DNA of 45,823 bases, taken from assembly GCA_026390435.1 (NCBI GenBank), contig JAPLFY010000031.1:248614-294436 (forward strand), read 5' to 3'. Shown one piece after another: positions 1 to 45,823 of the stretch; positions within the stretch are counted from its first letter, which is position 1; each line of letters starts with the position of its first letter. The position numbers and the translations under genes are program-made. The notes below the pieces were generated by a model that was given only the letters and a program-made list of their open reading frames with translations, did not search any database and had not been told where the DNA came from. This DNA comes from Pseudomonadota bacterium (GTDB lineage Bacteria; Bdellovibrionota_B; Oligoflexia; Oligoflexales; CAIYRB01).

Positions 1-956
1 AAGTTTGAGCGGTAAAGTAGATAAGGGATAACGCCCAGCAGGTTTAGACTGAGCTGTCCCAGCACCATGACGTTGAATATGTTGGCGCCACCAGTCAGAC
101 CCACCATGGTAAACAACCTCTCAAAAGCAACGTGCCCAAGGCCAAGGCCACCGGGTGCCAACGGCAAAGCCGTCGTCATCACGCCGAGAGGATAGATCGT
201 ACAAAACACATCCAAATTAGGACTTTGACCAGTTAACTGTCGCGTCAGAAACAGGCCGTACATGACTGCCCCGGACTGGATCACCACTGAGAGCAAAACG
301 GTGCATATCAGCAGCCATGGATGTTTACGGTACGCCCGCAAGGCATCATAAATTCCGTGTAACCTAGAAAGGCCGGGGAAATTACGCGTAAATAACCAGC
401 GAAAAGGATCGCGCCCCTCGGCAAACGGGAACATCACTACGGCATAGCCAAAGATCAGGCCAAATAACCCGACAAAGATAAATACGGCCAACGGGAATAA
501 CGCCGGAGTCTCGAGAAAGAACTTCGGATTAAACAAGACTGCCGTGGCCGCCATCACGAATAATGCTGCTAATCCGACTACCCGGTCCAAAAGCACCGTC
601 AACATCGCCGCTGTCTTACCCTGACTGGTCTGCTCTCGGATAATATAAACAGCCTTAATAATATCGCCACCGACGGCACCAGGCATCGTCGTATTAAAAA
701 AGAGACCGATCAATTGTAGACGTAAGGCCTGGAAAAAATTGACCACAAGGCCCAATCCGCGGAGCAGGATCCACCAACGCAGCGTCCCCAGGAGCACGCT
801 GCCGATGCCCCAAATAGCTAGATTGCCCAGTATAATTCTCGGATCTGACACGAGAATCTTCAGTTGATCCAAGTCCAGCTTGTCCGAGTGTACCAGCCAC
901 CCGAGTAAAGCCGCGACTACTGTAAGCTTCAAACAAGTTTTAAGAAAAGTGCGCAT
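1..956 (-). CDS. Flippase-like (LPG synthase TM / UPF0104 family) membrane protein, partial
   Basis: Reading the minus strand from the ATG at 956 gives 318 uninterrupted codons to the window edge, so the C-terminus is missing. The protein begins MRTFLKTCLKLTVVAALLGW and is strongly hydrophobic, with at least six membrane segments. Family features include the RWWILLRGLG helix, the conserved NTTMPGAVGGDIIKA stretch with its downstream DR in LLDRVVGL, and a late LAPGGLGLGHVAFE motif. These match the lysylphosphatidylglycerol-synthase TM region / flippase-like family (COG0392), whose members are linked to lipid or glycolipid transfer across the inner membrane. The substrate cannot be told. It is divergent from the receiver-TPR gene, and 957-1082 must hold both promoters. 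Confidence 0.85.
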   Translation of the reverse strand, partial: MRTFLKTCLKLTVVAALLGWLVHSDKLDLDQLKILVSDPRIILGNLAIWGIGSVLLGTLRWWILLRGLGLVVNFFQALRLQLIGLFFNTTMPGAVGGDIIKAVYIIREQTSQGKTAAMLTVLLDRVVGLAALFVMAATAVLFNPKFFLETPALFPLAVFIFVGLFGLIFGYAVVMFPFAEGRDPFRWLFTRNFPGLSRLHGIYDALRAYRKHPWLLICTVLLSVVIQSGAVMYGLFLTRQLTGQSPNLDVFCTIYPLGVMTTALPLAPGGLGLGHVAFERLFTMVGLTGGANIFNVMVLGQLSLNLLGVIPYLLYRSN

Positions 957-1082
957 TTTTATCTTATATTACGTTTAGCATTCTTAGAAAAGTAAAGAAA
1001 TCAGGACCTAAGATTTCAACCAAATCCACCGACAATGGCTATGCGAGAATCCAACGGATTTAAGCCGTAGTACGGGTGGTCC

Positions 1083-3302
1083 ATGGTAAGCAACTTAACT
1101 AGCGCACAGTGCAGAATCCTTGTAGTGGATCCATCGGGGCCAGTGCGGCAACTGATGTCAGACACACTGCGTAAAGTTCGCAACTTTGAGTCCATTGAAA
1201 GTCGCAGCAGTATTAACGACGCGCTCGAATACCTAGAGGCTGATGTTGCTGATTGGCTCTTGCTGCCGCTCTCAGCCGATCAACCGGTGAATGCCCTTCA
1301 TATACTCAAACTTTGCACCGAGACGCCGTCACTGCGCCACACCCGAGTCTCCCTGTTTGTGAATGAAGAAGAGTATTTTGTATTACCGAAGGCCTTCGAA
1401 CTCGGATGTCTCTCGTACCACACAAAGCCCTTCACTAAGGACACTCTGACATCTGATCTAACTGAATTGTTCACGGTCTTTGACTCACACCAGGCCAACG
1501 AAACTCTGATTTCAGCACATTACCTGAGACAGCATCTGACCAAGAACAAAGATTACGCGGCGATTGCAGAACTCCAAAAAGCGCTGCTTACACTAATTCC
1601 TGGTGACATTAAAACACTGCTGCATTTAGCCGAACCTCAATTTCACCTCGGCAACCCAGAGATGGCTCGCAAGACGCTGCGGCAGGTCAAACTTCTGGAT
1701 GACAATCTTAAGGAGCAAGTGGACCAAGTCGCAAAGAGCTTATTTCCCGATGAGTCACTTGATCCTAGCGCCGAAGACATCACTGGCACTATCAACATCA
1801 TCGATACGGATAATGCAATCATCATAGATCCAGATGAGGCATCTGCAACAGCCGTCGAGGAAGTCTTAAAAAGTTTAGGCTGCGCGAACATCAAACGCTT
1901 CTCAGATGGACAGAGTGCCTGGGATTACCTGGAAAAAAATCCTGAGCCAGAACTAATTTTCATGGAATGGCGGATTCCTAAAGTCAGTGGTCCATCGATC
2001 ATTCAACGAATCCGCCTTCATGGATTTTATTCGGTACCCATCTTTATCATAAGCTCTTTGATCAAGACCGAGGACACACCTCTTTTAAAGGAAATAGGCA
2101 TAGCTAATACCATGGAAAAACCGTTGGTAAGGGAGCGCTTCATTCCGACTCTTTTACACACGATCCGTCAGGAGCGACGACCAACAGAGCATGCTGTCCT
2201 CGAGCGAAAGTTCCACATGCTTCTAAACGGCGACCAAATTAGCGAAGCCGAGCCGCTGCGACTTCAAATCCTTAACGACAAGTCGATACCGACTGGACGT
2301 AAGCGACTGATAGAGGCCGCCTTCAGCTTGGCCAAAAAGGATTACGATTCCGCGCGAGAATCGGCTTTTGACGCGCTAAAACTACTCGGAGAACAAATCG
2401 AAGTCCTCAACGTGCTGGGCAAGACTCTCATGCGGCTAAATAACTTCGAAGCTGCTCTAAAATGTTTCAAAAAGGCCCAGGATCTGTCACCAAACAATAT
2501 CGAACGCCTATGCCTAATCGCAGAGTCAGAGTCCGAACTTGGCAACGAAAAAGGCACTGCTGACGCCTTAGCACAAGCCAGCGCCGTTGATTCTGGGTCA
2601 GCTGCTGTTGCCCAAGCTGCAGTGAAAGCAGCGGCGAAGAAAATTATGAGCTCGTTCGAGAACATAAAAAATATCGTATCTTATATGAACAACATGGCCG
2701 TTAGTCTAGCGCGCTCAGAAAAATATGAAGAGTCTATCGAACTATATAATAAGACTGCCGAGTCTATCCCCGAAGACCGCAAAGACCTCCAGGCCATCGT
2801 TGGATACAATACAGCATTGGCGAAAATACGTTCAGGCGATCTTAAAGGGGCGTTAGTCAATCTAGAGATTGTGGAAAAAATCAAAGACTCAAAACTCAGC
2901 GAAAAATCAACGCTACTAGCCGAAAAATTGCGACTGGCTACAGAAACCGGAGCGAAGGTCAAGCTGCGCTCGAGCAAGCCCAAGGAAGATGCTAGTCCTC
3001 AAGCTGCTGCAGATAAAAATGCAAGCGTCCAAAACCCTGACGGCCAACAATCAGCACACTCAACTGCCACAACAGAGACGCCAGCGGTCAGCAAAACAGA
3101 GTTCAAACTCAGAGCCGAGAATCAAGCAAAGCAAATGCTAGCCATGGTAGATGTAAAAAGAGGCGATGTCTGCTGCTTCATGATTTACTCTAGCCCTAAT
3201 CCGCCGAACTCAGGGCTCGCGCCACTATTAGAGAAGGTCCCCGTATATAAACCTCGCGACACCATAACGCGCAAAAAGTCGTTCACTGGTACTGCCCGAT
3301 AA
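1083..3302 (+). CDS. TPR protein with two degenerate receiver (REC) domains
   Basis: 739 aa. Residues about 10-135 and 245-365 each have the CheY-like fold pattern (ILVVDPSG...HTKPF and AIIIDPDE...MEKPL), keeping the switch Lys of the KP motif. Neither has the acceptor Asp: in the first the site reads LLLPLSAD, and in the second it is Glu295 (FMEWRIPKVSG, where active members have MDxxMP). These are pseudo-receivers, and Glu could mimic constitutive phosphorylation. Residues about 385-640 are TPR-like helices (for example EQIEVLNVLGKTLMRLNNFEA), followed by an Ala/Ser/Lys-rich tail. No signal peptide, so cytoplasmic. The start is ATG behind GGGTGG. Its last 20 bp overlap the 3' end of the opposing CHAT gene. 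Role unknown, probably a scaffold. Confidence 0.8.
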   Translation: MVSNLTSAQCRILVVDPSGPVRQLMSDTLRKVRNFESIESRSSINDALEYLEADVADWLLLPLSADQPVNALHILKLCTETPSLRHTRVSLFVNEEEYFVLPKAFELGCLSYHTKPFTKDTLTSDLTELFTVFDSHQANETLISAHYLRQHLTKNKDYAAIAELQKALLTLIPGDIKTLLHLAEPQFHLGNPEMARKTLRQVKLLDDNLKEQVDQVAKSLFPDESLDPSAEDITGTINIIDTDNAIIIDPDEASATAVEEVLKSLGCANIKRFSDGQSAWDYLEKNPEPELIFMEWRIPKVSGPSIIQRIRLHGFYSVPIFIISSLIKTEDTPLLKEIGIANTMEKPLVRERFIPTLLHTIRQERRPTEHAVLERKFHMLLNGDQISEAEPLRLQILNDKSIPTGRKRLIEAAFSLAKKDYDSARESAFDALKLLGEQIEVLNVLGKTLMRLNNFEAALKCFKKAQDLSPNNIERLCLIAESESELGNEKGTADALAQASAVDSGSAAVAQAAVKAAAKKIMSSFENIKNIVSYMNNMAVSLARSEKYEESIELYNKTAESIPEDRKDLQAIVGYNTALAKIRSGDLKGALVNLEIVEKIKDSKLSEKSTLLAEKLRLATETGAKVKLRSSKPKEDASPQAAADKNASVQNPDGQQSAHSTATTETPAVSKTEFKLRAENQAKQMLAMVDVKRGDVCCFMIYSSPNPPNSGLAPLLEKVPVYKPRDTITRKKSFTGTAR

Positions 3303-6300
3303 CCCGAAAAGACGACCAGTAAGCCGGATGCTGAAAGTACTTCCTAACTACTAATTGCGCCTTCCGCATTGATTCGGCCTTATCTGACCCCTCAGACAAA
3401 TAGCGATAAAAGCGCTTCATTACCACTGCGCTAGCGACATCGTTGATTCGCCAAAGGCTAGAAACTACGGTCTTCGCACCAGCATAGAAGAGTGCTCTGT
3501 CCATCCCAACCACATCATCCGCGCGGGAGATGCGGCCAAGACCAGTATCACAAGCGGAAAGAGTGACCATATTAGCGTTCAGCGGCAAGGTAAACATATC
3601 AGCTACGGTCAGCGAGCCCTCCTTCGTATCAGTGGGGGCCAGCAGTAGCCTCGACTCGCTCGGCGCAGCTGGACGAAATTCCCCATGCACCGCTAAATGC
3701 AGAATATCCGCTGTCGGAGCCGCGTCAAAAGCCCGTGCCTTGGTCGCGTCCCTCCCGACATAAAGTTTTCTTTGCGGAAAATACCGACCGATAACGCCGC
3801 CCTCTTTTTCTGCAAACGGCAAATCAGCCAGCATCGATCCATCAACGTGAGGATTCGCAATGGCCGTGATTTGAGTGTCTCTAGTAAATGGTTTGCCATG
3901 ACCGACTAAAGTGAACTTAGCCATGGTCGCGCTGTCTAAATAAAACAGCGGGAATTGGTCGATCATCAAAGCATGCTTGCTAACTGGCAGAGCCGCGAAT
4001 GGGACAAAATGAAGACTGCCATGAGGCACAATCGCCAACCTCTTGGCGCCGGATAATTCTTTGCTTACTGGTGCGATCAGAACATCTGCCAACTCCTGGC
4101 CTAGGTAATCAGGACTCGAATAGTTTTCCATTAACTCGCGAAAATCACGAACCCGGTCACCCAGGTCCTTGGAACTTATAGGCACCACCTTGCCACTGAT
4201 ACGCCCATCCTTGAGCACCCAAATCAGCAGTTGATCCTTGGTCACATGATATTCAATGACAGCCGTATCGCGGCCTACGAGCTCTGCTAGGTCGAGCGCC
4301 CCTATAGCACTAACCTTATCAAATTCAGAATCTTGCGCCTTATTGAGGCGGTTCATACCGGCAAGGCGCATCTTTTGCGATCCTAAGGCATCGATAAATG
4401 CCCGGCTACGGGAACGCTCACTAATATTCCAGGCCGACTCGACCTCCCCAAGATGCATGAGTAGAGCAGAATAATCAGAGTAAACGTTCTGAACACCCGC
4501 ATCAGAAAAGAAACCGCTACGAGATTCATCCGATTGCAGACCAGCGCGCATCGACTCTATAACTTGAACGGACTTTTCGTAGGCCAATTTTGCATCGGCC
4601 AAATCATTCATGTTACGCTGTGCTGCTGCTAACCCGGCATATGCGCGCCACACCATGTCACGCATGTAACCTTTCTCCGAAATGGCGAGTGCTTTCTTAA
4701 ATAATTCCTCCCCATCTCTCCATTGACTTTGGCGCATCGCGATATCAGCCAGACCAAAATTACAATAGGCCGCATTATACACCTGATTGAGCGCCTCACT
4801 CTCGATCAACGCCTGCTTCAACAGTTGTGTGGCGCCATTATAGTCGCCTTTTAAAATCAAACTTAGCCCAAGGTTACGATTATCAAAGGCAACGGCACTG
4901 CGAGATTTAAGTTCCTCATCGATACGCAGAGCCGTATTAAAAAACTTAATAGATTCGTCGACTGCCCCGTAGTCCCGCGCCCAAAAACCATAGTTGTTGT
5001 ACAACAGAGCAATTTGGCTCTTTAGCCCATAAGATTCGGCGATCGTTATCGCTTCATGGAAATCGGCAAACGCCTGCTTAAACTGACCCAGCTTCGCTTC
5101 AATCATCGCTCTAAGGCCAATGACGTCAATCCGCGCATTCACGCCGCTCGTTTTGTTGTCGATCTTGTCGGCTTGCGCAAGAGTCTGCTGATTAAGATCT
5201 TGTGCCTTCTGAAATAATCCCGCTCGGTAGTAAGCATTCGCCAACATCTGTGTGGCTCGCACCCATAGCAACCGCTGTTTGCTTGGATCGATCTTTGGAA
5301 TCACGTGTTGTTCCAACGAATCAATTGCGCCCTCAAGCTCGCCAATCACCATACGGGCATTAGCGGCATCAATGAGCACTGGCACATAAAGATCCGGTCG
5401 GCCCATCTTTTGAAAGGAGATAGCGGCCTGATTATAGTAATCAAGCGCCTTTTGATAGGAGCTAAGGTACCTGTTATAGACATTGCCAATGTTTAATAGT
5501 TGATTGGCTGCCTCTTCTGGCTTGCGCTGACGGTAAAATCCTTCCGCTTTCGTATAGGCCGCAATAGTGTCTTCATATTTCTTTTGATTCTCAAAATTGA
5601 TGCCTCGATATTGCCATATCTTCCCGAGAAGGTCGGTCATACCCTCTTCAGTGAAAATGGCCTCGGCTTCATCAAATAATTTTGACGCTTGTTCAAAATG
5701 ATTTGCTCTAACAGCGAGCACGGCGGCGTCAACAGCCGCATTTGCATAGTCAACTGGGTCCAAATCCGCATCTTGCGTCTTAGTGCCTGCCGCGCCAGGA
5801 TGGGGCTTAATTTTCTCGGCAATTATTAGCTGATAACGCAGCGCCGCGTCGAAATCACGATTCTGGAAGAGTACACCAACCAACTTCTTCCGCAGGATAT
5901 CTTCAGATTTCTGATCATCAAGTCTCTGCGCATAATAAAGTGCGCGCTTGTATGCAAAGGCAGCGGCCTCATAATCACGATCAGCGGCGGCATCCTCCGC
6001 CTCTTCGCTAGATCCTTCCAAATGACTCTTTGCGAAGCTCACTTCATCCTGTGCTGGAATACCGGGATAGCCTAAAATTCGACCAGAAACCCGGGCATCA
6101 GTTTTCGCCTCAGCCATAGACATGGTGCCTAGGGCCTTGTAAAACTTCTTCCAGTCCACAGTTTTTTGCTCGTTTACCAGTAGGACCGTCGGGGTGCCTG
6201 TTGCCAGCGCCGCCAGCGTGATGGCAGCCCAGCCATCATAAACCTTGCCACCTGCACCCACTGCACCACTTGCTTGCAGGTCAGTGTTGATCCTTTGGAC

Positions 6301-9300
6301 GTCGTTTAAAATAATGCCCGCAGTAGTGGGCAGATGGATTTGCGCCAGACTACGCAAATTTATATCGTTACGGTATGCTAGTGCTTCTTGGCCGCCACCA
6401 ACTATGGTGCTTGACGCCGGCTCGACATCATTGAGCAGCAGCGGCAGTTCTATATGCAACAAATCGAATGCCGAAAACTTTTCGCCGATTGGGCCGGCCG
6501 CGTCGAGAGTAACCTGATCGAACAGTCTTCCTTCGTTACCTATCTTGACCGCGTCTAAAGTGGCTGCAGATGGCGACTGAATTGCTACATAACCCAAGCT
6601 AGCTTTGGTTAAGCGCCTACCCGACGACACCACCGGTAGCAAATCGGGAGACGGAATAAACGTGATGGTTTTTGCCGCAGCCAGCGTCTCACCTCTCCAC
6701 TTCACTGACTCCCAGTCCACATCGTAAAGTTCGTCATCTGGAACAAGGTATATATTTCCACCCTTGTGAGCCAAAGCAGCTACTAATGCCTTATTAATAA
6801 AAACTGGAGCAAAGCTTTCTGCCCTAAGCGACTGCCTTGCAGGCATTGCTGGCAATGAAAATTTGATAACCTCTTCCTGTTCCTTAGTCATAATCCAGGC
6901 GTATACATCATTGGCACGGTGGCGATGGAGCATAATTACTGCGTCTGCATCGCCTAAATTTGCGCGAATTTTTGCCGTTTCGTTGCGGCTCAGTAGTTTT
7001 GTGATCTGAGCATCTACCAGTCCCAGACGTCGACTCAAGTCGGTCACATGCAGCAATGCATACCGCTGCATTAGGGCGCTGGATTTCTGCATATTATTTG
7101 AACTATACGCGGAGGCTATTAGTTGCTCAAAGAGAGTGCGTGCCAGTGCGCGGTCCGCAGGCGTAGCTAAACTACCGCCGCCTTTTAGATGGCGCTCCAA
7201 TGCCTCAAATGAAAGGTCGAAGTAACCCGCCGAGTAATGAATTTTCCACTCTAAATTTGGTGTCTTAATAGCCCTTTCTCGAAAGCCACTTAAAAGAGTC
7301 TGAGTAGTTGCGGCGGCGGCTTTGTTAAGACCCAGATAATCTAACGTGAGCAAAGGTCCGGAAGTCGCGGCCTCGGGCAGCTTAGCCTCGTGCATTACCA
7401 ATAATGATTCTTCGACCTGTGATCTTGCGATATCTTTAGGCGCTGAGCTGCTACTGGCCTTAAGAGATCCTGCAATGGCTAAAGTCTGAGCAAACACTTT
7501 CGCCTGAACTCGGGCACCCCCTTGATAAATGACGCGCATTTGCTCTGCCATAGCATCCAACGACTTTTCTTCATCGACTAAGTCGGCAACCGGCAACACC
7601 CCAAGGCTCGCTAGTCGCAACTCAATACGCGATCTATTTAGCCGATTAGTGACTTCTGCGGGTGAAGGATCTTTTTGGTCTTTTGCACGCCTTTTCTTCG
7701 CTGTGCTCTCGGCATTCGTAAACGACTCGCGCGCCTTACCGTGTAGACCTATCTTTAGCTGGAGATCCCCGATGTTATTTTCCAGAATGCTGATCTCTTC
7801 CGCCCTGGACAACTTATCGCCCTGAGCCTGCCTAAGTAAGGCGAGCTTCATCTGATAAGTAGCTAAAGCTAGATCCGGCCGGTCGAGTTTTTCATAGATC
7901 TTCGCGCGAAAGGTCAAAAGTAGCAGCCGCCGAGAAAATAGATCAAAACCCTTGGATGATGACCCGCCTCCGCCCAAGTCCACTTTGATAGCATCGGCCT
8001 GACCGTTGCCATTGGTCACTTTTCCATCAGCATTCTCGAGCGCTGTCAGTTTGGCGTCGGCCTCCGCAAAGTACTCTAGCGCCTGGTTTTGCTCTTTATT
8101 CATAAATGAGCAGTAACCGAGATTAGATAAAGTCCCGATTGCATTCACATCTTGGCCGAGGCGCTGCTCCGTACGCAGCAAGCGCAGATAAATCTCCTTT
8201 GCTTCTGAAAACTTATCTCTTTCGCGCAAAGTCAATGCCAAAGCATCAAGCGAGTAAGCGATCCTCTGATCATTACCGACACGCTCCCAGGCCGTCAGCG
8301 CTTGGCGCTGCAGGTTCTCGGCTAATTCAAGCTCTTCAATCTGAAAGGCCGAACGACCGGCGCGTTCGAACACTATGGATTCTGCCCTGGGGTCACGCAT
8401 TGGGATCAATGGAAGCAGTTTGATCCTCTGGAGATAATAGAACAGACTCTTTTGAAAATTACTCATTGCGTAATAAACCACGCCAAGATTCTGATCGAGG
8501 CTTGCACGTTCCAGTGATGCTGGCCGACTTAGATAGTAAGCATTCTGATAAGATTCGAGCGCCAACTCACGCCAGTCGGGATCACCAATGCCGAGGAAAT
8601 CCCCGACTAAATCCAGCCGGTAGTTTAGGGACCCCATAATTCCCGAACGCTGGTATTGACGCACAAAGAAGTTTTTTTGGATGTACAACCAACCTAGAGT
8701 CTGATGGATATATAAACTCTGCGAGTTTATTTGCCTTGCTACCTCAATAGTCTTGATTGCTGTATTAATTGACCTGAGACGCTGACGCAGACTTTCTGCC
8801 TGATCGACATCGTAAGTCTGAGCGTAACCGAATATATAGGTCCATTCGGCGACAGTTGGATGCTCCTTAGCGAGCTTCTCATATTCAGATTTGACCTGAC
8901 CCAGCTCATGGCGCATGAACGATGCGTCGATGCGACCCCGGTGCGCTGGTATATTAAGAGGCTCCAAAGCGAGCACTTTGGCATACTCTTTTAGAGCCAT
9001 TCCAGACTCTTGAAGCTTGAGCAGACCTTCACCGCGGTTGAGCAAAAAATCAATCATGAGTCTTTGGGCCTTGGTTTTTTGATCCGAGGATTTTCCTGCC
9101 ATGCTTTGCTGAAGTTGCGCCAGCATCATCTGGGCAGCCTCAAAACGCTGTGCCTCCTGCTCCAGCACCACAAGACGAGACGCCGCTTGCAACTGGATCT
9201 CTGGTGACTCTGGATAGGCGGCTACGATTTGACGCAGTTCATTTGCAGCTACCGTCTTTTTGCCTTCCGCGAGAAAGATTTCGGCAATTCTAAAATGAGC

Positions 9301-11070
9301 CACAGCTGGGACCAACGGCACTCCCTTAGCATCGGTACGCAGCTTAAGCAGCGCCTCCATCCGGTTGGGTCTTCCTTCCGCCAAGGCGGTCGCGACCTGC
9401 GCGGCTCTTAATGCCGCGTCTCTATTCTGCGAATATTTAGCGGCAACCTCACGAAGTGCGCGAATCGCTGTGTCAATATCAGATGTGGCCGGAGTAATTA
9501 CAGCAGCATAGAGAGCGGCCTCCGCCGCCAGGCTGTAGCCATTTTCCTTGTCCTTCTCCTTGTCAGCTGAAGCAACTAAAGCAGCAAGAGTCTGATTGGC
9601 GGCAAAGAATTCTCGTTGAGCCGCTTGCAGCTTAGCTTTCAGAAGTAAACCTTTCGCACGCACGCGGGATAACTTTTCACCCGATTGAGCTATTTGCAGC
9701 TGCACACTTTCCAGAAGGTTGCCAATAAGTTGCTTTTGCTCATCGTCTAGCTGCGCAACATATTGCGGATACCCAATGGGCTCCAACTCAAGACCAATCA
9801 TCGCTAACGATGCCAGGGCTACAATCTCGGATTTATCTTTAAAGTTTGCTTTGATCTTGGCAAAAGTCCACTCAGCCTCACGCCGACGACCATGTCTAGC
9901 CACCCATTCGAGTTCCATGAGTGCACATTCGGCTGCTGCATCCAACTGCTGGGTAGCGTAAAAATCTGCCGCCGCGCGGCGCAGAAGATAAGTTTTTTCG
10001 TCGTAGTCATCTCGCCTTGCAACCTGCGCGTTCACCGTAGCTAAATCAGAGCCAGCCTTTGCCTGACCTGAGGCTGGCAGGCGAAATATGTTGAGACCTT
10101 CATTCGTCTGTAGTGCAAAGAAGAGAAAAGGTCCTCTCAACTGCGGAGAATAAGCACCAAATGCAGCCGCAGTGAGCGGCCTTATGCTGTAGTTTTCTTT
10201 GCCATTGACCGCACTTTGCGATGCAATATCTGCAGTCCAGATGGTGGGGCGGTCGTCTCCGTTTAATTTGCCATCACGATTGGTGTCATCTGCATAGCGG
10301 ATAAAGACGATGCTTTTATTATCTGGAGAAAACTGCGGCTGACCGTCCTGCACCACGCCGCCTTCGGTCAGCTTAGTCGTTGTTTTATTCGCTAAAAGAT
10401 GCAGGTAAAGGGCGCCGTTTTTTACAAAAGTGATCATTCTTCCATCGCGCGACACACTCGGTTGATCACCGGTCAAGTCGGCAAGTGGAAGTGCCGTGAG
10501 TTCCTTCAGGTCCACTATCATTAGAGTTGGAATCTTCTGCCCGGTCTTGCGCGCTGAAAACACCAGCTTTTTTCCGTCCGGAAACCACGAAGGATTGGTA
10601 TCCTCTGACTGAGGTAGATTCACATGGTCCACACTACCTTCACCTTGACCGAGAATTTCTCGGAACGAGAAGCCAAGATCGATAACCTCAAGGTCACCGG
10701 CAGCGTCATGTCGCCGAGATATAAAGGCCAATCGCTTCCCATTTGGGCTTAGCACTGGCGCGAAATCGTCAGCCGGATGACGAGTCACCTGCTTACCAAA
10801 CCCACCTATAGTCCGCTTGAGCCAAATCTCCTTATTTCCGTTCCGATCTGAGGTATAGAAAACGTAGCTGCCGGTTGGTGTTAAATCGGGAGCAAAATTC
10901 GACTCGTTACCTGCAGTGACTTGCAAAGGCATCTGAAAAGCCGAGGCAGAGTCTGTCGACTCCGCTTTCACAGACTCTGTGAATGAATTCCCCCGGCAGC
11001 CGCCCAATGCATCAATAATTAACGCGGTCGCAAAGACTCCCCCCCACGACCTCTTGTTGTTTGAGCTCAT
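3283..11070 (-). CDS. Giant CHAT-protease lipoprotein: beta-propeller, TPRs, pseudo-CHAT, TPRs, active CHAT
   Basis: 2595 aa. The N-terminus has a short hydrophobic segment and a lipobox-like LGGC (Cys25), although an Asp in the hydrophobic stretch is unusual. Residues about 50-330 carry TolB/PD40-type propeller repeats (FAPVLSPNGKRLAFIS, PSWFPDGKKLVFSA). TPR-like helices fill about 350-1350. Residues about 1370-1650 resemble a CHAT domain lacking its catalytic pair. TPRs with the typical ALRIDEE/YNNYG pattern run about 1690-2230. The C-terminal CHAT domain (about 2290-2595) is intact, with His2462 (HLAVHGEF), Cys2507 (VTLSACDTGLG) and the SSLWRINDVAS motif. CHAT proteins are caspase/separase-like Cys proteases. 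The ATG overlaps the stop of the upstream YdbL-like gene by 4 bp, so it is translationally coupled. Substrate unknown; probably periplasmic. Confidence 0.88.
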   Translation of the reverse strand: MSSNNKRSWGGVFATALIIDALGGCRGNSFTESVKAESTDSASAFQMPLQVTAGNESNFAPDLTPTGSYVFYTSDRNGNKEIWLKRTIGGFGKQVTRHPADDFAPVLSPNGKRLAFISRRHDAAGDLEVIDLGFSFREILGQGEGSVDHVNLPQSEDTNPSWFPDGKKLVFSARKTGQKIPTLMIVDLKELTALPLADLTGDQPSVSRDGRMITFVKNGALYLHLLANKTTTKLTEGGVVQDGQPQFSPDNKSIVFIRYADDTNRDGKLNGDDRPTIWTADIASQSAVNGKENYSIRPLTAAAFGAYSPQLRGPFLFFALQTNEGLNIFRLPASGQAKAGSDLATVNAQVARRDDYDEKTYLLRRAAADFYATQQLDAAAECALMELEWVARHGRRREAEWTFAKIKANFKDKSEIVALASLAMIGLELEPIGYPQYVAQLDDEQKQLIGNLLESVQLQIAQSGEKLSRVRAKGLLLKAKLQAAQREFFAANQTLAALVASADKEKDKENGYSLAAEAALYAAVITPATSDIDTAIRALREVAAKYSQNRDAALRAAQVATALAEGRPNRMEALLKLRTDAKGVPLVPAVAHFRIAEIFLAEGKKTVAANELRQIVAAYPESPEIQLQAASRLVVLEQEAQRFEAAQMMLAQLQQSMAGKSSDQKTKAQRLMIDFLLNRGEGLLKLQESGMALKEYAKVLALEPLNIPAHRGRIDASFMRHELGQVKSEYEKLAKEHPTVAEWTYIFGYAQTYDVDQAESLRQRLRSINTAIKTIEVARQINSQSLYIHQTLGWLYIQKNFFVRQYQRSGIMGSLNYRLDLVGDFLGIGDPDWRELALESYQNAYYLSRPASLERASLDQNLGVVYYAMSNFQKSLFYYLQRIKLLPLIPMRDPRAESIVFERAGRSAFQIEELELAENLQRQALTAWERVGNDQRIAYSLDALALTLRERDKFSEAKEIYLRLLRTEQRLGQDVNAIGTLSNLGYCSFMNKEQNQALEYFAEADAKLTALENADGKVTNGNGQADAIKVDLGGGGSSSKGFDLFSRRLLLLTFRAKIYEKLDRPDLALATYQMKLALLRQAQGDKLSRAEEISILENNIGDLQLKIGLHGKARESFTNAESTAKKRRAKDQKDPSPAEVTNRLNRSRIELRLASLGVLPVADLVDEEKSLDAMAEQMRVIYQGGARVQAKVFAQTLAIAGSLKASSSSAPKDIARSQVEESLLVMHEAKLPEAATSGPLLTLDYLGLNKAAAATTQTLLSGFRERAIKTPNLEWKIHYSAGYFDLSFEALERHLKGGGSLATPADRALARTLFEQLIASAYSSNNMQKSSALMQRYALLHVTDLSRRLGLVDAQITKLLSRNETAKIRANLGDADAVIMLHRHRANDVYAWIMTKEQEEVIKFSLPAMPARQSLRAESFAPVFINKALVAALAHKGGNIYLVPDDELYDVDWESVKWRGETLAAAKTITFIPSPDLLPVVSSGRRLTKASLGYVAIQSPSAATLDAVKIGNEGRLFDQVTLDAAGPIGEKFSAFDLLHIELPLLLNDVEPASSTIVGGGQEALAYRNDINLRSLAQIHLPTTAGIILNDVQRINTDLQASGAVGAGGKVYDGWAAITLAALATGTPTVLLVNEQKTVDWKKFYKALGTMSMAEAKTDARVSGRILGYPGIPAQDEVSFAKSHLEGSSEEAEDAAADRDYEAAAFAYKRALYYAQRLDDQKSEDILRKKLVGVLFQNRDFDAALRYQLIIAEKIKPHPGAAGTKTQDADLDPVDYANAAVDAAVLAVRANHFEQASKLFDEAEAIFTEEGMTDLLGKIWQYRGINFENQKKYEDTIAAYTKAEGFYRQRKPEEAANQLLNIGNVYNRYLSSYQKALDYYNQAAISFQKMGRPDLYVPVLIDAANARMVIGELEGAIDSLEQHVIPKIDPSKQRLLWVRATQMLANAYYRAGLFQKAQDLNQQTLAQADKIDNKTSGVNARIDVIGLRAMIEAKLGQFKQAFADFHEAITIAESYGLKSQIALLYNNYGFWARDYGAVDESIKFFNTALRIDEELKSRSAVAFDNRNLGLSLILKGDYNGATQLLKQALIESEALNQVYNAAYCNFGLADIAMRQSQWRDGEELFKKALAISEKGYMRDMVWRAYAGLAAAQRNMNDLADAKLAYEKSVQVIESMRAGLQSDESRSGFFSDAGVQNVYSDYSALLMHLGEVESAWNISERSRSRAFIDALGSQKMRLAGMNRLNKAQDSEFDKVSAIGALDLAELVGRDTAVIEYHVTKDQLLIWVLKDGRISGKVVPISSKDLGDRVRDFRELMENYSSPDYLGQELADVLIAPVSKELSGAKRLAIVPHGSLHFVPFAALPVSKHALMIDQFPLFYLDSATMAKFTLVGHGKPFTRDTQITAIANPHVDGSMLADLPFAEKEGGVIGRYFPQRKLYVGRDATKARAFDAAPTADILHLAVHGEFRPAAPSESRLLLAPTDTKEGSLTVADMFTLPLNANMVTLSACDTGLGRISRADDVVGMDRALFYAGAKTVVSSLWRINDVASAVVMKRFYRYLSEGSDKAESMRKAQLVVRKYFQHPAYWSSFRVIGQYQ

Positions 11071-11648
11071 GCGCCTGTACCCGCCGCTGGCAGCACTTTC
11101 TTCACCCAGATACCAGCCTCATCCTGATACCACTGTCCTGGCGTGAGTGCTTGGCGTCGTATGTTTGCATATGTCTTACGAACTTGAGGTAAATCTTTTG
11201 CTGCTAGATTTGGATTCGACTCGATGATGCGCTGCCAAATACTGGCGCGATCTCGATTCTCTTCATCTATAATTTGTTTGGCTAACTCAAGCTGCGCCTT
11301 AGTCGACGGTGGTTTATGGCTCACCGTCGTTGGTAGTAGGACAACAGCTCCATTGGAGCTCTCACCAAGAATTTCTAAGTCCTCAAGCTCGGCTAGATCG
11401 TCCTGATTGAACTGCTGATTTAGTTTAGCATCCACACCATTCTGACGACTCGTCGACAGAACCTTTTTGTTGGCTGTAACCGCACGCACAGATGATGCCA
11501 GAATGAGTTCGTCATCGAGTTCACGGTACGATCCCATCACCTGATTCTCCAGGGCCGTTCTCTGCCCTGTGACATCAAAGTTAAACGTACAACCCGTGAG
11601 CAAGATGAAGCCTGAAATCCGCGCTACGTAACCTAACCAGTGTTGCAT
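11067..11648 (-). CDS. YdbL/DUF1318-like lipoprotein
   Basis: 193 aa. The signal peptide ends in the lipobox LLTGC, so it is predicted to be a lipoprotein. The C-terminal part (about 115-190) resembles YdbL/DUF1318: a helix with INEEN-like spacing (AKQIIDEENRDRASIW), a linker, then PGQWYQDEAGIWVKK, the typical G-x-Y/W-x-Q...G-x-W-x-KK ending. The N-terminal half (TALENQVMGSYRELDDEL) is not part of E. coli YdbL, and the protein may combine roles that E. coli splits between the small lipoprotein YnbE and the periplasmic YdbL. It lies 5 bp after the AsmA-like gene and overlaps the CHAT gene by 4 bp, matching the known ydbH-ynbE-ydbL arrangement. The start is ATG behind AGCAGG. The family assignment is from motif memory. 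Confidence 0.62.
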   Translation of the reverse strand: MQHWLGYVARISGFILLTGCTFNFDVTGQRTALENQVMGSYRELDDELILASSVRAVTANKKVLSTSRQNGVDAKLNQQFNQDDLAELEDLEILGESSNGAVVLLPTTVSHKPPSTKAQLELAKQIIDEENRDRASIWQRIIESNPNLAAKDLPQVRKTYANIRRQALTPGQWYQDEAGIWVKKVLPAAGTGA

Positions 11649-11653
11649 CGTCG

Positions 11654-14600
11654 TCAGCCTGCTTTGCTTGGGTCTTTATTGCTTTGGTCTTTGAAATTTT
11701 GCAAAATTTGTCTAATCGGAAAGCGCGTCAACTTCGGTGTTGGGATAGGTGCTGCAAGCACTCGAACGTCTACATCTAGACCAACTTCGCCATTGCGCAG
11801 TGGTATAGACACGCGTCGCACTTCACCCAGATTAAGAGCACCGCGGATGTCGGCTATCGTTGGATTTTGTTCATAGGGATCGACATAAAAAAGCATCATC
11901 TTCAATTGCTCTTTACCGATCGACGATATCTCAACATTTCCGGAAATATCGCTCGAGCTCACGTCAAAAAGAATATGAACCGTGGCGTCTATAAATGGAT
12001 TGGACAACAAGTCCCAGGACGAGGCTTTGCCCTTAAGATTAGGGAAACGCTCAATTAATTTACGAGTGTCTAGGCGCGTCAGATGTAGCGACGTCCATAT
12101 CTTTTTCGGAATCTTTGTCGGATCGGCTGCAGTCGAGTCGAAGGATAACTTAAAGTCACCTTCGATTTTGCCGCCAAGAAAGTCGATCAGGAACTGGTTG
12201 ACCGAGAAAAAGCTCTGTCGCAGTTCCATGTCAAATTCTAGGTTGCTCAGCTCTAGATTGGCCACGTCTACACGCTTAATCGATAACGGCCTCCGGTCGG
12301 GATAAAAAGGCCTTATGGAAGCATAGTCCACCATGGCGACAATATTTGTATCCACCGGCAGCTTACTGTCATTTTTCTTTAAAAACTTATCCATGGATCG
12401 ATCTAGAGCCTGAGCACCGGGATTAGACCTGCCGTTCGCATCAGAACTTGCCTCGCTCACTTCGATGACTGGGACAGTTGGAACAGCCGCAGTATTCTTT
12501 TGATCGGCGTTGACGGCGACGCCCGACTTCAGTGGCTCAGCTTTCGCCAAGGAACTTTGCTTCATCTTTTTGAGATCAGGCAGCCGCAGCGTCTGTTTAA
12601 AGGGAATTTCGCCGTCTATATCCTCAACCGCGAGTGTCGGTCGCTGGCCGATATCCTTGCCGGGTATCGTGACGTTAAAGTGATCAAACCTCGCTTGTCC
12701 ATTGACGGATAAATCACGCATATCCTCACTGGAAAGTGCCAGGTCAAATGCCGCCTTACCAGAGGTCTTAATACCGCCAGGTAGCTCTTCTCCGCCGCGG
12801 TGAGACATCTGGCTAGTGAATGTCAAATCTAAGCGCTGCGGTAAGTAGTCTTTATCAACCGTGGTGGATCCTTTAAGACCAACCGTCGCGCCTATATCAG
12901 AAACTTTGACCTTCAAATCCTTTAGCTTGAACGCGCTGAGTCCCTCTTGCCGTAAGGCAGCACTGAATTGAAAGTCAGTAATCGGTCGCGGCAGAGCGCC
13001 ATCTACCGCAATCTGCCCGACTACCAATTTGGTATCTAAATCTGTCCGAAGACGCTGCAACAAGGTAGGGACTTCCCTGATATCTAGGGGGCTGTCAATA
13101 TGGTTTTTAATCTTCGTTTCAAATGCAAACTGGCGCACTGAGATAGGCAAGGCCGGTGCATCAGGCTTCGCGTGGGCCAGTTTCAGGCCAGCAAATTTTT
13201 GCCTAAAGTCGACCGTCTGATCTTTAAGCGACCCAGACACAAGTAGCCGTGTCTCAGCACCGGTTAATTGCAACTGATCAAAAGGCACTTTGACACTGAC
13301 TTTGGCGATCTCTAGATTCGACTCGAAGTGAATATCGGCCTGCTTAATCAGCTCGGGCGTAGGTGTCTTTAGTGGATTTGGCAGCCTACCTCGAGCACTG
13401 CCTTTATAATCAATTTTACCGGCTAATTGTGTCGGCATGAATGAACCAAGATTCATTATGTCAGCGAGCGGAAGTGCAATGGCGTGAACTTTTGCCAGTG
13501 ACTCGACGTGCGCTTCAACGCTCGACAGCAGATGGTTACAAAAATTTTGACAATCGATCATCGCGGAAAGATTGGTCAGACCCTTTAGCTCTGCACGCGC
13601 TGCGACTGCGAACTGCGATAAATCCTGCCGACCTTGAGCATCCACATCGATGCTTAGAGGCACATCAACCGGCGCGATGTGGGAACCACTCGCAACGACT
13701 CGATCAGCCTCAATATTTACCTTAAAGACGGGAGCGACCTTCTCTGGCCATAAGGCCCGGGCGATCACCTTAGTGGTAAACCCATAAATACCAGCCTTAA
13801 TTTCACCAACTGGCGTGGTTCTTTGCGTTAAAATTTTCGGCGCCCGGATGTCGACTGCCACATCGATTTGAGAGCCCTTACTAGCTGCCGAAGGGCCGAC
13901 AGCAAAAGAGACCTCTCCATTTATAGGTGCCATGTCTAAGGCTAAACTCGGCAGTCCTCCAGCCACATCATGCAATCCGAGTTTAAGGGCAACCACTGGG
14001 AGCCCCACGCCCTCCGCAGCGGCCTTCGCCATAGTCGCCGGCTCAACGTTCCCGTCGATATGGAAATCCTCTAACGCGATGTCTCCCTGGGCCCGCAAGC
14101 CAGGAACAAAAGGCCGAGCAAGCATTGCTGCCGCAGCCAGATCCAACTCGAGTTTTTGCCGCAACTTCAAATTGATTGAGGAAAAACTGGCATCAGAGAT
14201 CCCGATCGCTCCCCCAAGCTCGTAGGCCAGCGCATCGGCAAGCTCCAAGTTTACTTCGTCGATTTTGATCCCTTTAAGATCATCGGCGAGGGCTAAGCGC
14301 ACCGTCAAATTGGTCAGTAGATCTTTATACGACGCCACTGGCGTGAACAGTTCTAGCAGTCGAGTCGATAGATCGATGTTCAAAAGCTTTAAATTTTGAA
14401 CTTCCAGGCGAAAACTGAGCGGCGCCTCAACCGTTAACGCTTTTTTGAGATCTCCGCCTAAGGCTGTCGCCTTCTGCATCTTAATCTTGAGAGCCTTTCC
14501 ATAAGGACTTAGGGACGAGACCCAAATGGAACTGTCCCGACCATGCCAATGCACTCCCAGATCGATGGACAATCCTTGGATCAAAGTTTGTTGCGCCGTC

Positions 14601-15349
14601 GTGGCATTCTTGCGATCCGCAGCCACGTCCATCTTGACGGTCAGATCCTTTATCCCCACGTTTTCCACAAGCAACCTGATCGGTAAACTCAGCGTCGAGG
14701 GATCTAGCGGCAGCAGAGCGGCGCCTTTTTTATCCGATATTGGCTCTTCAGGCGAAGGTGCCTCCGCAGCCTTTTTGGGGAAGTGTTCAGCACGGTATGC
14801 AAGAATCGGCTCGAAGTTGAAATGTCCGTCTTCTTTACGCAGGAGTAAGGTCGGCTCAATAAGCTGCAGGGCACGTAGGTGTATATAGCCGGCCAGAAGC
14901 TGCCGCGTGCTGTATTCAAAGCGAATTAGTCTCGCCCGAAGTAGCGGCACAGTTGCGACTGCACCGTCATTTAGACTGCCCCGCGTATCGCCGGCAACTG
15001 GCGGATATAAGCTGACCTCGTGCAGCCTGATGCCGGTGAACAAACCAAACTCGACTTGCCCTACTTCCAGTGATCCGCCCGTTTGTTCAGCGGCAAGGGA
15101 GATCAGTACTTTTTTGATTCTAGTCGGCGTGGCGGCGACATTGATGACCATCAATAAGATGGCCACCAGTCCGGCAGTCAGTACGCCTCCCCAGACCAGC
15201 AGGTGCAGCGACAAGCGCGCAAACTTTGAGCGCTTGAAGACCCGTGGGAGGGTCAACGACGGCCCAAGCCAGCCCCGCCGTTGCGGGGCAGTAGACGAAG
15301 GCTGCATGGGGCCTTCGTCATCCGGTGAGCTTGGACCTAGTGGTGACAC
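11654..15349 (-). CDS. AsmA-like (YdbH/TamB-type) envelope protein
   Basis: 1231 aa. A basic cytoplasmic N-terminus is followed by one membrane helix (about 50-72, LLVWGGVLTAGLVAILLMVI) and then a typical AsmA-type entry (IKKVLISLAAEQTGGSLEVG...FGLFTGIRLHEVSLYPP). The rest is long, repetitive beta-rich sequence that would lie in the periplasm, as in AsmA-like proteins that form hydrophobic grooves for phospholipid transfer to the outer membrane. Its operon partner is a YdbL-like lipoprotein, so YdbH is the closest functional analogue; I infer that from context more than from sequence. The GTG at 15349 lies 8 bp after pckA. ATG at 15307, preceded by GAAGG, is an equally plausible start and would remove 14 residues. 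Confidence 0.78.
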   Translation of the reverse strand: MSPLGPSSPDDEGPMQPSSTAPQRRGWLGPSLTLPRVFKRSKFARLSLHLLVWGGVLTAGLVAILLMVINVAATPTRIKKVLISLAAEQTGGSLEVGQVEFGLFTGIRLHEVSLYPPVAGDTRGSLNDGAVATVPLLRARLIRFEYSTRQLLAGYIHLRALQLIEPTLLLRKEDGHFNFEPILAYRAEHFPKKAAEAPSPEEPISDKKGAALLPLDPSTLSLPIRLLVENVGIKDLTVKMDVAADRKNATTAQQTLIQGLSIDLGVHWHGRDSSIWVSSLSPYGKALKIKMQKATALGGDLKKALTVEAPLSFRLEVQNLKLLNIDLSTRLLELFTPVASYKDLLTNLTVRLALADDLKGIKIDEVNLELADALAYELGGAIGISDASFSSINLKLRQKLELDLAAAAMLARPFVPGLRAQGDIALEDFHIDGNVEPATMAKAAAEGVGLPVVALKLGLHDVAGGLPSLALDMAPINGEVSFAVGPSAASKGSQIDVAVDIRAPKILTQRTTPVGEIKAGIYGFTTKVIARALWPEKVAPVFKVNIEADRVVASGSHIAPVDVPLSIDVDAQGRQDLSQFAVAARAELKGLTNLSAMIDCQNFCNHLLSSVEAHVESLAKVHAIALPLADIMNLGSFMPTQLAGKIDYKGSARGRLPNPLKTPTPELIKQADIHFESNLEIAKVSVKVPFDQLQLTGAETRLLVSGSLKDQTVDFRQKFAGLKLAHAKPDAPALPISVRQFAFETKIKNHIDSPLDIREVPTLLQRLRTDLDTKLVVGQIAVDGALPRPITDFQFSAALRQEGLSAFKLKDLKVKVSDIGATVGLKGSTTVDKDYLPQRLDLTFTSQMSHRGGEELPGGIKTSGKAAFDLALSSEDMRDLSVNGQARFDHFNVTIPGKDIGQRPTLAVEDIDGEIPFKQTLRLPDLKKMKQSSLAKAEPLKSGVAVNADQKNTAAVPTVPVIEVSEASSDANGRSNPGAQALDRSMDKFLKKNDSKLPVDTNIVAMVDYASIRPFYPDRRPLSIKRVDVANLELSNLEFDMELRQSFFSVNQFLIDFLGGKIEGDFKLSFDSTAADPTKIPKKIWTSLHLTRLDTRKLIERFPNLKGKASSWDLLSNPFIDATVHILFDVSSSDISGNVEISSIGKEQLKMMLFYVDPYEQNPTIADIRGALNLGEVRRVSIPLRNGEVGLDVDVRVLAAPIPTPKLTRFPIRQILQNFKDQSNKDPSKAG

Positions 15350-15357
15350 TTCGCTTC

Positions 15358-16992
15358 TTACAAATGAGGCCCAAATTGGACTAATGCCTTACCAGCCTCG
15401 TTATCGGTGAAGCGCTGGAAGCGCTCCACAAACATTGCGGCAAGTTTTCTCAACGTTTCGTCATAGGCATGTTTATCAGCCCAAGTCGTGCGCGGATTTA
15501 GCACAGCACTATCGACCTCGTGCAACGCAGTAGGGATCTGAAAGCCAAAAACCGGGAATTTCTCGAAGTTCGCTTTTTCCAGCGAGCCATCCAAGATCGC
15601 ATCAATGATGCGGCGAGTGATTTTCAGACTCATGCGTTTACCGATACCGTAGGGACCGCCGCTCCAGCCGGTGTTGACTAGATAGGCATTGGAGCCGTGC
15701 TTGCGCATCTTCTCAGCGAGCACTTTGGCGTAGGCTGTTGGGTGCAGGGATAAAAAGGCGTTGCCGAAGCAAGGTGAGAAAGTCGCCGTGGGCTCTTTCA
15801 CACCAATTTCCGTGCCGGCAACTTTTGCCGTATATCCGCTTAGGTATTGATATTGCGCCTGCTCAAAGCTTAGTTTCGCTACCGGTGGCAACACCCCGTA
15901 GGCGTCGCAGGTAAGGAAGATGATATTCTTCGGGTGGCCGCCTTTAGAGATCGGCTTCACAATATTTTCGATGTGATAGATAGGGTAAGAGACTCGCGTA
16001 TTTTCTGTCTTAGACTGATCGTTGTAGTCGACGACACCGTCAGCCTTGACCACCACGTTTTCCAGCAACGCGTCGCGTCTAATGGCCTGGTAAATTTCTG
16101 GCTCTGATTCTTCCGAAAGATTGATGCACTTGGCGTAGCAACCACCCTCGAAATTAAACACGCCGTCATTGTCCCAGCCGTGCTCGTCGTCACCGATGAG
16201 AGCTCTTTTGGGGTCTGTCGACAGCGTCGTTTTGCCAGTGCCCGATAGGCCGAAGAAAAGAGCCGTATCGCCTGAAGCGCCTTTGTTGGCGGAACAGTGG
16301 AAAGAGCCAATGCCCTTGAGCGGCAGCACGTAGTTCATGATACTAAAGAGGCCTTTTTTAATCTCGCCTCCGTACCAAGTGCCGCCGATTAGCTGGATTT
16401 TCTCTTTTAAGTGAAAGGCAACGAAGGTCTCGGCACGAATGCCAAGTTCCTTAAAGTTGTCGGCCTGAGTTTTACAACCATCGAGGATCGTCCATTCGGC
16501 CTTAAAGGTTTTTAGTTCCTCTTCGGTTGGACGAATGAACATATTCTTGGCGAAATGCGCTTTCCACGCCAACTCAGTGACCACGCGCAACGCAATGCGA
16601 GTTGCGGGATTTGCACCGCAAAAGGCTTCGATGACGTAGAGCTTCTTACCATTGAGGCGCTGAGTCACGGTGTTTTTCAGACTGTCCCAAGTTGGCTGCG
16701 GCATAGGATTATTGTCAGAACCGGTGCCTGCCCACCAAACGTGTTCTTTATTTTCCGGATCAACGACCACGTACTTATCTTTAGGTGATCGACCGGTAAA
16801 GCGGCCCGTATCCACAGCGACCGCACCGGACTTAGTAAGAGTGCCGCGCTCAAGCAGTGGGGTTGCGGGATTAGTCTCATCTTCAAAAAGCTGTTCGTAA
16901 GTTGGGTTGTAAACCAACTCTGCAGCACTATTGATTCCCAGTTTATCGAGGCCGAGATGCTTGAGAGTTACGGTCGCATTTGCTTGAGTCAT
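15358..16992 (-). CDS. pckA: Phosphoenolpyruvate carboxykinase (ATP)
   Basis: 544 aa, the usual length. It converts oxaloacetate plus ATP to phosphoenolpyruvate, CO2 and ADP at the entry to gluconeogenesis, in the cytosol. Diagnostic motifs are [11 protein letters not shown] (P-loop-like kinase-1a), [20 protein letters not shown] (kinase-2 and metal binding), FHCSANKG, the [11 protein letters not shown] substrate-binding region and ENTRVSYP. The GTGKTT form with LIGDDEHGW marks the ATP-dependent, not GTP-dependent, family. The ATG is preceded by GGAG at 5 nt. It stands at the head of the minus-strand unit leading into the AsmA/YdbL/CHAT genes with an 8-bp gap, so co-transcription is likely. 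A promoter should lie in 16993-17105, but I cannot pick one confidently. Confidence 0.97.
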
Positions 16993-17105
16993 ATAGTCTC
17001 CAAGTGCCTGTAATTTGAACTAAAGGCAGAAATTAACCTTATCAGACAACCCCTGCCTGGCTTGATTGCAAACTAAATTATCTAATAAAATCAGAGTCTT
17101 ATTAT

Positions 17106-18506
17106 TTACTCCGGGAATATTTTACCCGGGTTAAACAAGCCCTTGGGGTCCAGCAACCCCTTGATTTTACGCATCAATTCGATCTCGGCTGGACTCCGCG
17201 AAAAGTGCAGGTCTTTGGTCTTCAGCAGGCCGATCCCGTGCTCCGCACTGATACTGCCCTTGTAGCGACCGAGGAGCTCGAATATTTGTAGCTCAACCAC
17301 TCGCGCCCGCTTTTGAAACGCGGCAAAATCTTGCGTTTTGGGGCCGACATAGTTGATGTGAAGATTGCCGTCACCCAAGTGACCAAAGATCACCAGCTGC
17401 ATGTCCTTAGGGGCCGCATGTACAATGGGCTCTAGATCCGCGATAAAATCGGTCAGCTGATTAATCGCCAAAGAGATATCATTTTTGCGCACGTGACCAT
17501 GCTTGGCGATGCTCTCAGTGATATTCTCACGCAGCCCCCAAAGCTCCTTTGCCTGTGCCGAAGAACTAGCAATCACAGCATCTGTAATCAGCTCGTCGCC
17601 AAAGATTTGCTCAAGTAGGGGTTCCATCACCTGCCCGCCGTTTGGCCCTTCTTCGGCCTCGAGCAAGACATAGAATGGTGACATCTCGGCAAAAGGTGAG
17701 CGGGCTCCTAGCGCATGCTGAAGCACGATCTCATGCGCCTCGCGGGTAAAAAACTCAAACGCGGTCAGTTGCACGCTGGCGCGGTTACAGACCCCTAAGA
17801 TCTTAGGAATGTCGGCAAACTCTCGCACTGCCATGACGCTGACCTGAACATTGCGCGGTGGCGCCGTCAACCTAATGGTAGCGCGGGTTACGATACCGAG
17901 CGTGCCTTCGGAGCCAATAAACAACTGCCGCAGATCATAGCCCGTGTTGTTCTTTCGCAGGCCACTGTTCAAGTCGAGAATCTCACCATCTGGCAGCACC
18001 ACTTCCAGACCGAGCACCTGTTCGCGCATGCCACCAAATCGGATGAACTTAACACCGCCTGCGTTGGTCGCAATATTACCGCCGATATGACAGCTGCCTT
18101 TTGCCGCTAGATCGAGAGGGAAAAATAAACCCGCCTCTTTCGCCGCTTCCTGCGCCTGCTGCGTAGTGACACCGGCTTCGACACGCATCGTCATACCAAT
18201 GGTGTCGACTAGTTCAATCTTATTCATCCGGGTTAAAGACAGGACCACTTCACCATTAGTCGCCACTGCTCCCCCAGCGAGACCGGTACGACCGCCGCTC
18301 GGAACAATCGCAAGATTCTCGCGGTTACAGTACTTAACGATGGCCGCCACATCAGCGGTCGATGCAGGAAGCACGGCGACGCTGGGATTCGGCGTGTGCA
18401 CGCGCGTCCAATCCCTGCCGTACGCCTCTAAGTCGTTGGGGCTCGTGAGTACGTAGGCGTCCCCTAATAGTTGGCGAAAAAACGACAAATGCGACTCGTG
18501 CAGCAT
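17106..18506 (-). CDS. FAD-linked oxidase of the GlcD / D-lactate dehydrogenase type
   Basis: 466 aa. The N-terminal PCMH-type FAD domain carries PSGGRTGLAGGA, GGNIATNAGGVKFIRFGGMR and FIGSEGTLGIVT. The C-terminal FAD-oxidase domain ends with FGHLGDGNLHINYVGP, EHGIGLLKT and LLDPKGLFNPGKIFPE, all standard for the GlcD family. Members oxidise D-2-hydroxy acids (glycolate, D-lactate, D-2-hydroxyglutarate) and pass electrons to quinone or another acceptor. No GlcE/GlcF or Fe-S partner is encoded nearby, so a stand-alone D-lactate or D-2-hydroxyglutarate dehydrogenase is more likely than glycolate oxidase. The ATG follows GGAG with 7-nt spacing. It is 20 bp downstream of the GAF-like gene, so probably shares its transcript. 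The substrate is uncertain. Confidence 0.9.
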   Translation of the reverse strand: MLHESHLSFFRQLLGDAYVLTSPNDLEAYGRDWTRVHTPNPSVAVLPASTADVAAIVKYCNRENLAIVPSGGRTGLAGGAVATNGEVVLSLTRMNKIELVDTIGMTMRVEAGVTTQQAQEAAKEAGLFFPLDLAAKGSCHIGGNIATNAGGVKFIRFGGMREQVLGLEVVLPDGEILDLNSGLRKNNTGYDLRQLFIGSEGTLGIVTRATIRLTAPPRNVQVSVMAVREFADIPKILGVCNRASVQLTAFEFFTREAHEIVLQHALGARSPFAEMSPFYVLLEAEEGPNGGQVMEPLLEQIFGDELITDAVIASSSAQAKELWGLRENITESIAKHGHVRKNDISLAINQLTDFIADLEPIVHAAPKDMQLVIFGHLGDGNLHINYVGPKTQDFAAFQKRARVVELQIFELLGRYKGSISAEHGIGLLKTKDLHFSRSPAEIELMRKIKGLLDPKGLFNPGKIFPE

Positions 18507-18526
18507 GAATCTGCTCCGCTTAAGGG

Positions 18527-19597
18527 CTAGATCTTATAATGAGGACTATTCGTCTCATGATCAACGCTATAATCCCAACTGCTCTCGCCGTCAAAGTCTG
18601 CTTGCACCAGCATCACTCCATCCCCTAGGACCAGATTTAACCCGAGGGCCTTGGCATCTGCCTGGATGATAGGTACACGATAATCGTCCATTGCCGCTTT
18701 ATGGCTTGGGCCCAATTTTACACGGAACATCAGGTGCTTACCTTCAAGTGTCACAAAAACACGGCAAGTCCCTTGGATGGGGGAGAGCACCTCGATGTAG
18801 CGAGCAATAATCTGTGCCAGATTACCGTGACTGATCAACGTGGAGGCCGAGTATCCGCTGACCTCAAGACTAATTGCTGGCTGCCTCAGCTTTTTTAAGC
18901 TCGTCTCAATACAGGTCTTGAGCAGCTCTGGACTCAGAGTACACCCCAGGTAATCGGCTTCTGCACTTTTTGCGAGTTCCGTATAGGACGTCGACACGAG
19001 CGCGCGGCGAGCCAGATAGTTGAACGCCGTGCGCGACAACATCGAGAGCAACATGTAATCCGACGCTCGCAGTGCATCAATCACCGGGCGATCAAAGTTA
19101 AGAAAGAAAAAACCGACTTGTTGCTCACCCAGGAAGAGGCCCATGCAAAGTCCGCCCGCGAAATCATTTGCCGCGATCCGAAAGATGGAACGCTGAGGCG
19201 GCTTATTCTGATCGAGAAAGGACTTCACCACAGTCGCTGCGTCGCGATAGGTGCGCAGCGTACCCCGACCGATTGAGAAGAGAGAGCTTCCTTTAGACAC
19301 AAAGCAGCTATAGCCAGCACTCATCGTGTTTGGGTAATTCGTGCCTGTTGCTGACGACACCACTCGAATTTGGTTGCTCATCCCAAGGCGACGAGCGATG
19401 CAAACCCGCTGCACCGATTTAAAGACTGAGTGGGATCCTAAAAGTGCTAGCGCCTCGCTAGAAAAATCTTCTGATTCTTGCCACGGGCGGATGTCGAAGG
19501 ACGTGATCGCCCCGGCGAGAAACGAGTCCTCAGCGGATAGCATGGCACCTTGTGCCTGCGCAATGGAGTTGAACTGGAACGGAACATCATGATGCAT
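18527..19597 (-). CDS. Predicted GAF-domain protein with a degenerate ATPase-like C-terminus
   Basis: 356 aa; not recognised as a named family. Residues about 80-205 look like a GAF sensor domain: SCFVSKGSSLFSIGRG, IFRIAANDFAGGLCMGLFLG and QQVGFFFLNFDRP, then a long amphipathic helix (LSMLSRTAFNYLARRAL). The C-terminal stretch (about 245-335) recalls a histidine-kinase-type ATPase fold (NLAQIIARYIEVLSP...VFVTLEGKHLMFRVKL...ALGLNLVLGDG) but lacks clear N, G1 and G2 boxes, so no kinase activity is claimed. No signal peptide or membrane helix. It starts at ATG 19597 with a weak GGGG upstream and precedes the GlcD-type oxidase by 20 bp. A signal-sensing partner for that enzyme is one possibility. 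Confidence 0.55.
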   Translation of the reverse strand: MHHDVPFQFNSIAQAQGAMLSAEDSFLAGAITSFDIRPWQESEDFSSEALALLGSHSVFKSVQRVCIARRLGMSNQIRVVSSATGTNYPNTMSAGYSCFVSKGSSLFSIGRGTLRTYRDAATVVKSFLDQNKPPQRSIFRIAANDFAGGLCMGLFLGEQQVGFFFLNFDRPVIDALRASDYMLLSMLSRTAFNYLARRALVSTSYTELAKSAEADYLGCTLSPELLKTCIETSLKKLRQPAISLEVSGYSASTLISHGNLAQIIARYIEVLSPIQGTCRVFVTLEGKHLMFRVKLGPSHKAAMDDYRVPIIQADAKALGLNLVLGDGVMLVQADFDGESSWDYSVDHETNSPHYKI

Positions 19598-19822
19598 GAC
19601 TAACCCCTATCAGCCCACAGACGAAGGTCTCGCGTGGTTCATAATTGAATATGCTATTAAGGTACTACCTTGGCCCACTCATTTCAAAACCAACACCAAG
19701 TCTAAGCCGTAAATAAGAATGACTCTAAGAACGACTCTCAGGAATGCTGGCTTTATTGGCAAAAACTTAACTGTTGAGCTGGCATCTTGTATGCTTTTCG
19801 CTGGACCAGACTTAAGGAATCT

Positions 19823-20992
19823 ATGATGAAATCAAATGCTGCCATTCTAGCTATAGGATCAGAGTTACTAGCCGGACAAATCGTCAACGGCAATGCAGCC
19901 TGGCTCTCGGCCCGCTTACTAAACCTCGGCATAGATACGGTCACTCATCTAACGGTCGATGACATTCAGTCCGACATCGTCAGTGGTATCTCTCACCTGG
20001 CCAATTCCGTAGATCTGATCCTCATTACAGGAGGTCTCGGTCCCACGTCCGATGATTTGACCCGCCATGCCGTCGCCGCCTGGACGCAGCGCCCACTGCG
20101 CTTTGACGACGCCTCCTGGGAGCATGTGAAAAGCCAGCTGGCTCGTGTTGGTGCAGCAGTGCCTGAGGCCAACAAGCAACAATGCTACTTTCCGGAGGGC
20201 GCGGAAGTGCTCACTAATAGCGCGGGTACGGCGAATGGATTTCGCGTCGAAGCACACGGCAAAGAGCTGTGGGTGTTACCGGGCCCACCACGCGAGGTGG
20301 AGGCTATCTGGCAGGCATACATGCTGGAACGCTTGACTACTCGAGTCCCTGCCAATGCCCGCAAGACACTGCGGATGTGGCGGATGATTGGCCAAGGTGA
20401 GTCTCATTTAGCAGAACTGATCACACCGCTGGTCACGGGACATGCGGTTGAGGTGGCTTATCGGGTCCATGCTCCTTACGTGGAACTAAAGCTTCGTTTC
20501 CCGACGGCAGAAGCCGCCCGCTATGACCATTTATGTGAGCAACTGACCAAGGCGATGCAACCCTGGCTCTTTGAAACCGATCGTGAGAATGCCGTCGCAT
20601 CACTAGCCCAGTGTTTACAAGGTTACGGTTCTATCGAAATCTACGACAGCGCAACCCAAGGACAACTCGCGGAGCTACTGACTCCGCATCTACGCCATGC
20701 GCTTGGCAGTAACCAAAAACTAATGTTTCACACCCTCTGGCAAAGTCAGGAGGAAGATCCGACGGCCACCGTGCAACGCCATCTCCACGCGACGGATCAG
20801 GCAGACTTAGCTCTTGCGGTAGCGGGTGTCGGCCAGAGTGGCCGCTGGGCACTTGGCCTTCGCCGCAACGGACAAACAGAAATCGCGGAACATGCTGCTC
20901 CCTATCGCCACTCAGTGCATCGCTCAAGGACGATGAAGGCGGTTGCAGCACTTGCCGCAAAATCTTGGTCTGTGCTTTTAGAGCGCGTCTAA
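19823..20992 (+). CDS. cinA: CinA-like protein with a divergent amidase-like C-terminus
   Basis: About 389 aa. The N-terminal half is a MoaB/MogA-like domain (AILAIGSELLAGQIVNGNAAWLS, LILITGGLGPTSDDLTR, LPGPPREVEAIW), as in CinA where it acts as an ADP-ribose/NMN pyrophosphohydrolase-type module. The C-terminal third aligns with the nicotinamide-nucleotide amidase (PncC) domain only weakly: the AESCTGGL signature appears as YDSATQGQL, keeping the Ser, and later PncC motifs are not recognisable, so amidase activity is doubtful. The open frame continues upstream to 19787, but AAGGA at 19814-19818 places the start at 19823 or, with better spacing, 19826. It is convergent with dacB and divergent from the GAF-like gene. 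Confidence 0.85.
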   Translation: MMKSNAAILAIGSELLAGQIVNGNAAWLSARLLNLGIDTVTHLTVDDIQSDIVSGISHLANSVDLILITGGLGPTSDDLTRHAVAAWTQRPLRFDDASWEHVKSQLARVGAAVPEANKQQCYFPEGAEVLTNSAGTANGFRVEAHGKELWVLPGPPREVEAIWQAYMLERLTTRVPANARKTLRMWRMIGQGESHLAELITPLVTGHAVEVAYRVHAPYVELKLRFPTAEAARYDHLCEQLTKAMQPWLFETDRENAVASLAQCLQGYGSIEIYDSATQGQLAELLTPHLRHALGSNQKLMFHTLWQSQEEDPTATVQRHLHATDQADLALAVAGVGQSGRWALGLRRNGQTEIAEHAAPYRHSVHRSRTMKAVAALAAKSWSVLLERV

Positions 20993-21005
20993 CAACTCAT
21001 GCGGC

Positions 21006-22592
21006 TCAAAGGTCATTGAGAAAAGCCGTGAGGACTCGGTCCTGACGTTCGCGCAAATCCACAATGGACGGCTGCCGTTGTCCCGGCTTGCCGTTCTCGA
21101 CGACACAAAAAGCGACGAGTCCCTGAGTCGGATGGCGGAAGTATCCGGCAATGCCAGACACAGCGATTGGCTCCGTCAGCGTCCCTGTTTTGGCGCGAAT
21201 CAAACCCTGCAGATCTTCCGTATCACCGCGATGAAAGCGCTTCTTGAGAGTTCCGTCCCAGCCGGTGGCTGGCAGACTGGCGAGGAATTCGGGGAATACT
21301 TCCATGTGCTTTTCCATATACGAGAGCACAGTGCCAATTTGCCGCGCCGTTAGACGATTCTCCGTCGCCAGGCCAGAGCCGTTTTCTAAGGTAAATTCGG
21401 TTTTGATCCCAACGTCCTTAGTCAAAAACTCACGCAAGACTTCCATACCGTTAGCATAGGAACCGGATCCCGGAGCATCGGCGGCGCCCTTGCGAGGGAA
21501 GGTTGCGCCTAGACGTTTTACCAACACATCGGCAATGTAATTATTCGAGAAGGTGTTTAGGCCTGCCACAATGCGGCGCATCTCGTAACTCTCGATCTCG
21601 TATAGAAGAGTAGCATTGACGGGTTTGATGCCGGACTTGGTTACACCGCGAATGACGATGCCCTCATGATTTAAAAAAGCCCGAACGTATTCCCCAGAGG
21701 CCAACAGGTCGTCTGCCACGGATCGGTAGATCTTCTGGACGGGAGCACCCAAAGCAATGTTACCTGTCACGCTCAATCTCTCTGCAGCACCCCGCCCAAC
21801 ATGACGGGCGACTGATACGGTATGCCCCTTAGGCGGAATATCTTTATGAGCGCTGGTGCGGGCCTTGTTCTCAATCTGCACCCCGGGCAATGGGTAGGGA
21901 TCTAAACTAGATAGCGCCGCTTGCCCCACTTGATCGCCCGGCGCAACGCTAACAGCATAGGTATTGAAATTGACGCCAAAGGCGGAGACGGGTGCATCGT
22001 AGGCATGGCGCGAGTTCACACGGCCTTCTTCCCGTGATTCATCTCGGCTCTCGTCGTCAAAGAGGCTGTTGTCGATGATCAGATTGCCGGTAAATTCACG
22101 CACCCCGAGATTGCGCAAGTCGGCGGCCATCTGCCAGAGTTTTTCCGACACAAGGAACGGGTCGCCATTTCCCACGACCACCAAATCTCCAGTGATTTTG
22201 CCGCCCTTACGCGTACCCGTGTAGTACATAGGTGTGGTAAATGTATGAATCGGAGTCAACCGGGTCAGGACGGCCGCCGAGGTTAACACCTTGGTCAACG
22301 AGGCTGGCGCCAGAAGCTTGTCGGCGTCCTTTTCAAACAAGACTTTGCCATCGCTAAGACGCACCACCACGACACCCTGGGTGACGACGTGGCCTCCGCC
22401 GGTCAGCACCTTAGAGATATCACTGGAGATATTTTTGGAGATATCTCCCAAAGCCGCATTGGCACTGAGACTGACCACCGCCGCACTGGCAACCATTACA
22501 TAGGCAGATACTTCAAGGCCAAGGCGAACGACGCGACTCACCTTTTGACTCATCGCTACACGGGTCGCTTTGGGGCTCTCGCTACTGATCAT
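21006..22592 (-). CDS. dacB: D-alanyl-D-alanine carboxypeptidase/endopeptidase, PBP4 family
   Basis: 528 aa. A long basic N-region and hydrophobic stretch (VMVASAAVVSLSANA) form the export signal. The three penicillin-binding motifs are present: SLTK (ASLTKVLTSAAVL), SNN (FSNNYIADVLVKRL) and KTG (RAKTGTLTEPIAVSG). The long insert between SxxK and SxN (KITGDLVVVGNGDPFL, LIIDNSLFDD) is the PBP4-specific domain. It trims or cleaves peptidoglycan cross-links in the periplasm. The ATG at 22592 follows GGAG with 5-nt spacing; M14 (MSQKVSRVV) is a possible alternative that would give a more conventional signal peptide. Divergent from trxB, convergent with the CinA-like gene at 13 bp. Confidence 0.95.
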   Translation of the reverse strand: MISSESPKATRVAMSQKVSRVVRLGLEVSAYVMVASAAVVSLSANAALGDISKNISSDISKVLTGGGHVVTQGVVVVRLSDGKVLFEKDADKLLAPASLTKVLTSAAVLTRLTPIHTFTTPMYYTGTRKGGKITGDLVVVGNGDPFLVSEKLWQMAADLRNLGVREFTGNLIIDNSLFDDESRDESREEGRVNSRHAYDAPVSAFGVNFNTYAVSVAPGDQVGQAALSSLDPYPLPGVQIENKARTSAHKDIPPKGHTVSVARHVGRGAAERLSVTGNIALGAPVQKIYRSVADDLLASGEYVRAFLNHEGIVIRGVTKSGIKPVNATLLYEIESYEMRRIVAGLNTFSNNYIADVLVKRLGATFPRKGAADAPGSGSYANGMEVLREFLTKDVGIKTEFTLENGSGLATENRLTARQIGTVLSYMEKHMEVFPEFLASLPATGWDGTLKKRFHRGDTEDLQGLIRAKTGTLTEPIAVSGIAGYFRHPTQGLVAFCVVENGKPGQRQPSIVDLRERQDRVLTAFLNDL

Positions 22593-22764
22593 GGCTACTC
22601 CTGGTGTGGTCCTAACTTTTTAGCACATTTTCACCAGATCGGCAGGCCGCTGCCCAGATCCTGAAGGCCTTTCTTTTCTTTTGCCGGCTAGCGCGCTAAG
22701 TTGGGCTCCCCGCCTGGGCTTGAGCCTGGGCGCTGGCTGAGATTTCTTTTGGGAGTATCTGCTG

Positions 22765-23682
22765 ATGAGCGATGTCGTAATTATTGGCACCGGACCTGCT
22801 GGCCTTACGGCAGCTATCTATGCCACCCGCGGTGGCCTTAAAACGACCGTCTTTGCCGGCATGCAGCATGGCGGCCAGCTCACGACGACAACCGAGATTG
22901 AGAATTGGCCAGGTGTTCGTGACGGCATCATGGGCCCCCAGCTCATGGCAGATATGTCGGCACAGGCGGAACGTATCGGCGCTGAGATCGTTTATGAGGA
23001 AATCACCAAGGTCGATTTCTCTGGTAAGCCGCTGCGCCTCTGGGCTGGCGACAAAGAGGTCCACGCCAAGGCAGTGATCATCTCTACTGGCGCAACTGCA
23101 CGCACGTTGGGACTGCCTTCTGAGAACACGCTGATGGGACGCGGCCTTTCGACCTGCGCAACCTGCGATGGCTTCTTTTATAAGAACAAACGAGTCGCCG
23201 TTGTTGGTGGCGGTGACTCCGCGATGGAAGAGGCAAACTACCTAGCCAAATTATGTAGCGAAGTGATCTTGATTCACCGCCGCCCGGTATTCCGCGCCTC
23301 CAACATTATGATCGAACGGACGAAGAAGAATCCTCGCATTAAAATGATGATTCCTTATGACGTCGTCGACACGGTCGCTGACGCATCCGGTCTAACCGGC
23401 GCAGTCCTTCGTCATTTGGACACGGGCAAGACCGAAACTTTAGCTGTGGATGGTCTCTTTATGGCGATCGGTCACAGGCCAAATTCCGCGGTCTTTCAGG
23501 GTCAGCTGGAGACGGACGAGAACGGTTATTTAAAGGTCCATAACTTCACCGAGACTAAAGTTCCCGGCGTGTTCGCTGCCGGTGATATCGCCGATCATGT
23601 ATTCCGCCAGGCCATCACCGCAGCGGGTATGGGCTGCCAGGCTGGCATGCAGGCGATTAGGCACATCGAAGAGCACTATTGA
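22765..23682 (+). CDS. trxB: Thioredoxin reductase (NADPH)
   Basis: 305 aa, typical for the low-molecular-weight bacterial enzyme. It reduces thioredoxin with NADPH via FAD and a redox disulfide in the cytosol. Visible motifs are the FAD Rossmann start GTGPAGLTAAIYATRGG, the redox centre CATCDGFF, the NADPH fold VGGGDSAMEEANYLA, the basic NADPH-phosphate patch HRRPVFRAS, and the C-terminal FAD motif GVFAAGDIADHVFRQAITAAGMG. The ATG is preceded by GGGAG at good spacing. It reads in the same direction as mrp, 65 bp ahead. Confidence 0.97.
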   Translation: MSDVVIIGTGPAGLTAAIYATRGGLKTTVFAGMQHGGQLTTTTEIENWPGVRDGIMGPQLMADMSAQAERIGAEIVYEEITKVDFSGKPLRLWAGDKEVHAKAVIISTGATARTLGLPSENTLMGRGLSTCATCDGFFYKNKRVAVVGGGDSAMEEANYLAKLCSEVILIHRRPVFRASNIMIERTKKNPRIKMMIPYDVVDTVADASGLTGAVLRHLDTGKTETLAVDGLFMAIGHRPNSAVFQGQLETDENGYLKVHNFTETKVPGVFAAGDIADHVFRQAITAAGMGCQAGMQAIRHIEEHY

Positions 23683-23747
23683 AAGCACACTGCTGATCAA
23701 GCGTCACTACTAGTAGCACTGCTGACCGAGAGAGAAAGAGTCAACCC

Positions 23748-24896
23748 ATGGGTTTATTTTCCAGTGTTAAAGACAAATTGAGTGGTGGGCCTGCAACAAT
23801 CGTCACCGAGGAGCAGGTAAAAGAAGCCTTATCCAAGGTCCAAGACCCTGACCTGCATCAGGACATCGTTAAGCTCGGCTTTGTCCGCAATATTGTCATC
23901 AAGGGTGACAAAGTCTCGGTCGAGGTAAACTTAACGACCCCAGCGTGCCCGGTGAAGGAGCAGCTCAAAACTGAGTGTGAGACGGTGCTCAAAGACATTC
24001 CTGGCATCGCTCATGCAGACGTAACCATGACGGCGACGACGAGCGCTGCACCACGTGACACTAATGCTGCTGTGATCCCCGCGCTTGCTGGTGTTAAAAA
24101 CATCATCGCCGTCGCGAGTGGTAAAGGCGGCGTCGGCAAATCGACGACTGCCGTCAATCTAGCCTATGCACTTGCCAAAGCTGGCTCAAAAGTAGGTCTG
24201 CTGGATGCTGATGTTTACGGTCCGTCGATTCCGCGGATGGTGAAAATTACCACCCTGGCAGAAGAGGGTGGCCCTAACGAAATTATTCCACCGCTTGCCG
24301 ATGGCATTAAAGTGATCTCCGTTGGGATGTTCACTCAGGCTAGCGATGCCACGATTTTACGTGGCCCGATGGCTGGTAGCGTCATCAAACAATTTCTCAC
24401 GCAAGTTAAATGGGGCGAGTTGGATTACCTCGTGATCGACTACCCACCGGGAACTGGCGACATCCAGTTAACCATCTCCCAAACTGCTCCGGTCACTGGC
24501 GCCGTCATTGTGACGACTCCCCAGGAGGTGTCACTCATCGACGTGCGCAAGGCCATGAGCATGTTCAAAACGCTAAAAGTCCCCGTACTCGGCGTCATCG
24601 AAACGATGAGCTACTTTGTCTGCGACGGCTGCGATAAAAAGCACACTATTTTCCGCAGCGGTGGCGGTGAACGTCTGGCACGTGAGTCAGGCATCACCCT
24701 ACTCGGAACGATTCCACTCGATCCACGCGTAGCGATTGGTGGCGACGAAGGTCGTCCGCATGTAGCGGCCTTCCCGGATGCGCCAGCATCACAAGCCTAC
24801 ATTGCAGCGGCCGGTGCTGCGGCGCAGCAGCTGTCGATCCTTAATGCGCAAAACAGCGGCGTGTTAAATCAATTTGCCGTGGAATGGAAAAACTAA
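23748..24896 (+). CDS. mrp: Mrp/ApbC-type iron-sulfur cluster carrier ATPase
   Basis: 382 aa. The N-terminal MIP18/DUF59 domain (about 20-100: VQDPDLHQDIVKLGFVRNI, LTTPACPVKEQ) is fused to a deviant-Walker-A P-loop ATPase (SGKGGVGKSTTAVNLAYAL). Other family features are LLDADVYGPSIPRM, DYPPGTGDIQLTI and the CDGCDKKH region, whose CxxC pair bridges an Fe-S cluster in the dimer. ApbC/Mrp proteins receive and deliver Fe-S clusters in the cytosol. The stop codon abuts the ATG of the DUF971 gene directly, a common bacterial pairing. The start follows a purine-rich AGAGAAAGAG. Confidence 0.95.
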   Translation: MGLFSSVKDKLSGGPATIVTEEQVKEALSKVQDPDLHQDIVKLGFVRNIVIKGDKVSVEVNLTTPACPVKEQLKTECETVLKDIPGIAHADVTMTATTSAAPRDTNAAVIPALAGVKNIIAVASGKGGVGKSTTAVNLAYALAKAGSKVGLLDADVYGPSIPRMVKITTLAEEGGPNEIIPPLADGIKVISVGMFTQASDATILRGPMAGSVIKQFLTQVKWGELDYLVIDYPPGTGDIQLTISQTAPVTGAVIVTTPQEVSLIDVRKAMSMFKTLKVPVLGVIETMSYFVCDGCDKKHTIFRSGGGERLARESGITLLGTIPLDPRVAIGGDEGRPHVAAFPDAPASQAYIAAAGAAAQQLSILNAQNSGVLNQFAVEWKN

Positions 24897-25202
24897 ATGG
24901 CCGAGCCCACAGAAAACTTCCGCGTCACAGCGATCACCCAGGCTGATCCTCGCACCTTAGCCATCCGCTGGACCGACGGTCGCACGGACACCTTTGATGT
25001 CGTTGAGCTTCGGCGCAGTTGCCCCTGCGCCGTGTGTATCGATGAGTGGTCCCGCAACCAGCGCTTGAAGCCGGAAGATGTGCCGGACACCGTGCGGCCT
25101 GTGCGGATTGAATCCGTTGGTGCTTATGCGCTAAAGATTCACTTCAGCGACGGTCATGCTACGGGCATTTATACGTTTCAAATGCTGCGGGCGATGCACT
25201 AA
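24897..25202 (+). CDS. DUF971 (gamma-butyrobetaine-hydroxylase-like N-terminal) protein
   Basis: 101 aa. It matches the small DUF971/GBBH-like family: RTLAIRWTDGRTDTFDVVEL near the start, the Cys pair SCPCAVC, VRIESVGAYALKIHFSDGH, and the terminal GIYTFQMLRAM. In eukaryotes this domain forms the N-terminus of gamma-butyrobetaine hydroxylase; in bacteria it usually stands alone next to mrp, suggesting a link to Fe-S or metal handling. The Cys residues may bind metal. The ATG immediately follows the mrp TAA with no gap, so translation is coupled. Confidence 0.9.
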   Translation: MAEPTENFRVTAITQADPRTLAIRWTDGRTDTFDVVELRRSCPCAVCIDEWSRNQRLKPEDVPDTVRPVRIESVGAYALKIHFSDGHATGIYTFQMLRAMH

Positions 25203-25203
25203 T

Positions 25204-25262
25204 AAGCGCCCTCGGACCAAGCCTAGCTCCAGACGGATTTACGGGCGCTTATAGGCGCCCCC
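25204..25262. terminator. Candidate shared terminator between convergent genes
   Basis: GGGCGC at 25243-25248 and GCGCCC at 25255-25260 form a 6-bp GC stem with a 6-nt loop. GGGCGCTT at 25243-25250 can alternatively pair with AAGCGCCC at 25204-25211. The following T-run is poor, so intrinsic termination is not certain, but the position between two convergent genes is right for a bidirectional terminator. Confidence 0.5.
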
Positions 25263-25267
25263 GTTTA

Positions 25268-26203
25268 TTAGGGATCGATATTCCAGTTGATCGAACCATC
25301 GCCAGCGGCTTCAAGTCGCCCAAAGGTTTCGATCCGTAATTTCGTCTCACCTTCTGCAAGGCAGGCGTCGTAGGTCAAGATATAGGTCGTCGTTGGATCC
25401 GTGCAGAATGAGGCTGCCCCAGTCCCTGGCACCCACGTAGTCCCGCTGCCGCCCAAATCATCTGTGGCGAAAGCATAAACATCCCCTTGATCGCCAGATA
25501 CGGGTTGAGCACAAGCATCTGCCTTGATTTGGTACCAGCCAGACGCTACCCATGCCTGACGATTAGTATCGAAATAGGCAAACGATGTGTGCACTGGTCG
25601 TCCAGACTTGTTGCAGACGTTGATGGTTTTTTTCTCAACCTGACGCGTCCATTTAAATTCGCTGTCTTTATCGCGCATATTTTCGGCAACGTTCACCATA
25701 TGAAGAGTCATGCCACTATCGATCACAGCAAGGCGAACGAACGGGGACAGCAGAACTTCGCCTTTAAATCCGGGGAAATCCTCCACCTGGCAAAACACTT
25801 TGCACTTTACATTAGCGGTGGAGACATCGAACGTTGGTCGATCCGAAGGTTGCCAAACAACTTTGGCTGCACCACTACGCACTCCAACCCAAGCTGTCTT
25901 TAGCAGGTGCGAGTATAAAAATAGATTTACTGTGTCACCCGGCTGCACCAAAAAAAAGCCATCAATAGTGCTCTTGCCAAAAGTGTCCGCTTGTTCACCT
26001 TTTCCGTCAGTCTCATAAGCAACGGACACTTCTATCGGCTCTTTCTCGGTATTTGTGACTTTGAACACATAGGCTGATGCTTTTCCTTCGCTAATAGCAA
26101 ATGACATAGCTGCCAGCAGGAGGATTACAGATAAATGCTTCAAGAAACCGATCCGTGAGCCTTTTACATAAACGAGGACACTCGCTCCAAGTTGAAGCAT
26201 CAT
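25268..26203 (-). CDS. Exported protein with a DUF1036-like domain
   Basis: 311 aa from the preferred start at 26203, where GGAG sits 6 nt upstream; the frame stays open to an ATG at 26251 with no better site. The N-terminus has a long basic region, a hydrophobic core (LSVILLLAAMSFAIS) and a likely cleavage after GKASA, so the protein is exported. The central part is beta-rich (FLVQPGDTVNLFLYSH). The region INVCNKSGRPVHTSFAYFD...WVASGWYQIKADAC matches the DUF1036 pattern, in which a Cys-Asn start and GW/Cys pair are conserved. Several Cys residues could form disulfides. Function unknown. Divergent from the vWA lipoprotein gene. Confidence 0.65.
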   Translation of the reverse strand: MMLQLGASVLVYVKGSRIGFLKHLSVILLLAAMSFAISEGKASAYVFKVTNTEKEPIEVSVAYETDGKGEQADTFGKSTIDGFFLVQPGDTVNLFLYSHLLKTAWVGVRSGAAKVVWQPSDRPTFDVSTANVKCKVFCQVEDFPGFKGEVLLSPFVRLAVIDSGMTLHMVNVAENMRDKDSEFKWTRQVEKKTINVCNKSGRPVHTSFAYFDTNRQAWVASGWYQIKADACAQPVSGDQGDVYAFATDDLGGSGTTWVPGTGAASFCTDPTTTYILTYDACLAEGETKLRIETFGRLEAAGDGSINWNIDP

Positions 26204-26597
26204 TCGGTTCTCCGGAAATCGTGAAAGTTTTATAACAAAATTTGCAGGCATAAATTTAGCGGTACCTACATTGTATCAAGATTCGGATCTAATAAGTAGT
26301 TGTGGTCATTCCAGCAAAAACTAAAAGAACCTCATTTAATTGCCTCGATTTAGTCAAAAAAACGCCGGGGAATAATTTACCTTCAACAGAAGAATCAAAT
26401 GCTTAGCTCACGGCAAGTCGATTTTAAAAATATTATTAATAATAGAATCCTATAACATTTTTTAATCAGATCGTTAAAGTTTAGTGCAATAAGATTCGAT
26501 GCCTAATCCAAGAAGCAGCAACGGCGCTGAGTTATCTTCAGTCAATTGAGCGCCACCCCTTTCATCGCGCTAGCCGCACAAGTCAAAGAGGTGTCGA
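26204..26597. other. 394-bp AT-rich divergent intergenic region
   Basis: The stretch between the divergent DUF1036-like and vWA genes holds no ORF that I can support and no RNA gene that I recognise. About 26420-26475 is strikingly AT-rich (TTTTAAAAATATTATTAATA followed by more A/T). It must contain both promoters, but I cannot assign -35/-10 pairs with confidence. Confidence 0.5.
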
Positions 26598-27974
26598 ATG
26601 GAAACTTCCAAAATCCCGCGTAAACCCAAGGTGCAGATGTTTAAGTTAGTATGCCTCTTTGGCCTGATGGGATGCGGTGAACAGCCACTTGCTTTCAAAA
26701 CAGTTGAGACAGCTAAATATGCTGCGCCAGGACCGGGCGGTAGCACGCTTAACTCAGACATCAGTGGCGAGGGTGGAGGCCAAGCTAACGGCGGCGGTAA
26801 CGGAGTCAACAACGGTAGTGACGCTAACAACTCTGGCGACGCTAATGACCCTAATCATCGACGCCCTGGTTACCCTGTAGGTGGCGGTTCAAATGATCCC
26901 AAAGACGGCAGTACAGTAAATCCCGGGTTTCCCGGCAGTAGTCCCAGTGGACCGCGTAATCCGAATAGTCCAAGTCATCCAGCCAACCCGAGCCTACCGC
27001 CAGATGCCCAATCCTTGTCATTAAATTGGACCCTTCCTTGCACCGCAAAAGACAGCCGGGATGCGGGACGAATTATCGGTGGTGGCCGCCATCTGATCCA
27101 AGCGGGAGCTGCTCAGAATCTCTCCGTAAGTTTCTCCGGGTCAGTTTGCCAACCAATCATCACCCCACGCGATCTGGTATTCGTGGTCGATGTGACTGGC
27201 TCGATGGGCGAAGGTAGCGGCAGTGAGTTCAATCACGACCCAAAGAAAAATGGTACTTGTGGTCGCCTTGAAGCAGTGCGCCACGTCCTGTCCATGGTGC
27301 CAAACGATGGTTCTGCGCGCGTTAGCCTCTTAACCTTCAACTCATCGGTGACGGCCGAGAGCAGTAGGTTTTTTACGAGCGGGGATGCGCTGATTGCCGA
27401 CTTAGAGAGAACTAAGGGCAAATCTATAGAGCACATCGTCTGCGCTTCCGATGGAGGCACCGACTACGGCGAGGCTCTGAACGGGGCACGCCGCATGTTT
27501 AAAAAGTTCGCTCGCGGCAGTGTGCAAAAAGAAATTTACTTCATCACTGATGGCTTGCCGACTCTTCAAAATGGCATCAAAGAGGCGGCTGATTTGCGCC
27601 AATCTGGAACGCTTATCGCACCAATCATGCTGATTGGTGATGAGACGATTCTACGGGATAAGATCGCCAGCCGCGATGCTCAAGGTCATCCACTGTTTCG
27701 CAAGGTCGAAGATGCCAGCAAACTCGCTGACGCCCTTGCTGAGCTATCGGTCAATCATCTGACCAAAGTTGAGCTCAGGTACAAACCACTTAAATCCGCT
27801 GTTTGGTGGACATCGAACGTCCGCGAGAATTTAAACAAATTTGCGTTTATACTTCCACCGATCAATTTTAACTTGCAGCTGGACACGGTATTCGAAGTGG
27901 TACTTGAGGCGCTAGATAGTCGAGGCAATCACTCGACGATCAGTGGTCAGGTAGAGGCTATTGTTTCGAAGTGA
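26598..27974 (+). CDS. vWA-domain lipoprotein
   Basis: 458 aa. A basic N-region leads to MFKLVCLFGLMGC, whose lipobox predicts lipidation at Cys26. Residues about 45-135 are a Gly/Asn/Ser/Pro-rich low-complexity linker. From about 190 a von Willebrand A domain begins with LVFVVDVTGSMGEG; Asp198, Thr200 and Ser202 fit the MIDAS pattern DxTxS. Further vWA features are SLLTFNSSV, the GGTDYGEAL loop supplying another MIDAS residue, and EIYFITDGLPTL. The C-terminal about 80 residues look like a beta-sandwich (FEVVLEALDSRGNHS). vWA domains bind protein partners through a metal ion, so a surface adhesion or scaffolding role is plausible. The ATG follows GAGG. Confidence 0.85.
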   Translation: METSKIPRKPKVQMFKLVCLFGLMGCGEQPLAFKTVETAKYAAPGPGGSTLNSDISGEGGGQANGGGNGVNNGSDANNSGDANDPNHRRPGYPVGGGSNDPKDGSTVNPGFPGSSPSGPRNPNSPSHPANPSLPPDAQSLSLNWTLPCTAKDSRDAGRIIGGGRHLIQAGAAQNLSVSFSGSVCQPIITPRDLVFVVDVTGSMGEGSGSEFNHDPKKNGTCGRLEAVRHVLSMVPNDGSARVSLLTFNSSVTAESSRFFTSGDALIADLERTKGKSIEHIVCASDGGTDYGEALNGARRMFKKFARGSVQKEIYFITDGLPTLQNGIKEAADLRQSGTLIAPIMLIGDETILRDKIASRDAQGHPLFRKVEDASKLADALAELSVNHLTKVELRYKPLKSAVWWTSNVRENLNKFAFILPPINFNLQLDTVFEVVLEALDSRGNHSTISGQVEAIVSK

Positions 27975-28065
27975 GCGGGCCTTGCGGCTTAGTCTTCGCA
28001 GGTTAGTCCTCATCCAGCCCTGGTAGGCACCCTCACCGGGTATGACGACAACTGAATTAAAGCCC

Positions 28066-28108
28066 GAATCCTCCTGAATGTAGCTTTCCGACTACATCAT
28101 GAGGATTC
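28066..28108. terminator. Long imperfect hairpin after the vWA gene
   Basis: GAATCCTC at 28066-28073 pairs with GAGGATTC at 28101-28108. Inside it ATGTAG at 28078-28083 pairs with CTACAT at 28092-28097, leaving an 8-nt loop and a small internal bulge. The hairpin lies about 92 bp after the vWA stop and about 88 bp before the subtilase start. No clean T-run follows, so it could be a Rho-independent-like terminator, an mRNA stabiliser, or a regulatory element for the subtilase. Confidence 0.5.
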
Positions 28109-28195
28109 ATTCGTTCGAAAACAATTTCATTCGCCAGCCCCGTCCCACCCGTGTTAAGTCTTTGTTAACTTTTAATTAACTTAGGGGGATAAGCT

Positions 28196-29575
28196 ATGAA
28201 ATTCAACGGATGGAAGCACGGCATTGCTGTCCTCGGCTTGGGTCTCAGCTTCAGTGGAGCACAAGCGGCAACAGTTGCTGTTATCGATAGCGGACTCGAC
28301 ATCGAACACCCAGAGCTACTCGAAAAAATCTGGCTTAACCCCGTCGACAACACCCACAATAATGTCGACGAGGACAACAACGGCCTGCTCGATGATATTC
28401 ACGGTTGGAACTTCGCCGAGAACAAGGCCGATCTGATCGACCGCACCTACTCCAATATTTTCAACGACGAAATCGAGCGTTTCTTTGCCGTCCAAGCGAA
28501 GAGCCTAAGCGGCCAAGCTACCGAGGCAGATAAGGAATGGGCGAAGGAGCGCGTGGCCAATAAAGAGTTCATCAAAAATCTCTCGATTTACGGCAATTAC
28601 GCTCACGGTACCCACGTCTCGGGGATCGTTTCGCGTCAAGGCGAAAACGTCGAAGTCCTGGGCGTTAAGCTCATCCCAACAAAAAATCCACTCCAAAGTC
28701 TGACAGAAGATGTCAAAAATGACCTCGCCGCTGGCAAAAATGTGAACTGGATCGTCAAACAGACGATCAAAGGCGGCTTGTCGCTTTTCGCTAAATTGCA
28801 GGCAAAAGCGCTTGAACCAATCGGTCAGTATGCGGACATCGAGAAAGCCGACGTAGCCAATGGTTCATTTGGATTTGGCCCCCAACAAGCGCGCATGTTG
28901 CTTAAGCCTTTGCTGAAGCTAGTGCTGCGCGGTGCCGAACCATCGACCGAACAAGTCGAGGAACTCGCCGCCTACTTCCTGAAGAAAGTCACCCTACATC
29001 AGGAAGCACTCGTAGGTGCAGCTCCTAAAACCTTGTTCGTGTTTGCAGCAGGTAACGACGGTAGCAACAACGACTTATTCCCAACGAGCCCTGCAAGTGT
29101 CAATCGCCCTAATAAGCTTTCAGTCGCTGCTGTGTTCGAAGACGGTCGCCTAGCTCCCTTCTCCAACTACGGCGAATCTGTTGATCTAGCTGCAGTTGGC
29201 GTATCCGTCGAGTCCACCGTTCCAGACAACCGCCGTCTAGCCATGTCCGGCACCAGCCAGGCCTCGCCACAAGTAGCTGGTACCGCTGGAGCTGTGAAAG
29301 CAATCAACCCAGCACTCGACGCAGCGGGCCTCAAGGCAGTTATCCTTGGCACGGTCGATGTCACCCCAGAGCTCAAAGGCAAAGTGAAGTCGAGCGGTGT
29401 GCTAAACACCCCGCGCGCTCTTGAAGCTGCCCGCTTGAGTAAATCAATGTCGGTTGCCGACGCGATTAAGACCGCCAACAAAAAAGTAGCAAGTCAGCTG
29501 AAGCATTCGTTTGCACCAACAGAGTCTGACAGCAGCCTGTTCGTGAACTTGCAGCCGCAGCTACTCGGCAACTAA
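28196..29575 (+). CDS. Secreted subtilisin-like serine protease (S8)
   Basis: 459 aa. The signal peptide is residues 1-24 (MKFNGWKHGIAVLGLGLSFS...AQA). The catalytic triad is Asp31 (AVIDSGLDIEHPEL), His137 (YAHGTHVSGIV) and Ser354 (MSGTSQASPQVAG); FVFAAGNDGSNND supplies the oxyanion Asn. An unusual helical insert of about 80 residues follows the VLGVKLIPT strand before ADVANGSFGFG. The catalytic domain starts almost immediately after the predicted signal cleavage site, so there is no room for an N-terminal I9-type propeptide. DNAs coding for HNNVDEDNNGLLDD suggest a Ca-binding loop. The ATG follows a GGGG-type ribosome binding site. Substrate unknown. Confidence 0.93.
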   Translation: MKFNGWKHGIAVLGLGLSFSGAQAATVAVIDSGLDIEHPELLEKIWLNPVDNTHNNVDEDNNGLLDDIHGWNFAENKADLIDRTYSNIFNDEIERFFAVQAKSLSGQATEADKEWAKERVANKEFIKNLSIYGNYAHGTHVSGIVSRQGENVEVLGVKLIPTKNPLQSLTEDVKNDLAAGKNVNWIVKQTIKGGLSLFAKLQAKALEPIGQYADIEKADVANGSFGFGPQQARMLLKPLLKLVLRGAEPSTEQVEELAAYFLKKVTLHQEALVGAAPKTLFVFAAGNDGSNNDLFPTSPASVNRPNKLSVAAVFEDGRLAPFSNYGESVDLAAVGVSVESTVPDNRRLAMSGTSQASPQVAGTAGAVKAINPALDAAGLKAVILGTVDVTPELKGKVKSSGVLNTPRALEAARLSKSMSVADAIKTANKKVASQLKHSFAPTESDSSLFVNLQPQLLGN

Positions 29576-29580
29576 TCAGA

Positions 29581-30549
29581 TTAGTTACCAACGCGTTTCG
29601 CTAAAAGCTGCCGCAGTGACTGGATCTTTTCAAGGTCAAGTTGCTGCGGCTTCTTCATGCTAACTATTGCAGCTAAATCTGCCGGAACAGTGCCAAGTAA
29701 CTCCATCTCGTAGCTCATCCAGACACCGTATTCGGCGTACACTAAGTCCCGCATCGCGAGAGTTAGTTCCAGAATGTCGCGACTAGTTGCGCCCTTGTTA
29801 TAAACAAAATTAGCGTGGTGCGGACTCACCTCGGCACCGCCGCGCTTCATCCCCTGAGCACCAGCAGCCGACAGCAACATGCCGCTAGGTACGCTGACCG
29901 CATAGTCATTCTTGAACACACAACCGCACGAGGGAAAATCAAATTGCTTTTTACTCTGACGGTCAGTCTCGCAGTATTTCATTGCGGCAGCAATCGCAGC
30001 GGGATCGCCAGTTTCTAGCGACAATTCGGCACTGACGATCAGATCACCGCTGTCCATAAACACGGTGTCTTTATAGCCACGGAACATCAAAGGGTCGCTA
30101 TACTCACGAATCTCGCCTGCGGCAGTCACCACAGTCACTTTGGTAGCTATCTCGCTGATTTCGCCGCCGTAGCAGCGAGCATTCATACGGACCGTACCAC
30201 CGATCTGACCGGGCAGTCGGTTCATCCAAGCGACACCGGCTAGACCGTGATGCAGAGCGGTCCGTGCCAATTCAGAGTTATCAACACCGGCACCGACCAC
30301 TAATTTTGTACCGCGAACCTCAATTCCTACCAGGTCGCGCATCACTATAAACGCACCAGCAAATGGCTCATCCATCACCAGCGAGTTGGTGCCGGCCCCA
30401 AGTATAAACACGGGCAAGCCGAGGCGCCTGATCTCGCGCACATTCGCTGCCAATTCAGCGGCACTCGCTGGCGCAAACAAAACATCACAAGGACCACCCG
30501 TACCGTAGTAGGCGTAGTCCCTGAGCAGGGCATTTTTTATGGTCGGCAT
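29581..30549 (-). CDS. murB: UDP-N-acetylenolpyruvoylglucosamine reductase
   Basis: 322 aa. MurB uses FAD and NADPH to reduce the enolpyruvyl group of UDP-GlcNAc-enolpyruvate to UDP-MurNAc in peptidoglycan synthesis. Motifs are YYGTGGPCDVLFAPAS, FILGAGTNSLVMD (FAD binding), GVAWMNRLPGQIGGTVRMNA and SAAGAQGMKRGGAEVSPHHA. The length and the absence of the long Y-loop domain suggest the type II enzyme. The conserved GSxFKNP motif appears as GCVFKND, so the catalytic Ser position is Cys210. The ATG lies 2 bp after the stop of the small upstream ORF and has no clear Shine-Dalgarno, so translation may depend on coupling. Confidence 0.93.
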   Translation of the reverse strand: MPTIKNALLRDYAYYGTGGPCDVLFAPASAAELAANVREIRRLGLPVFILGAGTNSLVMDEPFAGAFIVMRDLVGIEVRGTKLVVGAGVDNSELARTALHHGLAGVAWMNRLPGQIGGTVRMNARCYGGEISEIATKVTVVTAAGEIREYSDPLMFRGYKDTVFMDSGDLIVSAELSLETGDPAAIAAAMKYCETDRQSKKQFDFPSCGCVFKNDYAVSVPSGMLLSAAGAQGMKRGGAEVSPHHANFVYNKGATSRDILELTLAMRDLVYAEYGVWMSYEMELLGTVPADLAAIVSMKKPQQLDLEKIQSLRQLLAKRVGN

Positions 30550-30551
30550 GG

Positions 30552-30899
30552 TTAGGTGTCTACTTCGGGGAAGAGCCGAAACAGCTCTTCCTGAAAGGAC
30601 CTATACCGCGCCGCATCGGGCAAAACAAAGCTAATGCGCTTGATACCACCAAAAGAAGCAAAACCAGCTGATTGCTGGCCATCCTGGTGATCACGGCCAT
30701 CAAGAAAGGCTTTAACCGCCGCCATAGTCTCTGGTGCAGACTCATCAGCGATATCGATGGCTGCATGACGAAGATTTTGGCGGTCGCCATCGCGGAGGCT
30801 AGGGAGCGCCGCCTTTGCCGTGAAATCACGGGCAAATAGGCGGCTTTCTCCCTGCCACAGATCGATCGCTACGCCGGCGTAACGGCGAATTCCCAGCAT
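30552..30899 (-). CDS. Small protein of unknown function, possibly macro-domain-like
   Basis: 115 aa. The start at 30899 (MLGIRRYAGVAIDLWQGESR) has AGGA 8 nt upstream and lies 13 bp after the sucD stop; the same frame extends further upstream but only inside sucD in another frame, so I reject the longer form. The ends recall a macro domain (IDLWQGES like IxxxxGDIT; RISFVLPDAARYRSFQEEL like the terminal VxFVLFDxxxYxxFxxAL), but the usual ADP-ribose-binding loops in the middle are missing. It could be a trimmed, non-binding relative or an unrelated fold. It is coupled to murB at 2 bp. No signal peptide. Confidence 0.5.
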   Translation of the reverse strand: MLGIRRYAGVAIDLWQGESRLFARDFTAKAALPSLRDGDRQNLRHAAIDIADESAPETMAAVKAFLDGRDHQDGQQSAGFASFGGIKRISFVLPDAARYRSFQEELFRLFPEVDT

Positions 30900-30912
30900 A
30901 AACTCGGTCCTG

Positions 30913-31782
30913 TTACTTAAGGCGCTTGGCCAACACTGCAGCCATATCCGCTGGTGAGTCGACCACCGACACACCCGCTTCGCGCAACGCTTCCATCTTC
31001 TCAGCTGCCGTACCGTGGCCGCCAGAGATGATGGCGCCGGCATGACCCATGCGCTTACCTGCTGGTGCCGTTTGACCAGCGATAAAACCAGCAACCGGTT
31101 TTTTAATATTCTCTTTGATAAATTTCGCAGCTTTGATCTCGAGGTCACCACCGATCTCGCCGATCATGATGATGCCTTTGGTCTCTGGATCTTCTTCGAA
31201 CATCTGGAGGATCTCGATGAAGTTCGTGCCGTTGATCGGATCGCCGCCGATACCGATACACGTCGTCTGACCCAGACCCAAAGTGGTCGTCTGATGCACG
31301 GCTTCGTAGGTCAGGGTGCCGGATTTGGACACGATCCCGACTATACCGCGTTGGTGAATGTAGCCAGGCATAATGCCGATTTTACATTCGCCTGGGGTGA
31401 TGATCCCTGGGCAGTTAGGGCCGATGAGGCGGGACCTGGAACGGTCCAGTGCTTTACGCACAGGAACCATGTCCATGACCGGAATGCCTTCGGTGATCGC
31501 TATGATCAGTTCAATCTCAGCCGCGATAGCCTCAAGAATTGCATCTGCCGCAAACGGAGGCGGCACGAAGATCATGGACGCGTTGGCACCAGTTTTGGCG
31601 CGAGCCTCAGCGACCGTGTCAAAGACCGGCAAGCCAATATGCTGCGAGCCGCCTTTGCCTGGAGTCACGCCACCGACGAAGCGGGGAGCGTACTCATGTG
31701 ACAATCTAGTATGAAACTCACCAGACTTGCCGGTGATGCCTTGGGTAATAACTCGAGTATGTTTATCGACTAAAATAGCCAC
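30913..31782 (-). CDS. sucD: Succinyl-CoA ligase (ADP/GDP-forming) alpha subunit
   Basis: 289 aa. It is the TCA-cycle subunit that binds CoA and carries the phospho-histidine; with SucC it interconverts succinyl-CoA and succinate with substrate-level phosphorylation. Features are [13 protein letters not shown] and [20 protein letters not shown] (CoA-binding Rossmann part), [14 protein letters not shown], and [18 protein letters not shown] holding the active-site His. The start is GTG at 31782, behind AGGAG with 8-nt spacing; an ATG 5 nt upstream is out of frame. It follows sucC by 44 bp. Confidence 0.97.
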
Positions 31783-31826
31783 GTCATCTTCTCCTTTGCT
31801 GCCCGCAGGCAGTTACATCTGCCGCT

Positions 31827-32993
31827 TCAGCCTTTGCGAGCTGCTTCAACCACTTTGCGTGCACCGTCATTCATATCGGTTGCAGCGAGTAGCTGCAGTC
31901 CAGATTCCATCAGCATCTTGCGACCAATTTCGACGTTGGTTCCTTCAAGACGCACAACGACTGGCACTTTTACGCCGATCTCGCGCGCCGCAGCAATGAC
32001 GCCGTCAGCGATCACGTCGCAGCGCATAATACCGCCGAAGATGTTCACGAAGAGTGCCTTAACTTTGCTATCTGACAGCAAAATTTTGAAGGCATTCGTC
32101 ACCATCTCTTTAGTCGCGCCGCCGCCAACATCGAGGAAGTTAGCTGGGCTGCCGCCAGCCAGCTTGATGATGTCCATAGTCGCCATGGCTAAACCAGCGC
32201 CGTTGACCAAGCAACCGATGTTGCCGTCGAGGCCGATGTAATTCAGGCCGTATTTAGACGCAGCAACTTCGCGTGGGTCTTCTTCGGCAAAGTCGCGCAT
32301 CGCTTCGATATCTTTGTGACGGTACAGGGCGTTGTCGTCAAAGTTCATTTTGCCGTCGAGCGCCAGCAGCTTGCCTTGTTTAGTGACGATGAGCGGATTG
32401 ATCTCAAGCATCGAGTAGTCGTACTTGACGAACATCTTGTACAGCTTTTCCACAAAGCTATGCAGCTCTTTGGACACTTCCGGCGATAGCTTCATCGCAA
32501 ACGACAGCGTCCGCAAGTGGAAGGGCTTCAGACCGACCGTTGGATCGACGAGCACGCTGACGATTTTCTCAGGGTGCTTTTCTGCCACTTCTTCAATGTC
32601 CATGCCGCCTTCGGTCGAGAACATGATGGCTACGCATGCGCTCTCACGATCGACCAGCATCGACAGGTAGTATTCCTTATCGATCTCGCTGCCGGCCTCG
32701 ATGTAAACCTTGTGAACAATTTTGCCTTCGGCACCCGTTTGTGGGGTGACTAGGCGCATGCCGATCATTTTTTCGGTGACGGCGGCACACTCTTCTGGTG
32801 ACTTGACCAGCTTAACCCCGCCAGCTTTGCCGCGGCCACCAGCGTGGACCTGGGCTTTCACAACAGCGACTTTCACGCCCAAACGGCGCATAGCAAATTC
32901 TGCCTCGGTAGCGTTGTGCGCGAGATAGCCCTCAGGCGCGGGCACGCCGTTGAGCGCGAATAAGCTTTTTGCCTGGTATTCGTGAATGTTCAT
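31827..32993 (-). CDS. sucC: Succinyl-CoA ligase beta subunit
   Basis: 388 aa, the standard length. Features are MNIHEYQAKSLFALNGVPAP, the ATP-grasp Lys/Gly-rich loop QVHAGGRGKAGGVKLVKSPEE, YLSMLVDRESACVAIMFSTE, the metal-binding LEINPLIVTKQGKLLALDGK, and the CoA-ligase part with ANFLDVGGGATKE and VNIFGGIMRCDVIADG. The subunit binds the nucleotide and succinate. It heads the sucC-sucD-small ORF-murB unit, with a promoter expected in 32994-33089. AGGGGAAA lies upstream of the ATG. Confidence 0.97.
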   Translation of the reverse strand: MNIHEYQAKSLFALNGVPAPEGYLAHNATEAEFAMRRLGVKVAVVKAQVHAGGRGKAGGVKLVKSPEECAAVTEKMIGMRLVTPQTGAEGKIVHKVYIEAGSEIDKEYYLSMLVDRESACVAIMFSTEGGMDIEEVAEKHPEKIVSVLVDPTVGLKPFHLRTLSFAMKLSPEVSKELHSFVEKLYKMFVKYDYSMLEINPLIVTKQGKLLALDGKMNFDDNALYRHKDIEAMRDFAEEDPREVAASKYGLNYIGLDGNIGCLVNGAGLAMATMDIIKLAGGSPANFLDVGGGATKEMVTNAFKILLSDSKVKALFVNIFGGIMRCDVIADGVIAAAREIGVKVPVVVRLEGTNVEIGRKMLMESGLQLLAATDMNDGARKVVEAARKG

Positions 32994-33089
32994 GACGTGC
33001 TTTCCCCTTGGCCTAAAACCGAAGAATTTTCGTGCAATAGCCCTGAGGCTAGCATAATATGAGGGTCGTTTGCAGCATCGGACTGAACA

Positions 33090-34073
33090 ATGACTAAATC
33101 AAATCGACTTCGCACGCCTCGGGTTCTCATTGCCGGTGGGGCTGGCTTCATTGGTAGCCACCTCTGTGACCGCTACGTAGCGGCTGGCTGGGAGGTTGTC
33201 TGCGTTGATAACTTCCATACCGGGACCAAAGACAACGTCCGCCACTTGGTGGGACACCCTCGCTTTGAGCTGGTTAGACACGACATTGTCGAGCCATATA
33301 TGGCAGAGGTCGATCTGATCCTGAACTTTGCCTGCCCGGCCAGTCCCGTGCACTACCAGCACAATCCGATCAAGACGATGAAGACGAGCGTCCTCGGGAC
33401 GATGAATCTGCTCGGTCTGGCGCACCGCGTCGGGGCGCGCCTCCTTCAGGCTAGTACCTCCGAGGTTTACGGCGATCCACTACAGCATCCGCAGACGGAA
33501 GCCTACTGGGGCAACGTCAACCCGATCGGTATCCGCAGTTGCTATGACGAGGGCAAGCGAGCAGCCGAGACCCTATGCTTTGATTACCATCGTCAGCATG
33601 GTGTCGACATTCGCGTCATCCGTATCTTTAATACCTACGGGCCGCGGATGGCGGCGGACGATGGGCGCGTGGTCAGCAACTTCATTGTGCAGGCTTTGCG
33701 CGGTGAAGACCTGACGATCTACGGCGACGGCAATCAGACGCGCTCGTTCTGCTACGCCGACAACTTGGTGGAGGGCATCATCCAGTTTGCCGCCACTACC
33801 GGTGAGACCGGACCGATCAATCTCGGCAACGACGGCGAATTCACCGTCCGGGAATTGGCAGAAGAGGTACTTAAGCAGGTCGGCGGTAAGTCAAAAATCG
33901 CCTACTTGCCGCTACCGAGCGATGATCCAAAGTGCCGCCGTCCCGACCTGTCCAAGACCAAGTCCGTGCTGAAAGGCTGGGAGCCGACGGTGCCGCTGGC
34001 TCAGGGTATTGCGCGTACGATTGCTTATTTCCGTGAATCCTTGGCTGAGACTGCGAACAAGCCGACCTTCTAA
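33090..34073 (+). CDS. UDP-glucuronate decarboxylase-like extended SDR
   Basis: 327 aa. The N-terminal NAD-binding motif is [14 protein letters not shown]. The catalytic region has the [20 protein letters not shown] stretch and YDEGKRAAE (YxxxK). [20 protein letters not shown] and [20 protein letters not shown] are close to the UXS family, which converts UDP-glucuronate to UDP-xylose with NAD. A related dTDP-glucose dehydratase or epimerase cannot be excluded. The cytosolic product would feed cell-surface polysaccharide or glycan synthesis. It is 10 bp upstream of the kinase gene and divergent from sucC. Confidence 0.9.
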
Positions 34074-34083
34074 CGGTGACCCC

Positions 34084-34824
34084 ATGGCTAAGGCCGAAAA
34101 AGCCGTCATTGATTCCTTCGACTTCCCCGCTGGGCATATCCTCGCCAAGAAGTACGTGGTCATTAGGCGTTTAGGGGCCGGCTGGGAGGGTGAGGTCTAC
34201 CTTTTGCGCGAGAGTGCGACAGGTATTGAGCGTGCCGCCAAGTTTTTTTACCCCGAGCGCAATAAGCGCAACAAGGCGATCAATTTCTACGCCAAAAAGC
34301 TGCACAAGCTGCGCGACTGTCCGGCACTGATCCAGTATCACACGCAGGAGATCATCCACTACGGTGGTCACGATATTTCCTTTCTCGTCTCTGACTATGT
34401 CGAGGGCGAAATTTTACAGGAATTTATCGCCAATCAACCGGGTAAACGGCTTGATTCCTTTCAGGCGCTGCACGTACTGCACAGCTTAACGGTGGCACTT
34501 GAGGCCATTCACCGCCTGCACGACTATCACGGCGACCTGCACGCGGCGAACGTGATCATTCGTCGGCGCGGACTGACCTTCGACGTCAAGCTGCTCGACT
34601 TCTTCCACTGGGGCGCCCCGAGCACGAACAACATTCGCGACGATGTTTGTGATGTCGTACGGATTTTATACGAGATCACCGGCGGCAAAGCTCGCTACCA
34701 GCGGCAGCCTCCTGAGGTTAAGGGCATTATCCTTGGCCTTAAACGGACGCTGATTTTGAAGAAGTTCCGCACCATCACGATGCTGCGCGAGCACCTAGAA
34801 AATATTCAGTGGGATAGCATTTGA
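34084..34824 (+). CDS. Atypical protein-kinase-fold protein
   Basis: 246 aa from the ATG at 34084; the frame is open to 34009 but that part lies inside the upstream gene. Kinase features are the Gly-loop-like VIRRLGAGWEGEVYLLRES, Lys53 (AAKFFYP), the catalytic loop HGDLHAANV with Asp151, and the metal-binding Asp172 in KLLDFFHWG. HGD replaces HRD and DFF replaces DFG, as in RIO/ABC1/aminoglycoside-kinase-like families, and the C-lobe after DFF is short. It may phosphorylate a protein or small molecule, or be partly inactive. The start overlaps no gene but has only GGTGA. It overlaps the rhomboid start by 4 bp. Confidence 0.75.
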   Translation: MAKAEKAVIDSFDFPAGHILAKKYVVIRRLGAGWEGEVYLLRESATGIERAAKFFYPERNKRNKAINFYAKKLHKLRDCPALIQYHTQEIIHYGGHDISFLVSDYVEGEILQEFIANQPGKRLDSFQALHVLHSLTVALEAIHRLHDYHGDLHAANVIIRRRGLTFDVKLLDFFHWGAPSTNNIRDDVCDVVRILYEITGGKARYQRQPPEVKGIILGLKRTLILKKFRTITMLREHLENIQWDSI

Positions 34825-35573
34825 TCGACGATTTCGGGCGCGGACCTAAGCGCAAGTACCGTTTACCGCGCTTCCTGCGCCGCAGGTACACGGGAGATCG
34901 CCGCCGACCAATTGACGATGTCGACGATATCACCAGCGACTACGTGCCCGAGCCGGAAGATTTTCTACCGGCACCGCCGAAGCCACGCAGCCCACTCAAC
35001 CGCACACCAAAAATTACGGCGATGCGCCCGGCACTCGTCTGCTTCGCCCTGTTCTGGGTCCTCAGCTTCTATGACTGGCGCGTGCCAAACCGCGCCGGAC
35101 TTTGGGCTAGTGGCACCGCCGTCTTAGAAAAGCATCAATATTGGCGCCTGCTCACTGCACTTTTTGTGCATGCTGACATAGGCCACCTGCTATCTAATAC
35201 GCCCCTATTCTTGATCTTTGGTTGGTTTCTCTACGCATTCTTTGGCTGGCGGGCATTTCCTGCCGCTGCACTTCTCATTGGGGCTGTCAGTAATCTAATT
35301 ACTGTTTATACCTATCCCCCAAGCGCCGAGCTACTCGGAGCATCAGGAATGCTCTACGGCATGGTAGCTCTGTGGCTTGTGCTTTATCTGCGCTTTGAAA
35401 CCACGTATCCGTGGGGCGCCCGACTACTGCGCACTGTCGGGGTGTCGCTACTACTCTTATTTCCCACGACTTTTAGGCCGGAAACTAGCTACTTAGCGCA
35501 TTTGGCAGGGTTTATTTTGGGGATCATGGCTGGGAGTATATTGGCCTTATTTATAAGTCCTCGGACGACTTGA
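34821..35573 (+). CDS. Rhomboid-family intramembrane serine protease
   Basis: 250 aa. A basic, proline-rich cytoplasmic N-terminal segment (about 70 residues) precedes six predicted membrane helices. Catalytic Ser175 is in ELLGASGMLYG and His227 in YLAHLAGFILG; the HADIGHLLSNTPLFLIFG helix has the conserved H..xxN pattern. Rhomboids cleave membrane proteins within the bilayer. The start is TTG at 34821, sharing TTGA with the kinase stop. A start at the in-frame ATG near 35022 (MRPALVCFALFW) would remove the soluble N-terminus, but the overlap and operon structure favour 34821. Confidence 0.88.
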   Translation: MIDDFGRGPKRKYRLPRFLRRRYTGDRRRPIDDVDDITSDYVPEPEDFLPAPPKPRSPLNRTPKITAMRPALVCFALFWVLSFYDWRVPNRAGLWASGTAVLEKHQYWRLLTALFVHADIGHLLSNTPLFLIFGWFLYAFFGWRAFPAAALLIGAVSNLITVYTYPPSAELLGASGMLYGMVALWLVLYLRFETTYPWGARLLRTVGVSLLLLFPTTFRPETSYLAHLAGFILGIMAGSILALFISPRTT

Positions 35574-35762
35574 CCAGGTCGTTGGTCTGCAGCGAGTGAC
35601 TCAGATACGATGCCGCCATGGACAAAGAACTTCGCTGTGTTTTATCTAAAGGCGAATAACCATGAGTGAGTCTTATGATTAATCTAGATAAACTCATGCG
35701 AAACCTGCCGATGCTGAACAAAGAGATTGTATCGAAATGATTATTTTAGTTTGAATAAAAAG

Positions 35763-35783
35763 TATAACTGTTATACCGGTATA
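35763..35783 (+). promoter_or_regulatory. Candidate promoter/operator with 12-bp palindrome
   Basis: TATAAC at 35763-35768 resembles a -10 box, and TATACCGGTATA at 35772-35783 is a perfect 12-bp palindrome about 35 bp before the DUF433 start. A palindrome beside a promoter of an RHH-encoding toxin-antitoxin-like operon fits autoregulation. It is based on sequence symmetry only. The rest of 35574-35817 holds no gene that I can support. Confidence 0.45.
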
Positions 35784-35817
35784 GTGGCAAAGCGTGATTA
35801 GTCGATGAGGTGGTCAG

Positions 35818-36075
35818 ATGTCAGCAGAAAAAAAACTCGGGCCCTGCGCGGAAGATCTGGTAAGTGGCTTCAAGCATATTGTAATGCGAGACGGCTATAT
35901 GGGTGGCAAGCCCGCCTTAATGGAGCGCCGGATTTCGGTTAGCCAAATTCTTGAAGCACTTGCCGGCGGGATGACCATGCAGGAGATCTGGAATATGTAC
36001 AAAGTCTCGGAAGATTCAGTACTTGAAGTCTTAAAATATGCTGCAGAAGTGACGGGTACTAGAAAGTGTGGTTAA
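35818..36075 (+). CDS. DUF433 protein (antitoxin-like)
   Basis: 85 aa. The DUF433 pattern is clear: GYMGGKPALMERRISVSQILEA, then GMTMQEIWNMYKVSEDSVLEVLKYAAE, a short strand followed by a helix-turn-helix-like DNA-binding fold. DUF433 genes are widely found next to DUF5615 PIN-like genes, as here, and are thought to act as antitoxins. AGGTGG precedes the ATG at good spacing. It overlaps the next gene by 10 bp. Confidence 0.9.
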   Translation: MSAEKKLGPCAEDLVSGFKHIVMRDGYMGGKPALMERRISVSQILEALAGGMTMQEIWNMYKVSEDSVLEVLKYAAEVTGTRKCG

Positions 36076-36413
36076 TTGACGAAAATCTTCACACTCAACT
36101 TCACAAAACACTAATCGAACTTGGGATTATAGCGCAGACTGTCGAGTTCGCGGGGTTATCGGGCCTGGATAATGGGGTGTTAACTCGCGAGGCCTTCAAC
36201 CTCGGCTTTCGCTGTATACTCACTCAAGATAGGGACTTCCCTCGCGATGCTGAGAAAGCGCTAAGTCAAACACCCGGTATGGCACTTGTTATTATCCGTT
36301 TATCACAGACACCTGCGAAGACTTATCTTGAAAGATTCAGATCTTGCTGGGAGAAAAACCAAATCGCCCCAATAGCTGGTCAAGTAATCGAATGGGGCGA
36401 ACTCGCAAAATGA
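36066..36413 (+). CDS. DUF5615 PIN-like protein (candidate RNase toxin)
   Basis: 115 aa. The N-terminus WLIDENLHTQLHKTLIELG carries the conserved acidic pair of the DUF5615/PIN-like family; ILTQDRDFPRDAE is the other typical acidic motif. PIN-like folds are Mg-dependent nucleases, and DUF5615 with DUF433 forms a putative type II toxin-antitoxin pair. The start is GTG at 36066, 10 bp inside the DUF433 gene. The stop overlaps the following ATG by 4 bp. Nuclease activity is inferred, not shown. Confidence 0.85.
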   Translation: MWLIDENLHTQLHKTLIELGIIAQTVEFAGLSGLDNGVLTREAFNLGFRCILTQDRDFPRDAEKALSQTPGMALVIIRLSQTPAKTYLERFRSCWEKNQIAPIAGQVIEWGELAK

Positions 36414-36655
36414 CAACGAAAATCAAACACAGCACCCCTAACGCGTGTGAAATTGGAATCAGCGATAGAGCTCCAACTCAGCGCGTTAACGTTGACTTCA
36501 GGGCCCCAATTCTCGCTGAGCTCGACATAGTTGCCGACGAGTTAAACGTAAGTCGACAGGCCGTAATCAAACTTTTTGTCCAGCGCGAGTTAGATGGCTA
36601 TTACTTAGCCAAGAATGCACGCGTGAAACTTAATCACTTCAAAAGTCCGCAATAA
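36410..36655 (+). CDS. Ribbon-helix-helix (CopG/BrnA-like) antitoxin-type protein
   Basis: 81 aa. After a variable N-terminus, residues about 23-58 read RVNVDFRAPILAELD followed by ELNVSRQAVIKLFVQRELD, the beta-strand, helix, turn, helix pattern of CopG/BrnA antitoxins. The family usually pairs with a toxin such as BrnT, but no BrnT lies here. The start ATGA overlaps the PIN-like stop. The ORF continues upstream to 36344 but that is internal to the PIN-like gene. It may bind the upstream palindrome. Confidence 0.7.
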   Translation: MTTKIKHSTPNACEIGISDRAPTQRVNVDFRAPILAELDIVADELNVSRQAVIKLFVQRELDGYYLAKNARVKLNHFKSPQ

Positions 36656-36658
36656 ATT

Positions 36659-37210
36659 ATGGGCATAGTGAATGGCAGAGTCATCAACCACTCAGACATC
36701 GGACTCTGGGTCATCGAGACGACAACTAATCATCCTCGAGGTCCGGCAATTGCACATAAATTATTAGGTGGGCGAAAATCCCCGAAAAACATCGATGCCG
36801 ATGCATTTAGAAGAATCGACGACACCCCCATCAAAGGTCATAATTCCTGGTGGAAAATTATTGATATCAGCAGTGCAGATATTTACTCCCAAGGAGACGA
36901 TCTTAAAATCTGTGTAGCCTATTCGAAGGCGGTAACTGATAACCATTTCGGTGCATACGTCAAAGATGAAAGCCCAGATTGGGGAGAGCCGCTCAGAATT
37001 ATATCCGCGATCTACAAATCTCGGTCACGACAAGTAATTGGCTACGAAGTCAAAGGCATGGGACGAGTCGATCGAGAAATCGCCATTCAGATGGCCGAAG
37101 CTGGCGAACTGGATAATGTGATTCTTACTCACCGAGGAACAACGAAGTACCTTAAATCAAAACAAGTGCCAGACAGCAAAAAAAGCCTCGCGGAAATCAT
37201 AATTGCATGA
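36659..37210 (+). CDS. DUF3892-like protein of unknown function
   Basis: 183 aa. The N-terminal half (VINHSDIGLWVIETTTNHPR...HNSWWKIIDISSADIY) is not recognised. The C-terminal part (RIISAIYKSRSRQVIGYEV...EIAIQMAEAGELDNVILTHRGTTKYL) resembles DUF3892, a small domain often in accessory islands: a strand pattern and a helix before a terminal K-Y-L motif. No signal or membrane helix. It starts 3 bp after the RHH stop, with a weak ribosome site, and overlaps the membrane protein gene by 4 bp. A role in the island's toxin-antitoxin module is possible but unproven. Confidence 0.55.
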   Translation: MGIVNGRVINHSDIGLWVIETTTNHPRGPAIAHKLLGGRKSPKNIDADAFRRIDDTPIKGHNSWWKIIDISSADIYSQGDDLKICVAYSKAVTDNHFGAYVKDESPDWGEPLRIISAIYKSRSRQVIGYEVKGMGRVDREIAIQMAEAGELDNVILTHRGTTKYLKSKQVPDSKKSLAEIIIA

Positions 37211-37641
37211 ATTTTAAGCACGTTACCTCTAGGGCAGCTCGTGTGCTCTTTTCCTTTGCAGCTTATTCCTTATGCCTCTGTCTATTGTTTGTTGCTATTG
37301 GTGCATTAACTTTCACAAAGATTCATCGCTACACGGTCCAGGACGCAGTTTTGTCAGGAATACTTTGGCCTCTTGCTCGTACGCAATGGGCGCTAAATTT
37401 CAGCGAAGACAAACTGGATCAAGTAAAAGAGGGCATGACCGAAGAGTCGGTAGCCAGATTATTAGGTGAGCCGCTAATAAAATTACGTGAAAACTCAAAT
37501 AATGATCAGCAATGGATCTACAGTTGGAGTGCTGAGGTGGTCTGTTGCGGTGCCTATCAAGGCAACTTCCATCGTCGCGAAGTTGGATTTGGTAGTGGCC
37601 GGACAGTCACAACCATCCGGCGAGAATTTGACCCAGATTAA
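37207..37641 (+). CDS. Membrane-anchored BamE/SmpA-like protein
   Basis: 144 aa. One membrane helix (about 17-36, AAYSLCLCLLFVAIGALTFT) anchors the protein. Residues about 70-110 read DQVKEGMTEESVARLLGEP then QQWIYSW, the SmpA/OmlA (BamE) pattern in which a helix is followed by a strand with a Gly-Pro turn. BamE proteins are outer-membrane lipoproteins of the Bam complex; this one has no lipobox and is only a relative by fold. ATGA overlaps the stop of the DUF3892-like gene. It is the last gene of the island. Confidence 0.65.
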   Translation: MNFKHVTSRAARVLFSFAAYSLCLCLLFVAIGALTFTKIHRYTVQDAVLSGILWPLARTQWALNFSEDKLDQVKEGMTEESVARLLGEPLIKLRENSNNDQQWIYSWSAEVVCCGAYQGNFHRREVGFGSGRTVTTIRREFDPD

Positions 37642-37790
37642 CCTCGATTAAGACGAAAGGTTTATAGGGGTTAAACAAAAACGTTGATTTTTATTAAAAA
37701 TTATAATAACTAACGCCCACTTCTAACGATTGTCGCCAGGCACTACGCAAGCCAGCGACCCAAAACACCTACTTCAAAAGAAGACTCTTC

Positions 37791-38777
37791 ATGACGCAAC
37801 GCTGTGGATACGTCGCACTTCTTGGTCGACCCAATGCTGGCAAAAGCACCCTGCTTAACGCGCTCGTCGGCGACAAATTAGCCGTCGTCAGTCGCAAGCC
37901 GCAAACCACACGTAACCGCATCCTCGGCATCGCGCTGCATGAAGACGCCCAGATCCTCTTTCTCGATACGCCCGGTATGCACAAAGACCGCGGCAAGAAT
38001 CTGATCAATACCGTTATGAACCGCGTCGCTATGCAAGCAGCAGGCGAAGCTGACCTGGTGATTTACCTGGTCGACATCATGGCCGGCTTTCTCCCAGAAG
38101 ATGAGAAATTCCTCGGCCGTATCCTCAAGAGCAGCAAGGCACCAGTTCTAGTGCTAGCGGCGAAGGCCGATGCGATTGTAAAGATGGAACGTGCCTCCGC
38201 TCTGGCTGGTATCAGCCTCCGTCTAGAAGCCTTCTTTGCTAACGAAGAAATGGCTCCCCATATTAGCCGCCTTCTGCAGCCAGACCCCGTGCCGCTATCG
38301 GCAAAACGTCCAGAAGAAGTGGCTGAGCTTCGTGAATTTATGGCAGAGCATTTGCAAGAGGGGCCATGGCTCTTCGGTGCCGACGACCTTACCGACATGC
38401 CGCGTAACTTCATTTGCGCCGAGCTGATCCGCGAGCAAATTTTCCGTCAGATTGGTCAAGAGATCCCTTACGGCACAGCTGTTAAGGTCGATTCCGTGCA
38501 GATGAAGCCTGATGTGGTGGTCATCCACGCGAAAATTCTTCTAAGCCAAAAAAGTCACAAGCCGATCATGCTTGGTAAAGGCGGCAGCCGAATCAAGTCG
38601 ATTGGTACCGGAGCACGCGAATCGCTGGAACAACACTTCGACCAGAAAGTGTTCCTCGACCTCAACGTCGGCGTTGCCGAAGGTTGGATTGATGATCAGC
38701 GCTTGATCGCAGAGTTAGCCAACCTCAGTGATGATTTTCTTTCTGCCTCGACATCCACAGCGGCCGCGCCCAACTAA
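37791..38777 (+). CDS. era: GTPase Era
   Basis: 328 aa. Era binds 16S rRNA near the 3' end and assists small-subunit assembly. The G1 motif is GRPNAGKST, G2 lies in KPQTTRNRI, G3 is DTPGMH and G5 is SAK. G4 reads AAKAD (Lys125, Asp127), so the usual Asn of NKxD is Ala124. The C-terminal KH domain has ICAELIREQIFRQIGQEIPY and the GKGGSRIKSIG loop. It is slightly longer than the common 300 aa because of a small insertion after G4 and a Ser/Ala tail. The ATG has no strong Shine-Dalgarno. The downstream methyltransferase starts 25 bp later. Confidence 0.95.
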   Translation: MTQRCGYVALLGRPNAGKSTLLNALVGDKLAVVSRKPQTTRNRILGIALHEDAQILFLDTPGMHKDRGKNLINTVMNRVAMQAAGEADLVIYLVDIMAGFLPEDEKFLGRILKSSKAPVLVLAAKADAIVKMERASALAGISLRLEAFFANEEMAPHISRLLQPDPVPLSAKRPEEVAELREFMAEHLQEGPWLFGADDLTDMPRNFICAELIREQIFRQIGQEIPYGTAVKVDSVQMKPDVVVIHAKILLSQKSHKPIMLGKGGSRIKSIGTGARESLEQHFDQKVFLDLNVGVAEGWIDDQRLIAELANLSDDFLSASTSTAAAPN

Positions 38778-38802
38778 GCCCAAACAACCGATCGGGTGAA
38801 CG

Positions 38803-39726
38803 ATGCAAATCACCGCTGAATTCACGGAAAAAGCTGCGCGCCACTGGACCAAAGAGCGAGAGGCCAAGGTCACCGGTGGCAAGGACTGGCTGATCAAGCC
38901 GAGTGAAGGTGCGGCGGTGTTGCGGGCCATCGGGCTACTGAACTCCGACGCCTCGATGCCAGCGGACGCGGTGCGGAAATTCTCGCAGATCAATCACATG
39001 CTGACACTGCTACGGCCTGTTCTTGACGACTTAATTAGTCGCCACGAGCAGATCCGTGTGGTCGACGCATGTTGCGGAACGTCTCACCTGACGATCCTTG
39101 TTGCCTGGCTCCTACGTAAGCGTTGGAACAAAAAAGCCTGCATCGTCGGGATCGATTCGAATGCGCGGGTCATCGCTACCAGTCAGGAGCGGGCCACTGC
39201 ACTAGATCTTGCCGATATGGTTCGGTTTAAGGCCGAGAACGTGGGCGATAGGCCTTGGGACGATATCTTTGTCGAGTTATTTCCCGACGAAGCCGCAGGT
39301 CGACCGCACTTAGTTTTGTCGCTGCATGCTTGCGACACTGCTACTGATCAGGCGATGGCGTTTGCAGTCAATGCTAAGGCTGACGCGATGGCGTTTGCCC
39401 CGTGTTGCCATGCCGAGTTAGCCCGCAAGTGGAAGGTGGTCGGCGACAGCAAGGCAGAGCATCCGTTTAATCCGATTTTCCAGACGCCTAATATTCGCCG
39501 CGAGACCGCCGCGCACGTGACAGATACCATGCGCATGCTACTGCTCCGCAGTCGTGGCTATGAAGTGACCGCCACTGAGTTCGTTCCTTCAGCGCATACC
39601 GTTAAAAATCGCCTGTTACTATGCCAGCGCCGCGGTCAGTATTTAAAAAGCGCGAGCGCTGAATTCACTAGTTTAAAGACGGCACTCAGCGGCGAAGGGG
39701 TCCTCCTCGAGGAGCTGCTGACTTGA
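38803..39726 (+). CDS. SAM-dependent methyltransferase (Methyltransf_32-like)
   Basis: 307 aa. The core has the SAM-binding VVDACCGTSHLTILVAWLL, acidic strand VGIDSNARVIATSQERA, then HLVLSLHACDTATDQAM and MAFAPCCHAELARKW. LSLHACDTATD with PCCH is typical of the Methyltransf_32 (METTL25/GSTCD-like) group. Residues before about 70 are basic and helical and may bind RNA. The substrate is unknown; adjacency to era hints at rRNA or translation, but only by context. The ATG follows GGTGA. The stop overlaps the next TTG start by 4 bp. Confidence 0.85.
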   Translation: MQITAEFTEKAARHWTKEREAKVTGGKDWLIKPSEGAAVLRAIGLLNSDASMPADAVRKFSQINHMLTLLRPVLDDLISRHEQIRVVDACCGTSHLTILVAWLLRKRWNKKACIVGIDSNARVIATSQERATALDLADMVRFKAENVGDRPWDDIFVELFPDEAAGRPHLVLSLHACDTATDQAMAFAVNAKADAMAFAPCCHAELARKWKVVGDSKAEHPFNPIFQTPNIRRETAAHVTDTMRMLLLRSRGYEVTATEFVPSAHTVKNRLLLCQRRGQYLKSASAEFTSLKTALSGEGVLLEELLT

Positions 39727-40379
39727 GCGGCATCAGCACGATCGATTTAGACCAGATCGATTTGGACCAGATCGATTTAGACCAGATTAATTTGGATCAA
39801 GTAGCCGCCGATTTATCTTCTGGCAGTTGGGCCGTGTGTCATAACTTTCTGTCTTTGGCGGAATGCGCAAGCCTCGTGGCAGATATAGAAAACCTGCGTC
39901 ACGCTCAGCACATGCATCAGGCCGGCGTGGGCAGTGCTGACCGCTATCAGCAAAATACTTTAGTCCGCTCTGATGCTATTTTTTGGCTTGAAGAGGCCGC
40001 CCTCACCCCGGCGCAGCACATCGCCTGGGACAGGCTCCAAACACTGCGCACTACTTTGAATCGCCACCTCTACCTCGGCCTACGCGACCTGGAGGCGCAC
40101 CTGACTCACTACCCTCCGCAAGGCCACTACAGTAAACACGTCGATAATTTTCAGGGCAAATCCAGCCGTATTCTATCTTGCATCGTTTATCTCAATCTTG
40201 ATTGGAAGCCCGGGGACGGCGGCGAACTGCGTCTGTTTTCGCCCGAAGACGAAGAAAAGCTGCTCGCTGAGGTAGCTCCGCGTGCCGGCACCTTGGCTTG
40301 TTTCCTAAGTCGTGATATCCCGCATGAAGTGACCACGACTGCTAAAGATCGCTTCAGCTTGACTGGCTGGTTTAGGTGA
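39723..40379 (+). CDS. 2-oxoglutarate/Fe(II)-dependent oxygenase
   Basis: 218 aa. The Fe-binding facial triad is His139-x-Asp141 (SKHVDN) and His201 (IPHEV), with Arg210 (RFSLTGWFR) in the 2OG-binding position. The fold matches the prolyl-4-hydroxylase-like family (LTHYPPQGHYSKHVDN, GDGGELRLF). Residues 7-26 are an unusual IDLDQ pentapeptide repeat ahead of the domain. The start is TTG at 39723, overlapping the methyltransferase stop as TTGA. A protein hydroxylase acting on a translation factor or ribosomal protein would suit the era neighbourhood, but the substrate is unknown. Confidence 0.9.
   Translation: MSGISTIDLDQIDLDQIDLDQINLDQVAADLSSGSWAVCHNFLSLAECASLVADIENLRHAQHMHQAGVGSADRYQQNTLVRSDAIFWLEEAALTPAQHIAWDRLQTLRTTLNRHLYLGLRDLEAHLTHYPPQGHYSKHVDNFQGKSSRILSCIVYLNLDWKPGDGGELRLFSPEDEEKLLAEVAPRAGTLACFLSRDIPHEVTTTAKDRFSLTGWFR
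39741..39800 (+). repeat. Four 15-bp tandem repeats encoding IDLDQ
   Basis: Units at 39741-39755, 39756-39770, 39771-39785 and 39786-39800 encode IDLDQ three times and then INLDQ. The first three differ by only a silent base; the fourth is diverged. In-frame units suggest slippage expansion at the N-terminus of the oxygenase. Confidence 0.9.
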
Positions 40380-40380
40380 C

Positions 40381-40416
40381 AGGAAACATCGTAGGAAAAA
40401 TCGTAGGAAACATTGG
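40381..40416 (+). repeat. Three 12-bp repeats ending at the start codon of the dehydrogenase gene
   Basis: The units AGGAAACATCGT (40381-40392), AGGAAAAATCGT (40393-40404) and AGGAAACATTGG (40405-40416) run directly into the ATG at 40417. Each contains an AGGA Shine-Dalgarno core, so the array supplies three candidate ribosome sites, with the last one best placed. Confidence 0.85.
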
Positions 40417-41391
40417 ATGACACTGACCAAGGGCAAGATGAAGATCAAGCGCGTTGCGGTATCTGCTGTCAGTTTTGTGAAGAATGCAAGCTTGGTTGCG
40501 GAGCTTAAAAATCTTGGGAATTCCCTGGGATTTGACGTCATCTTGAATGAAACGCAGCGCGTCTTAGACCAGAAAAGTTTGGTGGGATTTTTCACCCAGG
40601 CAAATGCCGACGCGGTCATAGTAGGTACAGAGATCATCAACGGCGAAGTTCTTGCCGCAGCACCCAATCTGCAACTCATCGCTAAGTACGGCGTCGGCCT
40701 AGATAACCTAGATGAAGCTGAGTTGAAGCGCCGCGGCATTACGCTGGCCTGGAAGGCTGGCGTCAATAGGCGTTCCGTCACGGAGTTAGTGCTCGCCTTC
40801 GCCCTCGGCCACTTTCACAAGGCGTCTGCCGGCATTGCCACCATGCGCCAGGGTCAGTGGATCAAGGACGGCGGTGTGCAGCTCTCGGACCTACGCGTGG
40901 GCATTGTCGGCTTCGGTCATGTGGGCAGCGATTTATCTAAAATACTCAGAGCCTTTGGCAGTGACGTTGTGGTTCACGATATCTTAGATAAGAATGCGGA
41001 GGCGGCGGCTCTTGGCGCACGGCAAGTGAGTTATGAGGACCTTCTGACCACGTCCGATCTCATCACCTTTCATGTGCCTGCCACGGCCGCAACTTCCGGG
41101 ATGTTTAGTGCTCACGAGCTAGCGAAAGTGAAGCCTAACGCTCTCATCGTCAATACCTCACGCGGCAGCGTCCTCGATTTTACGGCAGTCGCAAATGCAG
41201 CGGTTCGCGGCGATATTGGCGGCCTTGCGGTCGACGTTTATCCGGCCGAGCCCTACCGCCTCGAGTCTGCCTGGGCTTCCTGTCCGACCATTTATTGCAC
41301 GCCGCATATTGGCGGCAATACGAGAGAAGCCGTGCTGGCGATGGGCCGAGCTGCGATCGCCGGCATACGTGAAGCTCTCACCGAAGATTAA
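40417..41391 (+). CDS. D-isomer-specific 2-hydroxyacid dehydrogenase
   Basis: 324 aa. NAD-binding VGIVGFGHVGSDLSKIL, the catalytic Arg in VNTSRGSVLD, Glu in VDVYPAEP, and His in CTPHIGGNT are present, as are the N-terminal KYGVGLDNLDEAELKRRGI and VTELVLAFALGH. The best fit is the D-3-phosphoglycerate dehydrogenase-like subgroup without a C-terminal ACT regulatory domain, so the substrate could be 3-phosphoglycerate or another 2-hydroxy acid. M8 (ATG at 40438) is an alternative start. It lies 37 bp after the oxygenase and probably shares its operon. Confidence 0.9.
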   Translation: MTLTKGKMKIKRVAVSAVSFVKNASLVAELKNLGNSLGFDVILNETQRVLDQKSLVGFFTQANADAVIVGTEIINGEVLAAAPNLQLIAKYGVGLDNLDEAELKRRGITLAWKAGVNRRSVTELVLAFALGHFHKASAGIATMRQGQWIKDGGVQLSDLRVGIVGFGHVGSDLSKILRAFGSDVVVHDILDKNAEAAALGARQVSYEDLLTTSDLITFHVPATAATSGMFSAHELAKVKPNALIVNTSRGSVLDFTAVANAAVRGDIGGLAVDVYPAEPYRLESAWASCPTIYCTPHIGGNTREAVLAMGRAAIAGIREALTED

Positions 41392-41451
41392 CCTAGCTCT
41401 AGCGCTGAATTGTGGCAAAATACCCCGACACCAACCACTCCCGGGGGATTT

Positions 41452-42546
41452 ATGACCACGGCAGACCAGACGAGTCCGCAAATGCTCCAATCGCAACGCA
41501 CATCCGGCGTTCCGTCAGACTATAACGACGAAATCGATCTCATCGACATCATTGGCTTTGTCTGGCGCTGGAGAAAGTCGATCATCGGTTCAGCACTAGC
41601 CGGCATGGCACTCGGCGCTGGTATTTGGGCCTTCAAGCATCAATCTGTGGGTGCCCCAGCAGCGGTTGGTGGTCAATGGACTGCAATGGTGACGCCAGCA
41701 ACCGACGGCTTTCAAAGTGCCTTGATTGTAGCGAACCTGACGACCTTCCTAAAGACCGACGTAGGCTCACGTCCATTATTCGAAAACCCGTCCATCCTCG
41801 GCGCTGAGCTTAACGAAGCCCAAATTCAACGCCTCACCAGCCAACAACAATCAGGCGGCGGTGTTATAAAAGCCATTGAGACGCATGGGAATCAATTGGC
41901 AGTGACACTCGACTGCGCTGCCGGCTGCAACTCGGAACAAATGGCAAAGGCTGTGCCGGCGGCAATGAATCGCACGATCGCTGCCTTCAATCTTAAATTT
42001 GCCGACCCCTACGAGAAGGCACAGGAAGAGATCTCCAAACGGCAACTCGACCTAGGCTTAGTCAAGACGCAGGCTCTGCGCTTATTTTCCCGCTACGGTG
42101 GACTGTCGCGCGACTTTAACCAATACGTAGTCACTGGTCTGGGCGGCATCCTCGCAACCGACAAGACCGGCGATGTTGTGATGTTTCTGCTAGGACCAGT
42201 TCCAGAGACAGAGCCTCTGCGCAAAAAGCTGATCGAGACGCAGTCTCAGGCGCAAGTCGCTTATGTTGCGGCACAAGATCAGTTCAAATTGATTAAAACT
42301 GCCTCCGGTGTTGAAACACTCACGCATTTGCCGTCACTCGGCGACACTGCCGAGCTGCGCCAGGCGCAGGTATCAGCTCTACCTACTACCGGCAAAGGTC
42401 TAAACAATATTGTTGTAGCTATCATTTTGGGGGGATTACTGGGCGGTATGGGCGGCATTTTTCTGGCTGCAATACGCGCATTTTTTGCCACCAACGCGGC
42501 GCGGCTGCGGGCAGTCATCAGTGGCCGCGAGACCACTGGTCAGTGA
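41452..42546 (+). CDS. Wzz-like polysaccharide chain-length/co-polymerase protein
   Basis: 364 aa from ATG 41452, where GGGGG lies just upstream; the frame opens at 41410 but that part has no ribosome site. A short cytoplasmic N-terminus (EIDLIDIIGFVWRWRKSII) leads to a first membrane helix (about 48-68), a long periplasmic helical domain, and a second membrane helix near the C-terminus (IVVAIILGGLLGGMGGIFLAAI). This two-helix, EIDL/WRWR layout matches Wzz/PCP proteins that set O-antigen or capsule length. No tyrosine kinase or glycosyltransferase is adjacent, so the partner system is elsewhere. A terminator follows at 42589. Confidence 0.78.
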   Translation: MTTADQTSPQMLQSQRTSGVPSDYNDEIDLIDIIGFVWRWRKSIIGSALAGMALGAGIWAFKHQSVGAPAAVGGQWTAMVTPATDGFQSALIVANLTTFLKTDVGSRPLFENPSILGAELNEAQIQRLTSQQQSGGGVIKAIETHGNQLAVTLDCAAGCNSEQMAKAVPAAMNRTIAAFNLKFADPYEKAQEEISKRQLDLGLVKTQALRLFSRYGGLSRDFNQYVVTGLGGILATDKTGDVVMFLLGPVPETEPLRKKLIETQSQAQVAYVAAQDQFKLIKTASGVETLTHLPSLGDTAELRQAQVSALPTTGKGLNNIVVAIILGGLLGGMGGIFLAAIRAFFATNAARLRAVISGRETTGQ

Positions 42547-42588
42547 GCTCTGAGGTCCAAATACACTAGCAACTTAGATTACTTAGAT

Positions 42589-42619
42589 TCAGCGCCCGAC
42601 CTTGGACGCTGATTTTTTT
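42589..42619 (+). terminator. Rho-independent terminator after the Wzz-like gene
   Basis: TCAGCG at 42589-42594 and CGCTGA at 42607-42612 form a 6-bp stem with a 12-nt loop, followed by seven T at 42613-42619. An alternative stem TTGGAC/GTCCAA (42602-42607 and 42620-42625) overlaps it. Confidence 0.8.
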
Positions 42620-42717
42620 GTCCAAAAAAAGACTGGCGACACCCTGCCAAGTCGGCTACTTCTGGCGTGGCTTCAGGTTTCCACTGACTCATCTTCTTTA
42701 GAGGCACAGTAAACCCA

Positions 42718-44382
42718 ATGAAATTGATTATTTTAGCCTTTTCGGCTTTGACCCTAGCAGTCCTCCCCTCATCCAAGGCTACGGCTACCGACGCCGGAGC
42801 AGCGTGGTGGAAAAGCGGAGTGGTTTATCAGATCTATCCGCGCTCCTTTCAAGACACCAACGGCGACGGCGTTGGCGACCTTAAGGGTATTACGCAGCGC
42901 CTAGATTATCTGAGGGACTTAGGCGTCGATGCCGTTTGGATCTCGCCGTTTTATCCCTCGCCGATGAAAGACTTCGGCTACGACGTCACCAATTTTACTG
43001 ATGTCGATCCGCGCTTTGGCACGCTTGCCGACTTCGACACTCTGGTTGCGGAAATGCACAAAAGAGGTCTGCGCTTAGTGATGGACTTCGTGCCCAATCA
43101 CTCGTCGGATGAGCATCCTTGGTTTGTCGAATCACGCAGCTCAAAAGATAATCCAAAGCGCGACTGGTACATGTGGCGTGATGGTCGCTCAGCTAATCAG
43201 CCACCAAACAACTGGCTTAGCGTCTTTAGCGGTTCCGCTTGGACCTACGATCCGACGACGTCGCAGTATTATTATCACGCCTTCCTAAATGAGCAGCCCG
43301 ATCTAAACTGGCACAATCCTGAATTGCGCGCTGCGATGCTCAGTGCGATGCGCTTTTGGCTTGAGCGTGGCGTTGACGGGTTCCGCGTTGATGGAATTTC
43401 TCACACCATGGAAGATGCCGCCCTTCTCGATGAACCCGCAGATCCAAGCTACAAGGACACGAAGCCCGAGTTTGACAAACTTTTGCACGTCTATACGACC
43501 GAGCAGCGGTCGAATCACAGCATCGTGCGAGAGATGCGTAAACTGTGTGATCAGTATCCCGGCGAGCGCGCTCTGATCACTGAGGCTTATATAACGTTTG
43601 CGCAGCAGGCTGCGTACTACGGCACACCGGAAGCCCCCGAAGCGCAGTTACCATTCAACTTCCACCTGATCTCGGCAGACTGGACAGCGGCCAGCGTCGC
43701 TAAGGTGGTTGCAGAATACGAAGCATCATTGCCGACACACGGCTGGCCAAACTGGGTGCTTAGCAATCACGACAAACATCGCCTCGGCACGCGCCTACCG
43801 CAGGGTCAGGCTCGTATCGCCGCCATGGTGCTACTCACCCTGCGTGGCACTCCGACCCTTTACTATGCTGACGAACTCGGGATGAAAGATGTATTCGTCC
43901 CACCGGAGAGGGCTCAGGACCCCGTTGAGTTAAAAACTCCGGGCAAGGGCTTTGGCCGCGATCCAGAGCGCGCACCCATGCTGTGGGATGCCACCACTAA
44001 CGCAGGGTTTACGACGGGTACACCGTGGCTGCCGCTAGAGCCTGACTACGTGACTCTTAATGCCGAAGCTCAAGACTCTGACTCCCAGTCCATGCTTTCG
44101 CTCTATAAGACATTGCTGAAACTGCGCCGCGCAACACCTGCTTTAAACGTCGGCTCCTACAAACAAGTCGCCGCGAACGAAGACGTATTAGCATTCATCC
44201 GTGAAGCTGGCGGCCAGAAATTTTTCGTGGCCCTAAACTTCACCAACAAGACCTCGAGAGTTACGTTAGGTGACTTGGTCGGTCACGTTGCTTTCACATC
44301 GGTGATGGATCAGGTTGGGCAGTCGGTGGCTGGTGCTTTGGAACTAAGACCGAATGAAGGCGTAGTGGTCAAGTTGGACTGA
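42718..44382 (+). CDS. Exported GH13 alpha-glucosidase (oligo-1,6-glucosidase-like)
   Basis: 554 aa. The signal peptide (MKLIILAFSALTLAVLPSS, cleavage after SKATA) directs it to the periplasm or outside. GH13 regions: DFVPNHSS (I), GVDGFRVDG with nucleophile Asp225 (II), ITEAY with acid/base Glu289 (III), and SNHDKHR with Asp352 (IV). The YQIYPRSFQDTNGDGVGDLKGI start is shared by oligo-1,6-glucosidases, alpha-glucosidases and trehalose-modifying enzymes. The natural substrate is probably a malto- or isomalto-oligosaccharide. Export is unusual for this subfamily, which is mostly cytosolic. It is a single-gene unit between two terminators. Confidence 0.93.
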   Translation: MKLIILAFSALTLAVLPSSKATATDAGAAWWKSGVVYQIYPRSFQDTNGDGVGDLKGITQRLDYLRDLGVDAVWISPFYPSPMKDFGYDVTNFTDVDPRFGTLADFDTLVAEMHKRGLRLVMDFVPNHSSDEHPWFVESRSSKDNPKRDWYMWRDGRSANQPPNNWLSVFSGSAWTYDPTTSQYYYHAFLNEQPDLNWHNPELRAAMLSAMRFWLERGVDGFRVDGISHTMEDAALLDEPADPSYKDTKPEFDKLLHVYTTEQRSNHSIVREMRKLCDQYPGERALITEAYITFAQQAAYYGTPEAPEAQLPFNFHLISADWTAASVAKVVAEYEASLPTHGWPNWVLSNHDKHRLGTRLPQGQARIAAMVLLTLRGTPTLYYADELGMKDVFVPPERAQDPVELKTPGKGFGRDPERAPMLWDATTNAGFTTGTPWLPLEPDYVTLNAEAQDSDSQSMLSLYKTLLKLRRATPALNVGSYKQVAANEDVLAFIREAGGQKFFVALNFTNKTSRVTLGDLVGHVAFTSVMDQVGQSVAGALELRPNEGVVVKLD

Positions 44383-44421
44383 GCATGCAGTAAATCTTGG
44401 GGCAGAATAAGATTTAAAGTA

Positions 44422-44453
44422 AAAAAACTACCCGCGGAAGTGGGTAGTTTTTT
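44422..44453. terminator. Strong bidirectional intrinsic terminator
   Basis: AAAAAACTACCC at 44422-44433 and GGGTAGTTTTTT at 44442-44453 form a 12-bp stem with an 8-nt loop. The A-run on one side and T-run on the other allow termination in both directions, matching the convergent GH13 and PhnA-like genes. Confidence 0.92.
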
Positions 44454-44498
44454 GTATTTTGAGGTCTCTGTGCTGAACGCAGGACAATAAGTAGTCCG

Positions 44499-45068
44499 CT
44501 ACGCTTTCTTCAAATATGCGGCCACGAGTACGATGCGAATGCCGTTTACTTTTCCCTCGACGTAACGAGGATCACCCGTCAGCGAAATGCCCTTTACCGT
44601 CGTCCCGCGCTTGGCCGTGAAGTTAGCGCCTTTGACCTCGAGGTCTTTGATTAGAGTCACGGTGTCGCCGGCCTCAAGCACGCTGCCGTTGCTGTCGACC
44701 ACGGCGCCTGATCCGCTGTCGTCATCGCTGGATGAAACAGCACCTGCCCACTCTTCGACTTCGGGCTCTAGGTAAATTTGGCCGAGCAGCTCCTGCGCGA
44801 GGGGGTGATCTCCCATGCTTTTCAAAATACGGTAGGCGAGTGCTTTTACCGCGGTGTGTTCACTCCACATACTGTCGCGCAGGCAAAACCAGTGATTAGG
44901 ATTGGCGAGGGGAGCGCTAAGATGTTCGCTGCAGGTCTCACACACCAAAACGTTGGTCTCGAGACTAGGCGCAGTACCAGGGCGCAGGTCATGCACGGAC
45001 AGATTTTGTCCAGAGCCACAAAGCTCACATTTAGATGCCGCACGCTCTTGGATTTGGGTCTCGATCAT
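44499..45068 (-). CDS. PhnA/YjdM-family zinc-ribbon protein
   Basis: 189 aa from ATG 45068, which has AGGA 9 nt upstream. The frame stays open to 45125 but only by reading through the 23-bp repeats, so I reject that extension. An N-terminal zinc ribbon (SKCELCGSG...LVCETCSEHL) precedes a helical region, an acidic linker, and the C-terminal PhnA domain (VVDSNGSVLEAGDTVTLIKD, LEVKGANFTAKRGTTVKGI). The family was once thought to hydrolyse phosphonoacetate, but YjdM is not that enzyme and its function is unsettled. It is longer than the 111-aa E. coli protein. Confidence 0.88.
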   Translation of the reverse strand: MIETQIQERAASKCELCGSGQNLSVHDLRPGTAPSLETNVLVCETCSEHLSAPLANPNHWFCLRDSMWSEHTAVKALAYRILKSMGDHPLAQELLGQIYLEPEVEEWAGAVSSSDDDSGSGAVVDSNGSVLEAGDTVTLIKDLEVKGANFTAKRGTTVKGISLTGDPRYVEGKVNGIRIVLVAAYLKKA

Positions 45069-45081
45069 CGCTAATTGTCCT

Positions 45082-45127
45082 AAATTGTATGGGGTCAGGC
45101 ACTCAAATTGTATGGGGTCAGGCACTC
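45082..45127. repeat. Perfect 23-bp tandem repeat, two units
   Basis: AAATTGTATGGGGTCAGGCACTC runs 45082-45104 and again 45105-45127 with no mismatch. It sits in the leader of the PhnA-like gene, just upstream of its AGGA. GGGGTCAGGCA-containing repeats are familiar to me from dispersed repeats in other proteobacterial genomes, but I cannot verify that here. Confidence 0.9.
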
Positions 45128-45216
45128 AAGCTAAGGCATTGAAAGATCGTTACTATACTTCGTGAGCATGTAGGGACGTCTAGAGATTTAGAGTAGTTTC
45201 CCAAAATTCCTGGCCA

Positions 45217-45823
45217 CTATGGCAGGCGCCGAGCAAATTCTGCACTCCGCGCTACCCTCTCATAGCACTGTGCCGAGAGAGTGCGAAAGCTAACGGAGAT
45301 GCGTCTATCGGTGGAAGCGCGCTGCCAGAAGTCGCAGGCCGCAGCGCTGGCACTTTCCCATACGGTCGCCTCCGCCGCGCTTGGCAGTGGTGGGTCGAAG
45401 TTTTGTTGAATGATCTGATGACCACGCGGCACAAATAGCATCGGCAAAACATCGTATGCTGGTGCTAACTCTGCAATCTCAAGGCCGTTCGCCATAAAAG
45501 AAATATTGCCAAAATGGCGATCATTATTCGCAATCAGCTTTGAGTAGACTTCCAGCCAGCGCACTTTATCGACGCAGTCTTGCGGTACTTTTTTTATTTT
45601 GGCAAGGGCCTCCACCGCAGCGGTCCAATTTGTAATATTGCCGATGAATTCTGCATGTAAACAATGTAGCGAGAGCAATCCACGACGCCCACCGTCGCTA
45701 GTTCTGTCAAAGCGTTCCACTTCTAAAAAGACGCGATGATCCGCCTGAATCAGCGTCGATATCGCCGCTGCTTGCCCATGCGCCCTAATGGTTTCAAGAG
45801 CCAAATGCTCGCATATGAGTAAA
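45217..45823 (-). CDS. HipA/YjjJ-like kinase, C-terminal fragment
   Basis: The frame is open to the window edge, reading LLICEHLALETIRAHG at the start, so the N-terminus lies outside. HipA-family features are FLEVERFDR, GRRGLLSLH, the catalytic ANNDRHFGNISF and the metal-binding LAPAYDVLPM. RGLLSLHCLHAEF and the terminal arrangement resemble E. coli YjjJ more than HipA. HipA-type kinases phosphorylate and inactivate glutamyl-tRNA synthetase, causing persistence; the target of YjjJ-like members is uncertain. No HipB-like antitoxin gene can be seen, since the upstream side is cut off. Confidence 0.85.
   Translation of the reverse strand, partial: LLICEHLALETIRAHGQAAAISTLIQADHRVFLEVERFDRTSDGGRRGLLSLHCLHAEFIGNITNWTAAVEALAKIKKVPQDCVDKVRWLEVYSKLIANNDRHFGNISFMANGLEIAELAPAYDVLPMLFVPRGHQIIQQNFDPPLPSAAEATVWESASAAACDFWQRASTDRRISVSFRTLSAQCYERVARSAEFARRLP

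Follow-up and report, generated by a model that had tools for sequence, protein, structure and literature searches.

The window, the whole stretch of 45,823 nucleotides that was analysed, encodes a giant lipoprotein with two CHAT domains in tandem: a middle domain with the CHAT fold and no catalytic His-Cys dyad, and a C-terminal domain with the dyad intact. The domain order is propeller-TPR-dead CHAT-TPR-CHAT (Table 1), assigned from Pfam and profile matches and, for the middle domain, from profile and fold comparison; the same order in a single envelope lipoprotein had been proposed in a first-pass annotation of the sequence. The best explanation, with a probability of about one half, is that this lipoprotein acts in the periplasm as the scaffold of a YdbH-like bridge for lipids, and that its first TPR-CHAT unit has turned structural. 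Long orthologs with a complete N-terminus share a cysteine following an N-terminal hydrophobic stretch, with the exception of that in genome G007, and the propeller of the window protein also matches TIGR02800 (E 5e-21, below cut-off). A convergent response-regulator/TPR gene (window 1083-3302, 739 aa) shares its last 20 bases with the end of the giant gene, and a similar gene is found near the CHAT gene at six other loci (L012, L013, L018, L049, L050 and L055).

Table 1. Positions of the giant lipoprotein gene, its domains and key residues, and its two upstream neighbours in the window
Feature	Position	Strand	Evidence
DUF748/AsmA-like (YdbH-like) gene, 1231 aa, first of three	11654..15349	minus	PF05359 E 8e-8, below curated cut-off
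DUF1318 (YdbL-like) lipoprotein gene, 193 aa	11067..11648	minus	PF07027 E 1e-7
Giant lipoprotein gene, 2595 aa	3283..11070 (3286-11070 without stop)	minus	
Signal peptide and lipobox ...DALGGC25, predicted lipidated Cys25	10996..11070	minus	sequence
TolB-like six-bladed propeller (PD40), residues ~46-350	10021..10935	minus	PF07676 E 4e-28
First TPR array, residues ~351-1340	7051..10020	minus	
Dead CHAT domain, residues ~1365-1670	6061..6978	minus	profile comparison, AF2, Foldseek, secondary structure
Pro1543, equivalent of catalytic His	6442..6444	minus	alignment
Val1591, equivalent of catalytic Cys	6298..6300	minus	alignment
Second TPR array, residues ~1671-2225	4396..6060	minus	PF13424 stretches
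C-terminal CHAT with His-Cys dyad, residues ~2255-2595	3286..4308	minus	PF12770 E 9e-61
His2462, catalytic by homology	3685..3687	minus	alignment
Cys2507, catalytic by homology	3550..3552	minus	alignment

Pfam gave no significant match to the middle domain as a single sequence, and no CHAT emerged when PDB sequences were searched with it by HMM; both searches were uninformative, so profile and fold comparison were needed. Among the 14 orthologous middle domains, a weak Pfam match to CHAT was obtained for three (best E 0.023) and a match to separase C50 for two (best E 0.2). A scan of 38 relatives yielded orthologs with the middle region at the same place, ten of which were aligned to make a profile. 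Compared by hhalign with the C-terminal CHAT domains of the orthologs, this profile gave a co-linear alignment at 84% probability (P 7.5e-6), rising to 95-96% (E 6e-9 to 2e-8) when more C-terminal CHAT sequences were included, with a co-linear span of ~290 columns. The order of motifs that the first-pass annotation had read in residues ~1370-1650 and in the C-terminal domain is thereby recovered (95%, E 2e-8). In an earlier version of the comparison the real score was 47.3, against a maximum of 23.5 when the columns of the middle alignment were shuffled 200 times, and other 366-residue segments of the same protein scored below 25 unless they overlapped the middle domain. An alignment that included the most divergent orthologs (A3) brought the hhalign probability down to 11%; the closer ortholog set was therefore used for hhalign, and A3 was kept for the AF2 model.

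The AF2 model of residues 1340-1720, made from 14 sequences (pLDDT 85.0, pTM 0.88), had only Csx29/TPR-CHAT proteins and separases as its top 12 Foldseek matches in the PDB (E 3.6e-9 to 8.5e-6, probability 1.00), and the model of the C-terminal CHAT (pLDDT 81) returned the same proteins, with Csx29 at E 1e-16. TM-scores to Csx29 were 0.42-0.49 for the middle domain and 0.63-0.70 for the live domain, the former being modest partly because the query includes flanking TPR helices. The two models were compared by secondary structure along the hhalign alignment, not by superposed coordinates: agreement at aligned positions was 72.6% with 6 helix/strand conflicts, versus 28-42% with 27-68 conflicts in ten shifted registers used as a control. 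Residues ~1365-1670 almost certainly have the CHAT fold. A chance likeness of some other alpha/beta fold would fit the lack of a single-sequence Pfam match, the TM-scores below 0.5 against Csx29 and the failure of the HMM search of PDB sequences to find a CHAT, but it is hardly credible in the face of the profile comparison with its shuffled and within-protein controls, the exclusively caspase-like top of the fold search and the register of secondary structure. The different fold by which the proposal of a dead CHAT might have failed did not appear, AF2 and Foldseek placing only caspase-like proteins at the top. The middle domain does not reach the Pfam cut-off, has the profile-profile homology and the fold of CHAT, and lacks the dyad; thus, it is a CHAT homolog and not a CHAT protease.

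In the alignment of the middle and C-terminal profiles, H2462 pairs with P1543 and C2507 with V1591, and the His-to-Cys spacing is 45 residues in the live domain and 48 in the dead one, reproducing exactly the equivalences and spacings put forward from inspection of the sequence. Neither His nor Cys was found at the catalytic columns of the middle domain among the orthologs examined. The C-terminal domain matches PF12770 at 206 bits (cut-off 24; residues 2323-2592), and its His and Cys, both present in 12 genomes and invariant in seven orthologs, probably make it a putative periplasmic cysteine protease wherever they occur. Both residues have been lost in G013, G035 and G041, where the giant protein and its operon nevertheless persist; to judge by these residues, catalysis by the C-terminal CHAT is dispensable in this one lineage. 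That a single envelope lipoprotein combines a dead CHAT with one that bears the dyad is thus upheld by profile, AF2/Foldseek and secondary structure. One assignment was revised: the motif IVPHGSLHFVPF, previously attributed to the live domain, aligns with FVPHDFLHRLP of Csx29, upstream of the catalytic lobe, and so the live CHAT probably has a pseudo lobe built in. The middle domain would then probably be a second, complete, dead unit.

The giant gene is the last of three that occur in the order DUF748-DUF1318-giant gene on all contigs covering the locus, and in the window its start overlaps the stop of the DUF1318 gene by 4 nt (ATGA). The DUF1318 protein of the window matches PF07027 above cut-off, and the family was matched in 13 of the 56 genomes of the class, all 13 of them among the 14 that possess the giant CHAT gene; these genomes are related, and the co-occurrence is thus not a set of independent events. 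In the fourteenth (G041) an upstream lipoprotein is present, below the search threshold for DUF1318. The DUF748 matches score 31 and 41 bits versus a cut-off of 50, so that the comparison with YdbH is a working analogy and not a family membership; AsmA is above cut-off in ortholog L052 only. No match to the YnbE family was found in the window, where the lipobox is borne by the DUF1318 protein, which may combine YnbE-like and YdbL-like roles. The DUF1318 protein has a strongly conserved stretch after its lipid Cys (CTFNFDVTGQRTALENQ).

DUF748-like genes without DUF1318 adjoin genes for secreted propeller-TPR proteins (1136-1245 aa) lacking CHAT (L057, L058, L059, L060, L061 and L062); the alignment of these short proteins with the window protein covers its residues 46-1014. 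At L060, an ORF of ~130 aa that begins with a lipobox-like sequence separates the DUF748-like gene from the propeller-TPR gene. Elsewhere, G004 encodes a separate protein of 934 aa (L053:5012-7813) in which the CHAT is N-terminal and the TPRs come after it, opposite to the usual arrangement; its gene has two short genes of the same orientation as neighbours.

Selection on the dead domain is purifying and comparatively lenient. Comparison of the window with G002, its nearest relative, gives dN/dS of 0.25 for the dead domain, and 0.12 and 0.07 for the TPR arrays on either side; a second pair gives 0.10 for the dead domain versus 0.05-0.06 elsewhere. The domain is thus constrained, but is the least constrained part of the protein. 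In other families the middle domain is reduced to ~240-280 aa (G011, G022, G013, G035, G041 and G007). G011 and G022, which belong to one family, have the C-terminal CHAT as their best-conserved region (40-44% identity, dyad intact) and a middle region of ~275 aa that is barely recognisable, its profile matching the middle domain of the window's family weakly, at 5-31% probability. In G013, G035 and G041, the middle region (~267 aa) is related to that of the window at 98% probability and most of its catalytic half is missing. The middle regions of G011/G022, G040 and G013/G035/G041 gave no direct match to the C-terminal CHAT profile; they are linked to CHAT by way of the middle domain of the window's family. 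G007 (L056) has a 2150-aa version with no Pfam CHAT match, in which the Cys aligns and the place of the His aligns to Gln. These genomes form a natural erosion series, with a shortened middle domain beside a live CHAT at L049 and L050 (G011/G022), and a shortened middle domain together with loss of the C-terminal dyad at L031, L032 and L052 (G013/G035/G041). The erosion of the dead copy, and the death of the live copy as well in one group, suggest a structural part rather than a switch.

This pattern bears on what the dead domain does. The first-pass annotation had suggested internal regulation or substrate presentation. On this reading, the dead CHAT would bind or mimic a partner of the live CHAT, and so keep the protease inactive or present its substrate until the propeller or TPR arrays sensed a signal, much as in the allostery of separase or Csx29. 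Purifying selection on the dead domain is what such a role would lead one to expect. However, G011 and G022 keep a well-conserved live CHAT alongside an eroded middle domain, and control of the protease is therefore no conserved function of the dead domain; this domain is the least constrained part of the protein in the window's genus, the forms in G013, G035 and G041 persist without the C-terminal dyad, and by homology to Csx29 the live CHAT already has a pseudo lobe of its own. Retention or loss of the dead domain does not go with that of the live dyad, which argues against tight mutual regulation as a conserved function, and the regulatory reading is accordingly unlikely. Equally doubtful is a decaying remnant: a TPR-CHAT unit would have been duplicated, and its dead CHAT would by now do no more than keep the chain folded. 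That it evolves fastest of all parts of the protein, that it has been shortened independently in several families, and that parts of its catalytic half are absent in G013, G035 and G041 would all agree with decay, but dN/dS of 0.10-0.25 is far below 1, and reading frame and fold have been maintained across families.

A structural role within a scaffold accommodates these observations best. The giant protein would be an exported, probably outer-membrane, lipoprotein that scaffolds a YdbH-like intermembrane bridge of the AsmA superfamily. Its core would be the propeller and TPR part, which in other members of the class stands alone next to the DUF748 gene, and to which two TPR-CHAT units would have been added in the DUF1318-bearing subset. 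Loss of the His-Cys dyad from the first CHAT would predate the split of the families, and this domain may now be a folded block that spaces the two TPR solenoids or serves for docking between them, whereas the second CHAT, which usually retains its dyad, would be a probable periplasmic cysteine protease. The data show the dead CHAT fold, the loss of its dyad in all orthologs seen, the conserved operon with its co-occurrence and the pattern of erosion; the outer-membrane location, a physical complex with the bridge, a role in lipid transport and protease activity are inferred. Several points weigh against the scaffold: its likeness to YdbH systems comes from weak profile matches and gene order, the DUF748 scores of most orthologs being below the Pfam cut-off; the YnbE family was not found in the window; a shared operon is no proof of a complex; and loss of a larger domain from the short forms is as possible as gain in the long ones. 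A further, unlikely reading is that an envelope CHAT protease, separated by TPR arrays from its dead sister, belongs to a YdbH-like intermembrane lipid bridge as a dedicated part and cuts or gates it when the propeller senses a signal; if true, lipid transport in bacteria would be under the control of proteolysis.

CHAT proteases have been known chiefly from intracellular systems, CRISPR-associated ones among them. A pair of CHAT domains in an exported lipoprotein, in a fixed operon with AsmA-superfamily and DUF1318 genes, would tie this protease fold to the building of the outer membrane, and the states in the series (a dead beside a live copy, an eroded beside a live copy, two dead copies, no CHAT) offer a natural test of what the fold does without catalysis. 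A single-sequence scan of genome contigs found one close relative, and the dead domain had no tblastn match among plasmids. No paper on tandem, pseudo or inactive CHAT domains was found in the literature searched, of which coverage was partial.

To our knowledge, the E. coli ydbH-ynbE-ydbL locus has no CHAT or propeller partner. It resembles the operon of the window in encoding an AsmA-superfamily protein with a lipoprotein and a DUF1318 protein, and differs in that the DUF1318 protein of the window is itself predicted to be lipidated, and in the YnbE family, which was not found in the window. E. coli YdbH acts with the outer-membrane lipoprotein YnbE in phospholipid transport (PMC11784454), and the ydbH-ynbE-ydbL locus restores growth of a tamB yhdP mutant on MacConkey agar (PMC8593681).

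DdvA (8rot) is a transmembrane anti-sigma factor with the CHAT fold that matches the C-terminal CHAT of the window protein (Foldseek E 3e-12, profile E 3e-5), but it has one CHAT and an anti-sigma function. Separases (peptidase C50), which are caspase-like with pseudo and active parts, resemble Csx29 and match both CHAT domains structurally, but they are eukaryotic, are not exported lipoproteins, and have the pseudo part inside a single protease region and not as a separate unit. Csx29 of type III-E CRISPR systems (Craspase) has TPRs followed by a CHAT with pseudo-caspase and active lobes, and is the best structural match for both the dead and the live domains, but it is part of an RNA-guided effector complex, and no CRISPR context was seen within the window. 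In Csx29, which resembles separases, a pseudo-caspase CHAT1 stands beside an active CHAT2 (PMC10028731). The earlier statement that no system with this layout had been described thus holds in part: a pseudo lobe next to an active one is the standard build of Csx29 and separases (PMC10028731), but the window protein departs from it in having a second, complete, dead CHAT upstream, behind a TPR array of its own and a further TPR array away from the live domain, in an exported lipoprotein with a propeller.
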